Below, piece by piece: positions 1 to 64,000 of a stretch of DNA of 64,000 nucleotides. This DNA is from Chitinophaga lutea (GTDB lineage Bacteria; Bacteroidota; Bacteroidia; Chitinophagales; Chitinophagaceae): contig NZ_RPDH01000001.1 in NCBI RefSeq assembly GCF_003813775.1, positions 1,240,001 to 1,304,000 on the forward strand, given 5' to 3'. Every line of letters starts with the position of its first letter. The first letter of the stretch is position 1. The notes under the pieces were generated by a model that searched no databases, was not told the DNA's origin, and saw only the letters and a program-made list of their open reading frames with translations. Position numbers and translations under genes: made by a program.

Positions 1-339
1 GCGGCTTTCGGGGTGCGGAACTTTGAAAACCTGGAAAAGGGGCTCGCGGAAATGTGCAGGGTGCTCAAACCCGGAGGGAAAGCGGTGATACTTGAATTTT
101 CCAATCCCACCAAAACGCCCGTAAAACAATTATATAACTTTTATTTTCGTTATATTACTCCCTGGATTGGGAAATACATTGCGCGGAACAAAGCAGCTTA
201 TTCTTACCTGCCGAGCTCCGTCAAAGCGTTTCCGCAAGGGCAGGCAATGTGCGATATTTTACACAAAGTTGGCTTCCAGGCTGTTACATGCAAAACGCTA
301 ACATTCGGCATATGTTCCATTTATTGCGCTACCCGCTAA
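1..339 (+). CDS. ubiE: Menaquinone biosynthesis methyltransferase UbiE/MenG, C-terminal part
   Basis: The 5' end lies outside the window; the frame is open from base 1 and 112 residues are visible. The first residues (AAFGVRNFENLEKGLAEM) are the UbiE signature after the SAM-binding core, followed by CRVLKPGG and LPSSVKAFPQG, which are typical of the C-terminal half. The enzyme C-methylates demethylmenaquinone in menaquinone synthesis, using S-adenosylmethionine at the inner membrane surface. The stop overlaps the next gene (porT), an order common in Bacteroidota. Identity is secure; whether ubiquinone is also a product is not expected in this phylum. Confidence 0.93.
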   Translation, partial: AAFGVRNFENLEKGLAEMCRVLKPGGKAVILEFSNPTKTPVKQLYNFYFRYITPWIGKYIARNKAAYSYLPSSVKAFPQGQAMCDILHKVGFQAVTCKTLTFGICSIYCATR

Positions 340-1010
340 CCGGGGCGCTGTTACTGCTGCTCAGCGCACTGCCGGCCACGGCGCAAATCAATATGGAAGA
401 GCACGACCGCAAACCTTATTATTTCGGCATCACCCTGGCCGCCAACCAGTCGTATTTCCGGCTGACCCATGCCGATATTTTCCTGCACCAGGATTCCATC
501 ATGGTAGCCGAGCCCCTCAAAACCGTAGGCTTCAACCTCGGACTGCTGGCCAACCTGCGCCTCAGCAACCGGTTCGACCTTCGCATCAACCCCCAGCTGC
601 TTTTTGCCAACAAGAACCTCTTTTATAAGGAAAACTATCCCAAAAGGGACACCGAAAAGAAAGTGGAATCCATCGTAGTGAGCTTCCCCCTGCAGATCAA
701 GTTCAAGTCGGACCGCATCAACAACATGCGCGTTTACACGATCGCCGGGATGAAAATCGACCACGACCTGGCCTCCAATAAAAACTCCCGCAAAGCCGAA
801 GACCTCGTCAAAATCAATAAAACCACCTACGGGTACGAACTGGGCGCGGGTTTCGAGTTTTATTTCCCCTCCTTCATCTTCACCCCCGAATTCAAGATCA
901 GCAGCGGGCTGAACAATGTGCACATCAAGGATCCCGCCCTGCGGTACTCCAATGTGATCGACCAGCTGAACTCGCGCATGATCGTGTTTTCCATCCATCT
1001 GCAAGGCTAA
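288..1010 (+). CDS. porT: PorT-family outer-membrane protein (type IX secretion/gliding)
   Basis: About 240 residues with an N-terminal signal peptide (hydrophobic run LTGALLLLLSALPATAQ) followed by NMEEHDRKPYYFGITLAANQS, which matches the PorT family start. The rest alternates like an outer-membrane beta-barrel and ends in the pattern MIVFSIHLQG. PorT is needed for type IX protein secretion in this phylum. The gene overlaps the end of ubiE. Starts at 288 and 312 both give a good signal peptide; the upstream ATG at 249 would overlap ubiE by about 90 bases and is less likely. A T9SS substrate is encoded further on in the window (DUF1501 protein at 15403-16983). Confidence 0.82.
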   Translation: MQNANIRHMFHLLRYPLTGALLLLLSALPATAQINMEEHDRKPYYFGITLAANQSYFRLTHADIFLHQDSIMVAEPLKTVGFNLGLLANLRLSNRFDLRINPQLLFANKNLFYKENYPKRDTEKKVESIVVSFPLQIKFKSDRINNMRVYTIAGMKIDHDLASNKNSRKAEDLVKINKTTYGYELGAGFEFYFPSFIFTPEFKISSGLNNVHIKDPALRYSNVIDQLNSRMIVFSIHLQG

Positions 1011-1016
1011 GTTTTG

Positions 1017-1024
1017 TAACTTTG
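1017..1024 (+). promoter_or_regulatory. Putative -7 promoter element of pyrC
   Basis: TAACTTTG fits the Bacteroidota -7 consensus TAnnTTTG. It ends 4 bases before the pyrC start codon. No clear -33 TTTG is seen at the usual spacing, so the call rests on the -7 box and on recurrence of the same arrangement at other genes of this window. Confidence 0.45.
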
Positions 1025-1028
1025 CCGG

Positions 1029-2366
1029 ATGCAAAATATCATCCTCAGAAATATAGCCGTTGTGAACGAAGGCCGCACTACCGTGCAGGATGTGCTCATC
1101 CGTCATGGCCGCATCGAAAAAATAGCCCCGCAGATCAATGCGGAGGGCAAAGAAATCAACGGCGAAGGCAAACACCTGCTGCCGGGCGTTATCGACGATC
1201 AGGTGCACTTCCGCGAACCGGGCCTCACCCACAAAGCCACCATCGCCACCGAAGCCCGTGCGGCCGTAGCCGGCGGCACCACCAGTTTTATGGAAATGCC
1301 CAACACCAAACCCGAAGCGGTGACCCAGGAAAGGCTGGAAGACAAATACAGCATCGCCGCCGCCGGCTCCCTGGCCAACTATTCGTTTTTTATGGGCGTG
1401 GCCAACGATAACGCCGAGGAAGTACTGAAAACCAATGCCAAAAAAGACCGCGTGTGCGGCGTGAAAATATTCATGGGCTCTTCTACCGGCAATATGCTGG
1501 TAGACAATTACCTCACCCTCGAGAAGATCTTCTCGGAAACCGAGCTGCTCATCGCCACCCACTGCGAGGATGAAAAGATCATTCGCGCCAACATGGAAAA
1601 ATTCAAACAGGACAAAGGCGACGCCCTCACGGCGGCCGACCATCCCCTCATCCGCAACGAGGAAGCCTGTTTCGAATCGTCGCTGGTGGCCATCCAGTTC
1701 GCTAAAAAACACAATGCCCGCCTGCACATCCTCCATATTTCCACCGAAAAGGAATTACAGCTGTTCAGCAACCTGCTGCCGCTCACCGAAAAACGTATTA
1801 CGGCGGAAGTGTGCGTGCATCACCTGTGGTTCACCGCAGACGACTACACGAAGTACGGCAACCTGATCAAATGCAATCCCGCCATCAAAGCCCCGCATCA
1901 CCGCGAAGCGCTCTGGCAGGGCCTGCTCAGCGACAAGCTGGATATCATCGCCACCGACCATGCGCCCCACACCTGGGACGAAAAACAGCAGACATATGTA
2001 CAGGCGCCGTCCGGCGTGCCCCTGGTGCAGCACAGCCTGCTGATGATGCTCGAGCAGGTGAAGGCCGGCCGCTTCACCATCGAACAGATGGTGCAGAAAA
2101 TGAGCCATGCCCCCGCCGACTGTTTCCGCATCCGGGAAAGAGGCTACCTGCGCGAAGGATACTTTGCGGATGCCGTGATCGTGGACCTGGCGGCCACCAC
2201 CACCGTGGAGAAAAACAACATTTATTACAAATGCGGCTGGAGCCCCTTCGAAGGGCATACGTTCCCCGCCGCCATCACCCATACTTTCGTGAACGGCCAC
2301 CTCGCTTACGAAAACGGGCAATTCAATGAAAATCAGCTCGGACAGCGCCTGCTGTTCAACGCATAA
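1029..2366 (+). CDS. pyrC: Dihydroorotase
   Basis: 445 residues of the cyclic amidohydrolase superfamily. Dihydroorotase interconverts carbamoyl-aspartate and dihydroorotate in pyrimidine synthesis. Visible motifs are PGVIDDQVHFREPG (residues 52-65), MEMPNT, GVKIFMGSSTGNM with the likely metal-bridging lysine, THCEDE, LHILHIST and IATDHAPHT. The usual metal-binding HxH of the first motif reads QxH here (Q58, H60), as I recall it in other Bacteroidota dihydroorotases. A -7-like TAACTTTG at 1017-1024 ends only 4 bases before the ATG, so the transcript may be nearly leaderless. A strong hairpin follows the stop. Another pyrimidine gene, pyrD, lies at 25260. Confidence 0.93.
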   Translation: MQNIILRNIAVVNEGRTTVQDVLIRHGRIEKIAPQINAEGKEINGEGKHLLPGVIDDQVHFREPGLTHKATIATEARAAVAGGTTSFMEMPNTKPEAVTQERLEDKYSIAAAGSLANYSFFMGVANDNAEEVLKTNAKKDRVCGVKIFMGSSTGNMLVDNYLTLEKIFSETELLIATHCEDEKIIRANMEKFKQDKGDALTAADHPLIRNEEACFESSLVAIQFAKKHNARLHILHISTEKELQLFSNLLPLTEKRITAEVCVHHLWFTADDYTKYGNLIKCNPAIKAPHHREALWQGLLSDKLDIIATDHAPHTWDEKQQTYVQAPSGVPLVQHSLLMMLEQVKAGRFTIEQMVQKMSHAPADCFRIRERGYLREGYFADAVIVDLAATTTVEKNNIYYKCGWSPFEGHTFPAAITHTFVNGHLAYENGQFNENQLGQRLLFNA

Positions 2367-2368
2367 GC

Positions 2369-2400
2369 TTTTACGGCAGGGAAAATCCCCTGCCGTAAAA
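2369..2400 (+). terminator. Rho-independent terminator-like hairpin after pyrC
   Basis: A perfect 13-base inverted repeat (TTTTACGGCAGGG, 2369-2381, and its complement at 2388-2400) with a six-base loop lies just after the pyrC stop. The A/T ends supply a short U-tract on either strand. Confidence 0.8.
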
Positions 2401-2477
2401 ATTTTCTGTGGAATTTTTGCTATCCTGCATCTACCTCCTTAATACGATTCACTGTAAATTCACATAAATTTCCGCGA

Positions 2478-3809
2478 ATGGAGCTGGATAAAACAACCTA
2501 TCTCGATCTTTCGATCTTCAACCGTGAAGATGAATATTCCCTGTTCCATAAACTCGACTTCAGTACCACCTCCGGCGGCCGCGAATACCTGCGCACGCTT
2601 TTCAGCAACCCGCTGAAAGACATCGCCGCCATTCACAACCGCCAGCAGATGCTGCAGTACCTGCTCGATCATGAAGGCGCCTGGCCGCCCATGATCTCCA
2701 ACGGCACTATCGTGGTGGTGGAAAATTACCTGAATGCGGAAATAGAGCCGATTTCGAATTCGGAAGGGCCCGCGCTGTACCTCAACGCCGTGATCACCAA
2801 AACGATCTATGCGCCGGATTTCGGGTTCATCAAGTTTTCGTTCGACCAGATCATCAACCTCATCAACGGTTTCAGACATCTCACGGATACGGTCGACATC
2901 GTGAACGCACCGTCCACCCTCCGTTCCATCCTGGAAAGGGCGCGGGTACTCATCCAGCACAAGGAGTTCCAGGAGGTAGCGGAACTGAAGGCCAACGGCC
3001 GCTTCAACTTCGTGCAGATCCTGCGGTACGACAAGCTCATCCGCAGCCGGCTTAAAAAGGTGCTCTGGGAACTGACCGAGCTGTATACCCGCCTCGACGC
3101 GTATCACAGCATGGCCATGGCCATCCGGCATTTCAAGCTCAACTTCCCGGCTTTTTCAGAAGAACAGAAACCGCACATCGCCATCAAACAGCTGTATCAC
3201 CTGATACTGCCGCAGCCGGTGGCGTATGATATCGCCATGGACCCGCACCGCCACTTCATTTTCCTGACAGGCGCCAACATGGCCGGTAAAACCACGTTCA
3301 TCAAAGCGGTCGGCATTTCGGTGTTTCTTGCCCACCTGGGCATGGGCGTGCCGGCAAAGGAAATGACGCTGAGTTTTTTCCACGGCATTCTCAGCAACAT
3401 CGATGTGAAAGACAATATCTTCAAAGGCGAAAGTTATTTCTACAACGAAGTGCAGCGCATCAAAAACACCATCATCAAAATCAGCGACCGTAAAAACTGG
3501 CTCATCCTGATCGACGAGATGTTCAAGGGCACGAACGTGGAAGACGCGAAAAACTGTTCCCTCGCCGTGATCAACGGGCTGCTGCACAATCACCAGTGCC
3601 TCTACATCCTCTCCACGCACCTGTACGAAATCGCAGAAGAGCTACAGAACGAAGACCAGATCATTTTCAAATACTTCCAGTCGGAGGTGATCGACGACAA
3701 CCTGCGGTTCACGTACGAGCTGAGAGACGGCATCGCCAAAGAGAAGCTGGGTTATCTGATCCTGAAGAAAGAAAAAGTGATCGAGCTGCTGGCCAGCATG
3801 AAAGAATAA
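2478..3809 (+). CDS. MutS-family DNA-binding ATPase, short form
   Basis: 443 residues. The C-terminal half is a MutS-type ABC ATPase: Walker A GANMAGKTTF near residue 265, then Walker B/signature WLILIDEMFKGTN near residue 345 and a switch LSTHLYEIAEEL. The N-terminal half is helical, like the MutS lever/core region. The mismatch-recognition domain of true MutS (Phe-x-Glu motif) is absent, and the length is about half of MutS1. These stand-alone MutS-related proteins are widespread in Bacteroidota and their task is not well defined. Mismatch-specific repair is therefore not claimed. Confidence 0.85.
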   Translation: MELDKTTYLDLSIFNREDEYSLFHKLDFSTTSGGREYLRTLFSNPLKDIAAIHNRQQMLQYLLDHEGAWPPMISNGTIVVVENYLNAEIEPISNSEGPALYLNAVITKTIYAPDFGFIKFSFDQIINLINGFRHLTDTVDIVNAPSTLRSILERARVLIQHKEFQEVAELKANGRFNFVQILRYDKLIRSRLKKVLWELTELYTRLDAYHSMAMAIRHFKLNFPAFSEEQKPHIAIKQLYHLILPQPVAYDIAMDPHRHFIFLTGANMAGKTTFIKAVGISVFLAHLGMGVPAKEMTLSFFHGILSNIDVKDNIFKGESYFYNEVQRIKNTIIKISDRKNWLILIDEMFKGTNVEDAKNCSLAVINGLLHNHQCLYILSTHLYEIAEELQNEDQIIFKYFQSEVIDDNLRFTYELRDGIAKEKLGYLILKKEKVIELLASMKE

Positions 3810-3905
3810 AACTCCCGCCATATTCCGCAATCCCGCTTGTGTTCTTTTGTACAACAGAAAACAAGCGGGATTTCTTATCTTCGGAATAACCATTGTTTGT
3901 TACAT

Positions 3906-5459
3906 ATGCTCACTAAAATTTACGGAAGCGCCGTGCACGGCGTGGAAGCCATCACTATTACGATCGAAGTCAACGTAGGCCAGGGCACCAAATTTTTCCT
4001 CGTCGGCCTGCCTGACAATGCGGTGAAAGAAAGCGCCTACCGGATCGAAACCGTTATCAAGAACACCGGCTTTAAAATGCCGCGGCTGCGCACCGTGGTA
4101 AACATGGCGCCTGCCGATATCCGGAAAGCGGGCTCCGCTTACGACCTGCCCATCGCCACCGGCATACTCGCCGCATCGCGGCAGATCACCTGCGCTGTTT
4201 CACCGGAGGCTTACGTCATCATGGGCGAGCTCTCGCTCGACGGTACCCTGCGGCCCGTGAGGGGCGCTTTGCCGATGGCGTTGCGGGCGAAGCAGGAAGG
4301 TTTCAAAGGTATCGTGCTGCCCAAACAGAACGCCGGCGAGGCCGCCATGGTGGAGGGCCTTGATGTCCTGGGCGCCGGGCATTTCAGTGAGGTGGTGAAC
4401 TTCCTAGAAGGCAAGGCGGAGCTGCTGCCGGTGAAAGGAAACGTGCCTGCGGATTTCCTGCATCACCAGTTCCATTTCGACATCGATTTTGATGAAGTGA
4501 AAGGGCAGCAGTTCGTCAAACGCGCGATGGAAATCGCCGCGGCAGGCGGGCACAATATCATCCTGATCGGTCCGCCCGGCGCCGGCAAAACCATGCTGGC
4601 GAAGCGCCTGCCTACCATCCTGCCGCCCCTCAGCCTGGCCGAAGCACTGGAAAGCACCAAGATACATTCCGTGGCCGGCAAACTCTCCGGCCATCCCGGC
4701 ATGATCGTACACCGGCCTTTCCGCGCACCGCATCATACCATCAGTAACTACGCACTGGCGGGTGGCGGCACCATTCCCGTTCCGGGAGAAATCTCCCTGG
4801 CGCACCACGGCATTTTATTTCTGGATGAACTGCCCGAATACCGGCGCTCCGCGCTGGAAGTGCTGCGGCAGCCGATGGAAGAAAGAAAAGTGACGATTGC
4901 GAGAGCGGCGCTCTCCGTGGAGTTTCCGGCGGGGTTTATGCTCGTTACTTCCATGAACCCCTGCCCCTGCGGGTATTACAACCATCCGGAAAAGGAGTGC
5001 TCCTGTCCGCCGGGGAACGTGCAGCATTATCTCAACAAATTATCCGGGCCGCTGCTCGACCGGATAGACCTGCACATTGAAGTGACGCCCGTGCAACCGG
5101 CAGACATTACAGGCAAAGCGGTGGAAGAGACCAGTGAAATTATCCGCCGGCGTGTGATGGCGGCGCGGAACATCCAGCTGGAGCGGTTTGCGGGCGACGA
5201 ACAGATGGTACACTGCAACGCCCACATGAATAACCGGCAACTGCAGCGGCATTGCCGGCTCGAGCCCGCGGCGCGGCAGCTGCTGGAATCGGCGATGAAG
5301 CGGCTGCAATTGTCCGCCAGGGCATACGACCGCATCCTGAAAGTGAGCCGAACCATCGCAGACCTCGCCGGGCATGCAGAACTCGGCACGCATCATATTG
5401 CAGAAGCGATACAGTTCAGGAGCCTCGACCGGGAGAACTGGGCGCGCAGGACCTTTTAA
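3906..5459 (+). CDS. comM: YifB/ComM-family Mg-chelatase-like AAA+ ATPase
   Basis: 517 residues from the ATG at 3906, which gives the canonical family N-terminus MLTKIYGSAVHGVEA; an upstream ATG at 3837 adds unrelated residues. The N-terminal part has a Lon-protease-like ChlI fold (GLPDNAVKES, GELSLDGTLRPVRG). The central AAA+ domain has Walker A GPPGAGKTML and Walker B FLDELPE, with the Cys cluster PCPCGYYNHPEKECSC. ComM in naturally transformable bacteria is a helicase promoting branch migration during integration of incoming DNA. The family is also common in non-transformable species. The gene converges on the EF-G-like gene, overlapping by 4 bases at the 3' ends. Confidence 0.9.
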   Translation: MLTKIYGSAVHGVEAITITIEVNVGQGTKFFLVGLPDNAVKESAYRIETVIKNTGFKMPRLRTVVNMAPADIRKAGSAYDLPIATGILAASRQITCAVSPEAYVIMGELSLDGTLRPVRGALPMALRAKQEGFKGIVLPKQNAGEAAMVEGLDVLGAGHFSEVVNFLEGKAELLPVKGNVPADFLHHQFHFDIDFDEVKGQQFVKRAMEIAAAGGHNIILIGPPGAGKTMLAKRLPTILPPLSLAEALESTKIHSVAGKLSGHPGMIVHRPFRAPHHTISNYALAGGGTIPVPGEISLAHHGILFLDELPEYRRSALEVLRQPMEERKVTIARAALSVEFPAGFMLVTSMNPCPCGYYNHPEKECSCPPGNVQHYLNKLSGPLLDRIDLHIEVTPVQPADITGKAVEETSEIIRRRVMAARNIQLERFAGDEQMVHCNAHMNNRQLQRHCRLEPAARQLLESAMKRLQLSARAYDRILKVSRTIADLAGHAELGTHHIAEAIQFRSLDRENWARRTF

Positions 5460-7594
5460 TGCTGCCCGTTCTGTTGCTCCACCTTTTTGTATTCTTCGCT
5501 TAATTTTTTCTGCACTTCAGGCGGCACCGGCGCATATTCGGCGAACACCGCTTTCACCTTGGCCTTGCCCTGGGTCACGTTGCGCAGCGAAGCGAACAGT
5601 TTGTCGAGCTCCGCCTGCGGAATTTTCGCTTTGATCACCTGGCTGGCCTTGCCGCTGTCCATTCCCGTGATCACGCTGCGGTGTGTTTGCAATTCGCTCA
5701 TGATGTCGCCCATCATCACATCGGGCGCGGAGGCTTCGAGGTCGAACACCGGCTCCAGCAATTGGGGAGCCGCCTGGTGGAAGGCTTCGCGGAAAGCCAT
5801 CATGCCGGCTATTTTGAAGGAAATATCGTTACTGTCTACCGGGTGCATTTTACCGTCGTACACGCTCACGCGCACATCGCGCACATAGGAGCCGGTAAGC
5901 GGCCCTTCCTGCATTTTTTCCATCACGCCTTTGAGGATGGAAGGCAGGAAACGCGTATCGATCGCGCCGCCTACGATGCAGTTGTTGAACACCAGTTTAC
6001 CGCCCCAGTTGAGGGCGATCTCTTCCGTGTCGCGCACCGGGAATTCTTTGCTGACGGGCATGCCCTCATAATAGGGCTCTATTTTCATGAACACTTCACC
6101 GAACTGCCCTGCCCCGCCGGATTGTTTTTTATGCCGGTAAGAAGCCATGGCCGGGCGCTGGATGGTTTCACGGTAAGGGATGCGCGCGGGGAGGTATTCC
6201 ACCTGCATGTTGTAGACGTTTTCCAGCCGCCATTTGGTAACCGCCAGGTGCAGATCCCCCTGGCCATGCAGGATCACCTGTTTCAGTTCGCGGTTGTATT
6301 CCACTTCCAGCGTGGGGTCTTCCATGTGTATTTCCGCCAGCACTTCGCCTAGCTTTTCGTCGTCGCCTTTGTTTTTGGCCACGATGGCTACGCGTACTTT
6401 CGGTGGCGGGAAATGAATGGGGTCTACCTGTGCGGTAAAATTCTTTTCATTGAGGGTATGATTGGTGAAGGTGTTTTTCAGTTTGAGCGTGCAGCCGATG
6501 TCGCCGGAGCGCAGCCGCTCCACGGGCTGCCGGTTTTTACCGTCTGCAATGAACAGCTGGTTGAGGCGTTCGGTGGTATTGCCTTTTTCGTTGTAGAGCT
6601 CCTGCCCTGCCTTCACTTCCCCGCTCATCACTTTAAAAAACGAGAGTTTGCCGATGTGCGGTTCGAGGAGCGTTTTGAACACGAACAAGCAGGTGGGGCC
6701 GGCCGGGTCGCAGGGGATTTCCTTGCCGTCTTCCGTTTGTTCCGGCGGCATTTCCACCGCCGAAGGCGCCACGTTGTCGATGAATCCCATCAGGCGGCCG
6801 CTGCCCATATTGTTGCGGGCGCTGAGGCAGAACACGGGGAACACCTGGTGTTTCATCATCCCGATCTTGAGCCCCTGCCGAAGCTCATCTTCATCTAGGC
6901 TCCCCTTTTCGAAAAACAGTTCCATCAGTGCATCGTCGTTTTCAGCCGCTTTTTCTACAAGCTCGTTGTGCAGTACGTCCGCCTGCTCTTTTTCTTCCGC
7001 GGGTATCGGCAACTTTTCCGGTTTGCCCCCGCCCGCCGGAAAGCGGTACATGGTCATTTTCAGCAGATCGATGATGGCATTGAAGCCGGGCCCCTGGTTC
7101 ACCGGGTATTGCATCACGGTCACCGCGGAGCCAAAGAATTGTCTGGCCTGGTCAAGCACCTGCTGGTAGTTGGCATTTTCATGGTCGAGGTGGTTGATGG
7201 CCAGGATGGTTGGTTTATTGTAGCGATCCACGTAATCCCAGATGAGCTCGGTGCCTACTTCCACCCCGTTGTACGCGTGCAGCAGCATCACGGCCGTATC
7301 GCAAACGCGGATAGACGACACCAGCTCCCCCGAAAAATCTTCCAGGCCGGGCGTATCGATGATATTGATCTTGTAATCCCTCCATTCCGTATGCAGGGTG
7401 GTGGCGTACACGGAGTTACCTCTCTCATACTCCACTTCGTGGTAATCGGATACCGTGTTCCTTTCCTCCACGGTACCCCTTTTACTGATGATGCCGGCCT
7501 CGAACAGCATGTCCTCGGCCAGCGTTGTTTTGCCGCTCTTGGCAGCGCCAATGAGCACAACGTTTTTCAGGTGTTTTTCATCATACATTTTCAT
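5456..7594 (-). CDS. EF-G-like translation factor with degenerate GTPase motifs
   Basis: 712 residues with EF-G architecture: G domain, domain II and the C-terminal domains III-V (YRETIQRPA, YRHKKQSGGAGQFGEVF near residues 480-505, typical domain IV entry). The G motifs are altered. The P-loop is GAAKSGKTT (residues 16-24) instead of GHVDAGKTT. G3 is DTPGLED (80-86), with Leu where the catalytic His of DTPGH sits. G4 is NHLD (134-137) instead of NKMD. From family knowledge, Bacteroides carries an EF-G paralogue (EF-G2) that supports translocation without GTP hydrolysis; this gene may belong with it. The canonical fusA was not seen in the window. A shorter start at residue 3 is possible. Confidence 0.85.
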   Translation of the reverse strand: MKMYDEKHLKNVVLIGAAKSGKTTLAEDMLFEAGIISKRGTVEERNTVSDYHEVEYERGNSVYATTLHTEWRDYKINIIDTPGLEDFSGELVSSIRVCDTAVMLLHAYNGVEVGTELIWDYVDRYNKPTILAINHLDHENANYQQVLDQARQFFGSAVTVMQYPVNQGPGFNAIIDLLKMTMYRFPAGGGKPEKLPIPAEEKEQADVLHNELVEKAAENDDALMELFFEKGSLDEDELRQGLKIGMMKHQVFPVFCLSARNNMGSGRLMGFIDNVAPSAVEMPPEQTEDGKEIPCDPAGPTCLFVFKTLLEPHIGKLSFFKVMSGEVKAGQELYNEKGNTTERLNQLFIADGKNRQPVERLRSGDIGCTLKLKNTFTNHTLNEKNFTAQVDPIHFPPPKVRVAIVAKNKGDDEKLGEVLAEIHMEDPTLEVEYNRELKQVILHGQGDLHLAVTKWRLENVYNMQVEYLPARIPYRETIQRPAMASYRHKKQSGGAGQFGEVFMKIEPYYEGMPVSKEFPVRDTEEIALNWGGKLVFNNCIVGGAIDTRFLPSILKGVMEKMQEGPLTGSYVRDVRVSVYDGKMHPVDSNDISFKIAGMMAFREAFHQAAPQLLEPVFDLEASAPDVMMGDIMSELQTHRSVITGMDSGKASQVIKAKIPQAELDKLFASLRNVTQGKAKVKAVFAEYAPVPPEVQKKLSEEYKKVEQQNGQH

Positions 7595-7796
7595 ACGGCA
7601 GGCAATTTAGCGTGGTGAGCGATGCCGGGTTATTGCGTATGGCCGGTCAGGGGAATAGTATCAGTTTTTCAGGCTACTTACTGGCTTTTTATATTTCCCG
7701 GCTTGTACTATTAAATTACGCAATTTTTAGGGTAAATACCGTGATAAGTACAGCTTAAAATTGATGTTCCAACACCGTTACAGGCCCATTTTACCC

Positions 7797-7804
7797 TAAC
7801 TTTG
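7797..7804 (+). promoter_or_regulatory. Putative -7 promoter element for the ABC exporter gene
   Basis: TAACTTTG matches TAnnTTTG and lies 76 bases before the ATG at 7881. No ideal -33 box is seen; the nearest TTG is 23 bases upstream. The rest of the 286-base gap between the divergent EF-G-like and ABC genes holds nothing else I recognise. Confidence 0.4.
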
Positions 7805-7880
7805 CCGGATATAGCCGGCGGCGTGCGTTTTGCGCATACAACCGTGCGGCCCCATCGACCATCCAAAACCACACGTACGA

Positions 7881-9677
7881 ATGAAATTGTTGCTGAAATA
7901 TTTACAGAACTATAAGTGGCTGATCGCGCTGGCATTGCTGCTCGCCACCGTCAACCAGGTTTTTTCCCTGATGGACCCCTGGATCTTCGGAAAGATCGTG
8001 GACCAGTTTGCCGCCCATCCCCACTCTTACAACAAAACCGGTGAGCCTGTAGTACCGCGCGGGCAGCACGAATACCTGTACGGCGTTTTAATGCTGTTGC
8101 TGGCCTCCATCGGGGTGGCCATGGTATCGCGCATCGCCAAGGCGTTCCAGGATTATTTTGTGAGCGCCATCACCCAGAAGCTGGGCGCACAGATGTACAC
8201 CGACGGGCTGCGGCACTCCATGCGGCTGCCTTACCAGGAGTTTGAAGACCAGCGGAGCGGGGAAACGCTGGCCGTGCTGCAGAAGGTGCGCGTCGACTCC
8301 GAAAAATTCATTTCCCAGTTCATTAACATCCTCTTCACCACCCTCGTGGGCGTGGTGTTCGTGATGGTGTTCGCCTACCGCGTGCACTGGTCGCTCGTAT
8401 TCGTATACTTTGGCGGTTGCGTGCTGCTGGGCTGGCTGATGAACGTATTGAGCAAAAAGATCAAGTTCATCCAGAAAAGCATCGTGAAGGAAACCACCGT
8501 GCTGGCCGGCGCCACTACCGAGTCGCTGCGCAACATCGAGCTGGTGAAAAGCCTCGGCCTCACCAACCAGGAAATCCGCCGGCTCAACGCCAACACCATG
8601 AAAATACTGCTGCTCGAACTGAAAAAAGTGAGAAGCGTGCGCAGTATCGCGTTTGTGCAGGGCACTTTTGTGAACCTGCTGCGGTCGAGCATCCTCTTCC
8701 TGCTGCTGTACCTGGTGTATAAAGACACGGCCACCCTCGGCCAGATCTTCACCCTCCAGCTTTATTCGTTCTTCCTGTTCGGTCCGCTACAGGAGTTGGG
8801 CAACATCATCCTGGCCTACCGTGAGGCCGAAGTATCGCTCGGGAATTTCGAGCGCATTCTGCAAACGCCGGTGGAAGCCACCCCGCAGAATCCCCCGAAA
8901 CTGTCGGGCATCCGCGAACTGGAGTTCGACCATGTGAGTTTCAAACACCTCACCGCGCTGGGCAAGGCGCTCGACGATATCAGCTTCAACGTGAAGATCG
9001 GCGAAAGCATCGCTTTCGTGGGCCCTTCCGGCAGCGGCAAAACCACGCTGGTGAAGCTGCTGGTGGGATTATACAAAGCCGGCGAAGGCCGCATTCTGTA
9101 TAACGGCATCGACGCCTCCGCCATCGACATAGAAGAGCTGCGGCACCAGATCGGGTTCGTGACGCAGGACACACAGCTCTTTTCCGGCACCATCCGTGAA
9201 AACCTCCTGTTCGTGAACCCGCGCGCCACCGACGAAGAGCTGATGAGCGCCCTGCAAAGGGCCGCCTGCTACAGCCTGCTGGCGCGTGCGGAGAAGGGGA
9301 TCGATACGGTGATCGGAGAAGGCGGCATCAAAATTTCCGGCGGTGAAAAACAGCGCCTCTCCATTGCGCGGGCGCTCCTGCGGCACCCAAGGCTGCTGGT
9401 GTTCGATGAGGCCACCTCCGCCCTCGACTCCATCACCGAGGAAGAGATCACCCAAACCGTCAGAAACGTTACTTCCAGCAAGGAGCACATCACGGTGATG
9501 ATCGCCCATAGACTGTCTACCATCATGCACGCAGACCGCATTTATGTGCTCGAAAAAGGCCGCATTGTGGAAACCGGGGCCCATCATACCCTGCTCGAAG
9601 AAAAAGGCCTCTATTACGCCATGTGGCGCCAGCAGATCGGTGAGCGCAAAACGCAGGAATCGGCACAACCGGCCTGA
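7881..9677 (+). CDS. ABC-type exporter, fused membrane and ATPase domains (MsbA/MdlB-like)
   Basis: 598 residues from the ATG at 7881 (MKLLLKYLQNYKWL), chosen because it begins directly with the first membrane helix; an upstream ATG at 7830 adds a non-family tail. Residues 1-330 form a six-helix type I exporter membrane domain. The ATPase domain has Walker A GPSGSGKTT, signature ISGGEKQRLS, Walker B LLVFDEATSALD and switch IAHRLST. A half transporter like this works as a homodimer or heterodimer in the inner membrane. Neighbours do not reveal the substrate; lipid, peptide or drug export are all possible. Confidence 0.9.
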   Translation: MKLLLKYLQNYKWLIALALLLATVNQVFSLMDPWIFGKIVDQFAAHPHSYNKTGEPVVPRGQHEYLYGVLMLLLASIGVAMVSRIAKAFQDYFVSAITQKLGAQMYTDGLRHSMRLPYQEFEDQRSGETLAVLQKVRVDSEKFISQFINILFTTLVGVVFVMVFAYRVHWSLVFVYFGGCVLLGWLMNVLSKKIKFIQKSIVKETTVLAGATTESLRNIELVKSLGLTNQEIRRLNANTMKILLLELKKVRSVRSIAFVQGTFVNLLRSSILFLLLYLVYKDTATLGQIFTLQLYSFFLFGPLQELGNIILAYREAEVSLGNFERILQTPVEATPQNPPKLSGIRELEFDHVSFKHLTALGKALDDISFNVKIGESIAFVGPSGSGKTTLVKLLVGLYKAGEGRILYNGIDASAIDIEELRHQIGFVTQDTQLFSGTIRENLLFVNPRATDEELMSALQRAACYSLLARAEKGIDTVIGEGGIKISGGEKQRLSIARALLRHPRLLVFDEATSALDSITEEEITQTVRNVTSSKEHITVMIAHRLSTIMHADRIYVLEKGRIVETGAHHTLLEEKGLYYAMWRQQIGERKTQESAQPA

Positions 9678-9752
9678 TGATATACGGCCGGCGCACCGGC
9701 GGAAACGGTGGTGCGCCCGCCGGCAGTATCGCACACCGCCGCGGAAAAAATG

Positions 9753-9760
9753 TAACTTTG
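9753..9760 (+). promoter_or_regulatory. Putative -7 promoter element of the DUF983 gene
   Basis: TAACTTTG (TAnnTTTG) lies 7 bases before the start codon at 9768, implying an ultra-short leader, as at pyrC and pyrD in this window. Confidence 0.4.
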
Positions 9761-9767
9761 CCCTACC

Positions 9768-10232
9768 ATGGCAAAAAGACCGAATTATTTTCTCAGCATC
9801 CTGAAGATGAAATGCCCCCGGTGCCGGAAGGGTAATATGTACCGCACCAAGAATCCGTTCCACTGGCGCTTTTCCAGGATCTTCGACATGCACGACCGCT
9901 GCCCCGTCTGCGACCAGCAATTCGAGCTCGAAACCGGCTTCTGGTTCGGAACAGGTTATGTCAGCTATGCGCTGTCCGTAGCCCTCTCCGTATTCAACCT
10001 GATCTGGTACTGGTTCTTTTTTGGTATCTCCTGGCGGGATAACAGCATTTTTTACTGGCTGGCGGTGAACGGGGTAATACTGGTGCTGGTGCAACCCTGG
10101 TTGATGCGCATTTCACGCACGATATATCTGTATTTCTTCGTGTATTATGACGAAGAGACGGAGCGCCTGCCGGACACGGTTCATAAGCATGGTGAACACT
10201 CCCATCCGCATCCGGCAGGGCATTCACATTAA
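9768..10232 (+). CDS. DUF983 family membrane protein with zinc ribbon
   Basis: 154 residues. The N-terminal part has two Cys pairs, CPRCRKG (residues 18-24) and CPVC (around 45-48), forming a likely zinc ribbon, followed by FELETGFWFGTGYVSYALS. Two membrane helices follow, at about residues 66-88 and 96-115. The C-terminus is His-rich (HKHGEHSHPHPAGHSH). The family is uncharacterised; a metal-binding or respiratory-chain-related role has been suggested by context elsewhere, but nothing here proves it. A strong terminator follows. Confidence 0.85.
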   Translation: MAKRPNYFLSILKMKCPRCRKGNMYRTKNPFHWRFSRIFDMHDRCPVCDQQFELETGFWFGTGYVSYALSVALSVFNLIWYWFFFGISWRDNSIFYWLAVNGVILVLVQPWLMRISRTIYLYFFVYYDEETERLPDTVHKHGEHSHPHPAGHSH

Positions 10233-10258
10233 AAAGACATAAAGATAGCTTGTTAATC

Positions 10259-10283
10259 AAGGGCCGTAAAAACGGCCCTTTTT
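10259..10283 (+). terminator. Rho-independent terminator after the DUF983 gene
   Basis: AAGGGCCGT, an AAAA loop and ACGGCCCTT form a perfect 9-bp hairpin followed by a T run. It lies 26 bases after the stop codon. Confidence 0.88.
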
Positions 10284-10504
10284 GCTTTTCATCCAAAATC
10301 TGAGCAGTATGTCAGATCATCTTTAGTACATTTCAATATGTTGAAACAGGTTTCCCTGTTAACGATGCAACAACTAACAAATATAATTCTTCCCGGTTAC
10401 TTTTTTATTTCCTGATTATTTGAACGGTCGTGAAAACGTGTGCCGCATGCCTTAATCCGGTATGACCGGTACACCCTGTACAGGAAGAAAGGCTGAAATC
10501 ACTA
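10284..10504. other. Intergenic stretch upstream of the AztD-like gene
   Basis: This is the bulk of the 335-base gap between the DUF983 gene and the AztD-like lipoprotein gene. It is AT-rich in its first half. Apart from a lone half-site TGCAAC near 10365 I see no gene or further motif. The promoter and operators are annotated separately at 10505-10548. Confidence 0.5.
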
Positions 10505-10548
10505 TTTGCAACATCGATGCAAATATATAGATTTGCAACTTAGTTGCA
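10505..10548 (+). promoter_or_regulatory. Promoter of the AztD-like gene with two overlapping metal-type operators
   Basis: TTTG (10505-10508), a 19-base spacer and TAGATTTG (10528-10535) match the Bacteroidota consensus TTTG-N19-TAnnTTTG exactly. Two palindromes overlay it: GCAACATCGATGC (10508-10520, inside the wider arms TTTGCA/TGCAAA at 10505-10523) touches the -33 box, and TGCAACTTAGTTGCA (10534-10548) touches the -7 box and the expected start of transcription. Their equivalent positions are 27 bases apart. The second site has the same GCAACnnnGTTGC core as the site in front of the divergently placed receptor operon (15273-15285). A repressor of the Fur/Zur type is inferred; the protein is not encoded in the window. 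Confidence 0.72.
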
Positions 10549-10567
10549 CTTAAAATAACCTGACAAC

Positions 10568-11767
10568 ATGAAAAGATTACTAATTCCCGCGCTGGGCCTG
10601 GCTTTGATCATAGCAGGCTGCCGGAAGAACGACAAACCTGCTGACCCTGTTCAACCCGAAGCGGGCTACCTCCGCCTGGTGGTATCTGACGTAGACAAGG
10701 CCCAGATCACCGTGGTGGAGCCGCTTTCCAAAAAAACCACGGTGTACCCGGTGAAAGCCGCGCAACCCACCCTGTACGCCACCAGCACCGGCCAGTTTGC
10801 GGCCGTCCTCAGCAGAGCGGCCAACACGGTTGAGTTTTTCAATTCGGGCATTGAAAAGCACGGCGGGCACCTGCATGTGCACAACCCGGAAATGGCGGCA
10901 CAAAAATTCACGGAAGCCGGCCCCACCCACTTCTACGCCTACAACGGCCTCAATGCCATTTTCAACGACGGTACGGGCAGCCTCAGCCTGTTTAAAGACA
11001 GCGAGCTGGAAGGCGCGGCCGGCAAGGTACTGCCGGTGGCCACACCTCATCACGGCGCCATGGTCATTTTCGACGACCAGACGATTGCGGTGACGCAGAA
11101 AGACGGCTCGGTATCCGGCACCCTGCCGGAAAGGGTGAAGATCATCGACCGCTTCGGTACGGTACTGCACCAGTCCACCATCGCCACCAAAGGCATCCAT
11201 GGCGATGCGGGCAACGGTAAAACGGCGGCCTTCGGCAGCCCCGACGGCATCCTGCTGGTAGCGCAGAACGGCGAGCAGTCGCTCGTGCCCTACCCGGCGG
11301 ATTTCGGCACCGCCTGGATAGGCACCGTGCTCGGCAACAAGGCATTGCCGCACTTTTTCGGTTATGTATCGCTCGGCCTCTACAAAATCGACCCCGCCAC
11401 GAAAAAAATCACCCTGGTACTGAAAAACGAAAACAATAACATTCACCAGTACATGCTCGACGAAGAGGGCAAAAATCTTTATGTACTGCTCACCGACGGT
11501 ACGCTGAAAATATTCGACGCCGGCAGCGCACAGCTGAAAAAGGAAGGTAAGATAACAACGGCCATTCCCGCCGGCGCCACGGCCGCGCAGAAACCTTACT
11601 TCGCCGTATCGCGCAAATGCGTTTACGTGACCGACCAGGGCGCGGGCCATGTGAAAATGTTCGAAGCGGCCACGCTGCGCGAGCTCAGCGCCATCCCGGT
11701 GGGCAACAAACCATTCAAACTGATAGTAGTCGGCGACCAGGAAGGGCTCCAGGCCGGCGACGATTAA
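10568..11767 (+). CDS. AztD-like zinc-binding beta-propeller lipoprotein
   Basis: 399 residues. A lipoprotein signal peptide ends at IIAGC (Cys18). The body is a propeller-like repeat protein carrying the AztD pattern of conserved motifs: HGGHLHVH (residues 98-105), PTHFYAYNG (His121), IFNDGTG, PHHGAMV (His161-162), IHGDAG (His211) and FGSPDGILL. AztD is known in proteobacteria as a periplasmic zinc metallochaperone encoded with the AztABC transporter. Here there is no AztABC; the gene instead faces an operon with a ZnuD-like receptor. The signal suggests membrane anchoring rather than a soluble chaperone. Repression by a metal regulator is inferred from the two operators over its promoter. 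Zinc is the favoured ligand by homology only. Confidence 0.8.
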   Translation: MKRLLIPALGLALIIAGCRKNDKPADPVQPEAGYLRLVVSDVDKAQITVVEPLSKKTTVYPVKAAQPTLYATSTGQFAAVLSRAANTVEFFNSGIEKHGGHLHVHNPEMAAQKFTEAGPTHFYAYNGLNAIFNDGTGSLSLFKDSELEGAAGKVLPVATPHHGAMVIFDDQTIAVTQKDGSVSGTLPERVKIIDRFGTVLHQSTIATKGIHGDAGNGKTAAFGSPDGILLVAQNGEQSLVPYPADFGTAWIGTVLGNKALPHFFGYVSLGLYKIDPATKKITLVLKNENNNIHQYMLDEEGKNLYVLLTDGTLKIFDAGSAQLKKEGKITTAIPAGATAAQKPYFAVSRKCVYVTDQGAGHVKMFEAATLRELSAIPVGNKPFKLIVVGDQEGLQAGDD

Positions 11768-11823
11768 CTTGCTCCGGGGCCTACTGTCGGCCCGGTATTT
11801 TACCCCAGCTCACGCATAAAAAA

Positions 11824-11854
11824 GGACTGCCAAATCATTGGCAGTCCCTTTTTT
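11824..11854. terminator. Bidirectional terminator between the AztD-like gene and the converging lipoprotein gene
   Basis: GGACTGCCA (11824-11832) and TGGCAGTCC (11839-11847) form a perfect 9-bp stem. An A run precedes and a T run follows, so it can act on both strands, as expected between the converging genes ending at 11767 and 11875. Confidence 0.88.
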
Positions 11855-11874
11855 TCCCGGGTTTTCAGGAAATA

Positions 11875-12450
11875 TTATTTGATCTCCAGCGGGAACTCCG
11901 TGAGCACATCGGTGCTGCCGGGGCCGTAAGAGCCGTTTTTGTTGCCGGGCTGATGCCTTACCACCATCCGCAGATAACCGGTGAATGCGCCTTTGGTGGC
12001 CACGCTTACTTCCAGGCCGATGGGCAGGTTATTGCCGTCCTTATCGAGCGGCGTAACGGTAGCCACGGTGCTCAGTGAATCCTGCAGGTTGGCGTTGGCC
12101 TTGCTGAAAAAGAGGTGGAACAAACGGTGCTCGTCCGCTTCTTCTTCGATTTCATGCGTGATGGTATCGGCCGGGTTCTTGCGCTCGTCGAACAGTTCTG
12201 TCGAGAGGTTGTAGGTGGTATTGGCCTTTAACGTCACCTTCTCGATCACCGGATTGCCGGTGAGGTCTTTCCAGGTGGCCACCACCTTATCGGCTGCGTT
12301 GGCGGCGTTGGTGAACGTGAGCTTCACCGTCGTAATTTCTTCGTTGGCGTTCTCTGTCGGTGTTTCGTTCTTTTCTTTTTTGCAGGCGGCGAATAACAGT
12401 GCGGCGGCAGCGGCAAATACGGTCAGTCGAAGGTTCTTTTTCATACTCAT
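11875..12450 (-). CDS. Lipoprotein with acidic/His segment, partner of a metal-type TonB receptor
   Basis: 191 residues with a lipobox LLFAAC (Cys23) and a lysine- and glutamate-rich linker. Residues 100-112 read EIEEEADEHRLFH, a cluster of carboxylates and histidines able to bind a metal. The pattern, including TTVKLTF near the start and the EEEADEH segment, matches a Bacteroidota lipoprotein family often found beside TonB-dependent receptors and named after a periplasmic-binding-like fold in databases; I recall this from memory. The gene starts 16 bases after the receptor gene stop, so it is the last gene of the operon. Probable role: capture or hand-over of metal at the outer membrane. A start at residue 3 (MKKN) is possible. 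Confidence 0.72.
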   Translation of the reverse strand: MSMKKNLRLTVFAAAAALLFAACKKEKNETPTENANEEITTVKLTFTNAANAADKVVATWKDLTGNPVIEKVTLKANTTYNLSTELFDERKNPADTITHEIEEEADEHRLFHLFFSKANANLQDSLSTVATVTPLDKDGNNLPIGLEVSVATKGAFTGYLRMVVRHQPGNKNGSYGPGSTDVLTEFPLEIK

Positions 12451-12466
12451 TGTCGGTTATAATGTT

Positions 12467-14827
12467 TTAAATGGATGCTTTCTTTCCAAACTGGAGGGGC
12501 ATCTTTACTTTGAGATAAATGTTACGGCCCGGCTCGTCCGCGAAGTAGCGGAAGAAGTTCAGGTAATCGCGGTACCGGGTGTTCAGCAGGTTGGCAGCGC
12601 CGAGAATAAACGACACGGGCTGCTTGCCGAAATGCACCGTACTGCCGGCTTCCAAACCCACCAGCGTGTACCCGGAGGGCGGCGCCAGCAGGTCCTGGCC
12701 GCGTGGATCGTTTTTGTCCTGGAGGTTCGCGGGCGTGCGTGTCTGCTTCAGCACGTTACTAACGCTAACGGATATATAATTTTCCTTAAACGCTTTGTAG
12801 TTCCCCGGCGTAAAACTCAGCTCGTTCTCGAACCGGTCGGCGGGCATATTGATCAGCCAGTCGTTATCGGTTTCGTTGTAAGCCCGCAGAATGGAGGCTT
12901 TGGAAGTGAGCTGCCATTTCGGGAGGAACTGCCAGCGCACCTGCGCGTCCATGCCTTTCATGGTGACGTCGGACTGGCGGTAAAACGTGTAAGGGAACGC
13001 ACCGCGGATGGTGACCACGATACTGTCTGTCGGCTGCTGGAAAATGAAGTTGCTGATGTGGTTGTAATACAGGTTCACATCTGCCTCCAGTTTGTCGCTG
13101 ATATCGTAGTGCAGGGTGGTGTTGAACTTGGCGGCGTCTTCCGGTTTCAGGTACGGATCGCCGTCCACATACACCGCCGCGCCGTGGTGCAGGCCGGTGG
13201 CATACAGTTCGTTCACACCGGGCGGGCGCCAGGCGCGGGCGGCATTCACCGACACGTGAAAGTTATCGGTAACGCGGTATTGTGCGCCGAGCGAGCCGGA
13301 GATGCTGGCATAATCCTGTTCGGGATAATGGATCGCACCGGCGTTGTCGCCCAGGTTATAGTACTGTTTGTTGTCGTAGCGGATACCGCCTTCCACCAGC
13401 CATTGCTGGTTGGCGCTTTCCCATTTCTCCGTCCAGAACGCCCCCCATTGCAGGCTCTCGTAATTCGGGATAAAAAGCCTGCTGCGGTAGCTGTTCTCCT
13501 GGTAGGTGCCGGTAGCGCCGACGGTGCCGCGCAGCCCTTTCCAGCTGAAATGATCCCAGAGCAACTCAGCGTTGTAGGTGGTGAGATTCAGGTTCATTTT
13601 GTTGACGGAGAGGGCGGATTTACGGTCCAGCTCATCGCGGTAATTGAACTGGCGGGCCAGCACCAGGTTGAGGCGGCCGGCTTTCCCGGTGTTCAGGTAA
13701 CTTTTGATTTTGAACAGCTCGTGCTCCACATGCTGGTATGGCCTTTCGATATCATATGAAAACCCTTCGGTGAATTCCGGCAGGGGGCGCTGTTGTTTGA
13801 TCACGTTGTCGAGGTCTTCGCGGTTGCCGATGTGGGAACCTTCGAATACGCCGAGGTTGGTGTTGAACTGACTGTAGAACAGTTCAACGCCGTACTGCGG
13901 TTTTTTCCAGCCGATGGCGCCGGAGAAATTGTATTCCTCCACGCCGGTATTATCGAGCCAGTAATCCGGCGTTTTTACGTTGCCGCCTTTGCGCAGCGTA
14001 CCCTGCAACCGCCAGCTGAGGCCCGGCAGTTTGGGCACCTGCTGTTCGATGATGGCCGACACGGCGCCCAGCCTGTTGTTGGAAAAACCGGCGAAGTTCA
14101 CCTCACCGCCGAGGCCCGGCGTTACGGGCAGCGCTTTCGGTTCCACGAGCACCACGCCGCCGATCGCATCGCCACCGTAGCGAAGCGCGCCCGCGCCTTT
14201 GATCACCACCATTTTATTGGCGAGGAACGGGTCCACTTCCGGCGCATGTTCCGAGCCCCATTGCTGGCCTTCCTGGCGGATGCCGTTGTTGAGGATCAGC
14301 ACGCGGTTGCTGTGCAGGCCGTTGATCACGGGCTTGGATACGTTCGGCCCGGTGGTGAGCGAGGTAACGCCGTTCACTTTTTTCAGCGCTTCCCCGAGCG
14401 TGAGCCCCCTCGTTTTTTCCAGTTCCTTCCCGCTGAGTGATTCTACCGGCGCGGTGGTCACTTCTTTGGCGGCGTGACCGGTAACGGCCACTTCCTGCAA
14501 CTGCGTGACGCTGTGCGGCAGGGAGATATTACGGCGCTCGTCTGCACTCACCTGCCAGGCTACTTCCACCGGCAGGCAGCCGATGTGGCTGATGTGAAGG
14601 GTATAAAAACCCGGACAAAGCCCTTCCAGCCGGTAAACGCCTTTGTCGTCGCTTTTGACGGAGAGCCCGTTCTCCTTGATAACGATGGTGGCGCCCGGCA
14701 GTGGCTGTTTCGTTTCACTGTCGGTAACCGTCCCGCTCAAACGGATGGTACATTGCGCACTGGCGGCCGCTGCAAACATCAATTGCATCAACACTGCCGC
14801 CCATGCGATTTTTTTAATCACTTGCAT
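12467..14827 (-). CDS. TonB-dependent receptor, ZnuD-like metal uptake type
   Basis: 786 residues: signal peptide (MQLMFAAAASAQ), a CarboxypepD_reg-like domain (about residues 28-105), a TonB plug (about 115-225, with NGLHSNRVLILNNGIRQEG and GAGALRYGGDAIGG), and a 22-strand barrel ending with LKVKMPLQFGKKASI. Motifs fit the ZnuD group of zinc receptors: WGSEHAPEVDPF in the plug and NELYATGLHHGAAVYVDGDPYLKPE-like loop near residue 547, with a His pair exposed outside. It imports its substrate across the outer membrane using TonB energy. It is the middle gene of a three-gene operon and its neighbours are His-rich. Zinc is the best guess; another transition metal cannot be excluded. Confidence 0.85.
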   Translation of the reverse strand: MQVIKKIAWAAVLMQLMFAAAASAQCTIRLSGTVTDSETKQPLPGATIVIKENGLSVKSDDKGVYRLEGLCPGFYTLHISHIGCLPVEVAWQVSADERRNISLPHSVTQLQEVAVTGHAAKEVTTAPVESLSGKELEKTRGLTLGEALKKVNGVTSLTTGPNVSKPVINGLHSNRVLILNNGIRQEGQQWGSEHAPEVDPFLANKMVVIKGAGALRYGGDAIGGVVLVEPKALPVTPGLGGEVNFAGFSNNRLGAVSAIIEQQVPKLPGLSWRLQGTLRKGGNVKTPDYWLDNTGVEEYNFSGAIGWKKPQYGVELFYSQFNTNLGVFEGSHIGNREDLDNVIKQQRPLPEFTEGFSYDIERPYQHVEHELFKIKSYLNTGKAGRLNLVLARQFNYRDELDRKSALSVNKMNLNLTTYNAELLWDHFSWKGLRGTVGATGTYQENSYRSRLFIPNYESLQWGAFWTEKWESANQQWLVEGGIRYDNKQYYNLGDNAGAIHYPEQDYASISGSLGAQYRVTDNFHVSVNAARAWRPPGVNELYATGLHHGAAVYVDGDPYLKPEDAAKFNTTLHYDISDKLEADVNLYYNHISNFIFQQPTDSIVVTIRGAFPYTFYRQSDVTMKGMDAQVRWQFLPKWQLTSKASILRAYNETDNDWLINMPADRFENELSFTPGNYKAFKENYISVSVSNVLKQTRTPANLQDKNDPRGQDLLAPPSGYTLVGLEAGSTVHFGKQPVSFILGAANLLNTRYRDYLNFFRYFADEPGRNIYLKVKMPLQFGKKASI

Positions 14828-14897
14828 GTGTACAGAAGATCATTGGCAGCCTGTGCTGCCGGCAATAAAATCAGATAAAATACCGGATGAGATGGGG

Positions 14898-15230
14898 TTA
14901 CGCATGCGGGGGAGCGCGCAGGGAAAAGTAATAAGCGGGATATGAAAAAATGTGCAGCGGCAGCGTTTGGCTAAGCGTTGCATATTCGTGTGGCGTGGCG
15001 GGGACGGCTGTGTGATATCCCGGAAGATAGGCTTCCACTTCCCAGTGCAGCCATTCGCAGTGCTGGTGTTGGCCGGAGAGCACGGGCCCGTCCGTGTACA
15101 CCAGGTTACAGGCTTCGTCGATGGTATCTTCGTGCCCCACAAAATGGTGCACATAATCCCTGGGCGTAATGTATAAACAAAACACGCCCAGCAGTAAAAT
15201 GGCTCCTATTTGTTGGAAAAATTGCTTCAC
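14898..15230 (-). CDS. Small exported His-rich protein, first gene of the metal receptor operon
   Basis: 110 residues starting with GTG at 15230. An N-terminal hydrophobic segment (QIGAILLLGVFCLYIT) acts as signal or anchor. It is followed by DYVHHFVGHEDT and, after a gap, QHQHCEWLHWEVEAY, giving many possible His/Cys metal ligands. Small proteins with this HHF-xGH-DT and HxHC layout recur next to TonB receptors in Bacteroidota, in my memory of the family, but have no assigned function. The promoter 18 bases upstream of the start carries the GCAACnnnGTTGC operator. I infer periplasmic metal binding or sensing. The short length and GTG start make the exact start less certain. Confidence 0.7.
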   Translation of the reverse strand: MKQFFQQIGAILLLGVFCLYITPRDYVHHFVGHEDTIDEACNLVYTDGPVLSGQHQHCEWLHWEVEAYLPGYHTAVPATPHEYATLSQTLPLHIFSYPAYYFSLRAPPHA

Positions 15231-15247
15231 CTGCCTGGTTTAGAAGG

Positions 15248-15285
15248 CAAAGATACATAAAATCGAAGGATTGCAACATTGTTGC
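15248..15285 (-). promoter_or_regulatory. Promoter of the receptor operon with an overlapping GCAACnnnGTTGC operator
   Basis: On the minus strand TATCTTTG (15255-15248) is a good TAnnTTTG -7 element, and TTG (15276-15274) lies 18 bases upstream as the -33 element. The palindrome GCAACATTGTTGC at 15273-15285 covers that -33 box. The same 5+5 palindrome occurs at the AztD-like gene promoter 4.7 kb away. Binding would block RNA polymerase, so repression when metal is plentiful is inferred. Confidence 0.7.
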
Positions 15286-15402
15286 GGTTAGGGCATGCCT
15301 GACATGGCCGTTATCCCGCCTGTTTTATGCATCATGGGATGCCGTGGCATCCTGTCCGTTGTTGCACTGATACACATGCATAAATGATTTCCACGCGTGC
15401 CC

Positions 15403-16983
15403 TTATCTCACCTTCAGCATGCTCCTCACCTGCTGGATGGGCCCGTTTTGCAGGCGGGCGTAATACACGCCGTTGGCGAGGCGCTCCCCGTCGAACGGGA
15501 TGGTGTAGTCACCGGCGGCATGCACTTTGTCTACCGGCGTGCTGATGAGGCGGCCCATGGTGTCGAACACCTGGATCATGGTGTGGCCTCCCTTGGTTTT
15601 GTAGGCGATGGTGGTTTTGGCGGAGAAAGGATTGGGATAGTTGGTGATGAACTGCAGCCCGTCGTTGATGCCGGGAATGTTGGTCACCACCCCGCAGGCC
15701 AGCCCGTTCACGAGCGGAAGGCTCTGGTAGTTGCGCAGCATGATGTGGTTGAGGTCGGTGCTTTTCACACAGAACCACTGTTCTAACAGCGACGCGTATA
15801 CGGAGCGGAAATCGTACTGCATGGGCACATTGTCCGAAGCCCCGGCGGAGTCCGGCATGGTGGGCGTATTGCCGAGCACCTGCTGGTTCACATAGTCGCC
15901 GAAAATGATCATGGGAGCGCTGGCGCCGTGGTCGGTGCCCATACTGCCGTTGGAGCGGATGCGGCGGCCAAACTCGGAGAAGGTCATCCCTACCACGCGC
16001 TGCGATTTTTTGAGGCCTTTCAGGTCGTCCATGAAGGCTTTTACGGCAGACGATACGTCACCCAGCAGTTTGGCGTGCGAACCGGTGGTGGTATCGCCGC
16101 TGTTGGTCTGGCTGGCGTGTGTGTCGAACCCGCCGATGCTCACCATGTACAGGCGCGTTTTGAGCCCGCCCGCCACGAGGCGCGCCACAATTTTCAATTG
16201 TTGGGCCAGGTGGTTGTTGGCCGGGTAAGCGCCCTGGTTGGTCACTTTGGAAGCCGCCAGTTTGATCGCATCGGCAAACCGGTTGGTTTGTTTCTGGATG
16301 AGGCGGATATATTTCAGCTCTTTGCCCGCTTTGGTGTTGGGCACGGGGTCTTCCACCCCGTTGAGCAGGTTGTAGAAATCGGTGGCGCTGGTCACGGCCA
16401 TCCCCATGTTCACGTCCGTTCCCTGGAATGCGGGCGACACCACGGAGCCGATCTGGATGGCCAGCGGGTCGGGCATATCCGCGTTGGGATATCCCACGGG
16501 GAAACCGGGGTATTGCGTTTCGAGGTAACGGCCTCCCCAGCCCGTCGGCAGCACTTCGTTGGCATCGGAACCGGTGAGCCAGATGTCGGTGGCGCGGAAA
16601 TGCGAGAAGTTGGGCGAAGGGTACCCCACGCTGTGGATGATGCCCACATGCCCGTCGTTATACAGATCGCGGATGCCTGTCATGGCCGGGTGCAAGCCGG
16701 TTTTGGTTTGCCCGGCGAGCGCCAGCACGCGGCCTTCGGGGATGGCGATATTGGTGCGCGCAGCCTGGTATTTGCCGTACTGGTCGCGCGGGATCACCAT
16801 GTTGAGCCCGTCGTTGCCGCCGTTCAGCTGGATCATCACGAGCACGTGGTCGTTTTCTTCAGCTGCGCCCTGCAGGGCCGCCAGCAAAGGCGAAGCGCCG
16901 AAAGCCTTCACGGAAAAACCGTTGATGAAGGATGGCAGGATGGCTGCCGGAGCGGTATACTTGAGGAAGTCTCTACGTTTCAT
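15403..16983 (-). CDS. DUF1501 protein with type IX secretion sorting domain
   Basis: 526 residues. The N-terminus MKRRDFLKYTAPAAILPS is a twin-arginine-like signal. The DUF1501 body (sulfatase-like fold) shows MIQLNGGNDGLNMVIP, GLHPAMTG, IGGFDTHASQ, MTFSEFGRRIRSNGSMGTDHGASAP and MIIFGDYV. The last 75 residues form a T9SS type A sorting domain: NYPNPFSAKTTIAY, IQVFDTMGRLI, GVYYARL and a basic end. The protein is therefore exported and probably anchored on or released from the cell surface by the type IX system. Function unknown. It lies downstream of a DUF1800 gene with a 19-base gap; this pair is common in Bacteroidota and Planctomycetes. Confidence 0.88.
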   Translation of the reverse strand: MKRRDFLKYTAPAAILPSFINGFSVKAFGASPLLAALQGAAEENDHVLVMIQLNGGNDGLNMVIPRDQYGKYQAARTNIAIPEGRVLALAGQTKTGLHPAMTGIRDLYNDGHVGIIHSVGYPSPNFSHFRATDIWLTGSDANEVLPTGWGGRYLETQYPGFPVGYPNADMPDPLAIQIGSVVSPAFQGTDVNMGMAVTSATDFYNLLNGVEDPVPNTKAGKELKYIRLIQKQTNRFADAIKLAASKVTNQGAYPANNHLAQQLKIVARLVAGGLKTRLYMVSIGGFDTHASQTNSGDTTTGSHAKLLGDVSSAVKAFMDDLKGLKKSQRVVGMTFSEFGRRIRSNGSMGTDHGASAPMIIFGDYVNQQVLGNTPTMPDSAGASDNVPMQYDFRSVYASLLEQWFCVKSTDLNHIMLRNYQSLPLVNGLACGVVTNIPGINDGLQFITNYPNPFSAKTTIAYKTKGGHTMIQVFDTMGRLISTPVDKVHAAGDYTIPFDGERLANGVYYARLQNGPIQQVRSMLKVR

Positions 16984-17002
16984 AAATAGGTTTTCAGCGT
17001 GA

Positions 17003-18643
17003 TCAGGCTAAATGGTATTCAGACAGGTTCATGATGTATTTGTACAACGCGCGGAGGTGCTGCACCACAACGGCCTTATTGGCGGCGTTGGACGTATCCG
17101 CCTTGTACACGTTCCATGCCTGCGTCCAGTAATAATCCTGTTCTGTACCGCCGAGGAGGATATTGTCTTTCAGGAAACTTTTGGTGGTATCGCTCACGCC
17201 CATCCTGTACAGGATATCGAGCGAATCCCTGACGAGCAGCACGGGGTTGGAGGGATCGGACAACTGTTCGGCGAATGCGATCGGGTCGATGCGCAAACCG
17301 CGGTAACCGTTGCCGATCATCTGGTCGGCAAACATGTTCCGCTGCGGCAGCGTATCGGTATTGATCCAGAGCTCATGAAACTGCGGGGCGAGGTAATACG
17401 CTTCCCAGCCGGACACGCCCGGCGGATCACCGATGTTCTGCTGCTGCCGGCCGGCGGCGCTTTGCAGGGCCTGCCATTGCGGATAGGCGTTGGCGTAATC
17501 GGCCGCGGGAGCGACGGTGACGCCGAATTCGCGGCAAAGGCCCACGGTGAAATCTACGGGACTTTTGATCAGGCAGCTCATGTTCAGCGGATCATAAAAG
17601 TGCTCGCACTTGAACAGCGCCAGCAACAAAGGTTTTATTTCATAATTCGCATCTCGGAATATTTTCGCCAACGGCTCGATCACATTGGTTTCGGTAGCAT
17701 CGTCTATTTCGTAGTAAATAAAAAACTGGTAGAATTTCCGGCAGATGAACTTCGCCACTTCGTGCTGCGCGAAAATTATCTGGAGCATATCGTCTAGCTC
17801 CGTAGCGCCCATCTCGCCTGTTTTCCCGCTGATCACCTTGTTGGAAAACCAGGGAGAAAACTGTTTGTTGGTGATATCGTGTTTGCTGGGATCGAAATAA
17901 GAACGGATGTTGATCTTGTCCACTTTGTAACCGGTGAGCACGTGCGCGCCGGCGCGTACGTCTTCCTCCTGGTACAGCGAGGCGGGGCCTTTACCGCAGG
18001 TGAACAGTTCGAGCAGTTCGCGCGCGTAGTTTTCGTCGGCCGCGGTTTTCTCATTCAGGTATCCGTTGAGATATACGAGCATGGCGGGATCCAGGGTAAT
18101 GGCTTTGGCCATGGCCCTGAAATTGCCGAGCGCATATTGGCGAAGGGTTACGTTATGCAGGTACATAAAACGCGCATCCCCGATCGTTTGTGTTTCGGTA
18201 GCCCAGTGGTTATGCCAGAAAAGCACCAGCTTTTCGTGGATGGTGCGCTGCTGACTGAGCATCACGCCCGTCCACCATGCTTTGTAGGACGTGCGGCGGT
18301 CGTTGTTGAGATCTTCGTCCCCTTCCGGCGCGGTCACCCATGTGGCGCCCGGCGCCACACCGGTACTGTCCGGCGCACCCTGGCTGTAATTATTCACGGG
18401 CGGAGCCGGCGTAACGGTGTTGTTCTGGATCAGGGCATCCACGGCCTGGTCCATCGACATTGCCCTGAAGTGCTTCACATCCGCCGGCGCGGCGCCGAAC
18501 ATGGCGCGTTTCAGCAAATGCACCACCTGTGCCGTTCCCCATTCGCCGGTGTAAGGCGCAAGGCCGGAATATGTTCTGGCAGCCGCCGGTTTCGACGTTT
18601 TTTTGCGGGAGGGGGCTAGTGTTAAGAAGTCTCTACGGTCCAT
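17003..18643 (-). CDS. DUF1800 domain protein
   Basis: 546 residues. The DUF1800 pattern is clear: AQVVHLLKRAMFGAAPADVKHF, EKLVLFWHNHWATE, YLNGYLNEKTAADENYARELLELF, KFICRKFYQFF and GDPPGVSGWEAYY. The function of the family is unknown; it is nearly always encoded next to a DUF1501 gene, as here (gap 19 bases), so the two probably act together on or outside the cell surface. The N-terminus MDRRDFLTLAP resembles a twin-arginine motif but is not followed by a hydrophobic segment, so a classical signal peptide is not visible. It is first in the two-gene unit. Confidence 0.87.
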   Translation of the reverse strand: MDRRDFLTLAPSRKKTSKPAAARTYSGLAPYTGEWGTAQVVHLLKRAMFGAAPADVKHFRAMSMDQAVDALIQNNTVTPAPPVNNYSQGAPDSTGVAPGATWVTAPEGDEDLNNDRRTSYKAWWTGVMLSQQRTIHEKLVLFWHNHWATETQTIGDARFMYLHNVTLRQYALGNFRAMAKAITLDPAMLVYLNGYLNEKTAADENYARELLELFTCGKGPASLYQEEDVRAGAHVLTGYKVDKINIRSYFDPSKHDITNKQFSPWFSNKVISGKTGEMGATELDDMLQIIFAQHEVAKFICRKFYQFFIYYEIDDATETNVIEPLAKIFRDANYEIKPLLLALFKCEHFYDPLNMSCLIKSPVDFTVGLCREFGVTVAPAADYANAYPQWQALQSAAGRQQQNIGDPPGVSGWEAYYLAPQFHELWINTDTLPQRNMFADQMIGNGYRGLRIDPIAFAEQLSDPSNPVLLVRDSLDILYRMGVSDTTKSFLKDNILLGGTEQDYYWTQAWNVYKADTSNAANKAVVVQHLRALYKYIMNLSEYHLA

Positions 18644-18827
18644 CTGGGATACGGTTTTAGGGGCTGTTACCCTGTTAGGGCAGGATAATAGCGGTTTTCC
18701 GAAAGCAAATTAGTAAAAAGTTTAATTCAATCATATTATTTTATATGAAATGTACGTTCCGCCGCCCGAAACGACAAGTGTTCGCAGAAAGCAGATGATT
18801 TTCACAGGGTTAGAGGGCCGGAAACAG

Positions 18828-18855
18828 GAAGGGCGCACCGGTTGGCGCGCCCTTC
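18828..18855 (-). terminator. Hairpin downstream of the thiolase gene
   Basis: GAAGGGCGC (18828-18836) and GCGCCCTTC (18847-18855) form a perfect 9-bp stem 20 bases after the thiolase stop on the minus strand. No strong U run follows, so terminator strength is uncertain. Confidence 0.5.
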
Positions 18856-18876
18856 GTATGTTGATTACATCCGTTG

Positions 18877-20055
18877 TTACGCAAGATTCTCGATCACACC
18901 GGCGATGCCCTGCCCGCCGCCGACGCAGGCGGTCACGATGCCGTATTTTTTGTTCAGGCGTTTCATGTCCTGCAACAATTGAATGGTGAGCTTGGCGCCG
19001 GTACAGCCGAGCGGGTGGCCGAGGGCGATGGCGCCGCCGTTGATATTCACTTTTTCAGGGTCGAGGCCCAGTTCGCGGATAACGGCTACGGACTGGGAAG
19101 CGAAGGCTTCGTTCAACTCCACGAGGTCGATGTCCTGCAACGTTTTGCCGGCTACCTGCAGGGCTTTGGGCACCGCGGCCACGGGGCCGATGCCCATGAT
19201 GCGGGGATGCACGCCTGCGCTCACGCAGGATACCAGCCGCCCGATGGGCTGCAGGTTCAGCTCTTTCATCATCTTTTCACTCATCACTACCACAAACGCG
19301 GCGCCGTCGCTGGTCTGCGAGGAGTTACCGGCCGTTACCGTTCCGCCGGCGGCGAATACGGGCTTGAGTTTGGCGAGCACCTCGAGCGAAGTATCGTGGC
19401 GCGGCCCTTCGTCGGTATCCACCACAAAATTGCGGGCCTGTTTTTTCCCTTTTTCGTTGAGATATATTTCTTCCACGTTAATGGGCAGAATGCCTCCTTT
19501 GAAATATCCGTTCTGGATGGCGTTGATGGCGCGTTGATGGGAGCGGAACGAAAATTCGTCCTGCTGCTCGCGGCTCACGGAAAACTCTTTCGCCACGGCC
19601 TCTGCGGTGTTGCCCATGCTGAGGTAATAGTCCGGCGTGGTGGAAGCCACACTGTAAGCGGGCACTGTTTTCCATCCTGCTACCGGCACCAGGCTCATGC
19701 TTTCGGTACCGCCGGCGATGATGCAATGCGCCTGGCCGCTCTGGATTTTGGCGGTGGCGATGCCGATGGTTTCAAGGCCGGAGGCGCAATACCGGTTCAC
19801 CGTCATGCCGGGCACCTCGATACCCAGCGCGCGCACGGAAATCATCCGGCCGATCTGCAGGCCCTGTTCCGCTTCCGGCACCGCGTTGCCCACAATCAGA
19901 TCATCCACCCTGTTCGGCTCCAGCTGCGGGATGGTTTTGAGCAAACCCGTGATCACCTCCACGGCCAGATCGTCCGGCCGGTAAAAACGGAATCCGCCTT
20001 TCTTCGATTTCGTTACCGCTGTTCTGAATCCTGCTACTATATATGCGTCCTGCAT
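18877..20055 (-). CDS. Thiolase (acetyl-CoA C-acyltransferase)
   Basis: 392 residues, standard thiolase length. The catalytic residues are present: nucleophile Cys90 in NRYCASGLETI, His347 in ALGHPLG and Cys377 in TACVGGGQG. The enzyme splits or forms 3-ketoacyl-CoA using CoA, in fatty acid beta-oxidation or in acetoacetyl-CoA synthesis. The sequence is closer to the FadA/FadI-like degradative type (GGTESMSLVPVAGWKT, EAVAKEFSVSREQQDEFS). No acyl-CoA dehydrogenase or hydratase gene sits beside it; the neighbours are a DUF1800/DUF1501 pair and a signalling cluster, so it seems to be a single-gene unit. Confidence 0.9.
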   Translation of the reverse strand: MQDAYIVAGFRTAVTKSKKGGFRFYRPDDLAVEVITGLLKTIPQLEPNRVDDLIVGNAVPEAEQGLQIGRMISVRALGIEVPGMTVNRYCASGLETIGIATAKIQSGQAHCIIAGGTESMSLVPVAGWKTVPAYSVASTTPDYYLSMGNTAEAVAKEFSVSREQQDEFSFRSHQRAINAIQNGYFKGGILPINVEEIYLNEKGKKQARNFVVDTDEGPRHDTSLEVLAKLKPVFAAGGTVTAGNSSQTSDGAAFVVVMSEKMMKELNLQPIGRLVSCVSAGVHPRIMGIGPVAAVPKALQVAGKTLQDIDLVELNEAFASQSVAVIRELGLDPEKVNINGGAIALGHPLGCTGAKLTIQLLQDMKRLNKKYGIVTACVGGGQGIAGVIENLA

Positions 20056-20101
20056 GATTGGGTCCTTTTTTTGGTGTAATCAAATTTAAGGATTTTAGGC
20101 C

Positions 20102-20962
20102 TTATTTGATCTCGATGTTCAAATGTGCGGCGTTCACCCCGCCGAATATACCGTAACCGCCGGCCACATTGGTATGCACACGGTTTTGCTCCACCAGCAG
20201 GTTGCCTTCATTGGCGTTCTGCAGCTCGAGCGTTTTGAGATACTGCCAGCTGTGCCAGGTGAGGCCGGTCACTTCCAGCACCAGGAAATCGCCGGGCTGG
20301 CTGACCCGTTCGGTCTGCATCACGACGGCGATGTTGTGGCCGTCGAAACGCTCGTCCGGGATGAGGGTGCTTTCGAGGTAGTTGTTGGTGATCAGGTCGG
20401 TGAAGCTGTTATTGTAAGAGGGATCGAACCTGTAGCGCAGCCGTTTCACGGGCACTATCCGCCCCGCCGCGTTCATCTCCCCGGCGTACAGCCGGAAGCG
20501 GTAAAAATCCTTCCCCCGCACATCTTTCAGCGTAAACTTCACACGGTTGCCCTGGACCTGCGCGAACGGGTCGGCCAGCACGGGGCGGCGGGGCAATGTA
20601 TCTGCCGCCCGCACGGTGTCAAGACCGTCTGCCGCCACCTGGATGGTGTAACGCAGCGCGGCGGACACCGGCTGCGTGGAAACGAAGTATCCCTTCCCGC
20701 CGATCTCCTGCCATTGCAACGGCACTTCCAGATCGCCGGCTTTCACGGTGACGCCGGCATCCCTGATGGCGGGAAAGCTGGTGGCGCCGGGCGGCTGCGA
20801 GCGCGTAACGCGGATGTACAGCACACTGTCGGGCTGCATCAGGCTGTTTACCACGATTTTATCGCCGTCGTACGGAATGGGTATATGCACACTCTTCTCG
20901 CAGGCCGCGAGCAACAAAATGGCGGATATGAATGCTGCTGTTTTTTTCATGACGAGATCCAT
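20102..20962 (-). CDS. DUF4249 lipoprotein, partner of the STN-TonB receptor
   Basis: 286 residues. The signal peptide ends in ILLLAAC, a lipobox (Cys near residue 21), followed by EKSVHIPIPYDGDKIVVNSLMQPDS, the DUF4249 start pattern. The rest is rich in beta strands. The gene starts 5 bases after the stop of the TonB receptor gene, so both are in one transcript. Family knowledge: DUF4249 proteins accompany TonB receptors in Bacteroidota and are thought to sit at the outer membrane as accessory lipoproteins. The substrate is unknown. A start at residue 5 (MKKT) is equally good. Confidence 0.82.
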   Translation of the reverse strand: MDLVMKKTAAFISAILLLAACEKSVHIPIPYDGDKIVVNSLMQPDSVLYIRVTRSQPPGATSFPAIRDAGVTVKAGDLEVPLQWQEIGGKGYFVSTQPVSAALRYTIQVAADGLDTVRAADTLPRRPVLADPFAQVQGNRVKFTLKDVRGKDFYRFRLYAGEMNAAGRIVPVKRLRYRFDPSYNNSFTDLITNNYLESTLIPDERFDGHNIAVVMQTERVSQPGDFLVLEVTGLTWHSWQYLKTLELQNANEGNLLVEQNRVHTNVAGGYGIFGGVNAAHLNIEIK

Positions 20963-20967
20963 TTTTC

Positions 20968-23616
20968 TTAAAATCTGATCGCATACGTAACGCTGGGCAG
21001 TATGGGCAGAATGCTCAGCATTGTGAGCTGGCGTTTGCCGTCGTCGTCGCGTTTATAGTAATAAAAAAACGGGTTCTTCTGGCTGTATGCGTTGTACAGG
21101 CTGATGTTGAGCGTGTAGCGCGTTTTTTTCCGCTGTTTCACATGCGTGGCGCCGATGTCGAGGCGGTGCACGTCCTGCATGCGCAGCATGTTGCGGTTAC
21201 CCACGATGTCTATCTCATTGGGCCCGCCGGTACCACCGGGGGTGTGCGGCGAAGGATCGTCCTGCTGCTCGTAGCTGCCTACCGGAAGCGACAACGGCGC
21301 CCCGGTGGAATACTGCCATTGCGCGGACAATTCCCAGCGTTTGCCGAGGCGCTGCGTGAGCACCACTTCCACATCGTGCCGCCGGTCGTATTTGTAAGGG
21401 AATCGTTTCCCCTGGTTCACGGTCGGGAACTGCCGGTCGGCCCAGGCGAGCGTATAACCGATCCAGCCCCTGAAATCGCCTTTCTTTTTCTGCAACATCA
21501 GTTCACCGCCGTAGCTCCAGCCTTTGCCGGTCACCACGTTGCTTTCCCAGCTGGGTGTGGCGGATTGAAAATCGTTCGACAGCTCGTTGTATTCGATCAC
21601 ATTCCGCATTTCCTTGTAGTACCCTTCCACCGACATTTCGAACATGCCGCTCTGCGTGGTTTTGGCAAGGCCCAGCGCCACCTGGTTGGCGTGCATGGGC
21701 GGCACCTTGTCCGTAGCGGCCACCCACAGATCGGTGGGCATGTAGGTAGCGCTGTTGGTAAGCAGGTGCAGGTACTGCGTCATCACGGTATGCGACATCT
21801 TCAGCGCCCAGCGTTGCGGGAGCAGGAAACGAAAACCCATCCTCGGTTGCAGCGACGCGTACACCCTGCCGGGCACGATGAAAGAAGAGGCGTGCAGGCC
21901 GAGATTCAGGTGCACGGAGTTGCCGATCTTCCAGTCGTCTTCCGCATACAGGGCCAGTTCCAGCCCGCCGGACGTTTCATCGTTGTAAGCAGTATCAATC
22001 AGCTGCAGGTCGTCAGACATATTATTGAACCGGAGGATGCCGGGCTGGAAGATATTGTAGGTAGCCTGCAAACCGAAACGCACGGCGTGCTCGGGATTGG
22101 GGCGATAATCGAAATCGATTTTCCCGCCGGCGTTCTGCACCTTCGAAAAATAGCGGCCGTTCATGTTATCGGATTCCTTCACCAGCGGCGTATCGAGCGC
22201 CATGTATTTGTAGCGGTAGTCGGTGTTGAAATAGAACTGCGAATAATTGAGCGTGGTGTTGGAGAACAGCCGGGGACTGAAAATATGGTTCCAGCGGAGC
22301 GCATATGCCTGGTTGCCCCAGCCGAGGCGGAAACGCATTTCTTCGTGGTACCTTTTGGGCATGCCGTTGATGCTGTCGAAACGGTGGTTGCGGTCTACCG
22401 TCATATGGTCCTTGCCGCCGTAGGCGCTGAGGTAGATGCGGTCTTTCGGGGAAAAGATATGATTGATCTTCGCGTTGCCGTCGAAGAAATACAGCCAGAA
22501 TTCGCCTTCCTCCCCGAGGTTGAACTGCTTGTGCGCAACGTCCTGCAATATCAGATCCGCATATGTGCGGCGGGCGGTGACGATGAAAGAGGTTTTGCCT
22601 TTATCGATGGGCCCTTCCACCATAAACTTCGACGCCAGCAGGCCGAGCGACACTTCGCCGTGGTATTCGTACATATCCCCGTCTTTCATCGAAATATCGA
22701 CCACCGACGATAAACGGCCGCCATAGCGCGCGGGAAAAGCGCCTTTGTACAGTTCCACGTTCTTGACCATATCGGGATTGAACACGGAAAAAATACCGAA
22801 CGCATGGGTGGCGTTGTACACGGGCGTACCATCGAGCAGGATGAGGTTCTGATCGGGGCTGCCGCCGCGCACATGAATACCGCTGGAGCCGTCCGCGCCG
22901 CCGCTCACACCGGGCATGGCCTGTATCGTGCGCAGCACGTCTGCTTCTCCGAGCATGCGGGGCATGGTTTTGGTCTGCGAAATGGCGAGGTTGAGCTTGC
23001 TCATCTGCGTCTGTTCCTGGAGCTTCGGCAGGTTGTCGGTCACCTCCACTTCCTGCAAGGTATTGGAGGGCGACAGTTTGATATTGACGAGGCGGTTCTC
23101 TTTGTCTTTCAGCTGCGCCGCGCCGGCGTTGTAACCGATGTACGATACGTTGAGGGTGCCGGTGTCCTTGGCGGTGGTGAGACTGAAAAAGCCGAATTGA
23201 TTCGTGGTGGTGCCGGTGTGCAGGTGGGGCATGTACACGGTGGCGCCGATGAGTTTTTCTCCGGTGAGGGCGTCTTCCACAAAACCGTTGATGGTGCGGG
23301 TGCCGGCGTGTTTGAAGGCGAGCACCAGCTGGTCGCCGATGCGTTTATACTGGATGTTGCTGTCGTCGAAAAGCAGGTCGAGCACGCGGCGCAGGGGCAT
23401 GTCTTTTACGTTGACGGACACGCGCCGGGTCATGCTCACCACGTCGCGACTATAGGAAAAGTGAATGCCGTATTCCTTTTCGATCAATTCGCAGGCAGCA
23501 GAGAGGGGTTGGTTGTTAAGCGACAGTGAAATCTTGGTGCGCCAGTTCCAGGCAAATACCTGCATCGGGATCAACGCGATGATCAAACCCAGCAGGAGCG
23601 TCCTCGCCAACGACAT
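20968..23616 (-). CDS. TonB-dependent receptor with STN signalling domain
   Basis: 882 residues: signal peptide to about residue 22, STN (secretin/TonB short N-terminal) domain at about 28-100 (ISLSLNNQPLSAACELIEKE), CarboxypepD_reg-like domain 108-190 (INGFVEDALTGEKLIGATVY), plug 200-325 (GVSGGADGSSGIHVRGGSPD, NLILLDGTPVYN) and a barrel ending in PSVTYAIRF. The STN domain is the part that passes an occupancy signal to a FecR anti-sigma factor, which is encoded just upstream together with an ECF sigma factor. Together the four genes form a substrate-induced uptake unit. The ligand cannot be read from the sequence; SusD is absent, so a glycan is less likely. Confidence 0.9.
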   Translation of the reverse strand: MSLARTLLLGLIIALIPMQVFAWNWRTKISLSLNNQPLSAACELIEKEYGIHFSYSRDVVSMTRRVSVNVKDMPLRRVLDLLFDDSNIQYKRIGDQLVLAFKHAGTRTINGFVEDALTGEKLIGATVYMPHLHTGTTTNQFGFFSLTTAKDTGTLNVSYIGYNAGAAQLKDKENRLVNIKLSPSNTLQEVEVTDNLPKLQEQTQMSKLNLAISQTKTMPRMLGEADVLRTIQAMPGVSGGADGSSGIHVRGGSPDQNLILLDGTPVYNATHAFGIFSVFNPDMVKNVELYKGAFPARYGGRLSSVVDISMKDGDMYEYHGEVSLGLLASKFMVEGPIDKGKTSFIVTARRTYADLILQDVAHKQFNLGEEGEFWLYFFDGNAKINHIFSPKDRIYLSAYGGKDHMTVDRNHRFDSINGMPKRYHEEMRFRLGWGNQAYALRWNHIFSPRLFSNTTLNYSQFYFNTDYRYKYMALDTPLVKESDNMNGRYFSKVQNAGGKIDFDYRPNPEHAVRFGLQATYNIFQPGILRFNNMSDDLQLIDTAYNDETSGGLELALYAEDDWKIGNSVHLNLGLHASSFIVPGRVYASLQPRMGFRFLLPQRWALKMSHTVMTQYLHLLTNSATYMPTDLWVAATDKVPPMHANQVALGLAKTTQSGMFEMSVEGYYKEMRNVIEYNELSNDFQSATPSWESNVVTGKGWSYGGELMLQKKKGDFRGWIGYTLAWADRQFPTVNQGKRFPYKYDRRHDVEVVLTQRLGKRWELSAQWQYSTGAPLSLPVGSYEQQDDPSPHTPGGTGGPNEIDIVGNRNMLRMQDVHRLDIGATHVKQRKKTRYTLNISLYNAYSQKNPFFYYYKRDDDGKRQLTMLSILPILPSVTYAIRF

Positions 23617-23640
23617 TCGTTAAATTTTTAGTTAGGTCCC

Positions 23641-24603
23641 TTATTTAATGGAAAACTGCTGCTGCCCGGTTTTTTCGGCCTGAGAATTGGTCATGTAGGT
23701 GATGGCGGCCATCACGTTTTCAATAGACTCATTTTCAAAGTTGGCAGTGATCTCCTTCTGTAAAAGTGCGCTGTCCGCCACTTTCACGTCCACATCGTAC
23801 ACTGCTTCCACGGCAGCCAGCACTTTGTGTAAAGGTACATTACGGAACACTAATTGTTTGCTGGACAAGTTGATTATATTTTCCGCGACTGAAAATCCGG
23901 TTTCCTTTACTTCCTGCCGCAGCACCATGCCGGGTGTGAGCACGGCGCTGTCGCCATGCCGGCGGTCTGTGACGAGTACTTTCCCGCTGTTCACGTGTAC
24001 GGTAAGTCCGGTTTGAGGGCCGTAATCCACCGTAAACTCCGTTCCCAGCACTTTTATTTCAGTCTGATCTACTTCCACTACGAAAGGCGCTTCCGGGTCC
24101 TGCGCCACGGTAAAGATCGCTTTGCCCGTCAACCGTACGCGGCGCTCCTTCTTCCCGAAGCCGCCCGCCAGTTTGAGGTCTGCGTTGGGCTGCAGGGCCA
24201 CCTGGCTGCCGTCTTTGAGCACGGCTTTCTGTCCGCCGGAAAACGCTGTTTCCTGTTGCGCCTGGCGGGGCCAGAGCCAGAACGCGGCGCCCACGGCCAC
24301 CAGCAGAACGGCGGCTATGCGGAGCCAGGGAAAGGGACGGCGGATAGGTACTACATTCTCTTCCCCGCCGGCGGTGATGGTTGTTTTCAGGCGCTCCCAG
24401 CTGGCGCCCGTGTCGATGCCGGGATGGGCTGCGGCCGAAGCAGACGCTTCCAGCACCTGGCGGATCCCGTTCAGCACTTCTTCATTTACAGGCTGTTCCA
24501 TGCGCCAGGCCTCCACCCATTGCCGTTCAACGGTATCCGCTTCATTCAGCAGATACTTGCATAGCAGGGAATATAATGCCTCATCTGGTTGCAAATTGCT
24601 CAT
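23641..24603 (-). CDS. FecR-family anti-sigma factor with DUF4974 domain
   Basis: 320 residues: a cytoplasmic N-terminal part, one membrane helix (PWLRIAAVLLVAVGAAFWLW, about residues 91-110), a periplasmic FecR domain (GGQKAVLKDGSQVALQPNADLKL, VEVDQTEIKVLGTEFTVDY) and a C-terminal DUF4974 domain (LVFRNVPLHKVLAAVEAVYDVDVKV). It holds or activates the ECF sigma factor encoded upstream and touches the STN domain of the receptor encoded 24 bases downstream. Confidence 0.92.
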   Translation of the reverse strand: MSNLQPDEALYSLLCKYLLNEADTVERQWVEAWRMEQPVNEEVLNGIRQVLEASASAAAHPGIDTGASWERLKTTITAGGEENVVPIRRPFPWLRIAAVLLVAVGAAFWLWPRQAQQETAFSGGQKAVLKDGSQVALQPNADLKLAGGFGKKERRVRLTGKAIFTVAQDPEAPFVVEVDQTEIKVLGTEFTVDYGPQTGLTVHVNSGKVLVTDRRHGDSAVLTPGMVLRQEVKETGFSVAENIINLSSKQLVFRNVPLHKVLAAVEAVYDVDVKVADSALLQKEITANFENESIENVMAAITYMTNSQAEKTGQQQFSIK

Positions 24604-24676
24604 GTACAGTTGTAATAGTTAATCAGTTTTCCGGATAGATGACGCCTGCCGTTAGCCGCTCCCCCTATCCGATATA

Positions 24677-25183
24677 TCATAAAAACAGGTGCAGGTACTC
24701 TTTCAGCTCCTGGTGGAGTATTTTGAGCGCCTTACCCATCTGGTTCTCAACAGTTTTGACGGAAATATCCATCACCGCCGCTATTTCGGCATATTTCAGC
24801 TGCTGCCGGCGGCTCAGGAGAAATACCTCCCGGCAGCGCTCCGGCAGTTTGACGAGCGCCTGCTCCAGCCTTTTTTCGAGCTCTTTGGCCTGCAGCGAAA
24901 AATGCACTTCCACTTCCTGCATCTGCCCGAACGAGGTTTCTTTTTCGCTGCGCACGGATTGTTTGCGCCACTGGCTGATGGCGGTGTTGCGGATGGCCGT
25001 AAACAGATAGGAACGCTCCGAGCCGGTGATCTCGATGGTCGCCCGCTTTTCCCACAACTGGGCAAACACGAGCTGCACCACTTCTTCCGCATCGTAGGGG
25101 TCGCCGGTATAATGTACGGCGAAGGCGATGCAGTGCGGGTGGTGCTCTTTAAAAAGCCTTTCAAAAGTCCGGAGGTCCAGCAT
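24677..25183 (-). CDS. ECF RNA polymerase sigma-70 factor
   Basis: 168 residues with sigma region 2 (HCIAFAVHYTGDPYDAEEVVQLVFAQLW-like) and region 4 (LVKLPERCREVFLLSRRQQLKYAEIAAVMDISVKTVENQMGKAL, a helix-turn-helix). It belongs to the Bacteroidota ECF group that works with FecR anti-sigma proteins. It is the first gene of the unit sigma / fecR / TonB receptor / DUF4249 and probably drives expression of the receptor genes. Confidence 0.93.
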   Translation of the reverse strand: MLDLRTFERLFKEHHPHCIAFAVHYTGDPYDAEEVVQLVFAQLWEKRATIEITGSERSYLFTAIRNTAISQWRKQSVRSEKETSFGQMQEVEVHFSLQAKELEKRLEQALVKLPERCREVFLLSRRQQLKYAEIAAVMDISVKTVENQMGKALKILHQELKEYLHLFL

Positions 25184-25243
25184 GTTACAACGGTGGCAAA
25201 ATTAGGCGGCTATGGCTGATTAACCAAATAGGCCCTGATTTTA

Positions 25244-25251
25244 TATCTTTG
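25244..25251 (+). promoter_or_regulatory. Putative -7 promoter element of pyrD
   Basis: TATCTTTG (TAnnTTTG) lies 8 bases before the pyrD ATG at 25260. No convincing -33 box is visible. Confidence 0.4.
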
Positions 25252-25259
25252 CCCCTAAC

Positions 25260-26291
25260 ATGTACGGTTTTATAAAGAAAATACTCTTCGGTTTCGCTCC
25301 TGAAACCATCCACCACGGTGTGATGCGGGGCTTAAAGATTGTAAACGCGCTGCCGTTCGGCAAAAACCTGCTCGACGCTTTCTGCCAGCCCAAAAATGCC
25401 GGCCTCGAGCGGACTTTATGGGGCCTTCGTTTCCCCAACCCCGTTGGCCTGGCGGCAGGATTCGACAAAGACGCAAAATACCTCGACGAACTGGCACATC
25501 TCGGTTTCGGGTTCGTGGAAATCGGCACCGTCACCCCGCTGCCCCAGCCCGGCAACGATCAGCCCAGGCTGTTCCGGCTGCCGGCGGACCAGGCCCTCAT
25601 CAACCGGATGGGCTTCAACAACGAAGGCGCACGGGCGGCCGCCAAACGGCTGCAGAAACGCCGGACCAATATCATCATCGGCGGCAACATCGGCAAAAAC
25701 AAAGTAACGCCCAACGAAGAGGCGATCAGCGACTATGAGAAGTGTTTCCATGCGCTGTTCGACGGGGTGGATTATTTCGTGGTGAACGTCAGCTCTCCCA
25801 ATACCCCCAACCTGCGGGCGCTCCAGGAAAAAGAACCGCTCAAACAATTGCTGCATCACCTGCAAACGCTGAACATGCAGAAAAGCAGGCAGAAGCCCAT
25901 CCTGCTGAAAATCGCGCCGGACCTGACGAACGAACAGCTCGACGATATCATTGAAATCGTAAAGGAAACCGGGCTGGCGGGCATCGTAGCCACCAACACC
26001 ACCATCAGCCGGGCCAACCTGCAAACGCCGCAGGCGGAACTGGAACAGATCGGCGCCGGCGGTCTGAGCGGCTTGCCCGTCAAGGAAAGAGCCACCGAAG
26101 TGATCCGTTACATCCACCGGAAGTCGGGCGGCACCATTCCCATTATCGCCGTGGGCGGCATCTTTACCGCCGCCGACGCACAGGAAAAACTCGACGCGGG
26201 CGCATCGCTCGTTCAGGTATACACCGGATTCATTTATGAGGGGCCCGCTATTGTGAAGAAAATTTGCCAGGGATTATCTCAACACCAATAA
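25260..26291 (+). CDS. pyrD: Dihydroorotate dehydrogenase (quinone), class 2
   Basis: 343 residues, normal for class 2. The N-terminal membrane-associating helices ([20 protein letters not shown]) are followed by the FMN barrel: [50 protein letters not shown], and the catalytic serine in [12 protein letters not shown], then [10 protein letters not shown] and [27 protein letters not shown]. It oxidises dihydroorotate to orotate and passes electrons to menaquinone. The terC-like gene follows after 4 bases, so the two are co-transcribed. Confidence 0.95.
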
Positions 26292-26295
26292 CATT

Positions 26296-27066
26296 ATGCA
26301 AGAACTTCTGACCCTCGACTCGCTCATCAGCCTGCTGACGCTCACCCTCATGGAAGTGGTACTGGGCATCGACAACGTTATTTTCGTATCCATCGTGATG
26401 AACCGCCTGCCGGAGCACAAAAGGAACCAGGCGCGCCGCATCTGGATGTTCACCGGCATCGCCGTTCGAGTAATCCTGCTGCTGTGCATCGGTTACATCG
26501 TGAAAGCCGTGAACCCCCTGTTCCATATTTTTGATAAAGGCATCAGCCTCCGCGATCTCATCATGCTGGCCGGCGGCCTCTTCCTGCTGGTGAAAACCAC
26601 GCTCGAGATCCACCACAAACTGGAAGGCGAGGAAGAAACGACGGTGAAGGGCGGCAAAGGCGGCGCTACCCTGATGAACGTGGTGGGACAGATCATCCTC
26701 ATCGACATGGTGTTTTCCTTCGACAGTATCATCACGGCCGTGGGCCTCGCCAAACACGTGGAGATCATGATCGTGGCGGTGATCATCGCGATGGTCATCA
26801 TGTTCGCTTTTGCGCCCCGCATCAGCAACTTCATCCACAAACACCCCACCCTGAAAATGCTGGCGCTGTCGTTCCTCATCATGGTAGGCGGCATCCTCAT
26901 CATCGAAGGCTGGAACCCCACCGTGGTGCATGATTTCCACCTGAAGAACTACGTGTACTTCGCGATGGCGTTCTCCTTTGCGGTGGAACTGCTGAACATG
27001 CGGATGAGAAAGAAAACCGTTCCGCCGGTGGAACTGCGCGAACCGCAGATCAAACAGGAACCTTAA
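26296..27066 (+). CDS. TerC-family integral membrane protein
   Basis: 256 residues with about seven membrane helices. TerC family marks are visible: LMEVVLGIDNVIFVSIVMNRLPEHKR in helix 1-2 with the intramembrane acidic residues, and DMVFSFDSIITAVGL in the middle. Members (TerC, Alx, YkoY) export manganese or support metalation of exported enzymes in several bacteria. The gene is coupled to pyrD (4-base gap) and ends before a strong terminator. Which metal is handled is not shown by the sequence. Confidence 0.87.
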   Translation: MQELLTLDSLISLLTLTLMEVVLGIDNVIFVSIVMNRLPEHKRNQARRIWMFTGIAVRVILLLCIGYIVKAVNPLFHIFDKGISLRDLIMLAGGLFLLVKTTLEIHHKLEGEEETTVKGGKGGATLMNVVGQIILIDMVFSFDSIITAVGLAKHVEIMIVAVIIAMVIMFAFAPRISNFIHKHPTLKMLALSFLIMVGGILIIEGWNPTVVHDFHLKNYVYFAMAFSFAVELLNMRMRKKTVPPVELREPQIKQEP

Positions 27067-27083
27067 TGCATGCTATAAAAAAG

Positions 27084-27124
27084 AAAAGGGGCTGTATCAA
27101 AATGTGATACAGCCCCTTTTTATA
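27084..27124. terminator. Strong bidirectional terminator between terC-like gene and rsmE
   Basis: AAAAGGGGCTGTATCA (27084-27099) pairs perfectly with TGATACAGCCCCTTTT (27105-27120) around a five-base loop. The core GGCTGTATC/GATACAGCC is repeated in the terminator at 51757-51791. Confidence 0.92.
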
Positions 27125-27237
27125 TCTTTCCCTGACCACGCACGGCTCCCTGAAACCGGCATTTCAGCCAATCCTGCACGGGCGTCCGGATGTTCTCACT
27201 CCCTGTGCAGCACCTGAGAACCGCCTTCCGGACAAAT

Positions 27238-27942
27238 TCATTTCAACCGGTTCACCGCCGCCATCAGCGTGCAGCCCACCATCCCGGCCGTTTCCGTACG
27301 CAACCGGGTATCCCCCAGCGACACGGGCACGAAGCCGTATTGCAGCGCCAGTTCTATCTCTGCGGGCGCGAAATCACCTTCGGGGCCGATGAGCAGCAGT
27401 GTGTTTTCTCCCGGCTTCATCACATCGAGCAGGTGCATTTTCCCATCGGGCAGGCAATGGGCGATGAAACGCTGCTCCGTGGCGGCCATCAGGCTTTCCA
27501 GCGGTGCAGGCTCGGACAGCAGGGGCAAATACCATTGCCGCGATTGCAGCATGGCCGATACCAGTATATTCTGCAGCCTTTCGGTTTTGAGTTTTTCTTT
27601 TTCGGTGCGCAGGGTGATGAGGGGCACGATCTGCTGCACCCCGATCTCCACCGCTTTTTCCAGGAACCACTCCATGCGGGCGGCGTTTTTGGTAAACGCG
27701 ATGGCTATACGCAAATGCACGGCGGGCGCCGGCATCGCTACCTGCTCGGTGACCTGCACCACGCATTTTTTACGGTGATCGTCCGTGATCACGGCTTCGA
27801 AACGCGTACCGCGGCCATCGGCCAGCAGCACGGCGTCGCCCTTTTCTTTCCGCAACACCTGTATGCAGTATTTGGATGTGGGCTCATCCATGGTATAAAA
27901 GCCGGACTGTGCATCCCGGGCATAAAAAACCGGTAATTCCAT
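27238..27942 (-). CDS. rsmE: 16S rRNA (uracil(1498)-N(3))-methyltransferase
   Basis: 234 residues with the RsmE layout: an N-terminal PUA-like part (YCIQVLRKEKGDAVLLADGRGTRFEAVI) and a SPOUT/trefoil-knot methyltransferase domain. Knot motifs are LLIGPEGDFAPAEIELAL and LGDTRLRTETAGMVGCTLM. The enzyme methylates U1498 of 16S rRNA with SAM. It stands alone on the minus strand. Confidence 0.94.
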   Translation of the reverse strand: MELPVFYARDAQSGFYTMDEPTSKYCIQVLRKEKGDAVLLADGRGTRFEAVITDDHRKKCVVQVTEQVAMPAPAVHLRIAIAFTKNAARMEWFLEKAVEIGVQQIVPLITLRTEKEKLKTERLQNILVSAMLQSRQWYLPLLSEPAPLESLMAATEQRFIAHCLPDGKMHLLDVMKPGENTLLLIGPEGDFAPAEIELALQYGFVPVSLGDTRLRTETAGMVGCTLMAAVNRLK

Positions 27943-28033
27943 CGTGTAAAATTATAGCTTTCATCCGTTCAACGGTGATTTTTCACAGGCCGGATGCCCT
28001 CGCATGAAAATATCCCGGTGAGAAAGAATGCCC

Positions 28034-29398
28034 CTACGCCCCGTTTTGCGGCTGCTTTTCGAGGCGGCGGGTAATGGACTGAAAACGGAAAAACAGCAGC
28101 ACCGATGCGCCTAACAATCCCAGCAGCAGCCCATACCAGATGCCCTGCACGCCGAGGTTGAAATGGAAGCCCAGCAGGTAGCCCACGGGCAGGCCCATGC
28201 CCCAGTACGCCAGCAGGGTGATGATCGTGGGAATTTTCACGTCGCCCAATCCCCTGAGCACACCCAGCCCTACCACCTGTGTACCGTCGAACAACTGGAA
28301 GAACGCCGCAATGAGCAACAGGCCGGAGGCCACGCTGATCACCGCCGGGTCGTTGATATACATGGCGGGCAACAGGCGGTAGCCGGCCATGAACACGATG
28401 GCCGTGATACCCATCATCACCAGCACCATATGATAGCTGGCGATGGCGGAATGGCGCAGGTCGGTGAAGTTGCCGCGGCCGAGGTTGTTGCCGCTGCGGA
28501 TGCCGGCTGCGGCTGCGATGCCGCTGGCCATCATGTACGTCATCGAAGCAAGACTGATGGCGATCTGGTGCGCGGCCAGTTCGGTAGCGCCTATCCAGCC
28601 CACCATCAGCGCCGCGCCGCTGAAAGCGCTCACTTCGAAAATATATTGCAGCGCCACCGGCGTGCCCAGTCCCGCTATTTTTTTCATCGTGGCCCGGTGA
28701 ATATTGCGCAGGTTGAACGTTTGCAGGTATTCCTTGAAACGGGGCGACGTGAGCACATACCAGGCCATGGTGATGCCCATCAGCAACCGGTCTGTAAACG
28801 TGGCGATGCCCACGCCCGCAATGCCCATTTTGGGCATGCCGAAAAGGCCGTACACGAGCGTGATGCCGAGCAGGATGTTCAGCACGTTGCCCGCGATGCT
28901 GATGTTCATGGCCTGGCGCGTAAAGCCGAGCCCCTCCGCGAACTGTTTGAAGGTGAGGTACACCATCAGCGGCAGGAAAGAAAACGCGAGGTACTGCAGG
29001 AACAGTTTGGCCTGCACGGCCACGTCGGCCGGCTGGTTCATCCGTTCGAGATTATGGCCTACGGCCAGGATGGCGAAGAACAGCACGATGCCGGTGATGA
29101 TGTTGATGATGAGGCTGTGCGACAGCAGGTAGCCGCAATTGCTGCGGTTGCCGCGGCCGTTTTCCTGCGCGATGAGCGGCGTAAGGCCGTACGACATGCC
29201 GATGCCCGTTACCATAAACACGGTAAAAATGCTGTTGCCCAGCGATACGGCCGCCAGGGGCACTTTGCCGGTATGGCCGATGATGATGCTGTCGCTCAGC
29301 CCCACCAGCGTGTGGCCGAGCTGCGAAATGACTACGGGGTAGGCGAGGTGAAAATTGTCCTGGTAATGCGCCTGGTACTTCCTGTATAACTGCTTCAT
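28034..29398 (-). CDS. MATE-family multidrug/Na+ antiporter
   Basis: 454 residues and twelve predicted membrane helices in two MatE halves. Typical MATE positions are LAYPVVISQLGHTLVGLSDSIIIGHTG near the N-terminus, GMSYGLTPLIAQENG, and FQLFDGTQVVGLGVLRGLGDVKIPT in the second half. It exports organic cations or other toxic compounds in exchange for Na+ or H+. No regulator is adjacent. NorM-like, though the precise subfamily cannot be fixed by eye. Confidence 0.92.
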   Translation of the reverse strand: MKQLYRKYQAHYQDNFHLAYPVVISQLGHTLVGLSDSIIIGHTGKVPLAAVSLGNSIFTVFMVTGIGMSYGLTPLIAQENGRGNRSNCGYLLSHSLIINIITGIVLFFAILAVGHNLERMNQPADVAVQAKLFLQYLAFSFLPLMVYLTFKQFAEGLGFTRQAMNISIAGNVLNILLGITLVYGLFGMPKMGIAGVGIATFTDRLLMGITMAWYVLTSPRFKEYLQTFNLRNIHRATMKKIAGLGTPVALQYIFEVSAFSGAALMVGWIGATELAAHQIAISLASMTYMMASGIAAAAGIRSGNNLGRGNFTDLRHSAIASYHMVLVMMGITAIVFMAGYRLLPAMYINDPAVISVASGLLLIAAFFQLFDGTQVVGLGVLRGLGDVKIPTIITLLAYWGMGLPVGYLLGFHFNLGVQGIWYGLLLGLLGASVLLFFRFQSITRRLEKQPQNGA

Positions 29399-29420
29399 GG
29401 TGTCCGTCCTGTTTCAAATA

Positions 29421-29454
29421 AAAAGCCGGCGTCCTGGTGTCGACGCCGGCTTTT
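29421..29454. terminator. Terminator between the dnaB and MATE genes
   Basis: AAAAGCCGGCGTC (29421-29433) and GACGCCGGCTTTT (29442-29454) form a perfect 13-bp hairpin. It lies just beyond the dnaB stop and just before the MATE start, both on the minus strand. Confidence 0.88.
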
Positions 29455-29482
29455 CCGTTAATATATCGGGATGCTTCGCTGG

Positions 29483-31057
29483 TTAGAATGGAGCATCTCC
29501 GAATGCGTCGTCGTCAAAATTCATGTCGTTCATCTTCGAACCTTTCTGGATGAAGATCTTCGCTTCATCGTGCCCGCCGCCTCCGTGGCCTTTCATGCCC
29601 GCGAAGGGGCTGCTGGCGGGTTGCTGCGGGGGACCGTCTACGAAACCGTCGTCTTCGAAACGCTGGAACTCCAGTACTGCCCGGAGTTTTACGGTATCGA
29701 GCTGGCCGTTACGGTGTTTCGCGATACGTACGTGCGTTTCCCCTTTGTTGGACTCACCCATTTCGTTGGTGGTGATATCGTAGTATTCGGGGCGGTAAAT
29801 GAACATAACCATGTCCGCATCCTGCTCGATGGCGCCCGATTCACGAAGGTCGCTCAGCTGGGGCATCTTGTTGCCGTCTTTCCTTTTCTCCACATCACGG
29901 CTCAACTGCGACAGGGCGATCACGGGAATGTGCAGCTCCTTGGCGAGCATCTTCAGGTCGCGGGAGATTTTACTGATCTCCTGTTCGCGGTTGGTATTCC
30001 GGCCGTCGTTGGAGCCGCTCATCAGCTGCAGGTAGTCGATGATGATCAGACCCACCCCGTGGTTGTGCACGAGACGCCGGGCTTTCGCACGCAGCTCGAA
30101 GATGTTCAGACCGGGGGTATCGTCGATAAAAATAGGCGCTTTCGCCAGCTTTTCGATACCATGGGTCATCAATTTCCGCATTTCATACTCCTCCAGTTTA
30201 CCCCTGGTGATTTTTTCGAGTTTGATCTCGGACTCGGCGGAAAGGATACGCTGTACGATCTGTCCGCTCGACATCTCCAGCGAGAACACCGCCGCCCCTT
30301 TCGGGAACTTGGGGTGAAGCGCCGCGTTCCGCACGAGGTTCAGTGCGAAGGCGGTTTTACCTACCGCGGGACGGGCCGCGAGGATGATCAAATCCGATGG
30401 CTGCCAGCCGTAGGTGATTTTGTCGAGCGTGGGGAAGCCTGAAGGCACCCCGGTGATATCGTCGCCTTTATTCCGGAGGTCTTCGATACGTTTGATGGTA
30501 TTAACCAGGATACGGTCGATGGAATCGTAGTTTTTGCGGAGGTGGTTGTTGGTCACCTCGAACAGTTTCGACTCCGCGGCGTCGAGCAGGTCGAACACGT
30601 CGGCCGTATCTTCGTACGCTTCACTGATGATTTCACCCGAAATCCGGATCAGCTCGCGCTGGATGAATTTCTGGAGCACGATACGGGCGTGCGCTTCGAT
30701 ATTGGCAGAGGACACCACCATGTTGGTGAGGCGGCTGATGAAGAAGGGGCCGCCCACGGCTTCCAGTTCAGCGGTGGATTTCAGTTCTTCCACAACGGTG
30801 AGGATATCGACCGGCATGGATTTGGCGGCCAGCCGCTGCATGGCGGCGAACACTTTCTGGTGCGCCTCTACGTAAAAACATTCTGCCTTGAGGATCTCGA
30901 TGACCGTGTCAAATGCGCCTTTTTCCAGCATCAGTGCGCCCAGCACCGCCTCCTCCAGTTCTTTCGCCTGGGGGGGAACCTTGCCATACACCATCGTGGA
31001 AATGTCGATACCCGGCTTGCGACGCGCGTTACGGTCTTTCTTAAGATTGAGATCCAT
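29483..31057 (-). CDS. dnaB: Replicative DNA helicase DnaB
   Basis: 524 residues. The N-terminal DnaB domain (PPQAKELEEAVLGALMLEKGAFDTVIEIL) and linker are followed by the RecA-like helicase core: Walker A ARPAVGKTAFALN, Walker B GLIIIDYLQLMSG and the switch VIALSQLSRDVEKRKD. The tail is Gly/His-rich and acidic. It unwinds DNA at the replication fork as a hexamer loaded at oriC. The upstream gap contains a cluster of DnaA-box-like sequences. Divergent from pheT. Confidence 0.96.
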   Translation of the reverse strand: MDLNLKKDRNARRKPGIDISTMVYGKVPPQAKELEEAVLGALMLEKGAFDTVIEILKAECFYVEAHQKVFAAMQRLAAKSMPVDILTVVEELKSTAELEAVGGPFFISRLTNMVVSSANIEAHARIVLQKFIQRELIRISGEIISEAYEDTADVFDLLDAAESKLFEVTNNHLRKNYDSIDRILVNTIKRIEDLRNKGDDITGVPSGFPTLDKITYGWQPSDLIILAARPAVGKTAFALNLVRNAALHPKFPKGAAVFSLEMSSGQIVQRILSAESEIKLEKITRGKLEEYEMRKLMTHGIEKLAKAPIFIDDTPGLNIFELRAKARRLVHNHGVGLIIIDYLQLMSGSNDGRNTNREQEISKISRDLKMLAKELHIPVIALSQLSRDVEKRKDGNKMPQLSDLRESGAIEQDADMVMFIYRPEYYDITTNEMGESNKGETHVRIAKHRNGQLDTVKLRAVLEFQRFEDDGFVDGPPQQPASSPFAGMKGHGGGGHDEAKIFIQKGSKMNDMNFDDDAFGDAPF

Positions 31058-31536
31058 TTATGTTAATTAGTTAAGTAAGGTTAAAAAAATGGTTACCGAA
31101 GATTCCTTAGACTCTAACAGGTTTTACAACTTTCTTTGCATTCCATTGCAGGCATCAACTTTAACAAATTGTAAATTTTTTTAAGCCGGGAAAACTAAGG
31201 TAACGGCATTTTTCCAATATAACCCTGATTCTCCGGAACTATATTTATTCGTCAGTAACGCACAGGTTATGCTAACACCTATACCGGGTTATCCACCGTT
31301 TTGAGGGAGGTTATCCACCAAAACCGGGAAAAATCCCTAGCAAAGTTCCGATTATTCACACTTCCTGTGCAAAAAGATTTTCCACATTTTTCTTGCGGAA
31401 ATTTCCCCCGTTCCGTACAGCAGAAGTTGTTAACTTTACGCGGCGCCGCCACGGCTGCACGAGGGGTGCAAATGTGACGGAAATAATTGATTTTCACAAA
31501 ATTAAAACGGTACCCCTGGTACCGAAGGAATAACAG
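31058..31536. promoter_or_regulatory. 479-base divergent region with a DnaA-box cluster (dnaB/pheT)
   Basis: Within about 100 bases there are one perfect DnaA box, TTATTCACA (31352-31360), and four one-mismatch boxes: TTATCCACC (31289-31297), TTATCCACC (31311-31319), TTTTCCACA (31378-31386), and TTTTGCACA on the minus strand (31366-31374). An AT-rich stretch lies to the left (about 31155-31190). The two genes that flank it diverge. This could be the chromosomal origin, a DnaA-titrating site, or DnaA control of dnaB. No reading frame in the gap looks coding. Confidence 0.55.
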
Positions 31537-33969
31537 ATGACAATTTCGTATAACTGGTTATGTGACTATTTGCCGGTAAAACCCAGCCCGGAGGAACTTT
31601 CTGTGATATTGACGGCCATCGGCCTGGAAGTAGAGAGCCTGGAACGGTTTGAAAGCGTGAAAGGAAGCCTCGAAGGCCTCGTGATCGGCGAGGTGCTGAG
31701 CGTGGAACAACACCCCAATGCAGACAAGCTGCGATTAACTAAAGTAAACATCGGCAACGGGGAACCGCTGAGCATCGTATGCGGCGCTCCCAACGTGGCC
31801 GCCGGCCAGAAAGTAGTGGTCGCTCCCATCGGCGCCACCATCTACCCCGTTTCCGGCGAGCCCCTGACCATGAAAAAAGCGAAGATCCGCGGGGAAGAAA
31901 GCTTCGGGATGATCTGCGCGGAAGACGAGATCGGCCTCGGCAGCGGTCACGACGGCATCCTGGTGCTCGACGCCGCCCTGCAACCCGGCCTCGCCGCCAG
32001 GGATTTGTTCAAACCGGCACAGGACTGGGTATACGAAATCGGCCTCACGCCCAACCATATGGACGCCATGAGCCACATCGGCGTGGCCCGCGACGTGTGC
32101 GCCTACCTCAACAACCGCGAAAAAACTCAGGCTTACCATGTGCGCAAACCCGGCCTCAACACTACCTGCGCGGCCGACCAGCCTTTACAGATAGCCGTGG
32201 AGGTGAAAAACACCGAAGCCTGCCCCCGCTACTGCGGCCAAAGCATTACCGGCGTCAAAATAGGGCCCTCCCCGTTATGGATGCAGCACCGCCTGCAGGC
32301 CATCGGCGTACGGCCCATCAATAATATCGTGGATATCACCAACTACGTGCTGCACGAAACCGGCCAGCCGCTGCATGCGTTCGACGCGGACCAGATCAAA
32401 GGCGGCAAGGTGATCGTGCAGAACCTGCCCGCCGGCACCGTGTTCGTTTCCCTTGATGGCAAGGAACGCAAGCTGGACGAAGGCGACCTGATGATCTGCG
32501 ACGGAGAGAACAACGGCATGTGTATCGCCGGGGTGTTCGGCGGCCTCAATTCCGGCGTGAAAGACAGCACCACCAGCATTTTCCTGGAAAGCGCCTATTT
32601 CAGTGCGGCCGGTATCCGAAAAACGTCCATGCGCCACGGCCTTCGTACAGACGCCGCCGTGCGTTTCGAAAAGGGGCTCGACGTGAGCCTGGCGCCTTTC
32701 GCGCTCGAGCGCGCCGTAGCCCTCATCGGCGAAATCGCACACGGACTGCCCGCTTCCGGGGTGACGGACGTATATCCCAAACCCGTCGAAAGCCCGTCCA
32801 TTTCCGTGACCTACGCTTACATCAACCGCCTCAGCGGTCATCAATACGCCCCGGAACAGGTGAAAAACATCCTGCACAGCCTGGGCTTCACCATTCATGC
32901 GGAAACAGCGGCCGACCTGAAAGTCAGCCCCCCGCTCTACAAACCCGACATCACCATTCCCGCCGACATCGTGGAGGAAGTGATGCGCATCGACGGCCTC
33001 GACAATATCCCCATCCCCGAGTTCGTGCGCATGGTACCTTCGCGCCAGGCACAACCGGACAAAGAAAGGGTGAAGGAAAAAATCGCCGATTACCTCGCCG
33101 CCAACGGCTTCTCCGAGATATTCACCAACTCCATCACCAACAGCCAGTACTACCAGCACCTCGATGCGGACAGCCTGGTGAAGATGCTGAACAGCCTGAG
33201 CGCGGACCTCGACGTGATGCGCCCTTCCATGCTCGAATCGGGCCTGGAGCGGATCGCGTACAACCTGAACCGCCGCAACGACGACCTGCTGTTTTTCGAA
33301 TTCGGTAAAACCTATTCCCGCGAGGCGACCGGCCAGTATCCCGAAGCGGCCCACCTGAGCCTGTACCTCACCGGCCAGAAATTGCCGGAAAACTGGGTAC
33401 ATCCGCCACAACCCGTGGATTTTTATTATCTTAAAAGCTATATCGGCAATATCCTGCAGCAGCTGGCCCTGCCCGCTCCGCAAATGACGGCCGCCAACGT
33501 GCATGGTTTGCAGCCTGCATTCGAAGTGACCGTGAACGGGAAAGTAGTGGCGGTACTGGGCGGCGTGGCCCCGCAGAAGCTGAAGGCCTTCGATATCAAA
33601 CAGCCCGTATGGTATGCCGACTTTTACTGGGATGTGGTGCTGGAGCAGCTGCAAACGAAGGATACCTTCTTTGAAGAGATCCCGAAATTCCCGGCCGTGC
33701 GGAGAGATCTGGCGCTGGTGCTGGACAAACAGGTGACGTTCGCCGCCGTGGAGACCGCCGCCCGTTCCGTGAAAACGAACCTTTTGCAACATATCAACCT
33801 GTTCGACGTTTTCGAGAGTGAAAAACTCGGCGCAGGGAAAAAATCATATGCTGTCAGCTTTACTTTCCAGGACCGGCAGAAAACGCTGACCGACCAGGAA
33901 ACGGACGCGCTGATGAGCAAATTCGTCAAAGCTTTCGAAACGCAATTACAGGCGGAGATCCGCAAATAA
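31537..33969 (+). CDS. pheT: Phenylalanine--tRNA ligase beta subunit
   Basis: 810 residues, full length. Domains in order: EMAP-II-like tRNA-binding domain (about 40-155; HPNADKLRLTKVNIG), B3/B4 editing domain (about 210-390; LHETGQPLHAFDADQIKGGKV), B5 (about 405-480), the catalytic-like core (about 490-690), and a C-terminal FDX-ACB anticodon-binding domain (PKFPAVRRDLALVLDKQV to the end). With PheS it charges tRNA-Phe; pheS is not in the window. The stop codon overlaps the next start (TAATG), so the coiled-coil gene is translationally coupled. Confidence 0.96.
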   Translation: MTISYNWLCDYLPVKPSPEELSVILTAIGLEVESLERFESVKGSLEGLVIGEVLSVEQHPNADKLRLTKVNIGNGEPLSIVCGAPNVAAGQKVVVAPIGATIYPVSGEPLTMKKAKIRGEESFGMICAEDEIGLGSGHDGILVLDAALQPGLAARDLFKPAQDWVYEIGLTPNHMDAMSHIGVARDVCAYLNNREKTQAYHVRKPGLNTTCAADQPLQIAVEVKNTEACPRYCGQSITGVKIGPSPLWMQHRLQAIGVRPINNIVDITNYVLHETGQPLHAFDADQIKGGKVIVQNLPAGTVFVSLDGKERKLDEGDLMICDGENNGMCIAGVFGGLNSGVKDSTTSIFLESAYFSAAGIRKTSMRHGLRTDAAVRFEKGLDVSLAPFALERAVALIGEIAHGLPASGVTDVYPKPVESPSISVTYAYINRLSGHQYAPEQVKNILHSLGFTIHAETAADLKVSPPLYKPDITIPADIVEEVMRIDGLDNIPIPEFVRMVPSRQAQPDKERVKEKIADYLAANGFSEIFTNSITNSQYYQHLDADSLVKMLNSLSADLDVMRPSMLESGLERIAYNLNRRNDDLLFFEFGKTYSREATGQYPEAAHLSLYLTGQKLPENWVHPPQPVDFYYLKSYIGNILQQLALPAPQMTAANVHGLQPAFEVTVNGKVVAVLGGVAPQKLKAFDIKQPVWYADFYWDVVLEQLQTKDTFFEEIPKFPAVRRDLALVLDKQVTFAAVETAARSVKTNLLQHINLFDVFESEKLGAGKKSYAVSFTFQDRQKTLTDQETDALMSKFVKAFETQLQAEIRK

Positions 33970-34274
33970 TGGCACTGGAACAATACATACAACGCATTGA
34001 AGACAAGCTGCAGCAGCTGATCAAAAAACTCCAGCAGTCGCAGGCCGACAACGCCATGCTGCGCGAGCAGGTGCTGGAGCACCAGGAAGCGCTGCGCCGG
34101 CAGGAGGCCACCATCCTTTCGCTCGACGAAAAGCTGAAACTGGCCAGGATTGCCACCGTTACGCAGGGCAATGGCCTGAACGAGGAAGAAGATGCGTTCC
34201 GGAAAGAAGTACGGGGAAAGATCAACGATTACATCCGGGAAATAGACCGGTGCATTGCATTGCTGAACTCGTAG
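33969..34274 (+). CDS. Small coiled-coil protein coupled to pheT
   Basis: 101 residues, almost entirely helical with heptads (YIQRIEDKLQQLIKKLQQSQ, REQVLEHQEALRRQEATI, LSLDEKLKLARIA) and a C-terminal helix NDYIREIDRCIALLNS. The start overlaps the pheT stop by one base. In many Bacteroidota a short coiled-coil gene lies between pheT and zapA, which suggests a role with ZapA in divisome organisation, as ZapB has in proteobacteria; this is inference from position. Here a toxin-antitoxin module separates it from zapA. No known domain is recognised. Confidence 0.75.
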   Translation: MALEQYIQRIEDKLQQLIKKLQQSQADNAMLREQVLEHQEALRRQEATILSLDEKLKLARIATVTQGNGLNEEEDAFRKEVRGKINDYIREIDRCIALLNS

Positions 34275-34394
34275 GGAAACGGCCGCCGCTTGCAATGGGG
34301 AAACGGCGGTGTATGGAACGGGGCTCCAGTCCGGGAAACGGGAATGTGTGGCGCGGACATCCGGTAAAGCGACAGACCAGGGCGTATCCCGCTA

Positions 34395-34505
34395 TCATTC
34401 CTCTTTTAGTAAGCGCATTTTTCAATAACGTGTTACGATGGCTCCCAGGTCGCGCTGGTGTACCCTACCATCATCCCCCTTTTAGTAACTACATTTTTCA
34501 ATACG
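34395..34505. repeat. Direct repeat of the RES gene 3' end
   Basis: Two copies of about 33 bases lie at 34395-34430 and 34471-34505 and agree at 28 of 33 positions before a one-base gap. The right copy contains the stop codon and last codons of the RES gene (protein end RIEKCSY). The left copy read on the same strand would encode VIEKCAY and a stop, so it looks like a decayed duplicate of the gene end. Confidence 0.6.
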
Positions 34506-34913
34506 AATGATACTTACCTCCTTCATCAGGTCATGCCTGGGGTTAAGGAGGTAATTTTTTTGCCCCGGCCAGTAGAGGGAAGGGAATCCCAGGAGCAGCG
34601 CCCCGGCGGCGCGGAGTACGGCGGAGCCCAGGTCGAGGCAGGCTTTGGGGCGCGGTTCGTTCCGCCATCCCGGCGGGAGGCTGTTTTCTTCGAACAGCAG
34701 GCAGCTTCCGTCCGGCACGTCCAGTACGGAAATCACCATGGTCGGCGGGAGTTTGCCCGTGGTGGTGTAGATGTTGCTTTCGAGTATGCAGAGGGGCCAG
34801 GAATCGAACACGTAGATGCAATGATCGTCCGCGTAGTTCCAGCGGCCGTTTTCCATATCGGCGCCTTTGAGGTCGTAAGCGTCTTCCCGGTGCCCCAGTT
34901 TGAATAATTCCAT
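34482..34913 (-). CDS. RES-domain toxin of a RES/Xre toxin-antitoxin pair
   Basis: 143 residues. The RES family pattern is visible: the start AYDLKGADMENGRWN with the conserved GRW arginine, CIYVFDSWPLCILESNIYTT (the Y and E positions of the family), VLDVPDG, LPPGWRNEPRP, FPSLYWPGQKNYLLNPRHD. Known RES toxins degrade NAD+ and arrest growth. The gene follows the Xre/MbcA-type antitoxin gene on the same strand with a 29-base gap, the standard order. It lies antisense within the pheT / zapA neighbourhood. The serine usually found after the conserved tyrosine appears as Asp in the stretch YVFDS, so activity should not be assumed. Confidence 0.82.
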   Translation of the reverse strand: MELFKLGHREDAYDLKGADMENGRWNYADDHCIYVFDSWPLCILESNIYTTTGKLPPTMVISVLDVPDGSCLLFEENSLPPGWRNEPRPKACLDLGSAVLRAAGALLLGFPSLYWPGQKNYLLNPRHDLMKEVSIIRIEKCSY

Positions 34914-34942
34914 TTCAGCTGTTTTTCATCGTGCCAATGCTA

Positions 34943-35425
34943 TCACACCCCTTTCCTGACTTTGCGGATGAGGCTTCTCACTTCGAGCAGACCGGGATGG
35001 GTCTCGATCACTTCCAGCGGCATGCGGCCGCCGAGCGCGCGGTTGGGGCTTTTCATCCAGGTGTGGAACAGGTCCTTGTCGCCGAAAACGGCGTACCCGT
35101 AACTGTATAGCTCAACGAGCGCCATGATGCGGTCGCTCACGATCATGCTGAACGTTTCTTTCCCTTTTTTCAGATGCAGGGTGCGGTCGGTAACCGCCAG
35201 CAGATCGCTGAGCGTGTTGTAATCGAACTCGAAAACCTCCTTGATGGCCGCGAGTTGTTCCTTGGAAATGCCGCGCTTTACGATTTTCTCTTTTTCTGTA
35301 AACATAATTGTTTGCAGACCCAGGATCGACTCAAAACTGTCCAGCAAATCCCCGCCGCCTTTTTTTACGAAGCTTTTTTCCCTTTCTTCCTTTCCGGATT
35401 TGCCTTTTACAGGCGAAGCATTCAT
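34943..35425 (-). CDS. Xre/MbcA/ParS-type antitoxin (DUF2384)
   Basis: 160 residues. A basic, low-complexity N-terminus (residues 1-25) precedes a helical region with a helix-turn-helix (GISKEQLAAIKEVFEFDYNTLSDLLAVTDRTLHLKKG). The C-terminal DUF2384 part reads RIMALVELYSYGYAVFGDKDLFHTWMKSPNRALGGRMPLEVIETHPGLLEV, the antitoxin signature. It neutralises the RES toxin encoded just downstream and usually represses its own promoter. A perfect 9+9 palindrome lies 64 bases upstream (35489-35510). Confidence 0.85.
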   Translation of the reverse strand: MNASPVKGKSGKEEREKSFVKKGGGDLLDSFESILGLQTIMFTEKEKIVKRGISKEQLAAIKEVFEFDYNTLSDLLAVTDRTLHLKKGKETFSMIVSDRIMALVELYSYGYAVFGDKDLFHTWMKSPNRALGGRMPLEVIETHPGLLEVRSLIRKVRKGV

Positions 35426-35488
35426 GCCATGATTGTTTTAGGTGAACAAATTCGGTACGCGGCGGAGATATTTCCCTGTCGCGCGCCA

Positions 35489-35510
35489 TTTTGCACGGAT
35501 ACGTGCAAAA
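35489..35510. promoter_or_regulatory. Palindromic operator upstream of the antitoxin gene
   Basis: TTTTGCACG (35489-35497) and CGTGCAAAA (35502-35510) are perfect complements around a four-base centre. The position, upstream of the antitoxin gene, fits the autoregulation site of an Xre-type antitoxin. The remaining 303-base gap up to zapA holds no other gene; a TACATTTG (TAnnTTTG) at 35686-35693 may be the zapA promoter. Confidence 0.65.
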
Positions 35511-35685
35511 CATTTGTCCAAACTAGTGAAATGTTTCATGAATTTTACTGAAGCTATTCCCATGTGGGGAGAAAAATATCAGCCAGCAGCCTGCATTTCA
35601 GGCTGTGCCTGCAAAAGAAAATAACTCCGGGAAACGGACTTTTTATGAAAAATCCCGGGGAAACGCGCCATCTGATTCATTTTAC

Positions 35686-35693
35686 TACATTTG
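35686..35693 (+). promoter_or_regulatory. Putative -7 promoter element of zapA
   Basis: TACATTTG fits TAnnTTTG and lies 35 bases before the zapA start. A good -33 box is not evident. Confidence 0.4.
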
Positions 35694-35728
35694 TAGCCAT
35701 CACACTTATCCACGTATAACCAAACACA

Positions 35729-36022
35729 ATGGAAACACTCATACCTGTCAATATTGTAGTGGCCGACCGTACGTACCGGATAAAAATCCGGACGGAGGAG
35801 GAGGAAGACGTGCGCCGCGTTATGAAGGAGGTGAACGAAAAGATCATCGAATTCAAGGCGGCGTATGCCGGCAAAGACATCCAGGACTACATTGCCATGG
35901 CCCTCATCATGTACGCCACTCACCCCGCCACGAGCGGCGGGAAAGCCCAGGCCGGCGTGGCCCCTTTTTTACTGGAAAAACTGCAACACCTTGACAATCT
36001 GCTGGATGAGCATTTGAAATAA
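35729..36022 (+). CDS. zapA: Cell division protein ZapA
   Basis: 97 residues. The ZapA pattern is present: an N-terminal beta-rich head (LIPVNIVVADRTYRIKIRTEEEEDVRRVMKEVNEKI) and a C-terminal helix that forms the antiparallel coiled coil (VAPFLLEKLQHLDNLLDEHLK). ZapA binds and bundles FtsZ filaments at the division site. It is followed by rny, the usual Bacteroidota order. Separated from its usual upstream coiled-coil neighbour by the toxin-antitoxin pair. Confidence 0.88.
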   Translation: METLIPVNIVVADRTYRIKIRTEEEEDVRRVMKEVNEKIIEFKAAYAGKDIQDYIAMALIMYATHPATSGGKAQAGVAPFLLEKLQHLDNLLDEHLK

Positions 36023-36179
36023 CTGCCCGTGCTGCATTTTTAATCCCTAATTAACTCATTATCACATCGTCCCTGTGCTTTGGTGCTATTTTTTTGTTAT
36101 TTTCGCGGGTCTGTTCCCGCCTGTTCGCCAAAAATGGGCCGGGGATGCATTTATAAATACTTTTTAAACTTATTGAAAT

Positions 36180-37745
36180 ATGACAGATCCTTTAATGATC
36201 ATAGTGGCCGGGGTCGTTGCGCTGGCTTTAGGTATACTGCTCGGAAAACTAATTTTTGCTAAAAACACCCAAATAAAGATTCAGGAAGCGGAAGAACAGG
36301 CGAAACGCATTATCGCGGAAGGCCAGTTATCAGCCGAAAACCTGAAAAAAGACAGATTACTGGAAGCCAAAGAGAAATACCTGCAACTGAAGAGCGAGCA
36401 CGAAAAAGAAGTGATGCAGCGTAACCAGAAAATCTCCGAGTCCGAAAACCGCATCAAGCAGAAAGAGCACACCCTCAACCAGAAAACCGAACAACTGCAG
36501 AAACAGGCTGCCGAAAACGAGGCGATCAAGGAAAACCTCGGCCGGCAGATCGAACTGGTCAACATCAAACGCTCCGAGCTGGAAAAACACCAGGAAGAGC
36601 ATATCCGCCGCCTCGAAAAAGTAGCGGCCCTCACGGCTGAAGAAGCCCGTCACCAGCTCGTCGAAAGCCTGAAGGAAGAGGCCCGCACCCAGGCCCTCAG
36701 CCACATCCAGGAAATCATCGAAGACGCGAAGATCAAAGCGAACAAAGAAGCCAAGAAAATCATCATACAGTCCATTCAGCGCACCGCCGCCGAACAGACC
36801 ATCGAGAACGCCATCACCGTGTTCAACCTGGAAAGCGACGAAATCAAAGGCCAGATCATCGGCCGTGAAGGCCGTAACATCCGCGCCATCGAAGCCGCTA
36901 CCGGCGTTGACCTGATCGTGGACGATACCCCCGAGGCCATCGTACTGTCTTCATTCGACCCGCTGCGCCGCGAAATCGCCCGCCTGAGCCTGCAACGCCT
37001 GGTACAGGACGGCCGTATCCACCCCGCCCGTATCGAGGAAGTAGTGGAAAAAACCAAACGCCAGCTCGAAGAGCAGGTGATGGAAATCGGCGAACGTACC
37101 GTGATCGAGCTCGGCATCCACGGCCTGCATAAGGAACTGGTGCGGATGGTCGGTAAAATGCGTTTCCGCTCCTCTTACGGCCAGAACCTGCTGATGCACT
37201 CCAAAGAAACCGCTAATCTCTGCGCCGTGATGGCCGCCGAACTGGGCCTCAATCCCAAACTGGCCAAACGCGCCGGCCTGCTGCACGACATTGGTAAAGT
37301 GCCCGACGAAGAATCCGAACTGAGCCACGCCCTCCTCGGCGCGAAACTGGCGGAAAAATACGGTGAGCACCCGGCCATCGTCAACGCGATCGGCGCCCAC
37401 CACGATGAAATGGAAATGGCTTACGTGATTTCCCCCATCGTACAGGCCTGCGACGCCATCAGCGGCGCCCGCCCCGGCGCCCGCCGCGAAATCATGCAGA
37501 GCTACCTGCAAAGGATCAAAGACCTCGAAAATCTCGCCATGGCTTACGACGGCGTGGAAAAGGCATACGCCATCCAGGCCGGCCGCGAACTGCGCGTGAT
37601 CGTGGAAAGCGAAAAAGTATCCGACAACGATGCGGACCGCCTGAGCTTCGAGATCGCCAATAAAATCCAGAACGACATGCAATACCCCGGCCAGATCAAA
37701 GTAACGGTTATCCGTGAACGCAGGGCCGTGAACGTAGCACGCTAG
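36180..37745 (+). CDS. rny: Ribonuclease Y
   Basis: 521 residues: an N-terminal membrane helix ([19 protein letters not shown]), a long coiled coil (about residues 30-210), a KH domain ([27 protein letters not shown], about 220-260), and an HD domain ([39 protein letters not shown]). It is the membrane-bound endoribonuclease that starts mRNA decay in many bacteria. A clear terminator follows. Confidence 0.96.
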
Positions 37746-37761
37746 TCCGTCACATATTTTC

Positions 37762-37795
37762 AAAAGGCGCACCCTCCCAGGTGCGCCTTTTTTTG
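37762..37795 (+). terminator. Terminator of rny
   Basis: AAAAGGCGCACC (37762-37773) and GGTGCGCCTTTT (37780-37791) pair perfectly and a T run follows. Confidence 0.92.
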
Positions 37796-37882
37796 TCATC
37801 TCGTGCCGCCGTTCAGCCCTCCTTTATTGCATCTGAACGCAGGATTAGGTATCTTACCCCCTATCAAAAAAACTACGGTTGT

Positions 37883-38491
37883 ATGAAAAAGAGATTCATG
37901 ACGCTGGCGGTGCTGGGCCTGCTCTCCATCAGCACTGCCTTCGCGCAGAAAACACAAAAGCTGTTCAACGGTAAAAACCTCGACGGCTGGAAAATACACG
38001 GCACGGAAAAGTGGTATGTGGAAAAAGGAGAACTGGTATGTGAAAGCGGCCCGGACAAAGAGTACGGCTACCTCGCTACCGACAAAACGTTCAAGGATTT
38101 TGAACTGACCGTACAATTCAAACAGGAAGCCAACGGCAACAGCGGCGTGTTTTTCCACTCCTCCCTGGAAGGCACCAAAATCTCCGGCTGGCAGGCAGAA
38201 GTAGCGCCTCCCGGCAGCAACACCGGCGGCATTTACGAGTCGTACGGCCGCGGCTGGCTCATCAAGCCGGCAGCTGAAAAAGACAAAAACCTGAAAATGG
38301 GCGAGTGGAACACCATGAAAGTGGTGGTGAAAGGCAACAACGTCACCACTTACCTCAACGGCGTGGAAATGATCACCCTCGACGACGAGAAGATCGGTGC
38401 AAAAGGCGGCCAGATCGCCCTGCAAATCCACTCCGGCGGCGGCATCAAAGTGCGCTGGAAAAACATTACCGTGAAAGAACTGAAGTCTTAA
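37883..38491 (+). CDS. Secreted DUF1080 protein (3-keto-disaccharide hydrolase-like)
   Basis: 202 residues from the ATG at 37883, which begins a clean signal peptide (MKKRFMTLAVLGLLSISTAFAQ); earlier in-frame starts add no family sequence. The body is a single DUF1080 concanavalin-like domain: LFNGKNLDGWKIHGTEKWYVEKGELVCESG, QFKQEANGNSGVFFHS, WQAEVAPPGSNTGGIYE, EWNTMKVVVKGNNVTTYLNGVE, GGGIKVRWKNITVKEL. Members cleave 3-keto-glycosides or bind sugars in the periplasm or on the surface. A second, double-domain copy is at 49937. A terminator follows. Confidence 0.88.
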   Translation: MKKRFMTLAVLGLLSISTAFAQKTQKLFNGKNLDGWKIHGTEKWYVEKGELVCESGPDKEYGYLATDKTFKDFELTVQFKQEANGNSGVFFHSSLEGTKISGWQAEVAPPGSNTGGIYESYGRGWLIKPAAEKDKNLKMGEWNTMKVVVKGNNVTTYLNGVEMITLDDEKIGAKGGQIALQIHSGGGIKVRWKNITVKELKS

Positions 38492-38518
38492 TTCCATTTT
38501 TCACGGCATTTAAAAAAT

Positions 38519-38550
38519 GCGGCTGCGCCATGGGTGCGGCCGCTTTTTTA
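38519..38550 (+). terminator. Terminator of the DUF1080 gene
   Basis: GCGGCTGCGCC (38519-38529) and GGTGCGGCCGC (38533-38543) form a stem with two G-T pairs or mismatches, followed by six T. Confidence 0.8.
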
Positions 38551-38600
38551 TTTTAAACCCTTATCTTGTTTTTATTCTTAACCCACAATAAAAATGACCT

Positions 38601-39626
38601 ATGAAATGGATTCCATTTTTCTGCCTGGCGCTAACCGCCGCATGTTCCATTAATACTGTACACGGCCAGTTAACCGAAGCCCAGGTTACCAAAGCCGGCG
38701 CTTATCACGATGTGGCCAGTGGTGACTTTAACTCGTCAGCATTAACAGCCCGTTCCTTTGTAGGCTCCGTAGGCTTTGATCCGTATGTTCCCAACGCTCC
38801 GCTTAACAGCATGTGGTGGAACGTTATTAACATCCGTCACAGGAACGGCGAAGGAGACGGTAATAACTGGGGCGGGCAAATCACTTTCGGGATGACTGCA
38901 CATATCAACAGGATGTTCTTCCGGTCTCATTACAACGGCGCGTGGCAGAACTGGCAGGAGATATTCCATACCGGCGCTCCCCGGATACTGGTCAACAACC
39001 CTGTCGACGATGGCACCTCCACGCTTCTTGTAAACGGTTCAGCTAAGGTCAAAAGCGCTTCCGCTTCCCACCCGCTAATAGGAGGGCGAAACCCGCTATA
39101 CCTGGATGCCTACCACTACGGCGGCAGTAACTCCAGCGCCATTGTATTTACCAAAGGCGAAACACCGGTCGCAGAGATTGCCACAGATTTAAATACCAAT
39201 GGCGGTAAAGATATTTATATGATTGCAGGCCAGGGCCAGTCGAGCATCCTGCTGAATCCTTTCGCAGGAAACGGCAACATCGGCATCGGCACCACCAATC
39301 CGCAGTCAAAGCTGGCGGTAGCCGGCACCATCACCGCGCAGAGAGTAAAGGTCACCACCACCGGCTGGCCCGATTATGTTTTCCAACCCGGTTATACGCT
39401 GCCTTCTTTGCAGGAGGTAGAACAACATATAAAAACCCATCAGCGCCTGCCTGGAATCCCTTCCGCCGCCGAAGTAGAAAAAGAGGGGCAGGATGTAGGC
39501 GAGATGAATAAAAAGCTCCTGCAAAAGATTGAAGAGCTTACGCTGTACATGATAGACCTCCAGCAGCAGGTAAAATCACAGCAAAAGGAAATTACACAGC
39601 TAAAAGCCGGCCGACAACTCCCCTAA
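38601..39626 (+). CDS. Secreted tail-fibre-like protein with Bacteroidota C-terminal coiled coil
   Basis: 341 residues with a signal peptide (MKWIPFFCLALTAACSINTVHGQ). The middle resembles a pyocin-knob or phage-tail-like domain (NSMWWNVINIRHRNGEGDGNNWGGQITFG, SHYNGAWQNWQEIFHTG). Then come INIGIGTTNPQSKLAVAGTI-like stalk repeats. The end reads WPDYVFQPGYTLPSLQEVEQHIKTHQRLPGIPSAAEVEKEGQDVGEMNKKLLQKIEELTLYMI, a widespread Bacteroidota C-terminal region with a final coiled coil. It probably forms a surface adhesin or fibre trimer. No phage gene is adjacent. Confidence 0.75.
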   Translation: MKWIPFFCLALTAACSINTVHGQLTEAQVTKAGAYHDVASGDFNSSALTARSFVGSVGFDPYVPNAPLNSMWWNVINIRHRNGEGDGNNWGGQITFGMTAHINRMFFRSHYNGAWQNWQEIFHTGAPRILVNNPVDDGTSTLLVNGSAKVKSASASHPLIGGRNPLYLDAYHYGGSNSSAIVFTKGETPVAEIATDLNTNGGKDIYMIAGQGQSSILLNPFAGNGNIGIGTTNPQSKLAVAGTITAQRVKVTTTGWPDYVFQPGYTLPSLQEVEQHIKTHQRLPGIPSAAEVEKEGQDVGEMNKKLLQKIEELTLYMIDLQQQVKSQQKEITQLKAGRQLP

Positions 39627-39660
39627 ATGGATGTCGATAAGGTAACAAGCTGGTTTTCAA

Positions 39661-39716
39661 CCTATGTATACCCTATGTGAAGCCTATGTCAACTGTTTAC
39701 ATAGGCTTCACATAGG
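39661..39716. repeat. 11-base-period array of CCTATGT repeats in inverted halves
   Basis: CCTATGT occurs at 39661, 39672 and 39683, exactly 11 bases apart. Its complement ACATAGG occurs at 39699 and 39710, also 11 apart. The inner part gives perfect 18-base arms (39672-39689 and 39699-39716) with a nine-base loop. The T run needed for a terminator is missing on both strands. One site per helical turn suggests a protein-binding array. It lies at the edge of the accessory region. Confidence 0.7.
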
Positions 39717-39785
39717 CTTAAAAAAGGTTCTTCACTTTATAAACTATCTGCGATTGCCGCTGTTATATACTGTAAAACCTGTTTT

Positions 39786-40424
39786 ATGGCAACATCCACC
39801 ACCAACGTATTGCTGCACGGCGTGTATGGGAAAGTAGGGGGACTTTTTGTTGTGAGGCAGCGGAATGGCAAGGCCGTGATCTGCAAGCTGCCAAAGCCTT
39901 ACGAGAAGCCGCCAACCAAAGGACAGCTGCAGAACCGCGAACGGTTCAGGAAAGCAAATGAGTTTGCTAAAACGGCCATTCTGGACCCGGAAAAGAAAAA
40001 GTATTACGCGGCTAAAGCAAAGCCGGGGCAGTCGGCTTACAATGCGGCGTTTAAGGATGCGTTCCACGGCGAGGGCATTCCGGACATCGGGCTGTCTGTC
40101 GACCAGCAGACGGTCACCGTGCAGGTGACCAAAAAGATGCGCCGGCCGCGGGGTGGCGGACTGCTGTCCGTTAAACCGGCCCGGGCCCGTCTGCAACGGG
40201 TCACCATTTACCTGGTTCACCGTTCCGGGTACGAGGAAGAGAAAGGGTATGCTGTGTTTTCAGAAAAAAGCCAGGCGTGGGCGTATACATTCCGCGGCAA
40301 AATAGGTGCGCAAAACATGCTGCGCATTACGACGGAAGACTGGATGGGGAATGTCAGCAGCCGCGTGTTTATACGAAAGGAATCCGGAAAGGTGGCTTAT
40401 GTGGAGCGTGCATTAAATGAGTGA
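39786..40424 (+). CDS. Hypothetical protein, DUF6266-like
   Basis: 212 residues, no signal peptide, rich in Lys and Arg. The first half (LLHGVYGKVGGLFVVRQRNGKAVICKLPKPYEKPPTKGQLQNRERF, then ANEFAKTAILDPEKKKYYAAKA) follows the pattern GxxGKvGxxVvrxxnGK..P..pPT..Ql..R..F seen in the Bacteroidota family DUF6266. The second half looks beta-rich (VTIYLVHRSGYEEEKGYAVF). The family often appears in several copies per genome; function unknown. The gene stands alone after the 11-base-period repeat array. Family assignment is by eye. Confidence 0.6.
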   Translation: MATSTTNVLLHGVYGKVGGLFVVRQRNGKAVICKLPKPYEKPPTKGQLQNRERFRKANEFAKTAILDPEKKKYYAAKAKPGQSAYNAAFKDAFHGEGIPDIGLSVDQQTVTVQVTKKMRRPRGGGLLSVKPARARLQRVTIYLVHRSGYEEEKGYAVFSEKSQAWAYTFRGKIGAQNMLRITTEDWMGNVSSRVFIRKESGKVAYVERALNE

Positions 40425-40587
40425 AACGATGGGCTACGCGCCTAAAGTTTGTATTTCCTTCATCATTTCCAGCAAGGGAATAAGAATTGTATTTCTTGAA
40501 AGCAGATAAAGATCAGTACCAGACTAAACGATAACACATTCGGGACATTGATATCTCCGTGTCAGATGAATTCCTGATTTGCATAAC

Positions 40588-41154
40588 TTACGATGGATAC
40601 CATGTTAACACAGCCAAGGCTTCCTTTTTTTCTCCACCCGGCATCAAAAACCAGTTAGTTGTTAGATTTAAACTTAAAAAGCTTTTCCCAGTAAGATACC
40701 ATTCATAAAAACTCAGGGTTTCCAAACATCTCAAACAGTCATCTTCAACATCATCGCTTGCGGAAGCCCCACCTGCGATATAAAAGCATCCTAAAGACGC
40801 AACCATGTTGCGAAGGATACCGGCCTTATAGTAACAAACAATCTGCATTGCGTTGATTTTGCCTTCCTCATTGACTTTAATGAAAAAACCTGCCACTTTT
40901 AAATGAAACACAGAATCATGGCGTGCTCCTGCCGGCAAGTAGTAATTCACACTTTTATCATATGCAATTGATTTCAGCTTCGCATTATCCGGTTGAATTT
41001 CTATTTGCCTTGCATGCTGAATTGAATCTATCGATTGTCCAAGCTCAATACCCTGAAAAGCCCTTTTAAAAAGTTCTGATTGTTGCGCAAATGCAACATC
41101 GGAAACAAAAAAGCTCCCTAAAACAACCCAAAAATTAAAAAAAACCGCTTTCAT
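40588..41154 (-). CDS. Hypothetical secreted protein
   Basis: 188 residues with a signal peptide (MKAVFFNFWVVLGSFFVSDVAFAQ). The body has two Cys (DDCLRCLE) and ends in a Trp-rich strand region. No domain is recognised. Its start overlaps the end of the upstream gene by 20 bases, so the two are translated together. It lies in the AT-rich accessory region. Confidence 0.6.
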   Translation of the reverse strand: MKAVFFNFWVVLGSFFVSDVAFAQQSELFKRAFQGIELGQSIDSIQHARQIEIQPDNAKLKSIAYDKSVNYYLPAGARHDSVFHLKVAGFFIKVNEEGKINAMQIVCYYKAGILRNMVASLGCFYIAGGASASDDVEDDCLRCLETLSFYEWYLTGKSFLSLNLTTNWFLMPGGEKKEALAVLTWYPS

Positions 41155-41734
41155 CTATATTCAGGAATAAGGCGTCAAAAAAATCATACCTCTTTATGGT
41201 AATATCATCAACTGCTATATCTTGTACGGGAACATGCAAATACTCAATTGGAAACGGTGCGAATCGGAATTTCGAAATAGCCAGTTCAGATAACGCGCGT
41301 GCATCGGATTTCATTTCGGCCATTTCATTTATTTCATGATATATGTTCATACGCTGAAACGAAATGTTTCCAGGTTCTATTTCAAACTTCCTGTATTCAG
41401 CTTTGCAGATATGAAAATACGGTACAATGATACTAACGAACAGGTGAAGTACTTTGACATCCTCGTTTTTATCCATACATAAGGTAAGATGGAAACACCT
41501 GTCCCTCAAAAATAATCGTGTAGGATCTTTCACCACGTATCCGGGGAATGTGTCTTTTACCATTTTTCGGAATGCATTCCACTGAGCAGAGTGCTCCTGG
41601 TGGTACTGACAAAGTTGACCCAAACTTTTCACTTCTGCAGTTTCCGCATACTTCATCTCATTAATGAGCGGCAATCGTGGAAAATATCGATGTATATTTT
41701 CCAACAGAAACATTGACAACATATCCTCTTCCAT
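41135..41734 (-). CDS. Hypothetical cytoplasmic protein
   Basis: 199 residues without signal peptide or membrane helix. It is acidic to neutral and mixes helices and strands (QWNAFRKMVKDTFPGYVVKDPTRLFLRDRCFHLTLCMDKNEDVKV). No domain is recognised. Overlaps the next gene by 20 bases. The terminator-like hairpin at 41745-41780 separates it from the lipoprotein gene upstream. An immunity-like role was considered but is not supported by any motif. Confidence 0.55.
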   Translation of the reverse strand: MEEDMLSMFLLENIHRYFPRLPLINEMKYAETAEVKSLGQLCQYHQEHSAQWNAFRKMVKDTFPGYVVKDPTRLFLRDRCFHLTLCMDKNEDVKVLHLFVSIIVPYFHICKAEYRKFEIEPGNISFQRMNIYHEINEMAEMKSDARALSELAISKFRFAPFPIEYLHVPVQDIAVDDITIKRYDFFDALFLNIDESGFF

Positions 41735-41744
41735 AAAATCAAAT

Positions 41745-41780
41745 TTAAAAAATACCTGGAACTTTATACAAGTTCCAGGT
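41745..41780 (-). terminator. Terminator of the accessory-region lipoprotein gene
   Basis: ACCTGGAACTT (41754-41764) and AAGTTCCAGGT (41770-41780) form a perfect 11-bp hairpin. On the minus strand it is followed by a T run (complement of 41745-41750). It lies between the lipoprotein stop (41805) and the next start (41734). Confidence 0.88.
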
Positions 41781-41804
41781 ATTAACCCGTTATTACTTCA
41801 TTTT

Positions 41805-43145
41805 TTAATTACACCCACTTCCAAAAAGGTCGCTAATAAACGGAATTTTGTACTCTGCTGCGTTAACCGGACGGAAAATAGTCGTGTTACTACCAGTAAA
41901 GTCGGCCCTTCCACCACCGGCTGACACCATATTACTTTTAATGTACTCAATAAACTTGGCTTGCAGTTGGCCGGGCAATACTGTAAGGTTATTTTTATAC
42001 TCTCTTATCACCCTGTCGCTAGCGTCATTGACCGCTTGAGCTGAAAGCTCAGCAGCTTTCCCTGGCGAAATATGTTCGTCGCTCCAGCCGCGAATACGCA
42101 TACCGAAATACATGGGGCTGTCAATTTTTACGGGTATCCTATTTTTAACCTCCATTGTATTTAAGTCAATTAGCACCACGGTAAACCGCAAATTGGTAAC
42201 CGCGCATTCCTGCCAACCACCGCCAAATCCTTCGGGGTCAACTTTAACAATCTCAACAAAGTTAAAACTGGAACACTTTAACCCCCCTCCGGGTCCAGCC
42301 GTTACTGTAGTTGGATTTTTATTATACTCTGTACTTGGACTGCTGCTGCCACCAGCGCCATTCCCTCCAACTGGGAAAGGTTGTGTCGGCGGATTAATTC
42401 CGGTGCTTATAGGCGGAAATATCCACCATGGCATCGGTGGAGGTTCGGGAGCTGGTGCAATTATCTCAACCCCTGTAATGATGTAACCGCTTGAATTATC
42501 TCCATCAATCTCTATTCCGCCTGTCCTCATCGTGGAAGATACGGCAGTGAGGGTACTGGCACCGCCAGAAGGCACCATTTCATATTTAACCTGCCCATTC
42601 ACCATTTGCCTTCCTCTAACAAAACGGTTGCTTGAGTTATAAATGAGAATAAGCCCTGTAAAATCATTATTATCTACATAAAATCGCAGACTTTGATCCT
42701 GCACTCCTTTCTGTTGGATTTTGGCCCGTAAGTAGTTCGGATCGAGCCGGACTTCCATCACAAATGACCTTGTGGAATTGTCAGCTTCTTTTTGAAACAG
42801 AACGTCGCGGAATCCGTATCCAGATACCGCATATTCCTCAATTGGCACCTTGAGAATGCCCATACCGTTTCCCAGGTCCACTGAAAAAGAACGATTAAAA
42901 TCCGGAATGCCGGCATAGGTGTCTGAACTAGTTGCCAACGCCAGAACCTCCGAGCCCTTGGCATTGGCTTTCGACGATAACATGTTCGCGTACCAGGACT
43001 TGGCCTCTTTGACCGAAATGACTGATAAACTTTGATTCTGAACTTGAGATTGCTTTACATTCTGCTCGCTACCTTTTCTGCAGGCAAAAAAAACTAGAAA
43101 CCCCGCAGATAACAGGAGAGCAAATAAAAGGGATCTTTTTAGCAT
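41805..43145 (-). CDS. Lipoprotein with Pro-rich linker and unknown C-terminal domain
   Basis: 446 residues. Lipobox FLVFFAC (Cys near residue 22) followed by RKGSEQN. The N-terminal part (SVKEAKSWYANMLSSK) recalls a group of Bacteroidota secreted proteins with variable C-termini. Residues about 230-270 are rich in Pro and Gly (APAPEPPPMPWWIFPP, GGNGAGGSSSPS), a probable linker. The C-terminal 170 residues contain two Cys and end in FGSGCN; no known domain is recognised. GC content is lower than in neighbouring housekeeping genes. It has its own terminator. Confidence 0.62.
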   Translation of the reverse strand: MLKRSLLFALLLSAGFLVFFACRKGSEQNVKQSQVQNQSLSVISVKEAKSWYANMLSSKANAKGSEVLALATSSDTYAGIPDFNRSFSVDLGNGMGILKVPIEEYAVSGYGFRDVLFQKEADNSTRSFVMEVRLDPNYLRAKIQQKGVQDQSLRFYVDNNDFTGLILIYNSSNRFVRGRQMVNGQVKYEMVPSGGASTLTAVSSTMRTGGIEIDGDNSSGYIITGVEIIAPAPEPPPMPWWIFPPISTGINPPTQPFPVGGNGAGGSSSPSTEYNKNPTTVTAGPGGGLKCSSFNFVEIVKVDPEGFGGGWQECAVTNLRFTVVLIDLNTMEVKNRIPVKIDSPMYFGMRIRGWSDEHISPGKAAELSAQAVNDASDRVIREYKNNLTVLPGQLQAKFIEYIKSNMVSAGGGRADFTGSNTTIFRPVNAAEYKIPFISDLFGSGCN

Positions 43146-43250
43146 TGATAAGCTGGTTTAAATGGATTCTCTAATAATGAGATTTTTGATTACTGGGTTA
43201 AATTTTAATAACGGGTTAAATCAACGGCGCGAAAATACATTTCGAATGCC

Positions 43251-44786
43251 TTACCACCAAATTTGTTTTGCTCTGCGGAACGAAAAAGGCCTTCCTGTTC
43301 CTGGCGCGGAGACATCATCTAATTTATACAGGCGGGAAGAGAAAATATCTTTGAACTGGAGCTCTCCGTTCTGAGAACATCTTTTTTTTGTCAGAGGCCT
43401 CCATCTTTTATTATCAATATCCCATATTGACAACAAATATTCCCTTCCGGCAACCACGCGATTCCACTCATTGGGGCCAAACTTTTCAACATTCGCAACA
43501 GGAAATGAGATCTTCGTACCATTCATCACATCAAGGTTATTGACGCCTTTGAGAACAAAAGGATTTCCATACAATATCAATTCACCGCCACTAACAAAAG
43601 CAATATGATAAAGAATATCACAGCCCATATCGTGAAAAGTTGCGTATTGCCCATTCTTCAACCCGCTCCACTCTATCGGCGTCCATTCGCCGTTATTGTA
43701 TACACAAATGTATGCTACCCTGCAATTGGTAAAGGCGGCATTGAGCTCAACACTCACATCCGATACCGATGTTCTATCAGAGGTAACGTCTAATAGATTG
43801 GTAATAGCAAATAACGGCGGTATATTCTCAGGAATCTCCCCTAATAGCCGCATTGAGTCTGCCGCGCTCGGAGAAACTGCATATGTTTTCCGAAATACTT
43901 TGGCAGCAATGCCCCTGAATCGATCTGGATCAGGAGGTGCCAGCTTTCCATTAGGAGCTAACAGAACTATTTCAGCGTGGCCGAAATCTGATTTTCCCCA
44001 AAATGGAGCGATTTCTATGGCCGCGGGAATTCCAACGGCTCGAAGCGCCAACGCATGAAGATTGGCCACTTCTTCGCATCCACCTATTTTCAACTCTGCA
44101 CATTGACCCACGGAAAGTGACGGTATCACTGGTTTGTAGTTCTTGTCATAACCAAACCAGGAGTTAAGATCTTCATTCAATAGACGATAGACGTCCATTG
44201 ATGTTGCAGAATCCGGTAAATTCAGCAACGTGCTTTGGTAACGATTCAAAAAAAATGATCTCCAATCTTCCGACTGTTCGTTTCCAATTCGATGAGGCAG
44301 CACATAGTTCATGAATACTTCATCACTTAATTTCTTCGCCCAGGGAAATTGACGCCTTACAGAATAAGCCATTGAAATATTCTTTATAATACTCGATGCG
44401 CCCAGACTATCTACATCGTATTTTATTACTTTTACCGGGAAATATGCCTCATATTTTCCTATGAGGGAAGTAGATTTCTCTCTGAGCGCCTGAAGATACC
44501 CGGCATCCCTTCGGCACAAGGTATGCCCTAACGTATCCGAAAGTACTATATCTATCGTTGCATGGTTTTGTAGATGCGAAATTAGGTAGTAACACGCTTT
44601 CAATTCCTCCTTAGCCCCCTCTTTTCTAAAATGATCTATCGCAGCAATAAGTTCTTTCCGATTCCTGGACGCATCAAGTACTTTGCTAATCTCCGGAGGC
44701 AAGCGCCTGCAACTGACGCTGATTGCCATTGCAAAAAAAATAGCCACCAGCCCGGAAACAATATGTTTACTCCACTTCATTTGCAA
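43251..44786 (-). CDS. Lipoprotein with transglutaminase-like domain
   Basis: 511 residues. Signal peptide with lipobox AISVSC (Cys near residue 26). The middle matches Bacteroidota transglutaminase-like proteins: EVFMNYVLPHRIGNEQSEDWRSFF, then the catalytic Cys in GGCEEVANLHALALRAVGIPA (near residue 235) and His in FGHAEIVLL, with an Asp expected after it. The C-terminal part is beta-rich. These proteins probably act as cysteine proteases or peptide-cleaving enzymes in the periplasm. Its start overlaps the end of the membrane protein gene by 20 bases, so the pair is co-expressed. Confidence 0.75.
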   Translation of the reverse strand: MQMKWSKHIVSGLVAIFFAMAISVSCRRLPPEISKVLDASRNRKELIAAIDHFRKEGAKEELKACYYLISHLQNHATIDIVLSDTLGHTLCRRDAGYLQALREKSTSLIGKYEAYFPVKVIKYDVDSLGASSIIKNISMAYSVRRQFPWAKKLSDEVFMNYVLPHRIGNEQSEDWRSFFLNRYQSTLLNLPDSATSMDVYRLLNEDLNSWFGYDKNYKPVIPSLSVGQCAELKIGGCEEVANLHALALRAVGIPAAIEIAPFWGKSDFGHAEIVLLAPNGKLAPPDPDRFRGIAAKVFRKTYAVSPSAADSMRLLGEIPENIPPLFAITNLLDVTSDRTSVSDVSVELNAAFTNCRVAYICVYNNGEWTPIEWSGLKNGQYATFHDMGCDILYHIAFVSGGELILYGNPFVLKGVNNLDVMNGTKISFPVANVEKFGPNEWNRVVAGREYLLSIWDIDNKRWRPLTKKRCSQNGELQFKDIFSSRLYKLDDVSAPGTGRPFSFRRAKQIWW

Positions 44787-46551
44787 TGATTTTACGCATT
44801 TTGGTCTTCATGTCGTCGATGGACTTTGACGGCACCTTTGCACTCATGGAAAGAATTTTGTAAGCAAACTCTTTGGCGAGATCCCGCTGACCATTTGCTT
44901 GGTATAACATTGCCAGAAAATACTTTGGATAAAATCTTGAGGGAATCATGTAGTCTGCTTTCGTGTAACGGAATATTGCGCTATCCAGTTTACCGAGCTT
45001 CTCATACGCCTTGCCCAAATATAGATGAAGATCCGTGTGATTGAATTGCTCCGACGCTTTATCAAGAACTTCAATGCACTCCCGGTACCGCCCTACCTCA
45101 AATAGCTCGGCTCCATAGTTGTACAAAAATGTCCCCCGCGATTGCAGGAACGGGTAAAGATCTTGGTATTCTTTAAGTGCAGTTTCCTCGTTGGAAAGTA
45201 TACTCATCGAAGCACTTTTCCATCTTACGTGCAGGCGAAATTGATTAATTGATGCAATTGTTCCCGACATACCTATCATAATCAGAAAAAATGATGCATA
45301 TTTTCCCGAAATAACTGCCGAGAAGTAGCCCGCTCGAATAGGCTGCAACCCATTACTCAAAGAAGCCAGCAGCATCAAAAAAAATACCAGCAGGGGCGTA
45401 ATATGCAGGGGGTATGAAAATGAACAGGCGACAAAAAACAAAAACAACATATCAAAGGAAACGCAAGAGCCGTTTTCAAGAAGCGACATTCCACCTTTAA
45501 ATGCGAGATAAATTATCACTGCAAGCAAAAATAATCCAACTACACCGAATTCAACAGTCCAATGTAACGCTTCGTTGAAAGCTAATTGGTTATTGTCAGC
45601 ATAGGTACCCGCTCTGGATATCCTTGCGGCATCATCACGAAAATAATGTTCCTGGTAATCAAGATATTGAACCTGATATTGTCCGGGCCCAACCCCAAAG
45701 ACGGGATTATCTCTAAACATATCCATAGACACATTCCAAATCAATATACGCCCGTTGGCCGACCCCTGTTTTACAGTCAGGCCCGACAAGCAGGCTGACA
45801 AAGCAACGGCAAAGCCCATAAACAGGAAGTACAAGGTTTTCCCTGCACTGTTGCTGATCATTCGGGCAACGGGCAACAAAAGGCCGAAAGCGAGTATAAG
45901 CGTTGCTGTTCTGGAGCCGCTTTGAGCCACAATAATTAATATTGGACAGAACAGTAGTAGTGCCGCATTTGCTTTTGTTCTGTTACGAGGAAAATTCCGG
46001 ATAATTGCGTCAATAAATATGGGACATGATAAGGCCAAGGCAATTGACAGCAAACCGGAATTCCCAATGGAGCCCCTAAGTGGAACATAAGGCGATGGTG
46101 TAGCGTGGACGGCACGAAACAACTCCGGAATACATGATAAAATGACAGTATATACAGACAACCCAACGATATATTGGATGTTATTTTGGCAAATCTTATA
46201 ACATCTGGAAAAAATGTAAACACCCCCCAGTGCCAAAAAGACAAATAAATAATCGCTACTGCAAGGCATCCAGATATACCAACCCAAGAAATAGATACCG
46301 GCTACACCCACCGCGAGATCAAGCCAGGTTACATTCAACTTTATTCTTTTGGCTACCGAACTAATGAGAAAAAACGGTAAAATCGAAAAACCCAGGAAGA
46401 CTAAATAAACGCTTGGCGTTGCTGGCCACCCGCTTACATTGGGAACAAATATTATTGCAGCTGCAATGAGTGGGTATAACATCAGCGGGCTAACTCCAAT
46501 CTTTTTTGCTACTGAAGCACAAATCCTCATAAGTATTACCAAAAGATCCAA
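44767..46551 (-). CDS. O-antigen-ligase-like membrane protein with C-terminal TPR repeats
   Basis: 594 residues. About 11-12 membrane helices fill the first 430 residues. The Wzy_C/WaaL-type periplasmic loop is present: GRILIWNVSMDMFRDNPVFGVGPGQYQVQYLDYQEHYF (about 275-312). SIGNSGLLSIALALSCPIF matches a common pre-loop segment. The C-terminus has TPR-like repeats (RYRECIEVLDKASEQFNHTDLHLYLGKAYEKLGKLDSAIFRYTKADY). Such proteins join glycans to lipids or proteins. No glycosyltransferase or flippase genes lie nearby, so a protein O-glycosylation role is possible. Translationally coupled to a transglutaminase-like lipoprotein. Confidence 0.78.
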   Translation of the reverse strand: MDLLVILMRICASVAKKIGVSPLMLYPLIAAAIIFVPNVSGWPATPSVYLVFLGFSILPFFLISSVAKRIKLNVTWLDLAVGVAGIYFLGWYIWMPCSSDYLFVFLALGGVYIFSRCYKICQNNIQYIVGLSVYTVILSCIPELFRAVHATPSPYVPLRGSIGNSGLLSIALALSCPIFIDAIIRNFPRNRTKANAALLLFCPILIIVAQSGSRTATLILAFGLLLPVARMISNSAGKTLYFLFMGFAVALSACLSGLTVKQGSANGRILIWNVSMDMFRDNPVFGVGPGQYQVQYLDYQEHYFRDDAARISRAGTYADNNQLAFNEALHWTVEFGVVGLFLLAVIIYLAFKGGMSLLENGSCVSFDMLFLFFVACSFSYPLHITPLLVFFLMLLASLSNGLQPIRAGYFSAVISGKYASFFLIMIGMSGTIASINQFRLHVRWKSASMSILSNEETALKEYQDLYPFLQSRGTFLYNYGAELFEVGRYRECIEVLDKASEQFNHTDLHLYLGKAYEKLGKLDSAIFRYTKADYMIPSRFYPKYFLAMLYQANGQRDLAKEFAYKILSMSAKVPSKSIDDMKTKMRKIIANEVE

Positions 46552-46712
46552 ATATATTAAAAAAACAACTTCAAATCAATCCCGTATTTAGTAAGGCGAA
46601 GATTAGGTAAACCCATGCAGTCTCTTCCTTGCAAATCAAACACTAAATGTTCGATTTACAAGGATCGCAAAATTGTTTGTTCTGTTGGCGGCTTCGATGG
46701 CATAGCAGGAGC

Positions 46713-46742
46713 AAAAAAATCCCTGCAAGTATTTTGCAGGGA
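46713..46742 (-). terminator. Terminator of scpB
   Basis: TCCCTGCAA (46720-46728) and TTGCAGGGA (46734-46742) form a perfect 9-bp stem; on the minus strand a run of seven T (46719-46713) follows. It lies just after the scpB stop. Confidence 0.9.
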
Positions 46743-46760
46743 TAAAATATCGATCGGAAA

Positions 46761-47915
46761 TCAGCTTTTAGGTTCTTCGCCTTCCTCCTCATCTTCTTCA
46801 TCGCTCAGGCGGTCGTCGGCATCTTCAATTTCAGCATCCGCATCGTCCGCTTTTTCTTCGTCATCTTCTTCGTATGCATCTTCCTTGAATTCGACAATCG
46901 TATTTTCCGGCTCCCCACCTTCTTCAACCGATCCATCTTCGTCGCCTTCTTCCCCCTCTTCATCTTCTTCTTCATTGCCTTCTTCTTCATCCTCATTCTC
47001 ATCCTCGTCGTCGTCATCCTCTTCTTCGTCTTCATCCTCTTCTTCATCTTCCTCATCATCCTCTTCATCCTCATCCTCCTCTTCATCATCCCCTTCCTCA
47101 CCTTTCTTTTCACCCGGTTCTTTCGCTTCTTCCTCCACCGAAGCCGCTATCTCTGTTGCTGCCTCCTCCGTTTCCTCCGCAGTTTCGCCCGCTTCCGCTT
47201 CGTGTTCTTCCGTCGGTTCTTCCGGCAGTGTATCGTCCATCACGATGGTAGTGGTTTCGGTCAGTTCGCCGTTTTCGGATACCACGAGGAAGCCATCTTC
47301 ATCTTCGGCCACGGCCTCCGCGGGTTCGGTGGCTTCGAGTGTCAGCTGGGTGGGCGCCACGAAATCCTCTTCGAATACTTCTTTCAGTTTGGGAAGATCC
47401 GCCGGGGAGTTGAGGCCGAAATAATCCATGAATGCCTTGGAAGTGGAATATAGCAAGGGTTTGCCGGGCAGCTCCTCGCTGCGGCCGGAGATCACGATCA
47501 GTTCCTTTTCCAGCAGTTTGGTAATGGAATAATCGGTGCTTACGCCGCGGATATGTTCGATCTCGCCTTTTGAAATGGGCTGTTTATAGGCAATGATGGC
47601 AAGGGTTTCCAGCGCTGCGGTAGAGAGGCGTTTGAGGAACTTCTCACCGTTGAGCTGGGCCACCGTCTGGTAATAATCTTTTTTGGTCAGGAACTGGTAG
47701 CCGCCGCCGCTTTCGCGCACGCTGAAGGCATAAAATTCCGAGTTATATTTTTCCTGGATAGCCTCGATGGCGGCGTCTACCTGTTCGGCGGTGGCGCGGT
47801 CTTCAAGGAAAGCCAGGGCATTATTGAGCAGCTCGAGGATGTCGGCCGCCGGCAGCGGGCGGTCTGCGGCGAAGATCAATGCTTCCACATGCGGTATGAG
47901 CTGAGAAATTTCCAT
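46761..47915 (-). CDS. scpB: Segregation and condensation protein ScpB with a long acidic tail
   Basis: 384 residues. Residues 1-185 form the ScpB double winged helix (HVEALIFAADRPLPAADILELL, RLSTAALETLAIIAYKQPISKGEIEHIRGVSTDYSITKLLEKELI, GRSEELPGKPLLYSTSKAFMDYFGL). ScpB with ScpA and SMC condenses and separates chromosomes. From about residue 195 to the end, the protein is dominated by Glu and Asp, including almost pure E/D from about 265 to 325. Typical ScpB proteins are near 190-280 residues, so the tail is unusually long. The coding DNA is a GAN-triplet tract (about 46930-47100) prone to length change. scpA is not adjacent. Confidence 0.9.
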   Translation of the reverse strand: MEISQLIPHVEALIFAADRPLPAADILELLNNALAFLEDRATAEQVDAAIEAIQEKYNSEFYAFSVRESGGGYQFLTKKDYYQTVAQLNGEKFLKRLSTAALETLAIIAYKQPISKGEIEHIRGVSTDYSITKLLEKELIVISGRSEELPGKPLLYSTSKAFMDYFGLNSPADLPKLKEVFEEDFVAPTQLTLEATEPAEAVAEDEDGFLVVSENGELTETTTIVMDDTLPEEPTEEHEAEAGETAEETEEAATEIAASVEEEAKEPGEKKGEEGDDEEEDEDEEDDEEDEEEDEDEEEDDDDEDENEDEEEGNEEEDEEGEEGDEDGSVEEGGEPENTIVEFKEDAYEEDDEEKADDADAEIEDADDRLSDEEDEEEGEEPKS

Positions 47916-47952
47916 GGTCTTTCAATTTGTACGGCACACGGCCGAAAACAAA

Positions 47953-47986
47953 AATGTCAAAGGCCGAAAATAAGACCTTTGACATT
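47953..47986 (-). terminator. Terminator of atpG
   Basis: AATGTCAAAGG (47953-47963) and CCTTTGACATT (47976-47986) form a perfect 11-bp stem, followed on the minus strand by a T-rich run. It lies between atpG and scpB. Confidence 0.85.
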
Positions 47987-48032
47987 CTTTTAGAAATATA
48001 AATATTCTGCTGTTGATTAGTTGTGAATAAGA

Positions 48033-48920
48033 TCAACCCATCAGCGCTGCGGCGCCGCTCACGATCTCGGTCAGCTCGGTAGTGATGGCTGCCTGGCGGG
48101 CGCGGTTGTATTCGATCTTCAGGCTGCGCAGCAGTTCGCCGGCGTTTTCGGTGGCTTTATCCATAGCCGTCATACGGGCGCCGTGCTCGGAAGCATGACC
48201 GTCCAGTACGGCTTTGAAGAACTGTGTATTCAGGATTTTCGGCATCAGTTCGGCAATCAGGGTTGCTTTTTCCGGCTCGAAAATGAAATCCGCTTTCTGT
48301 TGTTTAACGCCTTCTTTCGGCTCTACTTTGCCGATGGGCAGGAACTGCTCCACTTTAAAGCGCTGGGTAGCGGCATTCTTGAACTCGCTGTACACGATGT
48401 CTACCGCGTCGTACTCACCTTTCACGAAACCATCCAGGGCCACCGCGGCGGCTTCTTTCACGTTTTCGAAAGTGAGGCGGGTAAACAGCTGCCAGAAGCG
48501 GTCGTTCACCTTGTAGCCGTTTTTGGAGAAATGTTCGTATGCTTTTTTACCGATGGGGAGTACTTCCACGTGGCCTTTCGCGAACTGCGCGGCGTACTTT
48601 TCACGGATGGTCTGTTTGGCCAGCTTAATCACGTTGGTGTTGTAAGCCCCGCACAATCCGCGGTCTGACGTGATGGCCACAATCAATACCTTTTCTACCT
48701 GGCGGTTGGCAGCCAGCGCCATGTCGATGTCGCCTTCGGAATTGCTCACGATGTTCTGCAGCATTTCCTGCAGTTTCTCGGCATAAGGGCGCATTTGAAC
48801 GATGGCATCCTGTGCACGGCGCAGCTTCGCAGCACTTACCATTTTCATGGCTTTGGTGATCTGCTGGGTAGACTGGATGGATTTAATACGGTTACGAACT
48901 TCTTTAAGCTGTCCAGACAT
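48033..48920 (-). CDS. atpG: ATP synthase F1 gamma subunit
   Basis: 295 residues. The N-terminal helix RNRIKSIQSTQQITKAMKMVSAAKLRRAQDA and the C-terminal helix MDKATENAGELLRSLKIEYNRARQAAITTELTEIVSGAAALMG are the rotating coiled coil of the gamma subunit, and SDRGLCGAYNTNVI is the conserved central motif. It is the central shaft of ATP synthase. Unlike in the common operon, no atpA or atpH gene lies upstream; the next gene there is a DJ-1/PfpI gene 121 bases away. So atpG is transcribed alone, or at least not with the other atp genes. Confidence 0.96.
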   Translation of the reverse strand: MSGQLKEVRNRIKSIQSTQQITKAMKMVSAAKLRRAQDAIVQMRPYAEKLQEMLQNIVSNSEGDIDMALAANRQVEKVLIVAITSDRGLCGAYNTNVIKLAKQTIREKYAAQFAKGHVEVLPIGKKAYEHFSKNGYKVNDRFWQLFTRLTFENVKEAAAVALDGFVKGEYDAVDIVYSEFKNAATQRFKVEQFLPIGKVEPKEGVKQQKADFIFEPEKATLIAELMPKILNTQFFKAVLDGHASEHGARMTAMDKATENAGELLRSLKIEYNRARQAAITTELTEIVSGAAALMG

Positions 48921-49041
48921 ATATTATATATGATTTATATAAAAGAGGATTCCCCCTTCAATTTCGGCTGCAAAGGTAAGTAAAGGCGGTATAATTCGGA
49001 AATACCTGTCCGATATATTTCTCCTGATTCTGGTCAGGAAT

Positions 49042-49623
49042 TCACAAAGTAACCGTAGTGCCCAGTACCTGCAGGAAAGCGGCCATCCACTGGGGGTGGG
49101 CGGGCCATGCGGGCGCGGTCACCAGGTTACCGTCGGTTACCGCCTCATATACGTTCACAGACTCATATGTGCCCCCGGCCATGGTCACCTCGGGCTCCAC
49201 GGCGGGGTAAGCGGTGAGTTTCCGGCCCCTGACCACGTCGGCCGCCGTCAGTATCTGGATACCGTGGCAAATGGCCGCAATGGGCTTGCCTGCCCCCGCG
49301 AAGTGCTTCACCAGGTCGATCACCTTCCGGTTCAGCCGCAGGTATTCCGGGGCCCGGCCGCCGGCAATCACCAGGGCGTCGTATTCCGCGGGGTTAACGT
49401 CCGAAAAGGAGGCGTTCAGCACAAAAAGGTGGCCCCGCTTCTCGCTGTAAGTCTGGTCGCCCTCAAAATCATGAATGGCCGTGATGATCTTTTCGCCGGC
49501 CGCCTTGTCCGGGCAAACGGCATGCACATCGTGCCCGATCATCTGCAGCATCTGGAAAGGCACCATCGTTTCATAATCTTCCGCGTAATCGCCGGTCAGG
49601 AACACTATTTTTTTCTTTGCCAT
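49042..49623 (-). CDS. DJ-1/PfpI family protein
   Basis: 193 residues of the class I glutamine amidotransferase-like fold. The nucleophile elbow is [10 protein letters not shown] (Cys near residue 117), with [19 protein letters not shown] near the N-terminus, and [15 protein letters not shown]. Members act as deglycases, proteases or stress chaperones; the exact activity cannot be assigned. The gene is alone, upstream of atpG on the same strand. Confidence 0.88.
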
Positions 49624-49935
49624 AGTGGAGAAATTTTAAAAGGTCAACTGATCTTATAAAGATATTTCTGCCAAAGCATACTACCAAAAGCAGATTTCGC
49701 TATCTTGGGTACCGGAAATCATGTGAGATAACTTTTTTGCAATCGTTTGCAAATATTGACAGGATTTATTTATCTTGGCTCCCGCCGAGGGCATTTTTAT
49801 TCTGATAATGAGGGCCTTTGAGCGGCGCCACTACGGGCAGGGAGCGCCAACTAACGAGTCAACTAAAAAAACGAAGCAGCAAATTGCAAAAGAGCCCGCA
49901 TTGCAAACAGCGGCTTTCTGATACAAACAAAGTTC
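49624..49935 (+). promoter_or_regulatory. Upstream region of the double DUF1080 gene with a LacI-type operator
   Basis: TTTGCAATCGTTTGCAAA (49736-49753) is a near-perfect palindrome with a central CG, the shape of LacI/GalR-family operators. TATCTTGG (49771-49778) is one base from the -7 consensus and lies 21 bases after the TTTG inside the operator. Binding would therefore cover the -33 box. The divergent gene on the left (DJ-1) starts at 49623. I see no gene in the 313-base gap. Confidence 0.5.
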
Positions 49936-49936
49936 C

Positions 49937-51298
49937 ATGAAAAAGTATTTCCTTCTTGGCTGCGGATTAATCCTGATGACAGCCTCGCAGGCGCAGAACG
50001 GCAAATGGCAGAACCTGTTCAACGGTAAAGACCTCAAAGGCTGGAAACAGCTGAACGGTAAAGCCACCTATGAAGTGAAGAACGGGGAAATTATCGGCAC
50101 CACGGTGATCGCCGAGCCGAATTCCTTTTTGGCCACTGAAAAGAACTACGGTGATTTTATTTTCGAGGTAGAATATAAGCTGGAGCGGGATTTCAACTCC
50201 GGCATCCAGTTCCGCAGCCAGAGCAAGCCGGATTTCAACAACGGCCGTGTGTTCGGTTACCAGATGGAGGTAGACCCTTCGCCCCGCCGCTGGAGCGGTG
50301 GCGTGTACGAAGAAGGGCGCCGCGGATGGCTCTATCCGCTCGACCTGAACCCCACCGCGCAGAACGCCTATAAAGCGAATGCCTGGAACAAATACCGGAT
50401 CGAATGCCGCGGCCCCGAAATCCGCACGTTCATCAACGGCGTTCCGGCGGCGCACCTCATCGATCCCGAACTGCCCTCCGGCTTTATCGCCCTGCAGGTA
50501 CACGGCATCGGTAAAAAACAGGAAGACGTGGGCAAAAAGATCCACTGGAGAAACATCCGCATCATCGAAAATCCGGCTGCTTCCCAGTACGCTCCGTACG
50601 ACAGCATCTACGTGGTGAACAACATCCCGAACAATATCTCCGCGCAGGAAAAACAGAACGGGGTACGCCTCCTGTGGGACGGCGCCACCACCAACGGCTG
50701 GCGCGGCGCTTACAAACCGGCCTTCCCCGCGAAAGGCTGGGAAATCAAAGACGGCACCCTCAACGTGGCGCCCTCCGACGGTAAAGAATCCACCAACGGC
50801 GGCGACATCGTGACCACCGAAGAGTTTTCCGCTTTCGACCTGGAGTTTGACTTCAAACTCACCGAAGGCGCCAACAGCGGTGTGAAATATTTCGTAACGG
50901 AAAAAGAAGGCAACACGGGCTCCGCCATCGGCCTGGAATTCCAGGTGCTCGACGACGAAAAGCATCCCGATGCCAAACTGGGCGCGGCCGGCAACCGTAA
51001 AATCGGTTCGCTGTACGACCTGATCCCGGCTTACAAATTCGGCAATTCCCATAAAAAGGTGGGCGAATGGAACCACGGCCGCGTGGTGGTGTACCCGAAC
51101 AACCGTGTGGAACACTGGCTGAACGGCCATCTTGTAGTGAGCTATGTAAGAGGCGACAATATTTTCAAGGCCCTGGTGGCCCGCAGCAAATATGAAAAGT
51201 TCGAGAACTTCGGTCTTGCCGAAAAAGGACGTATTTTGCTGCAAGACCACGGCGATGCCGTGAGCTACCGCAGTATAAAAATCAAAACGCTGAAATAA
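49937..51298 (+). CDS. Secreted protein with two DUF1080 domains
   Basis: 453 residues with a signal peptide (MKKYFLLGCGLILMTASQAQ). Domain 1 (about 25-215) reads LFNGKDLKGWKQLNGKATYEVKNGEIIG, DFNSGIQFRSQSKP, GRVFGYQMEVDPSPRRWSGGVYEEGRRGWLY. Domain 2 (about 243-452) reads RLLWDGATTNGWRGAYKPAFPAKGWEIKDGTL, EGANSGVKYFVTEK, IGLEFQVLDDEKH. Both are DUF1080 domains, a family now linked with 3-keto-glycoside hydrolysis. It may work with the Gfo/Idh/MocA oxidoreductase at 51870, since 3-keto-sugar routes combine these families. Likely controlled by a LacI-type repressor. Confidence 0.88.
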   Translation: MKKYFLLGCGLILMTASQAQNGKWQNLFNGKDLKGWKQLNGKATYEVKNGEIIGTTVIAEPNSFLATEKNYGDFIFEVEYKLERDFNSGIQFRSQSKPDFNNGRVFGYQMEVDPSPRRWSGGVYEEGRRGWLYPLDLNPTAQNAYKANAWNKYRIECRGPEIRTFINGVPAAHLIDPELPSGFIALQVHGIGKKQEDVGKKIHWRNIRIIENPAASQYAPYDSIYVVNNIPNNISAQEKQNGVRLLWDGATTNGWRGAYKPAFPAKGWEIKDGTLNVAPSDGKESTNGGDIVTTEEFSAFDLEFDFKLTEGANSGVKYFVTEKEGNTGSAIGLEFQVLDDEKHPDAKLGAAGNRKIGSLYDLIPAYKFGNSHKKVGEWNHGRVVVYPNNRVEHWLNGHLVVSYVRGDNIFKALVARSKYEKFENFGLAEKGRILLQDHGDAVSYRSIKIKTLK

Positions 51299-51394
51299 AG
51301 ATTTTGAGATAGTCAGCGACTATTTCATTGTTCACTGTTTTTCAACCGACATCCCGACTCTTCGGGATGTCTTTTTTTTGCCGAACTTTGCCGT

Positions 51395-51733
51395 ATGATC
51401 GATGCTTTGCGGAAAATATGCAGCAGCCTGCCGTCCGTGACGGAAGACGTGAAATGGGGAGCCGATCTCTGTTTCTGCGTGGGCGCCAAAATGTTCTGTG
51501 TGGTGGGCATGGAGCCGCCACATCATTTTTCGTTCAAATGCACGGAAGAAAATTTCGAGGAGCTGACGGAACGCGAGGGGATCATTCCTGCGCCATACAT
51601 GGCGAAACATCACTGGGTGGCCATCCGCAAACCTTCCGCCCTGAAAAAAAGCGAGCTGGAAGCGCTGGTGAAAGAGTCGTACACACTGGTACGGAATAAA
51701 TTACCGAAAAAAACACAGGCACAGCTGGGGTAA
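51395..51733 (+). CDS. MmcQ/YjbR family protein
   Basis: 112 residues of the YjbR-like fold: LRKICSSLPSVTEDVKWGADLCFCVGAKMFCVVGMEP, then the later strand HHWVAIRKPSALKKSELEALVKESYTLVRNKLPKK. Often called a DNA-binding family, but the biochemical role is unclear. A GAACTTTG box ends four bases before the start codon. The gene ends before a strong terminator. Confidence 0.85.
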   Translation: MIDALRKICSSLPSVTEDVKWGADLCFCVGAKMFCVVGMEPPHHFSFKCTEENFEELTEREGIIPAPYMAKHHWVAIRKPSALKKSELEALVKESYTLVRNKLPKKTQAQLG

Positions 51734-51756
51734 AAGAAACGGCTGCGATAAAAACG

Positions 51757-51795
51757 AAAGAGGCTGTATCGGACTTTGATACAGCCTCTTTCTTT
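51757..51795. terminator. Bidirectional terminator after the YjbR gene
   Basis: AAAGAGGCTGTATC (51757-51770) and GATACAGCCTCTTT (51778-51791) form a perfect 14-bp stem with T runs. It shares the core GGCTGTATC/GATACAGCC with the terminator at 27084. Confidence 0.9.
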
Positions 51796-51869
51796 ATTCA
51801 AGCGCCTGGCAGGAACCGGTTATCCCTTCCTGTATTCTCCTGGCGTTTTTTATACGGCCTTTTTTGCGA

Positions 51870-53204
51870 TCAGTATTTTGGTTGCCATCCCCGCTCGTAC
51901 GTGCGCCCCCAGAATTTGGCGGCGTCTTTATTTTGCAGGATGTGCCCGTTTTTCGGATCGGTATGCAGTATAGCGCCCGCCCGGTGCGAAATATTCCCGA
52001 GCTGGCAGAGCAGCACGCTTTTATGCCCTTCTTCGATATCCGAATTGAGCTTCGCCTTCCCGCGGATGGCCTCCAGCCAGTTGCTGATATGCACCGCGTC
52101 GAGGAACTCGCCGGCGGGGCTCACCACGTTGGTGGCGTCCCGGTTTTCCCTGTTGTTCTGTTTCACTTCCTTGATCACCGCGCCCTTGTTGTCCACGATG
52201 CGGTAACTGTCGTTCCCATCGCAGTAAAGCGCCCCTTTTTCACCGAATACCGTAAAACCGCGGCCGCTGCCTTCCAGTTTGTAGGGATGGCAGCTACGGC
52301 CTTCCCATACGATGGCGCGGTTGCCTTCAAATTCGAAAGTGATCGCCTGCGTATCGGGCGTTACCCAGTCGTCGCCGCTGTGGGCGAAACGGCCGCCGGT
52401 AGATGTCACCTTCACGGGATAGTCCACGCCCATCAGCCAGCGCATACAGTCCACCTCATGTGTGCCGTTGTTGCAGGCCTCGCCGGTGCCCCACTCCCAG
52501 CGCCAGTGCCAGTCGTAGTGCACAATGTTATCTAGGAACGTGCTCCTGGGCGCGGGGCCCTGCCAGAGGTCCCAGTTGAGCGTGGAAGGCACCGCTATTT
52601 TTTTACCTGTGCCGATGGATTTGCGGTCGTTCACATACCAGCCGCGGGCATAGTACACCCGGCCGATCATTCCGTCTTCCCGCACATCCTTCACCGCCTG
52701 TATCATGTTCGGCCAGGAGCGGCGCTGGTTGCCCATCTGCACCTTGCGGCCGTGTTTACGCGCGGCGGCAACGAGCCATTCGCCTTCCTGGGGATTGTGG
52801 CTGAGGGGTTTCTCCACGTACACATCCTTACCGGCGGTGCAGGCCATGATGGCGGCCGGCGCATGCCAGTGGTCAGGTGCGGCGATCATCACCGCATCGA
52901 GGTCTTTCCGCTCCAGCATTTTGCGGACGTCTTTGATCACCTCCGGCTTGCGGGCCTGTGCGCTCACGGCTTTCAGGCCTTTCTGGATGGCGCCGTCTTC
53001 CACGTCGCAGATAAAACCCACTTCCACATCCGGGAGTTTGGAGGCCACCTGCGCCAGCCAGCTGCCGCGGGAGTTTACGCCCATCATACCGATGACGATT
53101 TTATTACTGGGGGCATGTTTCCCGAACACGGGAAAGTTGAGAATGGTTAAACCTGCCCCTACACCGGCTATGGTACCGGTTTTCAGGAAATCTCTGCGTT
53201 TCAT
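51870..53204 (-). CDS. Gfo/Idh/MocA family oxidoreductase with Tat signal
   Basis: 444 residues. The N-terminus MKRRDFLKTGTIAGVGAGLTIL is a twin-arginine signal. The Rossmann part starts KIVIGMMGVNSRGSWLAQV, with VGFICDVEDG and VMIAAPDHWHAPAAIMAC, then DVYVEKPLSHNPQEG, the EKP motif of the family. The C-terminal part is the usual substrate barrel (CNNGTHEVDCMRWLMG). Exported members are often glycoside or sugar oxidoreductases using NAD carried along. It lies 129 bases after eboF, same strand, but is not a usual ebo member. The DUF1080 protein at 49937 might be a functional partner. Confidence 0.9.
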   Translation of the reverse strand: MKRRDFLKTGTIAGVGAGLTILNFPVFGKHAPSNKIVIGMMGVNSRGSWLAQVASKLPDVEVGFICDVEDGAIQKGLKAVSAQARKPEVIKDVRKMLERKDLDAVMIAAPDHWHAPAAIMACTAGKDVYVEKPLSHNPQEGEWLVAAARKHGRKVQMGNQRRSWPNMIQAVKDVREDGMIGRVYYARGWYVNDRKSIGTGKKIAVPSTLNWDLWQGPAPRSTFLDNIVHYDWHWRWEWGTGEACNNGTHEVDCMRWLMGVDYPVKVTSTGGRFAHSGDDWVTPDTQAITFEFEGNRAIVWEGRSCHPYKLEGSGRGFTVFGEKGALYCDGNDSYRIVDNKGAVIKEVKQNNRENRDATNVVSPAGEFLDAVHISNWLEAIRGKAKLNSDIEEGHKSVLLCQLGNISHRAGAILHTDPKNGHILQNKDAAKFWGRTYERGWQPKY

Positions 53205-53333
53205 GTTGAAATTGTTTTCAGTTTACGTGGAAGGGCGTTCAACCCCTGCCCCTGTTGGATACAACCGGTTGCAAATAAAAATAGGAAACCAATGCGATTA
53301 TCGGTGTAAATAATGATGAGCGGAACGGCGCTG

Positions 53334-54698
53334 TTACAATGCCAGGTGATCGAGGATGATGTTATGCACATCGGTAGCCACCACGTTGCTTTTCACGGGT
53401 TGCGTGGTGATGAGCACGGGATGGTCTTTGGCGTTCTCCGCGATGCGGCCGTGAGATCCCCGGATGAGGGTGGCGTCCAGCGGGATCACATCCATCAGGT
53501 AACGGAAGCCCAGTTTCTTTTTGAGCACCTTCCCGATCACTTTCAGTTTCACCAGCGGGTCGGCGGGGTTGAGAAACATCTCCACGGGGTCGTAACCGGG
53601 CTTGCGGTGAATGTCTACGATGCGCGCGAAGTCGGGCGCTTTGGCATCGTCGAGCCAGTAATAATACGTGAACCAGCTTTCGGCGTCCGCTACCAGCACG
53701 AGGTCGCCGCTGCGCTCGTGGTGCAGGTGATGCGTGCGCTTGCCGTCGCGGTCGAGCACCAGTTCCACGCCGGGCACCTGTTCCATCAGTTCGCGCACCT
53801 GCCGGTAGCACGAGCGGTCGTTGATATATACATGAGCGAACTGGTGATCCGCCACCACGAAAGCCCTGGAAGCGCCCGCATCGAGCAGCTCGAGGCCGCG
53901 CTCCACGCGCACGGACAGCAGCCCTTTTTCGCGCAGCAGGCGGTTGAGGTGGATGGGACGGCTCACGTTGGTGATGCCATATTCGGATAATATGATGATT
54001 TCGCAACCCTGCTTTTCATAATGCTCTACGATCTGCCGGCAGAGCTTGTCGACCGCCTGCAGCTCGGGCGCTATTTTCGTGTAATCGTGTCCGTATTTCT
54101 GCAGGCAATAATCGAGGTGCGGCAGGTAGATCAGCGTCAGGTTCGGGTTATGCCATTTGTCTGTAAGGATGGACGCATCGGCGATCCACTGGGAAGAAAC
54201 GATGTTGGCGCCGGGGCCCCAGAACTGGAAAAGCGGGAACTGCCCGAGCGCTTGCTGCAACTCATCGCGCAGCGATGCGGGATGCGAATAACAGTCGGGC
54301 ATTTTGCGGCCGTCGGATAAATACTGCGGGCGCGGCGTTACGGAGAAGTCGGCGCTGGAGTACATGTTGTACCACCAGAACATTTTCGAACAGGTGAAAC
54401 CGGGGTGCAGGCGCCGGGCTTGCTCCCACACTTTGTCGCCCTGCACGAGGTGATTGGATTGTTTCCAGAATTTGATCTCGGCATCCGTTCTGTCGTACCA
54501 GCCATTCCCCACAATCCCGTGCTCGCTGGGCCATTGCCCGGTGAGGTAGGTAGATTGCACGGCGGTGGTCACTGCCGGCAGCATCGGTGCAATGGTGGAC
54601 TGATGGTGCTTTTTTGCAAATGCCGCCAGGAATGGTGTATGTTCGCCAACCAGCGTTGCAGAGAGGCCTACAACGTCTAATACCACAGTTTTTCTCAT
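53334..54698 (-). CDS. eboF: EboF-type alkaline phosphatase-like phosphodiesterase
   Basis: 454 residues of the nucleotide pyrophosphatase/phosphodiesterase fold. The nucleophile Thr lies in TAVQSTYLTGQWPSEHGIVGNGW, the substrate-side pattern IYLPHLDYCLQKYGHD follows, and RGSHGRI provides a C-terminal His. The metal motif usually written DHG reads SEYGI here. It is the last gene of the six-gene ebo cluster. In ebo clusters this member is annotated as alkaline phosphatase family; its substrate is unknown. Gap to eboE is 45 bases. Confidence 0.85.
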   Translation of the reverse strand: MRKTVVLDVVGLSATLVGEHTPFLAAFAKKHHQSTIAPMLPAVTTAVQSTYLTGQWPSEHGIVGNGWYDRTDAEIKFWKQSNHLVQGDKVWEQARRLHPGFTCSKMFWWYNMYSSADFSVTPRPQYLSDGRKMPDCYSHPASLRDELQQALGQFPLFQFWGPGANIVSSQWIADASILTDKWHNPNLTLIYLPHLDYCLQKYGHDYTKIAPELQAVDKLCRQIVEHYEKQGCEIIILSEYGITNVSRPIHLNRLLREKGLLSVRVERGLELLDAGASRAFVVADHQFAHVYINDRSCYRQVRELMEQVPGVELVLDRDGKRTHHLHHERSGDLVLVADAESWFTYYYWLDDAKAPDFARIVDIHRKPGYDPVEMFLNPADPLVKLKVIGKVLKKKLGFRYLMDVIPLDATLIRGSHGRIAENAKDHPVLITTQPVKSNVVATDVHNIILDHLAL

Positions 54699-54743
54699 AG
54701 ATATCGTTCTCCGTTTCTAATCCGCTTCAAAGCTACCCCGCTC

Positions 54744-55955
54744 TCAGGATAATTCCAACTGTTGCAGCACCCATTTCATTTCCCGGGCAATGGAAGCGCC
54801 CATTTCCTGCTTCAGGCCCTGGGGCAATACGTCCCAGGTGTAAGTTTCCACCTCGAGGTGCCGGGTGAACGGTTTGGCGGCCTGCCGCGCCAGCACGCGG
54901 CTGATATCGTCGCGGGTGGAACTCAGTACACCGAAATCCTTTACGAACACCGGTACGTGAAAATGCGCGCGCCATTCTTCCACGTCCATATTTTCCGCAT
55001 CCGCCAGCGCTTCCGGCAGATCGGGGTAATGTATTTTTTTATCGTCGCTCCTGCGGGCGATCACCTGGTGCAGGTAGGTGGATTCGTTGAAATCCTTAAA
55101 CGCGTCCACGATTTGCTGCCGGCCGCCGTCTTTCGGCAGCAAGGCTTTGAGGGCGGCGCTGATCTGTACCTTGCCGATGCGGAGGCCGAAATAATGCAGG
55201 CGCTCGAGCACCACCAGTGGGTCTTCATAACTCACCGCAAAATGGCATACATCGTAGCACAGCTGCACATGCTGTTTGATGGCGGCGATGGCCTCTTCTT
55301 CGCTCATCCCGAATTTCTCACCGAACATCATCACGCCTGCTGGCAGCAGGTGCTGGAAATACCAGTCGATATATTCTTTGGAATTTTCGAGCACGCCGTC
55401 CGGCTCCGGCTCCACATCGAGGTGGAGGAGCGGCCCGCCGTTGCGGTGTATGCTGATCAGCTGTTCCACTACGAGCAGCATGTTCAGCGTGGCGCTTTCC
55501 ATCACGGCATTGTGTTCCTCCACGCAGCGGTGCCACAGTTTATACGACAGCGGGGAGGTGGAGATGCCGCCTTCCATGCCCGCCGGCAGCAAAGCCGCCA
55601 GGATGCGGAAGAGGCGGATGGTGTACGCCACCCGTTCGGCCGTGGCCCAGTCGGGCGTATGCACCTGGTCTTTTACGCGCTCGCCGTGAAAACCGCCGTA
55701 CGGAAAACCGTTCATGGTAAACACGTAACAGTCGTTCGTTGTCAGCCAGTCCCTGAATTCTTCCAGCGCCGGCTCTTTCGACAGTTCGAGGCTGGCCAGG
55801 TTGCTGAGGCGCAGGCCGATGCCGAAAGGCGCGTCCGGCTGCACCTGCGCTTTGACGGCAGGGATGTATTTTTTTAATTGAGAAAAGTGTTCTCCCCAGT
55901 TTTCACCTGCGTGAATGTTGGAACAATACGAAAGGTGCCCGAATGGAGTGTACAT
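54744..55955 (-). CDS. eboE: EboE, TIM-barrel metabolite traffic protein
   Basis: 403 residues of the xylose-isomerase-like TIM-barrel fold: YCSNIHAGENWGEHFSQLKKYIP at the start, TMNGFPYGGFHGERVKDQVHTPDW, LLHLDVEPEPDGVLENSKEYIDW, LCYDVCHFAVSYEDP and GKVQISAALKA. The conserved Glu, His and Asp residues could bind a divalent metal. It is the fifth gene of the cluster (gap of 32 bases to eboD). The name EboE and the phrase metabolite traffic come from work on the ebo cluster in cyanobacteria; the reaction is not known. Confidence 0.87.
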   Translation of the reverse strand: MYTPFGHLSYCSNIHAGENWGEHFSQLKKYIPAVKAQVQPDAPFGIGLRLSNLASLELSKEPALEEFRDWLTTNDCYVFTMNGFPYGGFHGERVKDQVHTPDWATAERVAYTIRLFRILAALLPAGMEGGISTSPLSYKLWHRCVEEHNAVMESATLNMLLVVEQLISIHRNGGPLLHLDVEPEPDGVLENSKEYIDWYFQHLLPAGVMMFGEKFGMSEEEAIAAIKQHVQLCYDVCHFAVSYEDPLVVLERLHYFGLRIGKVQISAALKALLPKDGGRQQIVDAFKDFNESTYLHQVIARRSDDKKIHYPDLPEALADAENMDVEEWRAHFHVPVFVKDFGVLSSTRDDISRVLARQAAKPFTRHLEVETYTWDVLPQGLKQEMGASIAREMKWVLQQLELS

Positions 55956-55987
55956 GGCATATAGTTATTCAGATCAAGAGATGGGTA

Positions 55988-57139
55988 TTACCATTTTTCG
56001 CGGAGCATGTTTACCGCTTTGCGCAGCAGCTCCAGGTCCATGGTATGCACTTCTTCCCCTTTACCGATGGCCCGCAGCAGCGAGATGGTGAGCCTGCCGC
56101 CGAGATGCTCGCGGAACTCTTCCATGCCGGCCACGATGGCCGATTCGCCGTCTTCTATTTCGAGGAGGGGATGGTACAGCGGCAGCCGCAGCGCTTTCAG
56201 CAGGTGAATGATGCGGTGCAGGGATTTTTCGTCGAGCATGCCCAACAGCCAGGAATACACGCTGTCGAGCGCGATGCCGATCGACACGGCCTCACCGTGC
56301 CGCAGTTCGAAGTCGGTCAGCTGCTCCAGCTTGTGCGCACTCCAGTGGCCGAAATCAAGGGGCCTCGAAGAGCCGCTTTCAAACGGATCGCCGGCCCCGC
56401 CGATGTGCGCCATGTGCAATTCGGCGCAGCGGTAAATGAGATATTGCAGGCTCTGCGGATCGGCTTCGGCCAGCAGATGGGCGTAAGTTTCCATCCACTC
56501 GAAAAAAGCCGCGTCTTTTATCAGCGCCACTTTCACCGCTTCGATCATGCCGGAGCGCCAGTCGCGCTCGTCCAGCGTATGCAGGAAATGCGCATCGTTG
56601 AACACTGCGGCCGGCGGTGCGAAAGTGCCGAGGAAATTCTTTTTGCCGTGGTAGTTGATGCCGTTTTTCACGCCCACGCCGGAATCGTTCTGCGACAGTA
56701 CGGTGGTGGGTATGCGGATGTGTTTCACGCCGCGGTGACTGACTGCGGCCACATAACCAACGAGGTCGAGCACGGAGCCGCCGCCGATGCAGACGATGAA
56801 CGAATGCCGGTCGATGCCATGCTGGTCTACCGCGTTCACGAGCCAGTAAAACAATTGCAGATCGTTCTTCGCCGCTTCGCCGCCGGGCACCACAATGATG
56901 TCCTGCACCAGCTCATAATTGTCGAGCCCGCTGCAATACGCCGTGATCTGGCTTTGCAGGTAGTCGTGGTGTTTGGTGACACCATCGTCCACGATAAACA
57001 ATAACTTTTTGCGGGTCCCTTCCGTTGCACGGGCGTTCAGAAAGTCGGCGAAAATTGTATTGGCGGGATCGAATAATTTTTCGGTGAAAAAAACCCTGTA
57101 TTCAAACTGAATATTGAATGATTGCTGAATGTATGACAT
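55988..57139 (-). CDS. eboD: EboD, 3-dehydroquinate-synthase-like enzyme
   Basis: 383 residues of the sugar-phosphate cyclase fold. The NAD-binding motif GGGSVLDLVGYVAAVSHRG, then PTTVLSQNDSGVGVKNGINYHGKKN, are like dehydroquinate synthase. Metal ligands are Glu in GMIEAVKVALI, His in DFGHWSAHKLE and His in LRHGEAVSIGI. In this cluster the enzyme is thought to make a cyclic polyol from a sugar phosphate; the product is not established. A housekeeping aroB would be expected elsewhere. Gap of 102 bases to eboC, the largest in the cluster. Confidence 0.88.
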   Translation of the reverse strand: MSYIQQSFNIQFEYRVFFTEKLFDPANTIFADFLNARATEGTRKKLLFIVDDGVTKHHDYLQSQITAYCSGLDNYELVQDIIVVPGGEAAKNDLQLFYWLVNAVDQHGIDRHSFIVCIGGGSVLDLVGYVAAVSHRGVKHIRIPTTVLSQNDSGVGVKNGINYHGKKNFLGTFAPPAAVFNDAHFLHTLDERDWRSGMIEAVKVALIKDAAFFEWMETYAHLLAEADPQSLQYLIYRCAELHMAHIGGAGDPFESGSSRPLDFGHWSAHKLEQLTDFELRHGEAVSIGIALDSVYSWLLGMLDEKSLHRIIHLLKALRLPLYHPLLEIEDGESAIVAGMEEFREHLGGRLTISLLRAIGKGEEVHTMDLELLRKAVNMLREKW

Positions 57140-57241
57140 AGCTATGCGCCCTACGCAGGTCCGTTGAATTTTAAAAAACGTTTAAAAGTACGAAAAAGGG
57201 TAATTAAAACACCCTTTTTTCTGACGGTCTGCGCGGGTGGC

Positions 57242-58144
57242 TCAGGTAACGGCGAAGGCCCTGGCCAGCAGGAAAGAAAGGGGTAACAGGGCCAGTACGA
57301 TCAGCGGATAGGGGAAGATGGCGAATGCGGCTACCCATGCGGCGTTCATGGCGATCAGGCCGATGATGCCGCCCTTTACCGCCTTGCCGATATTGGGGCC
57401 GATGGGCTCGCGGATGGCCTTTAACAGCGGGCGCATGATGAGCCAGAGAAACACGAGGATGTAGGGGATGACATGCGGCAGTTTGTGATGCATGGCGGCT
57501 TCCACCAGGATGATCAGGCAAACCACGCCATACCCGGCGGCGGCTATCCAGAGGGTGCGTTTTTTACCGCCGTGCACTTCATCGCGACTGATCATGGTGA
57601 TGGCGGCGATGTAAAGGATGGGCACGAAAGCGAGCCAGCCGTATTGGGGTATCGCTTGCGGGATGATGCTGATGCCCATGAGCAGGTTCAGCCCCCTGCA
57701 CAGCCCCATGTTAATGGGCCCCAGCAGGGTATTGTGTTTGCCCCATTTGTCGTAAACGAGGGCGGTAACGGCGATGGCGACGGCAATGGCGCCCGGCCAC
57801 TCTCCCACGCTGAATGCGGCCAGTATGCCCAGCAGCAGCAGGTAAATGCCCAGCACGGCGGCCTGTATGCGCGACACTGCGCCGCTGGGGATCGGCCTTT
57901 CAGGGCGTTCAATGCGGTCGAGGTCGGCATCGAACACGTCGTTGAACACCACGCCCCCGCCGTAAAGGCCCATGGCGGCAATGGCCAGGCAAATCACCTG
58001 CAGCACCGCCTGTACATCGTGCAGGCCCGTGCTCAGAAAACCGGCAATGGCAATGCCGGCCATGATATCCGTGATAGCGGTAACAATGTTGGCAGGCCTC
58101 ATCAGGCGGAGATACCCCCCCAGTTTATATAAGATATAGTTCAC
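57242..58144 (-). CDS. eboC: EboC, UbiA-like prenyltransferase
   Basis: 300 residues with eight or nine membrane helices. The first Asp-rich motif NDVFDADLDRIERPERPIPSG (about residues 68-88) is the UbiA superfamily signature for prenyl diphosphate and Mg2+. The second motif is weaker (YDKWGKHNTLLGPINMGLCRG, about 130-150). It would attach a polyprenyl group to an aromatic or cyclic acceptor in the membrane. Third gene of the ebo cluster; 46 bases after eboB. Confidence 0.88.
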   Translation of the reverse strand: MNYILYKLGGYLRLMRPANIVTAITDIMAGIAIAGFLSTGLHDVQAVLQVICLAIAAMGLYGGGVVFNDVFDADLDRIERPERPIPSGAVSRIQAAVLGIYLLLLGILAAFSVGEWPGAIAVAIAVTALVYDKWGKHNTLLGPINMGLCRGLNLLMGISIIPQAIPQYGWLAFVPILYIAAITMISRDEVHGGKKRTLWIAAAGYGVVCLIILVEAAMHHKLPHVIPYILVFLWLIMRPLLKAIREPIGPNIGKAVKGGIIGLIAMNAAWVAAFAIFPYPLIVLALLPLSFLLARAFAVT

Positions 58145-58190
58145 GTTTCTCAGTAAGGTTTTCGATAAGGTAACAAGGGATATGCCACTC

Positions 58191-59177
58191 CTACCGGATA
58201 ATGGTCGACTGTTTGTTGGGCCTTGGCTGTTGGCCGCCCCGTAAAATGGTGCTGCCGTTGTATTTGAGACTCTGATCGATTTCTTTCACGCTGTCGAAAT
58301 CAGCTTCGCTGATCTGGCCGCTTTGTGCGAAGGCGGTGATGGCGTTGCGGTAGGTCACCAGTTCCACGGCGGCCCTGTCGATGCCTCTTTCCAGCATGAG
58401 CGCCGCGGTTTTGGGAACGGCCAGCGGATCGCTGATGCCCCAGTCAGCCGCGGAGTTCACCATGATGCGCTCCGTACCGTATTGTTTGACGATTTCCACC
58501 ATCCTTTCATTTCCCATTTTCGTAAAAGGGTAAATGGTGAAGGCCGCCCAGAAACCCCTATCGAGCACTTCCTTCACGGTTTCTTCGTTGTTATGGTCTA
58601 CGATCACCATATGCGGGTCGAGGCCCATTTCCAGTGCAATGTCCATGCTGCGCTGGGTGCCCTGCTTTTTATCGCGGTGCGGCGTATGTATCTGCACGGG
58701 CAAACCGGCTTCCCTGGCCAGCTGCAGCTGTGCGCGGTAATATTTTTCTTCGAGGGCGGTCTGATCGTCGAAACCGATCTCGCCGATGCCCACCACACCT
58801 TCCTTGTAAATGAACAGGGGCAGTATTTCCATCACCTGCTCGCTGAGCTTTTCGTTATTGGCTTCCTTGGAATTGAGCCCGATGGTGCAGTAATGTTTGA
58901 TGCCGAACTGGGACGAGCGGAAGCGTTCCCAGCCCACGAGGCTGCTGTAATAATCCTTGAAGGTATCCACGCCCGTCCGGGGCTGTCCCAGCCAGAAGGC
59001 GGGCTCTATAATCGCCACTACGCCGGCGTCGGCCATCGCCTGGTAATCGTCGGTGGTACGGGAAGTCATATGGATATGCGGGTCAAAAAAGCGCATGCCT
59101 TTGATCGCATCCAGGTAGGCCGGGTTCATTGATTGGGGCGCCAAATCCGTTTCCGTCAGCTGAGCACTACAACACAT
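58191..59177 (-). CDS. eboB: EboB, TatD-family metal-dependent hydrolase
   Basis: 328 residues of the amidohydrolase (TatD-like) fold: FFDPHIHMTSRTTDDY with the HxH pair, GIGEIGFDD, PVQIHTPHRDKKQGTQRS, MVIVDHNNEETVKE and MVNSAADWGISDPLAVPKTA, which together supply the metal ligands. EboB is annotated as TatD family in known ebo clusters. Second gene of the cluster, 63 bases after eboA. ATG at 59177; an internal Met at residue 17 is a possible alternative start. Confidence 0.88.
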   Translation of the reverse strand: MCCSAQLTETDLAPQSMNPAYLDAIKGMRFFDPHIHMTSRTTDDYQAMADAGVVAIIEPAFWLGQPRTGVDTFKDYYSSLVGWERFRSSQFGIKHYCTIGLNSKEANNEKLSEQVMEILPLFIYKEGVVGIGEIGFDDQTALEEKYYRAQLQLAREAGLPVQIHTPHRDKKQGTQRSMDIALEMGLDPHMVIVDHNNEETVKEVLDRGFWAAFTIYPFTKMGNERMVEIVKQYGTERIMVNSAADWGISDPLAVPKTAALMLERGIDRAAVELVTYRNAITAFAQSGQISEADFDSVKEIDQSLKYNGSTILRGGQQPRPNKQSTIIR

Positions 59178-59240
59178 ATTAAATTATATTACAATTGTCA
59201 TTAAATTAATCATAAAATTCACATCCCGGAATAGCATTAA

Positions 59241-60116
59241 TTAGTCATTTATCCGGTGTGCCACGGTTTCCCAGGTCAGCTGTCCCGCTTCGATTTCCGC
59301 CCTGATTTCCGGTTTTTTATCGAGCAGCTGCCGCGCGGGCTCGTAGCCGGAGGCATAACATGCCAGGGCAGCGGCTTCGCGCTCGGCGTTATACTCTGAA
59401 AACCAGAGGCGTTCGATGTCTTCGAAGCTGGCTTCGCTGATGTAAGGCCCTACGAGGCGCCAGAGCATGGGATGCACGGCCCTGCCTGCGGCGCGGCGCT
59501 CATGGCTGTAATCCAGCAGTATCCGGGCCAGTTCGGGGTTGGCGCGCTGGTCGAGGCCGCTGATGAGATGCACCTGTTTTTCAGTAAAAAAGGCTTTGAG
59601 CACCAGCTGGTTCCAGGCAGCCTCGTCGAGGTAAGCCGCGGGATACGGATTGCGTTCCATGATGGCTTCCAGTACGCTGCCGATATTGGAGCGGATGCCT
59701 TCGGCGGTGCGGAGCTTCCAGGCTTCGGGCCAGGCCAGCATGGGCAGGGCGCCGTACAGGGCTACCAGCTCGTTCATTTCGGCGCTATGGAAGAGGTTTT
59801 CGATGATATCCACATACCGTTCCTTATCCTCTGCCGGGATCTGTAACAGCCACCAGATGCGGAACAGGCGGTCGAGGGTGTACCCTTCCAGGGAAAGGGG
59901 CAATGCGGCAGCCTCCGCTTCTTCCACTGCTACCGGTTCGCGGCCGAGGAAGCGCGGGGCGGCGGCAAATGCGAGATTGAATTGCTGTAAGGCATGTTGC
60001 TGCTGCCAGGCGGCGAGCCGGTCGGCCACCCATTGGGCCTGCTTTGCGGTGGTATGGCGAGAAATGATCTGCTCTAACAGTGCTCCTGTTTGTTGCTCAT
60101 CGTATGCGTATCCCAT
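59241..60116 (-). CDS. eboA: EboA domain-containing protein
   Basis: 291 residues, all helical, with a repeat-like arrangement. It has no signal peptide. The pattern YTLDRLFRIWWLLQIPAEDKERYVDIIENLFHSAEMNELVALYGALPMLAWPEAW matches the EboA family, with NIGSVLEAIMERNPYPAAYLDEAAWNQLVLKAFFTEK following. EboA has no known activity but always opens or accompanies the ebo cluster. Its identity rests on this pattern and on the five genes that follow in the canonical order. Confidence 0.85.
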   Translation of the reverse strand: MGYAYDEQQTGALLEQIISRHTTAKQAQWVADRLAAWQQQHALQQFNLAFAAAPRFLGREPVAVEEAEAAALPLSLEGYTLDRLFRIWWLLQIPAEDKERYVDIIENLFHSAEMNELVALYGALPMLAWPEAWKLRTAEGIRSNIGSVLEAIMERNPYPAAYLDEAAWNQLVLKAFFTEKQVHLISGLDQRANPELARILLDYSHERRAAGRAVHPMLWRLVGPYISEASFEDIERLWFSEYNAEREAAALACYASGYEPARQLLDKKPEIRAEIEAGQLTWETVAHRIND

Positions 60117-60789
60117 TCGGCTAAAGTAATAATTTTTCCCCCTGTCTCAAGCCCCGGCCGGGTTCAGCATGTCTCGCCGGGGAGGACGAAGGAGTGTTTC
60201 CGTAAAATAAAAGAGAGGCAACTAGTGCCTCTCCTTCCGCCATTCTAAAACCTGATTAGTAACCAGGATATTCTTCAGGGGCATAGCCCAATTTTTCTTG
60301 TTTCGTCAGCTCCATCCGCCTGTTGCGTCCAGGCCCGGATGGCGCCCCGGAAACGGTTTCTTTCACTGAAGATACCGTGTACCGGCCTTTGCAATGCAAT
60401 ATAAGGATTAAAAATCGTTCGGCGCTCAAACCAAAGTGTCAAAATTTTAACATTGTCTTTGGAAAAACGATTTTGCAAGAAAAGAATAAAATTGACCGGT
60501 CCTCCAGATTTGCGTACAGATCAGCAATTCAGGCTGAACAAGGTGGAATTTATAAAGGCTAATATTTTAATGGCTGACCGGTCAAAGTGTGGATGTTTCT
60601 TATAATGCAAAAGGTTTAGTTCGATTCCGTTTGATCTTATGTTCTAAAATTATAACATTAATTTAACAACCACAAACATCTGGCTCATTTTTTCTTAAAA
60701 TATTTTTCCCCTTGGGCGAATGGCGTTTTGTATTGCAGATTTTCCGTAAGTTTAAACAATTTAGCTGTTTCATTTTCACTCAATTTATC
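60117..60789. other. 673-base intergenic region upstream of the ebo cluster
   Basis: No convincing gene. A hairpin with GAGAGGCA/TGCCTCTC lies near 60211-60229. Two inverted copies of a palindromic site occur, TTGACCGGTC (60492-60501) and GACCGGTCAA (60576-60585). The right half, from 60585 to 60680, is very AT-rich. A short frame on the minus strand (stop at 60256) ends in a Pro/Tyr-rich peptide but lacks support. The promoter of the ebo cluster is not clear by eye. Confidence 0.45.
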
Positions 60790-61197
60790 ATGAAAATCTT
60801 CAATGTTGTTTTTTGTGTGCTGTTTGTGCTGTTTGCGGCGTTGCAGTTTAACGATCCGGACCCGTACATATGGGTGCCGATCTACCTTTACGGCGCCATT
60901 TTCTGCGCCCTGGCCGTAGCGGGTAAATATTACAAAGGCTGGTATCTTTTCGGCATCCTGGCCGCGCTGACCTACGCGGTATACCTGTTTTTCGCCAAAG
61001 ACGGCGTGCTCAGCTGGATGACGGAGCACCAGGCGGAAAACATCGCCGGCACCATGAAAGCGGAAAAACCCTGGATAGAAGATACCCGCGAGTTTTTCGG
61101 GCTGTTCATCATCGTCATCGTGCTATTGGTGAACTTCGTGAATACGGGCCAGAAAAGCGCCAAAAAGATGCGTAAAAAAATGATGAAAATCCGCTGA
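60790..61197 (+). CDS. TMEM220-like small membrane protein
   Basis: 135 residues from the ATG at 60790, which starts with the family sequence MKIFNVVFCVLFVLFAALQFNDPDPYIWVPIYLYGAIFCAL; the in-frame ATG 78 bases earlier lacks family support. Four membrane helices are predicted, with the last followed by a strongly basic end (KKMRKKMMKIR). The transmembrane 220 family is found in animals and Bacteroidota and has no assigned function. A terminator follows. Confidence 0.8.
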   Translation: MKIFNVVFCVLFVLFAALQFNDPDPYIWVPIYLYGAIFCALAVAGKYYKGWYLFGILAALTYAVYLFFAKDGVLSWMTEHQAENIAGTMKAEKPWIEDTREFFGLFIIVIVLLVNFVNTGQKSAKKMRKKMMKIR

Positions 61198-61201
61198 TAT
61201 C

Positions 61202-61238
61202 AAAAAGGCCTGATGCAAACGCACCAGGCCTTTTTTTT
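61202..61238. terminator. Terminator between the TMEM220-like gene and the ThuA/dehydrogenase gene
   Basis: AAAAAGGCCTG (61202-61212) and CAGGCCTTTTT (61225-61235) form a perfect 11-bp hairpin with a T run. It serves the converging genes on both sides. Confidence 0.9.
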
Positions 61239-61255
61239 GATATGCTCCGCCGGCT

Positions 61256-64000
61256 TTACTTGGCCAGCAGTTTGATGATATCGATGCCTACCGGCGCTTT
61301 CTCGGCAGCGTCTGCCTTGAACACCAGGTACAACGTGTGCGGTTTGTTATCGGTCCGCGCGGGGAAACTGATCACCGCCGTATTGGGCGCTTCTTTTTTG
61401 GCGCCCGCGCCGATGTTCACTTCGCCGAGTTTTTCACCGTCGGCCCTGTCGAGGTGCGCGGATACGGTATAACCATGCTGCAGCGGCTCCTGTACGAAGT
61501 AGGTGAACTCAATGCCGGTGATAGCGGCAAAATCCAGCTCCTTATATCCAACTACCGCATTCGCCGTCGGTATCAGCAGTTTCATCCCGTTGATCTCCAC
61601 TACGGCCGCACCGTCTGCGGTTTTATAGTTTTCCGCCTGCATCCTCGGGTTGCGCAGCTCCACGTTGGCCGTACCGGTGATGGGCCGGATACCGGCGCCA
61701 CCTTTATCGGTATAGCTGGCGATCATGTAGAACACGCCGTTGTCTTTCAACTCACCGCCTACCGTGGGCGAAACGCTGCCGGATTGCGGCAATGAAGGCT
61801 CCTGCTGCGATTTGCCGGCCAGCGAGAAAATATACTCCACGATCTGTTTGGCTTCTCCCTTGCTGATAGACGGATGCGCCGCCATCACGGTTTCGCCCCA
61901 TACGCCGCCGCCGCCTTTGATGATCTTGTCTGCGAGGTAATCGGGCGATTTCGGATCGTCCTTGTATTTGCCTGCAACATCCATGAAGCTGGGGCCGATG
62001 GACTTTTCATTCGTTTTATGGCAGGTTTTACAATCGGAAGTTTCGATGATGTTCTTTCCTGCAATGGCGCCGGATACGATCTGGTGCCCCTGCGGCAGCC
62101 CGGCCTTATCGCGGCCTTCCATGTACATGGCTTTGATGTACAGGTTCGACTGATCGATGGCGGTATCTTCCTTGTCTTTCACGGTTACACTGTACTGCAC
62201 CTGCTTCCCGGGGAAATAGAACATCTTGTTCCCGCTTACGTTGATCTGCACATCCGGTGTTTCGTTCCCGGCGTAAAGGTTGATCATTTTACTCCGCACG
62301 CTGGCGCCGTGGCTGTCGATCACGTCCACGAACACGGGATATTCACCGGCTACGGTGTAGGTCTGTTCCACCACAGGCTCTTTCGTTTCTTTGGTGCTGC
62401 CGTTGCCGAAGTTCCACAGGTATGTTACGGCATCGCCGTCGGGGTCTTTCGCGCCCACTGCTTCCAGCTTCACTTTGAAGGGAAGGCCGCCGGTCAGTTT
62501 GTCTACTTTCAGGTCGGTTTTCGGGGGACGGTTGCCGCCATTGAAATCGATGCGCACCAGCCCTGCATCTGCGTTCTTGCTGAACCAGCCGTTGCCGTAT
62601 TCCAGCACGTACAGGCGCCCGTCGGGGCCCATTTCCATGTCTATCGGCGCCTTGAATTTAACGGAAGGCATAAAGCGTTCCATCTTCTGGTAGTTCCCGT
62701 CTTTATCCATGGTAACGGCCATCACCCAGCCCCTGATCCAGTCGTAGATGAACAGTTTGCCGTTATAATAGTCCGGGAAGCGCGTGGCAGCCGGGTACAG
62801 ATCGCTGTAATACACCGGGCCGGCTTCGGCATTCCGGCCGCCGGTGCCTACCAGCGGGAATTCTTCCGATTTGCCATAAGGGTACCAGATGAATGCTTTC
62901 TGCGCAGGCGGCAGCTCCGTTAAACCGGTATTGTTGCGGGAATTATTGACGGGTTTCTCCGGGTTGTGATAAGGCCCTACTTCGCCCGTTTCATAGTTAT
63001 ACGCGCGGTAGGGTTTGTTGTCGCCGATGAACAGCGGGTAACCGTAGTAGCCGGCCTTCTTCGCCTGGTTCACTTCATCGTAGCCGCGCGGCCCGCGGGT
63101 GGAATCGTCGTTCGCCGCATCGGGCCCTACCTCACCCCAATAGAGGTAATTCGTTTTCGGGTCGATGGAAATACGATAAGGGTTACGGGTGCCCATCACG
63201 TAAATCTCGGCTTTGGTTTTATCGGATGCCTTGAAGAGGTTGCCTTCGGGGATTTCATACGAACCGTCTGCTTTCAGGCGGATGCGGATGATCTTTCCGC
63301 GCAGGTCGTTGGTGTTGGACGAGGTTCTGCGGCCGTCATACTGCAGGTGGCCGGGGCGGTCGTCTACCGGGCCATATCCTTTGCTCACGTAAGGCTGGCC
63401 GGGCTCGTCGAACGGCGTGGTATTGTCGCCGGTAGAGAGGTACAGCAGGCCATCGGGGCCAAATGCGATGGAACCACCGGTATGGCAGCAGATATCGCGT
63501 TGTGAATAAAACTGCAGGATGATCTTTTCGCTTTCCGGCACCACCTTGTTGTCTTTGAATTCAAAACGGCTGAGGCGGTTCACGGAAGTATCGGCGGGGG
63601 AATAAAAAAGATAGATGAAATTGTTCCTGGCAAATTCAGGATCGGCGGCGAGGCCCATGAGCCCTTCTTCCGCGTTCACTTTCGGCACTTCCGTTTTGTG
63701 ATAAACGTTCAGGAAACCGACCTGTGTCAATGCTTTGGTGGTGTTGTTATACAGGAGGATCTCACCACGGCGCTGCGCTACCAGTACATCGAGATTGGGC
63801 AGGATGGCCATTTCGGTGGGCTCGAAAAATTCACCGCTGGTCAGCGTCTGCACCGTAAAGCGGTCTTCTTCCGGCACACGCTGCGAGGTGGCCTTCGCGT
63901 AATCGAGCACACGGTTTTTGCCGATCGCGTACTGGATGCCGCCGAGCACATGCTGGAGGAAATTCGCTTCGGTATAAGATTCGGTCGTATGGCCCAGTTC
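61256..64000 (-). CDS. ThuA / sugar dehydrogenase / PKD / cytochrome c fusion protein, N-terminus outside window
   Basis: At least 914 residues; the frame is open to the right edge, so the start lies outside. The first visible residues (ELGHTTESYTEANFLQHMLGGI) are the end of a ThuA-like domain. Next comes a six-bladed sugar dehydrogenase propeller (VLVAQRRGEILLYN, GLMGLAADPEFARNNFIYLFYS, CCHTGGSIAFGPDGLLYLSTGDN, MGTRNPYRISIDP), then a PKD domain (DPDGDAVTYLWNFGNGST, PVFVDVIDSHG). A cytochrome c class I domain follows (CKTCHKTNEKSIGPSF). The C-terminal 180 residues form a CBM6-like beta domain. Exported enzymes of this build are common in Bacteroidota and are thought to oxidise sugars. Confidence 0.87.
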   Translation of the reverse strand, partial: ELGHTTESYTEANFLQHVLGGIQYAIGKNRVLDYAKATSQRVPEEDRFTVQTLTSGEFFEPTEMAILPNLDVLVAQRRGEILLYNNTTKALTQVGFLNVYHKTEVPKVNAEEGLMGLAADPEFARNNFIYLFYSPADTSVNRLSRFEFKDNKVVPESEKIILQFYSQRDICCHTGGSIAFGPDGLLYLSTGDNTTPFDEPGQPYVSKGYGPVDDRPGHLQYDGRRTSSNTNDLRGKIIRIRLKADGSYEIPEGNLFKASDKTKAEIYVMGTRNPYRISIDPKTNYLYWGEVGPDAANDDSTRGPRGYDEVNQAKKAGYYGYPLFIGDNKPYRAYNYETGEVGPYHNPEKPVNNSRNNTGLTELPPAQKAFIWYPYGKSEEFPLVGTGGRNAEAGPVYYSDLYPAATRFPDYYNGKLFIYDWIRGWVMAVTMDKDGNYQKMERFMPSVKFKAPIDMEMGPDGRLYVLEYGNGWFSKNADAGLVRIDFNGGNRPPKTDLKVDKLTGGLPFKVKLEAVGAKDPDGDAVTYLWNFGNGSTKETKEPVVEQTYTVAGEYPVFVDVIDSHGASVRSKMINLYAGNETPDVQINVSGNKMFYFPGKQVQYSVTVKDKEDTAIDQSNLYIKAMYMEGRDKAGLPQGHQIVSGAIAGKNIIETSDCKTCHKTNEKSIGPSFMDVAGKYKDDPKSPDYLADKIIKGGGGVWGETVMAAHPSISKGEAKQIVEYIFSLAGKSQQEPSLPQSGSVSPTVGGELKDNGVFYMIASYTDKGGAGIRPITGTANVELRNPRMQAENYKTADGAAVVEINGMKLLIPTANAVVGYKELDFAAITGIEFTYFVQEPLQHGYTVSAHLDRADGEKLGEVNIGAGAKKEAPNTAVISFPARTDNKPHTLYLVFKADAAEKAPVGIDIIKLLAK

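Follow-up and report, generated by a model that had tools for sequence, protein, structure and literature searches.

Three copies of one palindrome lie over two promoters of Chitinophaga lutea, ahead of a gene for a putative zinc chaperone and ahead of an operon with a TonB-dependent receptor. The question raised by this arrangement is whether the palindrome is an operator, and if so, which regulator and which metal it serves. The window, a stretch of 64,000 nucleotides, corresponds to C1:1240001-1304000 of a genome whose four contigs total 6.61 Mb. The features discussed below are the following.

10505..10508, + strand: -33 box TTTG of the aztD-like promoter, read from the sequence
10508..10520, + strand: putative Zur-box-like operator, copy 1, with one mismatch to GCAACNNNGTTGC, covering the -33 box
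10528..10535, + strand: -7 element TAGATTTG of the aztD-like promoter, read from the sequence
10535..10547, + strand: putative Zur-box-like operator, copy 2, an exact GCAACNNNGTTGC whose first base is the final G of the -7 element
10568..11767, + strand: putative AztD-like zinc chaperone and lipoprotein of 399 aa, assigned from NCBIfam and solved relatives
11875..12450, - strand: putative lipoprotein of 191 aa, gene 3 of the receptor operon, 16 bp past the receptor gene, with no Pfam match
12467..14827, - strand: TonB-dependent receptor of 786 aa, ZnuD/heme-receptor type (PF00593, PF07715)
14898..15230, - strand: His-rich small protein of 110 aa, gene 1 of the receptor operon, an open reading frame with no family match
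15248..15255, - strand: -7 element TATCTTTG of the receptor operon promoter, read from the sequence
15273..15285, - strand: putative Zur-box-like operator of the receptor operon, an exact GCAACNNNGTTGC covering the -33 region

Operators, promoters and genes in the window

The three copies of GCAAC-N3-GTTGC named in the original prediction were recovered, with exact matches at 10535-10547 and 15273-15285 and one mismatch at 10508-10520. The two units had been called divergent; the aztD-like unit and the receptor operon are convergent. The promoter consensus is TTTG-N19-TAnnTTTG. The aztD-like promoter has the predicted geometry of TTTG, 19 bases and TAGATTTG, with one operator copy on each core element, and both copies open with the final G of a TTTG box. 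In the receptor operon promoter, the site was said to cover the -33 box, and the box does lie inside the palindrome, but it reads only GTTG-N18. A sigma-70 style promoter scan, a model unsuited to this phylum, finds nothing at the operator sites. An arrangement with two boxes on one promoter that cover both core elements is known from Streptomyces znuA and Bacillus yciC as well (PMC6103462, in part).

Further matches in the window are an exact one at 40799, inside an open reading frame, and one with a single mismatch at 53377. The count of five at no more than one mismatch compares with a shuffle mean of 3.71, and at least five occur in 34 of 100 shuffles. Enrichment by count was therefore dropped as evidence, and the signal comes from where the copies lie and how well they are conserved.

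The AztD-like protein matches the NCBIfam AztD model NF038015 with an E-value of 8e-34 and 116.9 bits, below the cut-off of 400. Its solved relatives are 6ck1 (E 7.6e-29) and 6cmk, labelled 'AztD protein' (E 3.5e-27, residues 34-391), so that a solved AztD aligns over most of its length. Zinc site 2 of AztD is formed by His99, His102, Asp104 and a C-terminal His (PMC6689063, in part). The Paracoccus motif His99-Gly-x-His102 has its counterparts in the window protein, a His corresponds to Asp104, and the C-terminal His is absent. Just upstream lies a gene for a DUF983 protein with a His-rich tail (9768-10232, + strand), which has no site of its own and is separated from the AztD-like gene by a terminator-like hairpin at 10259-10280.

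The best solved match of the receptor is ZnuD (4rdr, E 6.2e-13; best stretch residues 123-289). It scores 193.8 bits with TIGR01785, below the cut-off of 316.85, and 113.7 bits with the ZnuD family NF038289, short of the cut-off of 950. We thus call it ZnuD-like only in the sense of its best solved match. All four genes had been expected to have His-rich or metal-receptor features, which fails for the 191-aa lipoprotein. At another locus (L077), relatives of this lipoprotein and of the 110-aa protein are found downstream of a site.

The palindrome across the genome and its relatives

The whole genome contains nine exact places, compared with three for the reversed pattern, and six of the nine are promoter sites, belonging to six units. 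Two are the sites of aztD and of the operon for the 110-aa protein, TonB receptor and lipoprotein. Another two both lie between a gene for a MerC-like protein and a divergent operon that encodes an ABC ATPase, a His-rich permease and a weakly DUF3299-like protein (E 0.009, below the cut-off), together a MacB-like ABC system. We take PA4066 of Pseudomonas aeruginosa to be a DUF3299 protein. The fifth site precedes genes for a 115-aa Cys/His protein and a second TonB receptor on C3, and the sixth precedes an FAD oxidoreductase gene on C2. A seventh unit has a one-mismatch copy before a relative of the 115-aa protein (C2:400498). The regulon is thus larger than the compact one first envisaged. 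The oxidoreductase gene probably belongs to the regulon, because in two genomes of another genus (L078, L079) its relative and a Zur relative flank a site.

The remaining three exact places, which are in coding DNA, in a hairpin before a P-type ATPase gene and in a repeat tract, look like background. Six one-mismatch places (L020, L025, L028, L030, L032, L035) were rejected as operators; all have a repetitive tail with GGTATCTACGCTTCATCTA in common. They belong to a dispersed repeat on C1, C2 and C3 that starts with TTGCAACAYAATTGCA or a close form and continues with GGTATCTACGCTTCATCTA and similar words. This repeat is a decoy in operator searches and is possibly REP-like. One more one-mismatch place, L034, was counted neither as an operator nor as one of these decoys. 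A relaxed scan with TTGCAACNNNGTTGCA at up to two mismatches gives 64 forward places and 40 control places on the + reading, and was too noisy to be used beyond one mismatch.

The FAD/NAD(P) oxidoreductase (L015:5869-6786) has a CPYC motif. The two related 115-aa envelope-type proteins downstream of a box (L016:5941-6288 and L031:1161-1508) have His and C-x-I-C-D-H motifs. Neither has a Pfam match, nor does the one from L016:5941-6288 match NCBIfam, and they are candidates for a new metal-binding family.

The single ZIP gene (C2:2113k) has no site nearby at up to one mismatch. The ZnuA family (PF01297, the one solute-binding family covered) has no match in the genome, and the same search is positive in 11 of 14 control genomes; it likewise finds no AztC, the ZnuA-family partner expected for an AztD-like protein. 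The usual, though not required, Zur target znuABC was therefore not found in this genome. The content of Zur regulons differs between species (PMC8561739, in part).

Orthologues of the AztD-like protein occur in four named Chitinophaga genomes at 73-84% identity, the closest being that of Chitinophaga alhagiae (84%). An exact core precedes the orthologue in all four, and in three a second, one-mismatch copy lies 27 bp upstream of it, as in the window. When the five aztD promoters are aligned, TTTGCAAC.T.GTTGCAC is invariant. All four loci have another exact core 3.5-3.7 kb past the end of the AztD gene, which agrees with the position of the receptor operon. More distant homologues in the genus have no site (L184) or two one-mismatch copies and no exact one (L183). 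Within the family, AztD is found in 5 of 147 genomes at E <= 1e-3, with three strong matches that include this genome.

The receptor has matches at E <= 1e-100 in 21 of 60 Chitinophaga genomes, this one included. At identities of at least 60%, an exact upstream site is present at 12 of 12 loci, again counting its own, a set of closer relatives not independent of one another. Over all receptor loci, the upstream site is exact in 14 of 21 and has at most one mismatch in 21 of 21; the reversed pattern gives no exact match and two at one mismatch.

MerC orthologues are still more widespread, in 57 of the 60 Chitinophaga genomes. An exact site is present at 30 of 30 MerC loci examined, own included; these loci were taken best match first, and they too are closer relatives and not independent of one another. 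The reversed control is never exact there and comes within one mismatch at two loci. Opposite MerC, the site is flanked by SCO1-zur at 17 of the 30 loci and by the ABC operon at the other 13; on the side of MerC, 28 of the 30 have a ZigA relative. The ZigA-type GTPase scores 544.5 bits for a cut-off of 600. In this genome, the 0.8-kb gap between the MerC and ZigA genes has no site at up to two mismatches, so regulon membership of ZigA rests on the relatives.

The MerC and ZigA genes are close together in most relatives. The gap between them in this genome (L011:5994-6789) has no clear open reading frame and contains successive similar words of 60-70 bp (CCTGTAAACCGGGTT...), which may be an inserted tandem repeat. 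Eleven MerC loci (L111-L117, L129, L132, L133, L137) have a pair of sites no more than 200 bp apart when one mismatch is allowed. In all of them the palindromes are exactly 82 bp apart, and of the 69 letters between them only 29 to 57 are common with this genome. The constant spacing might reflect a fixed promoter geometry or paired binding.

Among the best 30 zur loci, a site within 1.5 kb is exact in 16, has one mismatch in one and is absent from 13, and the reversed control has none at up to one mismatch. The operator is linked to zur in relatives, but not in this genome: its own zur (L081), one of the 13, has no site at up to one mismatch within 1.5 kb.

A count of the 17-mer over 147 family genomes, with up to one mismatch, gives 308 places, compared with 54 for the reversed pattern; forward matches are in excess in 112 genomes and reversed ones in 7. 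Thirty of these family loci were examined. A relative of a regulon gene is near the site in 19 (own included) and not in the other 11, and a Zur relative is within 1.5 kb in 14. In a second Bacteroidota family (f35), the site lies between zur and merC in two genomes (L151, L152). A follow-up search of 61 f35 genomes with the f35 Zur matched 12. For 6 of 6 strong orthologues (E <= 1e-33), the zur match has an exact site no more than 100 bp away; only four of these cases are independent, because G567 and G382 prompted this search. Weak, partial matches (E 2.8e-4 to 1e-3) have a site at up to one mismatch in 0 of 6. The exact 17-mer is rare across the phylum, in 21 of 395 genomes (two of them of the family) and about five for the control, and zur, MerC or the oxidoreductase is near in 4 of 19 loci outside the family.

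A candidate Zur and competing explanations

The genome encodes one Fur-family protein (PF01475), of 142 aa, at C1:1876685-1877110. Its gene directly follows an SCO1/SenC gene (PF02630) and lies approximately 3.4 kb from the double MerC/ABC site. The best solved matches are E. coli Zur (4mtd, E 3.5e-7) and 2o03 (E 6.1e-7), labelled 'probable zinc uptake regulation protein FurB', followed by weaker Fur and PerR matches. The zinc ligands of both sites of E. coli Zur are known (PMC4219657, in part). Site-B residues H77, C88 and H96 correspond to H70, C84 and H94 of the Chitinophaga protein, and site-A residues C103, C106, C143 and C146 correspond to C102, C105, C138 and C141. Three of the four sensing-site residues therefore have counterparts; the fourth, E111, faces a gap in the alignment. 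All 39 aligned relatives conserve H70, C84 and all four site-A cysteines, and 31 of the 39 have H94. The genome thus has a Fur-family regulator with the main Zur zinc ligands. With the NCBI Zur equivalog NF008646 the protein scores 37 bits, which does not reach the cut-off of 167. Its relatives are named ferric uptake regulators in some sources, mainly JGI; NCBI names are neutral.

The palindrome, approximately TTGCAAC-N3-GTTGCAA, is very probably the operator of this protein and the Zur box of Chitinophagaceae; we infer binding, repression and the metal from comparative sequence data. A palindromic operator lies on promoters of zinc-type uptake genes and is conserved in their orthologues. The metal regulon under a Zur-type repressor that the original prediction put forward is backed by the conserved sites, the linkage to zur, the zinc-type genes and the conserved zinc ligands. 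The target genes, namely an AztD-like protein, a receptor whose best solved match is ZnuD, and a ZigA-type GTPase, appear to fit zinc.

When zinc is replete, a zinc-loaded Zur dimer would sit on the palindrome over the TTTG promoter boxes and block RNA polymerase. In zinc shortage, Zur would be released, and the ZnuD-like TonB receptors, the AztD-like chaperone and the small His/Cys envelope proteins would be made, as would the MerC-like membrane protein, with the ZigA-type zinc GTPase adjoining, and the MacB-like ABC system.

An accidental likeness of two promoters, with the word at its expected frequency, would account for a window count no higher than in shuffles, and the genome has nine places to three for the control and six one-mismatch decoy repeats. 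Against it, orthologous promoters conserve the site in 4 of 4 cases for aztD, 12 of 12 for the receptor and 30 of 30 for MerC, so that chance is scarcely credible. Another dimeric regulator of metal genes that happen to lie beside zur might bind the palindrome, and would suit a genome whose own zur has no site. This too is most improbable: the site immediately precedes zur for 6 of 6 strong f35 orthologues and 0 of 6 weak matches, SCO1-zur or the ABC operon is opposite MerC at every site examined, and an identical box is predicted for Desulfovibrio zur_D (PMC545781, in part).

The alternative with slightly more to recommend it, albeit an unlikely one, is that the palindrome responds to iron, the sole Fur-family protein being either a genuine Fur or a metal sensor of broad range. 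Relatives are called ferric uptake regulators in some sources, the best family score of the receptor is with a heme/hemoglobin receptor model (below its cut-off), and no second Fur-family protein was found in the genome to act as Fur. Zinc is favored by the counterpart of E. coli Zur C88, kept in 39 of 39 relatives, and by the two best solved relatives, which are Zur-type although weaker Fur and PerR matches exist. ZnuD is the best solved match of the receptor, ZigA and AztD are zinc proteins, and the identical palindrome is at znuABC in Desulfovibrio (PMC545781, in part). Should the only Fur-family protein found be Zur, iron would have to be regulated by a protein of some other type.

Under regulation by Zur, one of the target genes could provide zinc entry at the inner membrane. 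MerC is a family named for mercury resistance. Because the site before MerC is so constant, the MerC-like protein is our best candidate for an importer in zinc shortage. A tentative and somewhat doubtful extension is that zinc is scavenged without a ZnuA-dependent ABC importer: ZnuD-like receptors and the AztD-like chaperone would feed a MerC-like zinc-starvation importer, ZigA would distribute the metal, and the Zur-MerC pair, with its common operator, would represent an ancient core of zinc acquisition for some Bacteroidota.

Relation to known Zur systems

The system appears to be of a known kind, a Zur regulon, in a group for which none was found described. What would be new is a Zur box in Bacteroidota and a regulon in a genome where no ZnuA-family protein was found. 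The regulon had been thought undescribed. This holds in that no Bacteroidota report was found, but Desulfovibrio Zur already has this palindrome as its predicted box. No Bacteroidota Zur box is among the literature matches listed, a set outside which fall RegPrecise entries, subscription papers and supplements, so its absence is unproven. In word searches, 'Bacteroid' does not occur in the Zur reviews PMC6103462 and PMC8000910, and the text of PMC9123166 has no Zur. RegPrecise 3.0 covers Zur across more than 25 taxonomic groups, with Bacteroidaceae among its collections (PMC3840689, in part).

These results provide a testable candidate Zur operator for a little-studied branch of the Bacteroidota, and suggest that proteins labelled ferric uptake regulators in this branch are zinc repressors. 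They also name candidate zinc-starvation genes, foremost those for the MerC-like protein and the small His/Cys envelope proteins. The Desulfovibrio box, a prediction to date, is now tied to a distant phylum.

That box, ATGCAACnnnGTTGCAT, was predicted in 2004 in two Desulfovibrio genomes at znuABC-zur (PMC545781, in part). Its arms and 3-base spacer are identical to those described here, and it is likewise upstream of zinc uptake genes and zur. In contrast to the Desulfovibrio box before znuABC-zur, the Chitinophaga box belongs to Bacteroidota and to a genome with no ZnuA-family protein found, and the likeness drawn here concerns the box (PMC545781, in part).

AztABCD of Paracoccus denitrificans has the AztD-like protein in common with Chitinophaga, and aztD is Zur-controlled in Paracoccus; unlike in that system, the Chitinophaga gene is solitary, without a ZnuA-family partner (PMC6689063, in part). 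PgFur of Porphyromonas gingivalis is also a Bacteroidota Fur-family protein, which binds zinc and does not bind the E. coli Fur box. It differs in being called a novel Fur subfamily tied to growth on iron and heme, and the sections consulted, on whose description this likeness is based, mention no GCAAC palindrome (PMC6613475, in part).

The Chitinophaga ABC operon resembles PA4063-PA4066 of Pseudomonas aeruginosa in gene content, since these Zur-regulated genes encode a MacB-like ABC ATPase and permease and small periplasmic proteins; it differs in the His-rich loop of its permease and in its weak DUF3299 match (PMC8561739, in part). In Caulobacter crescentus, the box type searched was GTTA-N5-TAAC, and ZrpW has six transmembrane domains, both of which set that system apart (PMC4176598, in part). 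Caulobacter Zur nevertheless controls TonB receptors and a membrane protein that is likely cotranscribed with a CobW-type GTPase (zrpW-zrpX), a pair that resembles MerC and ZigA of Chitinophaga, and in both organisms the operators overlap promoter elements (PMC4176598, in part).
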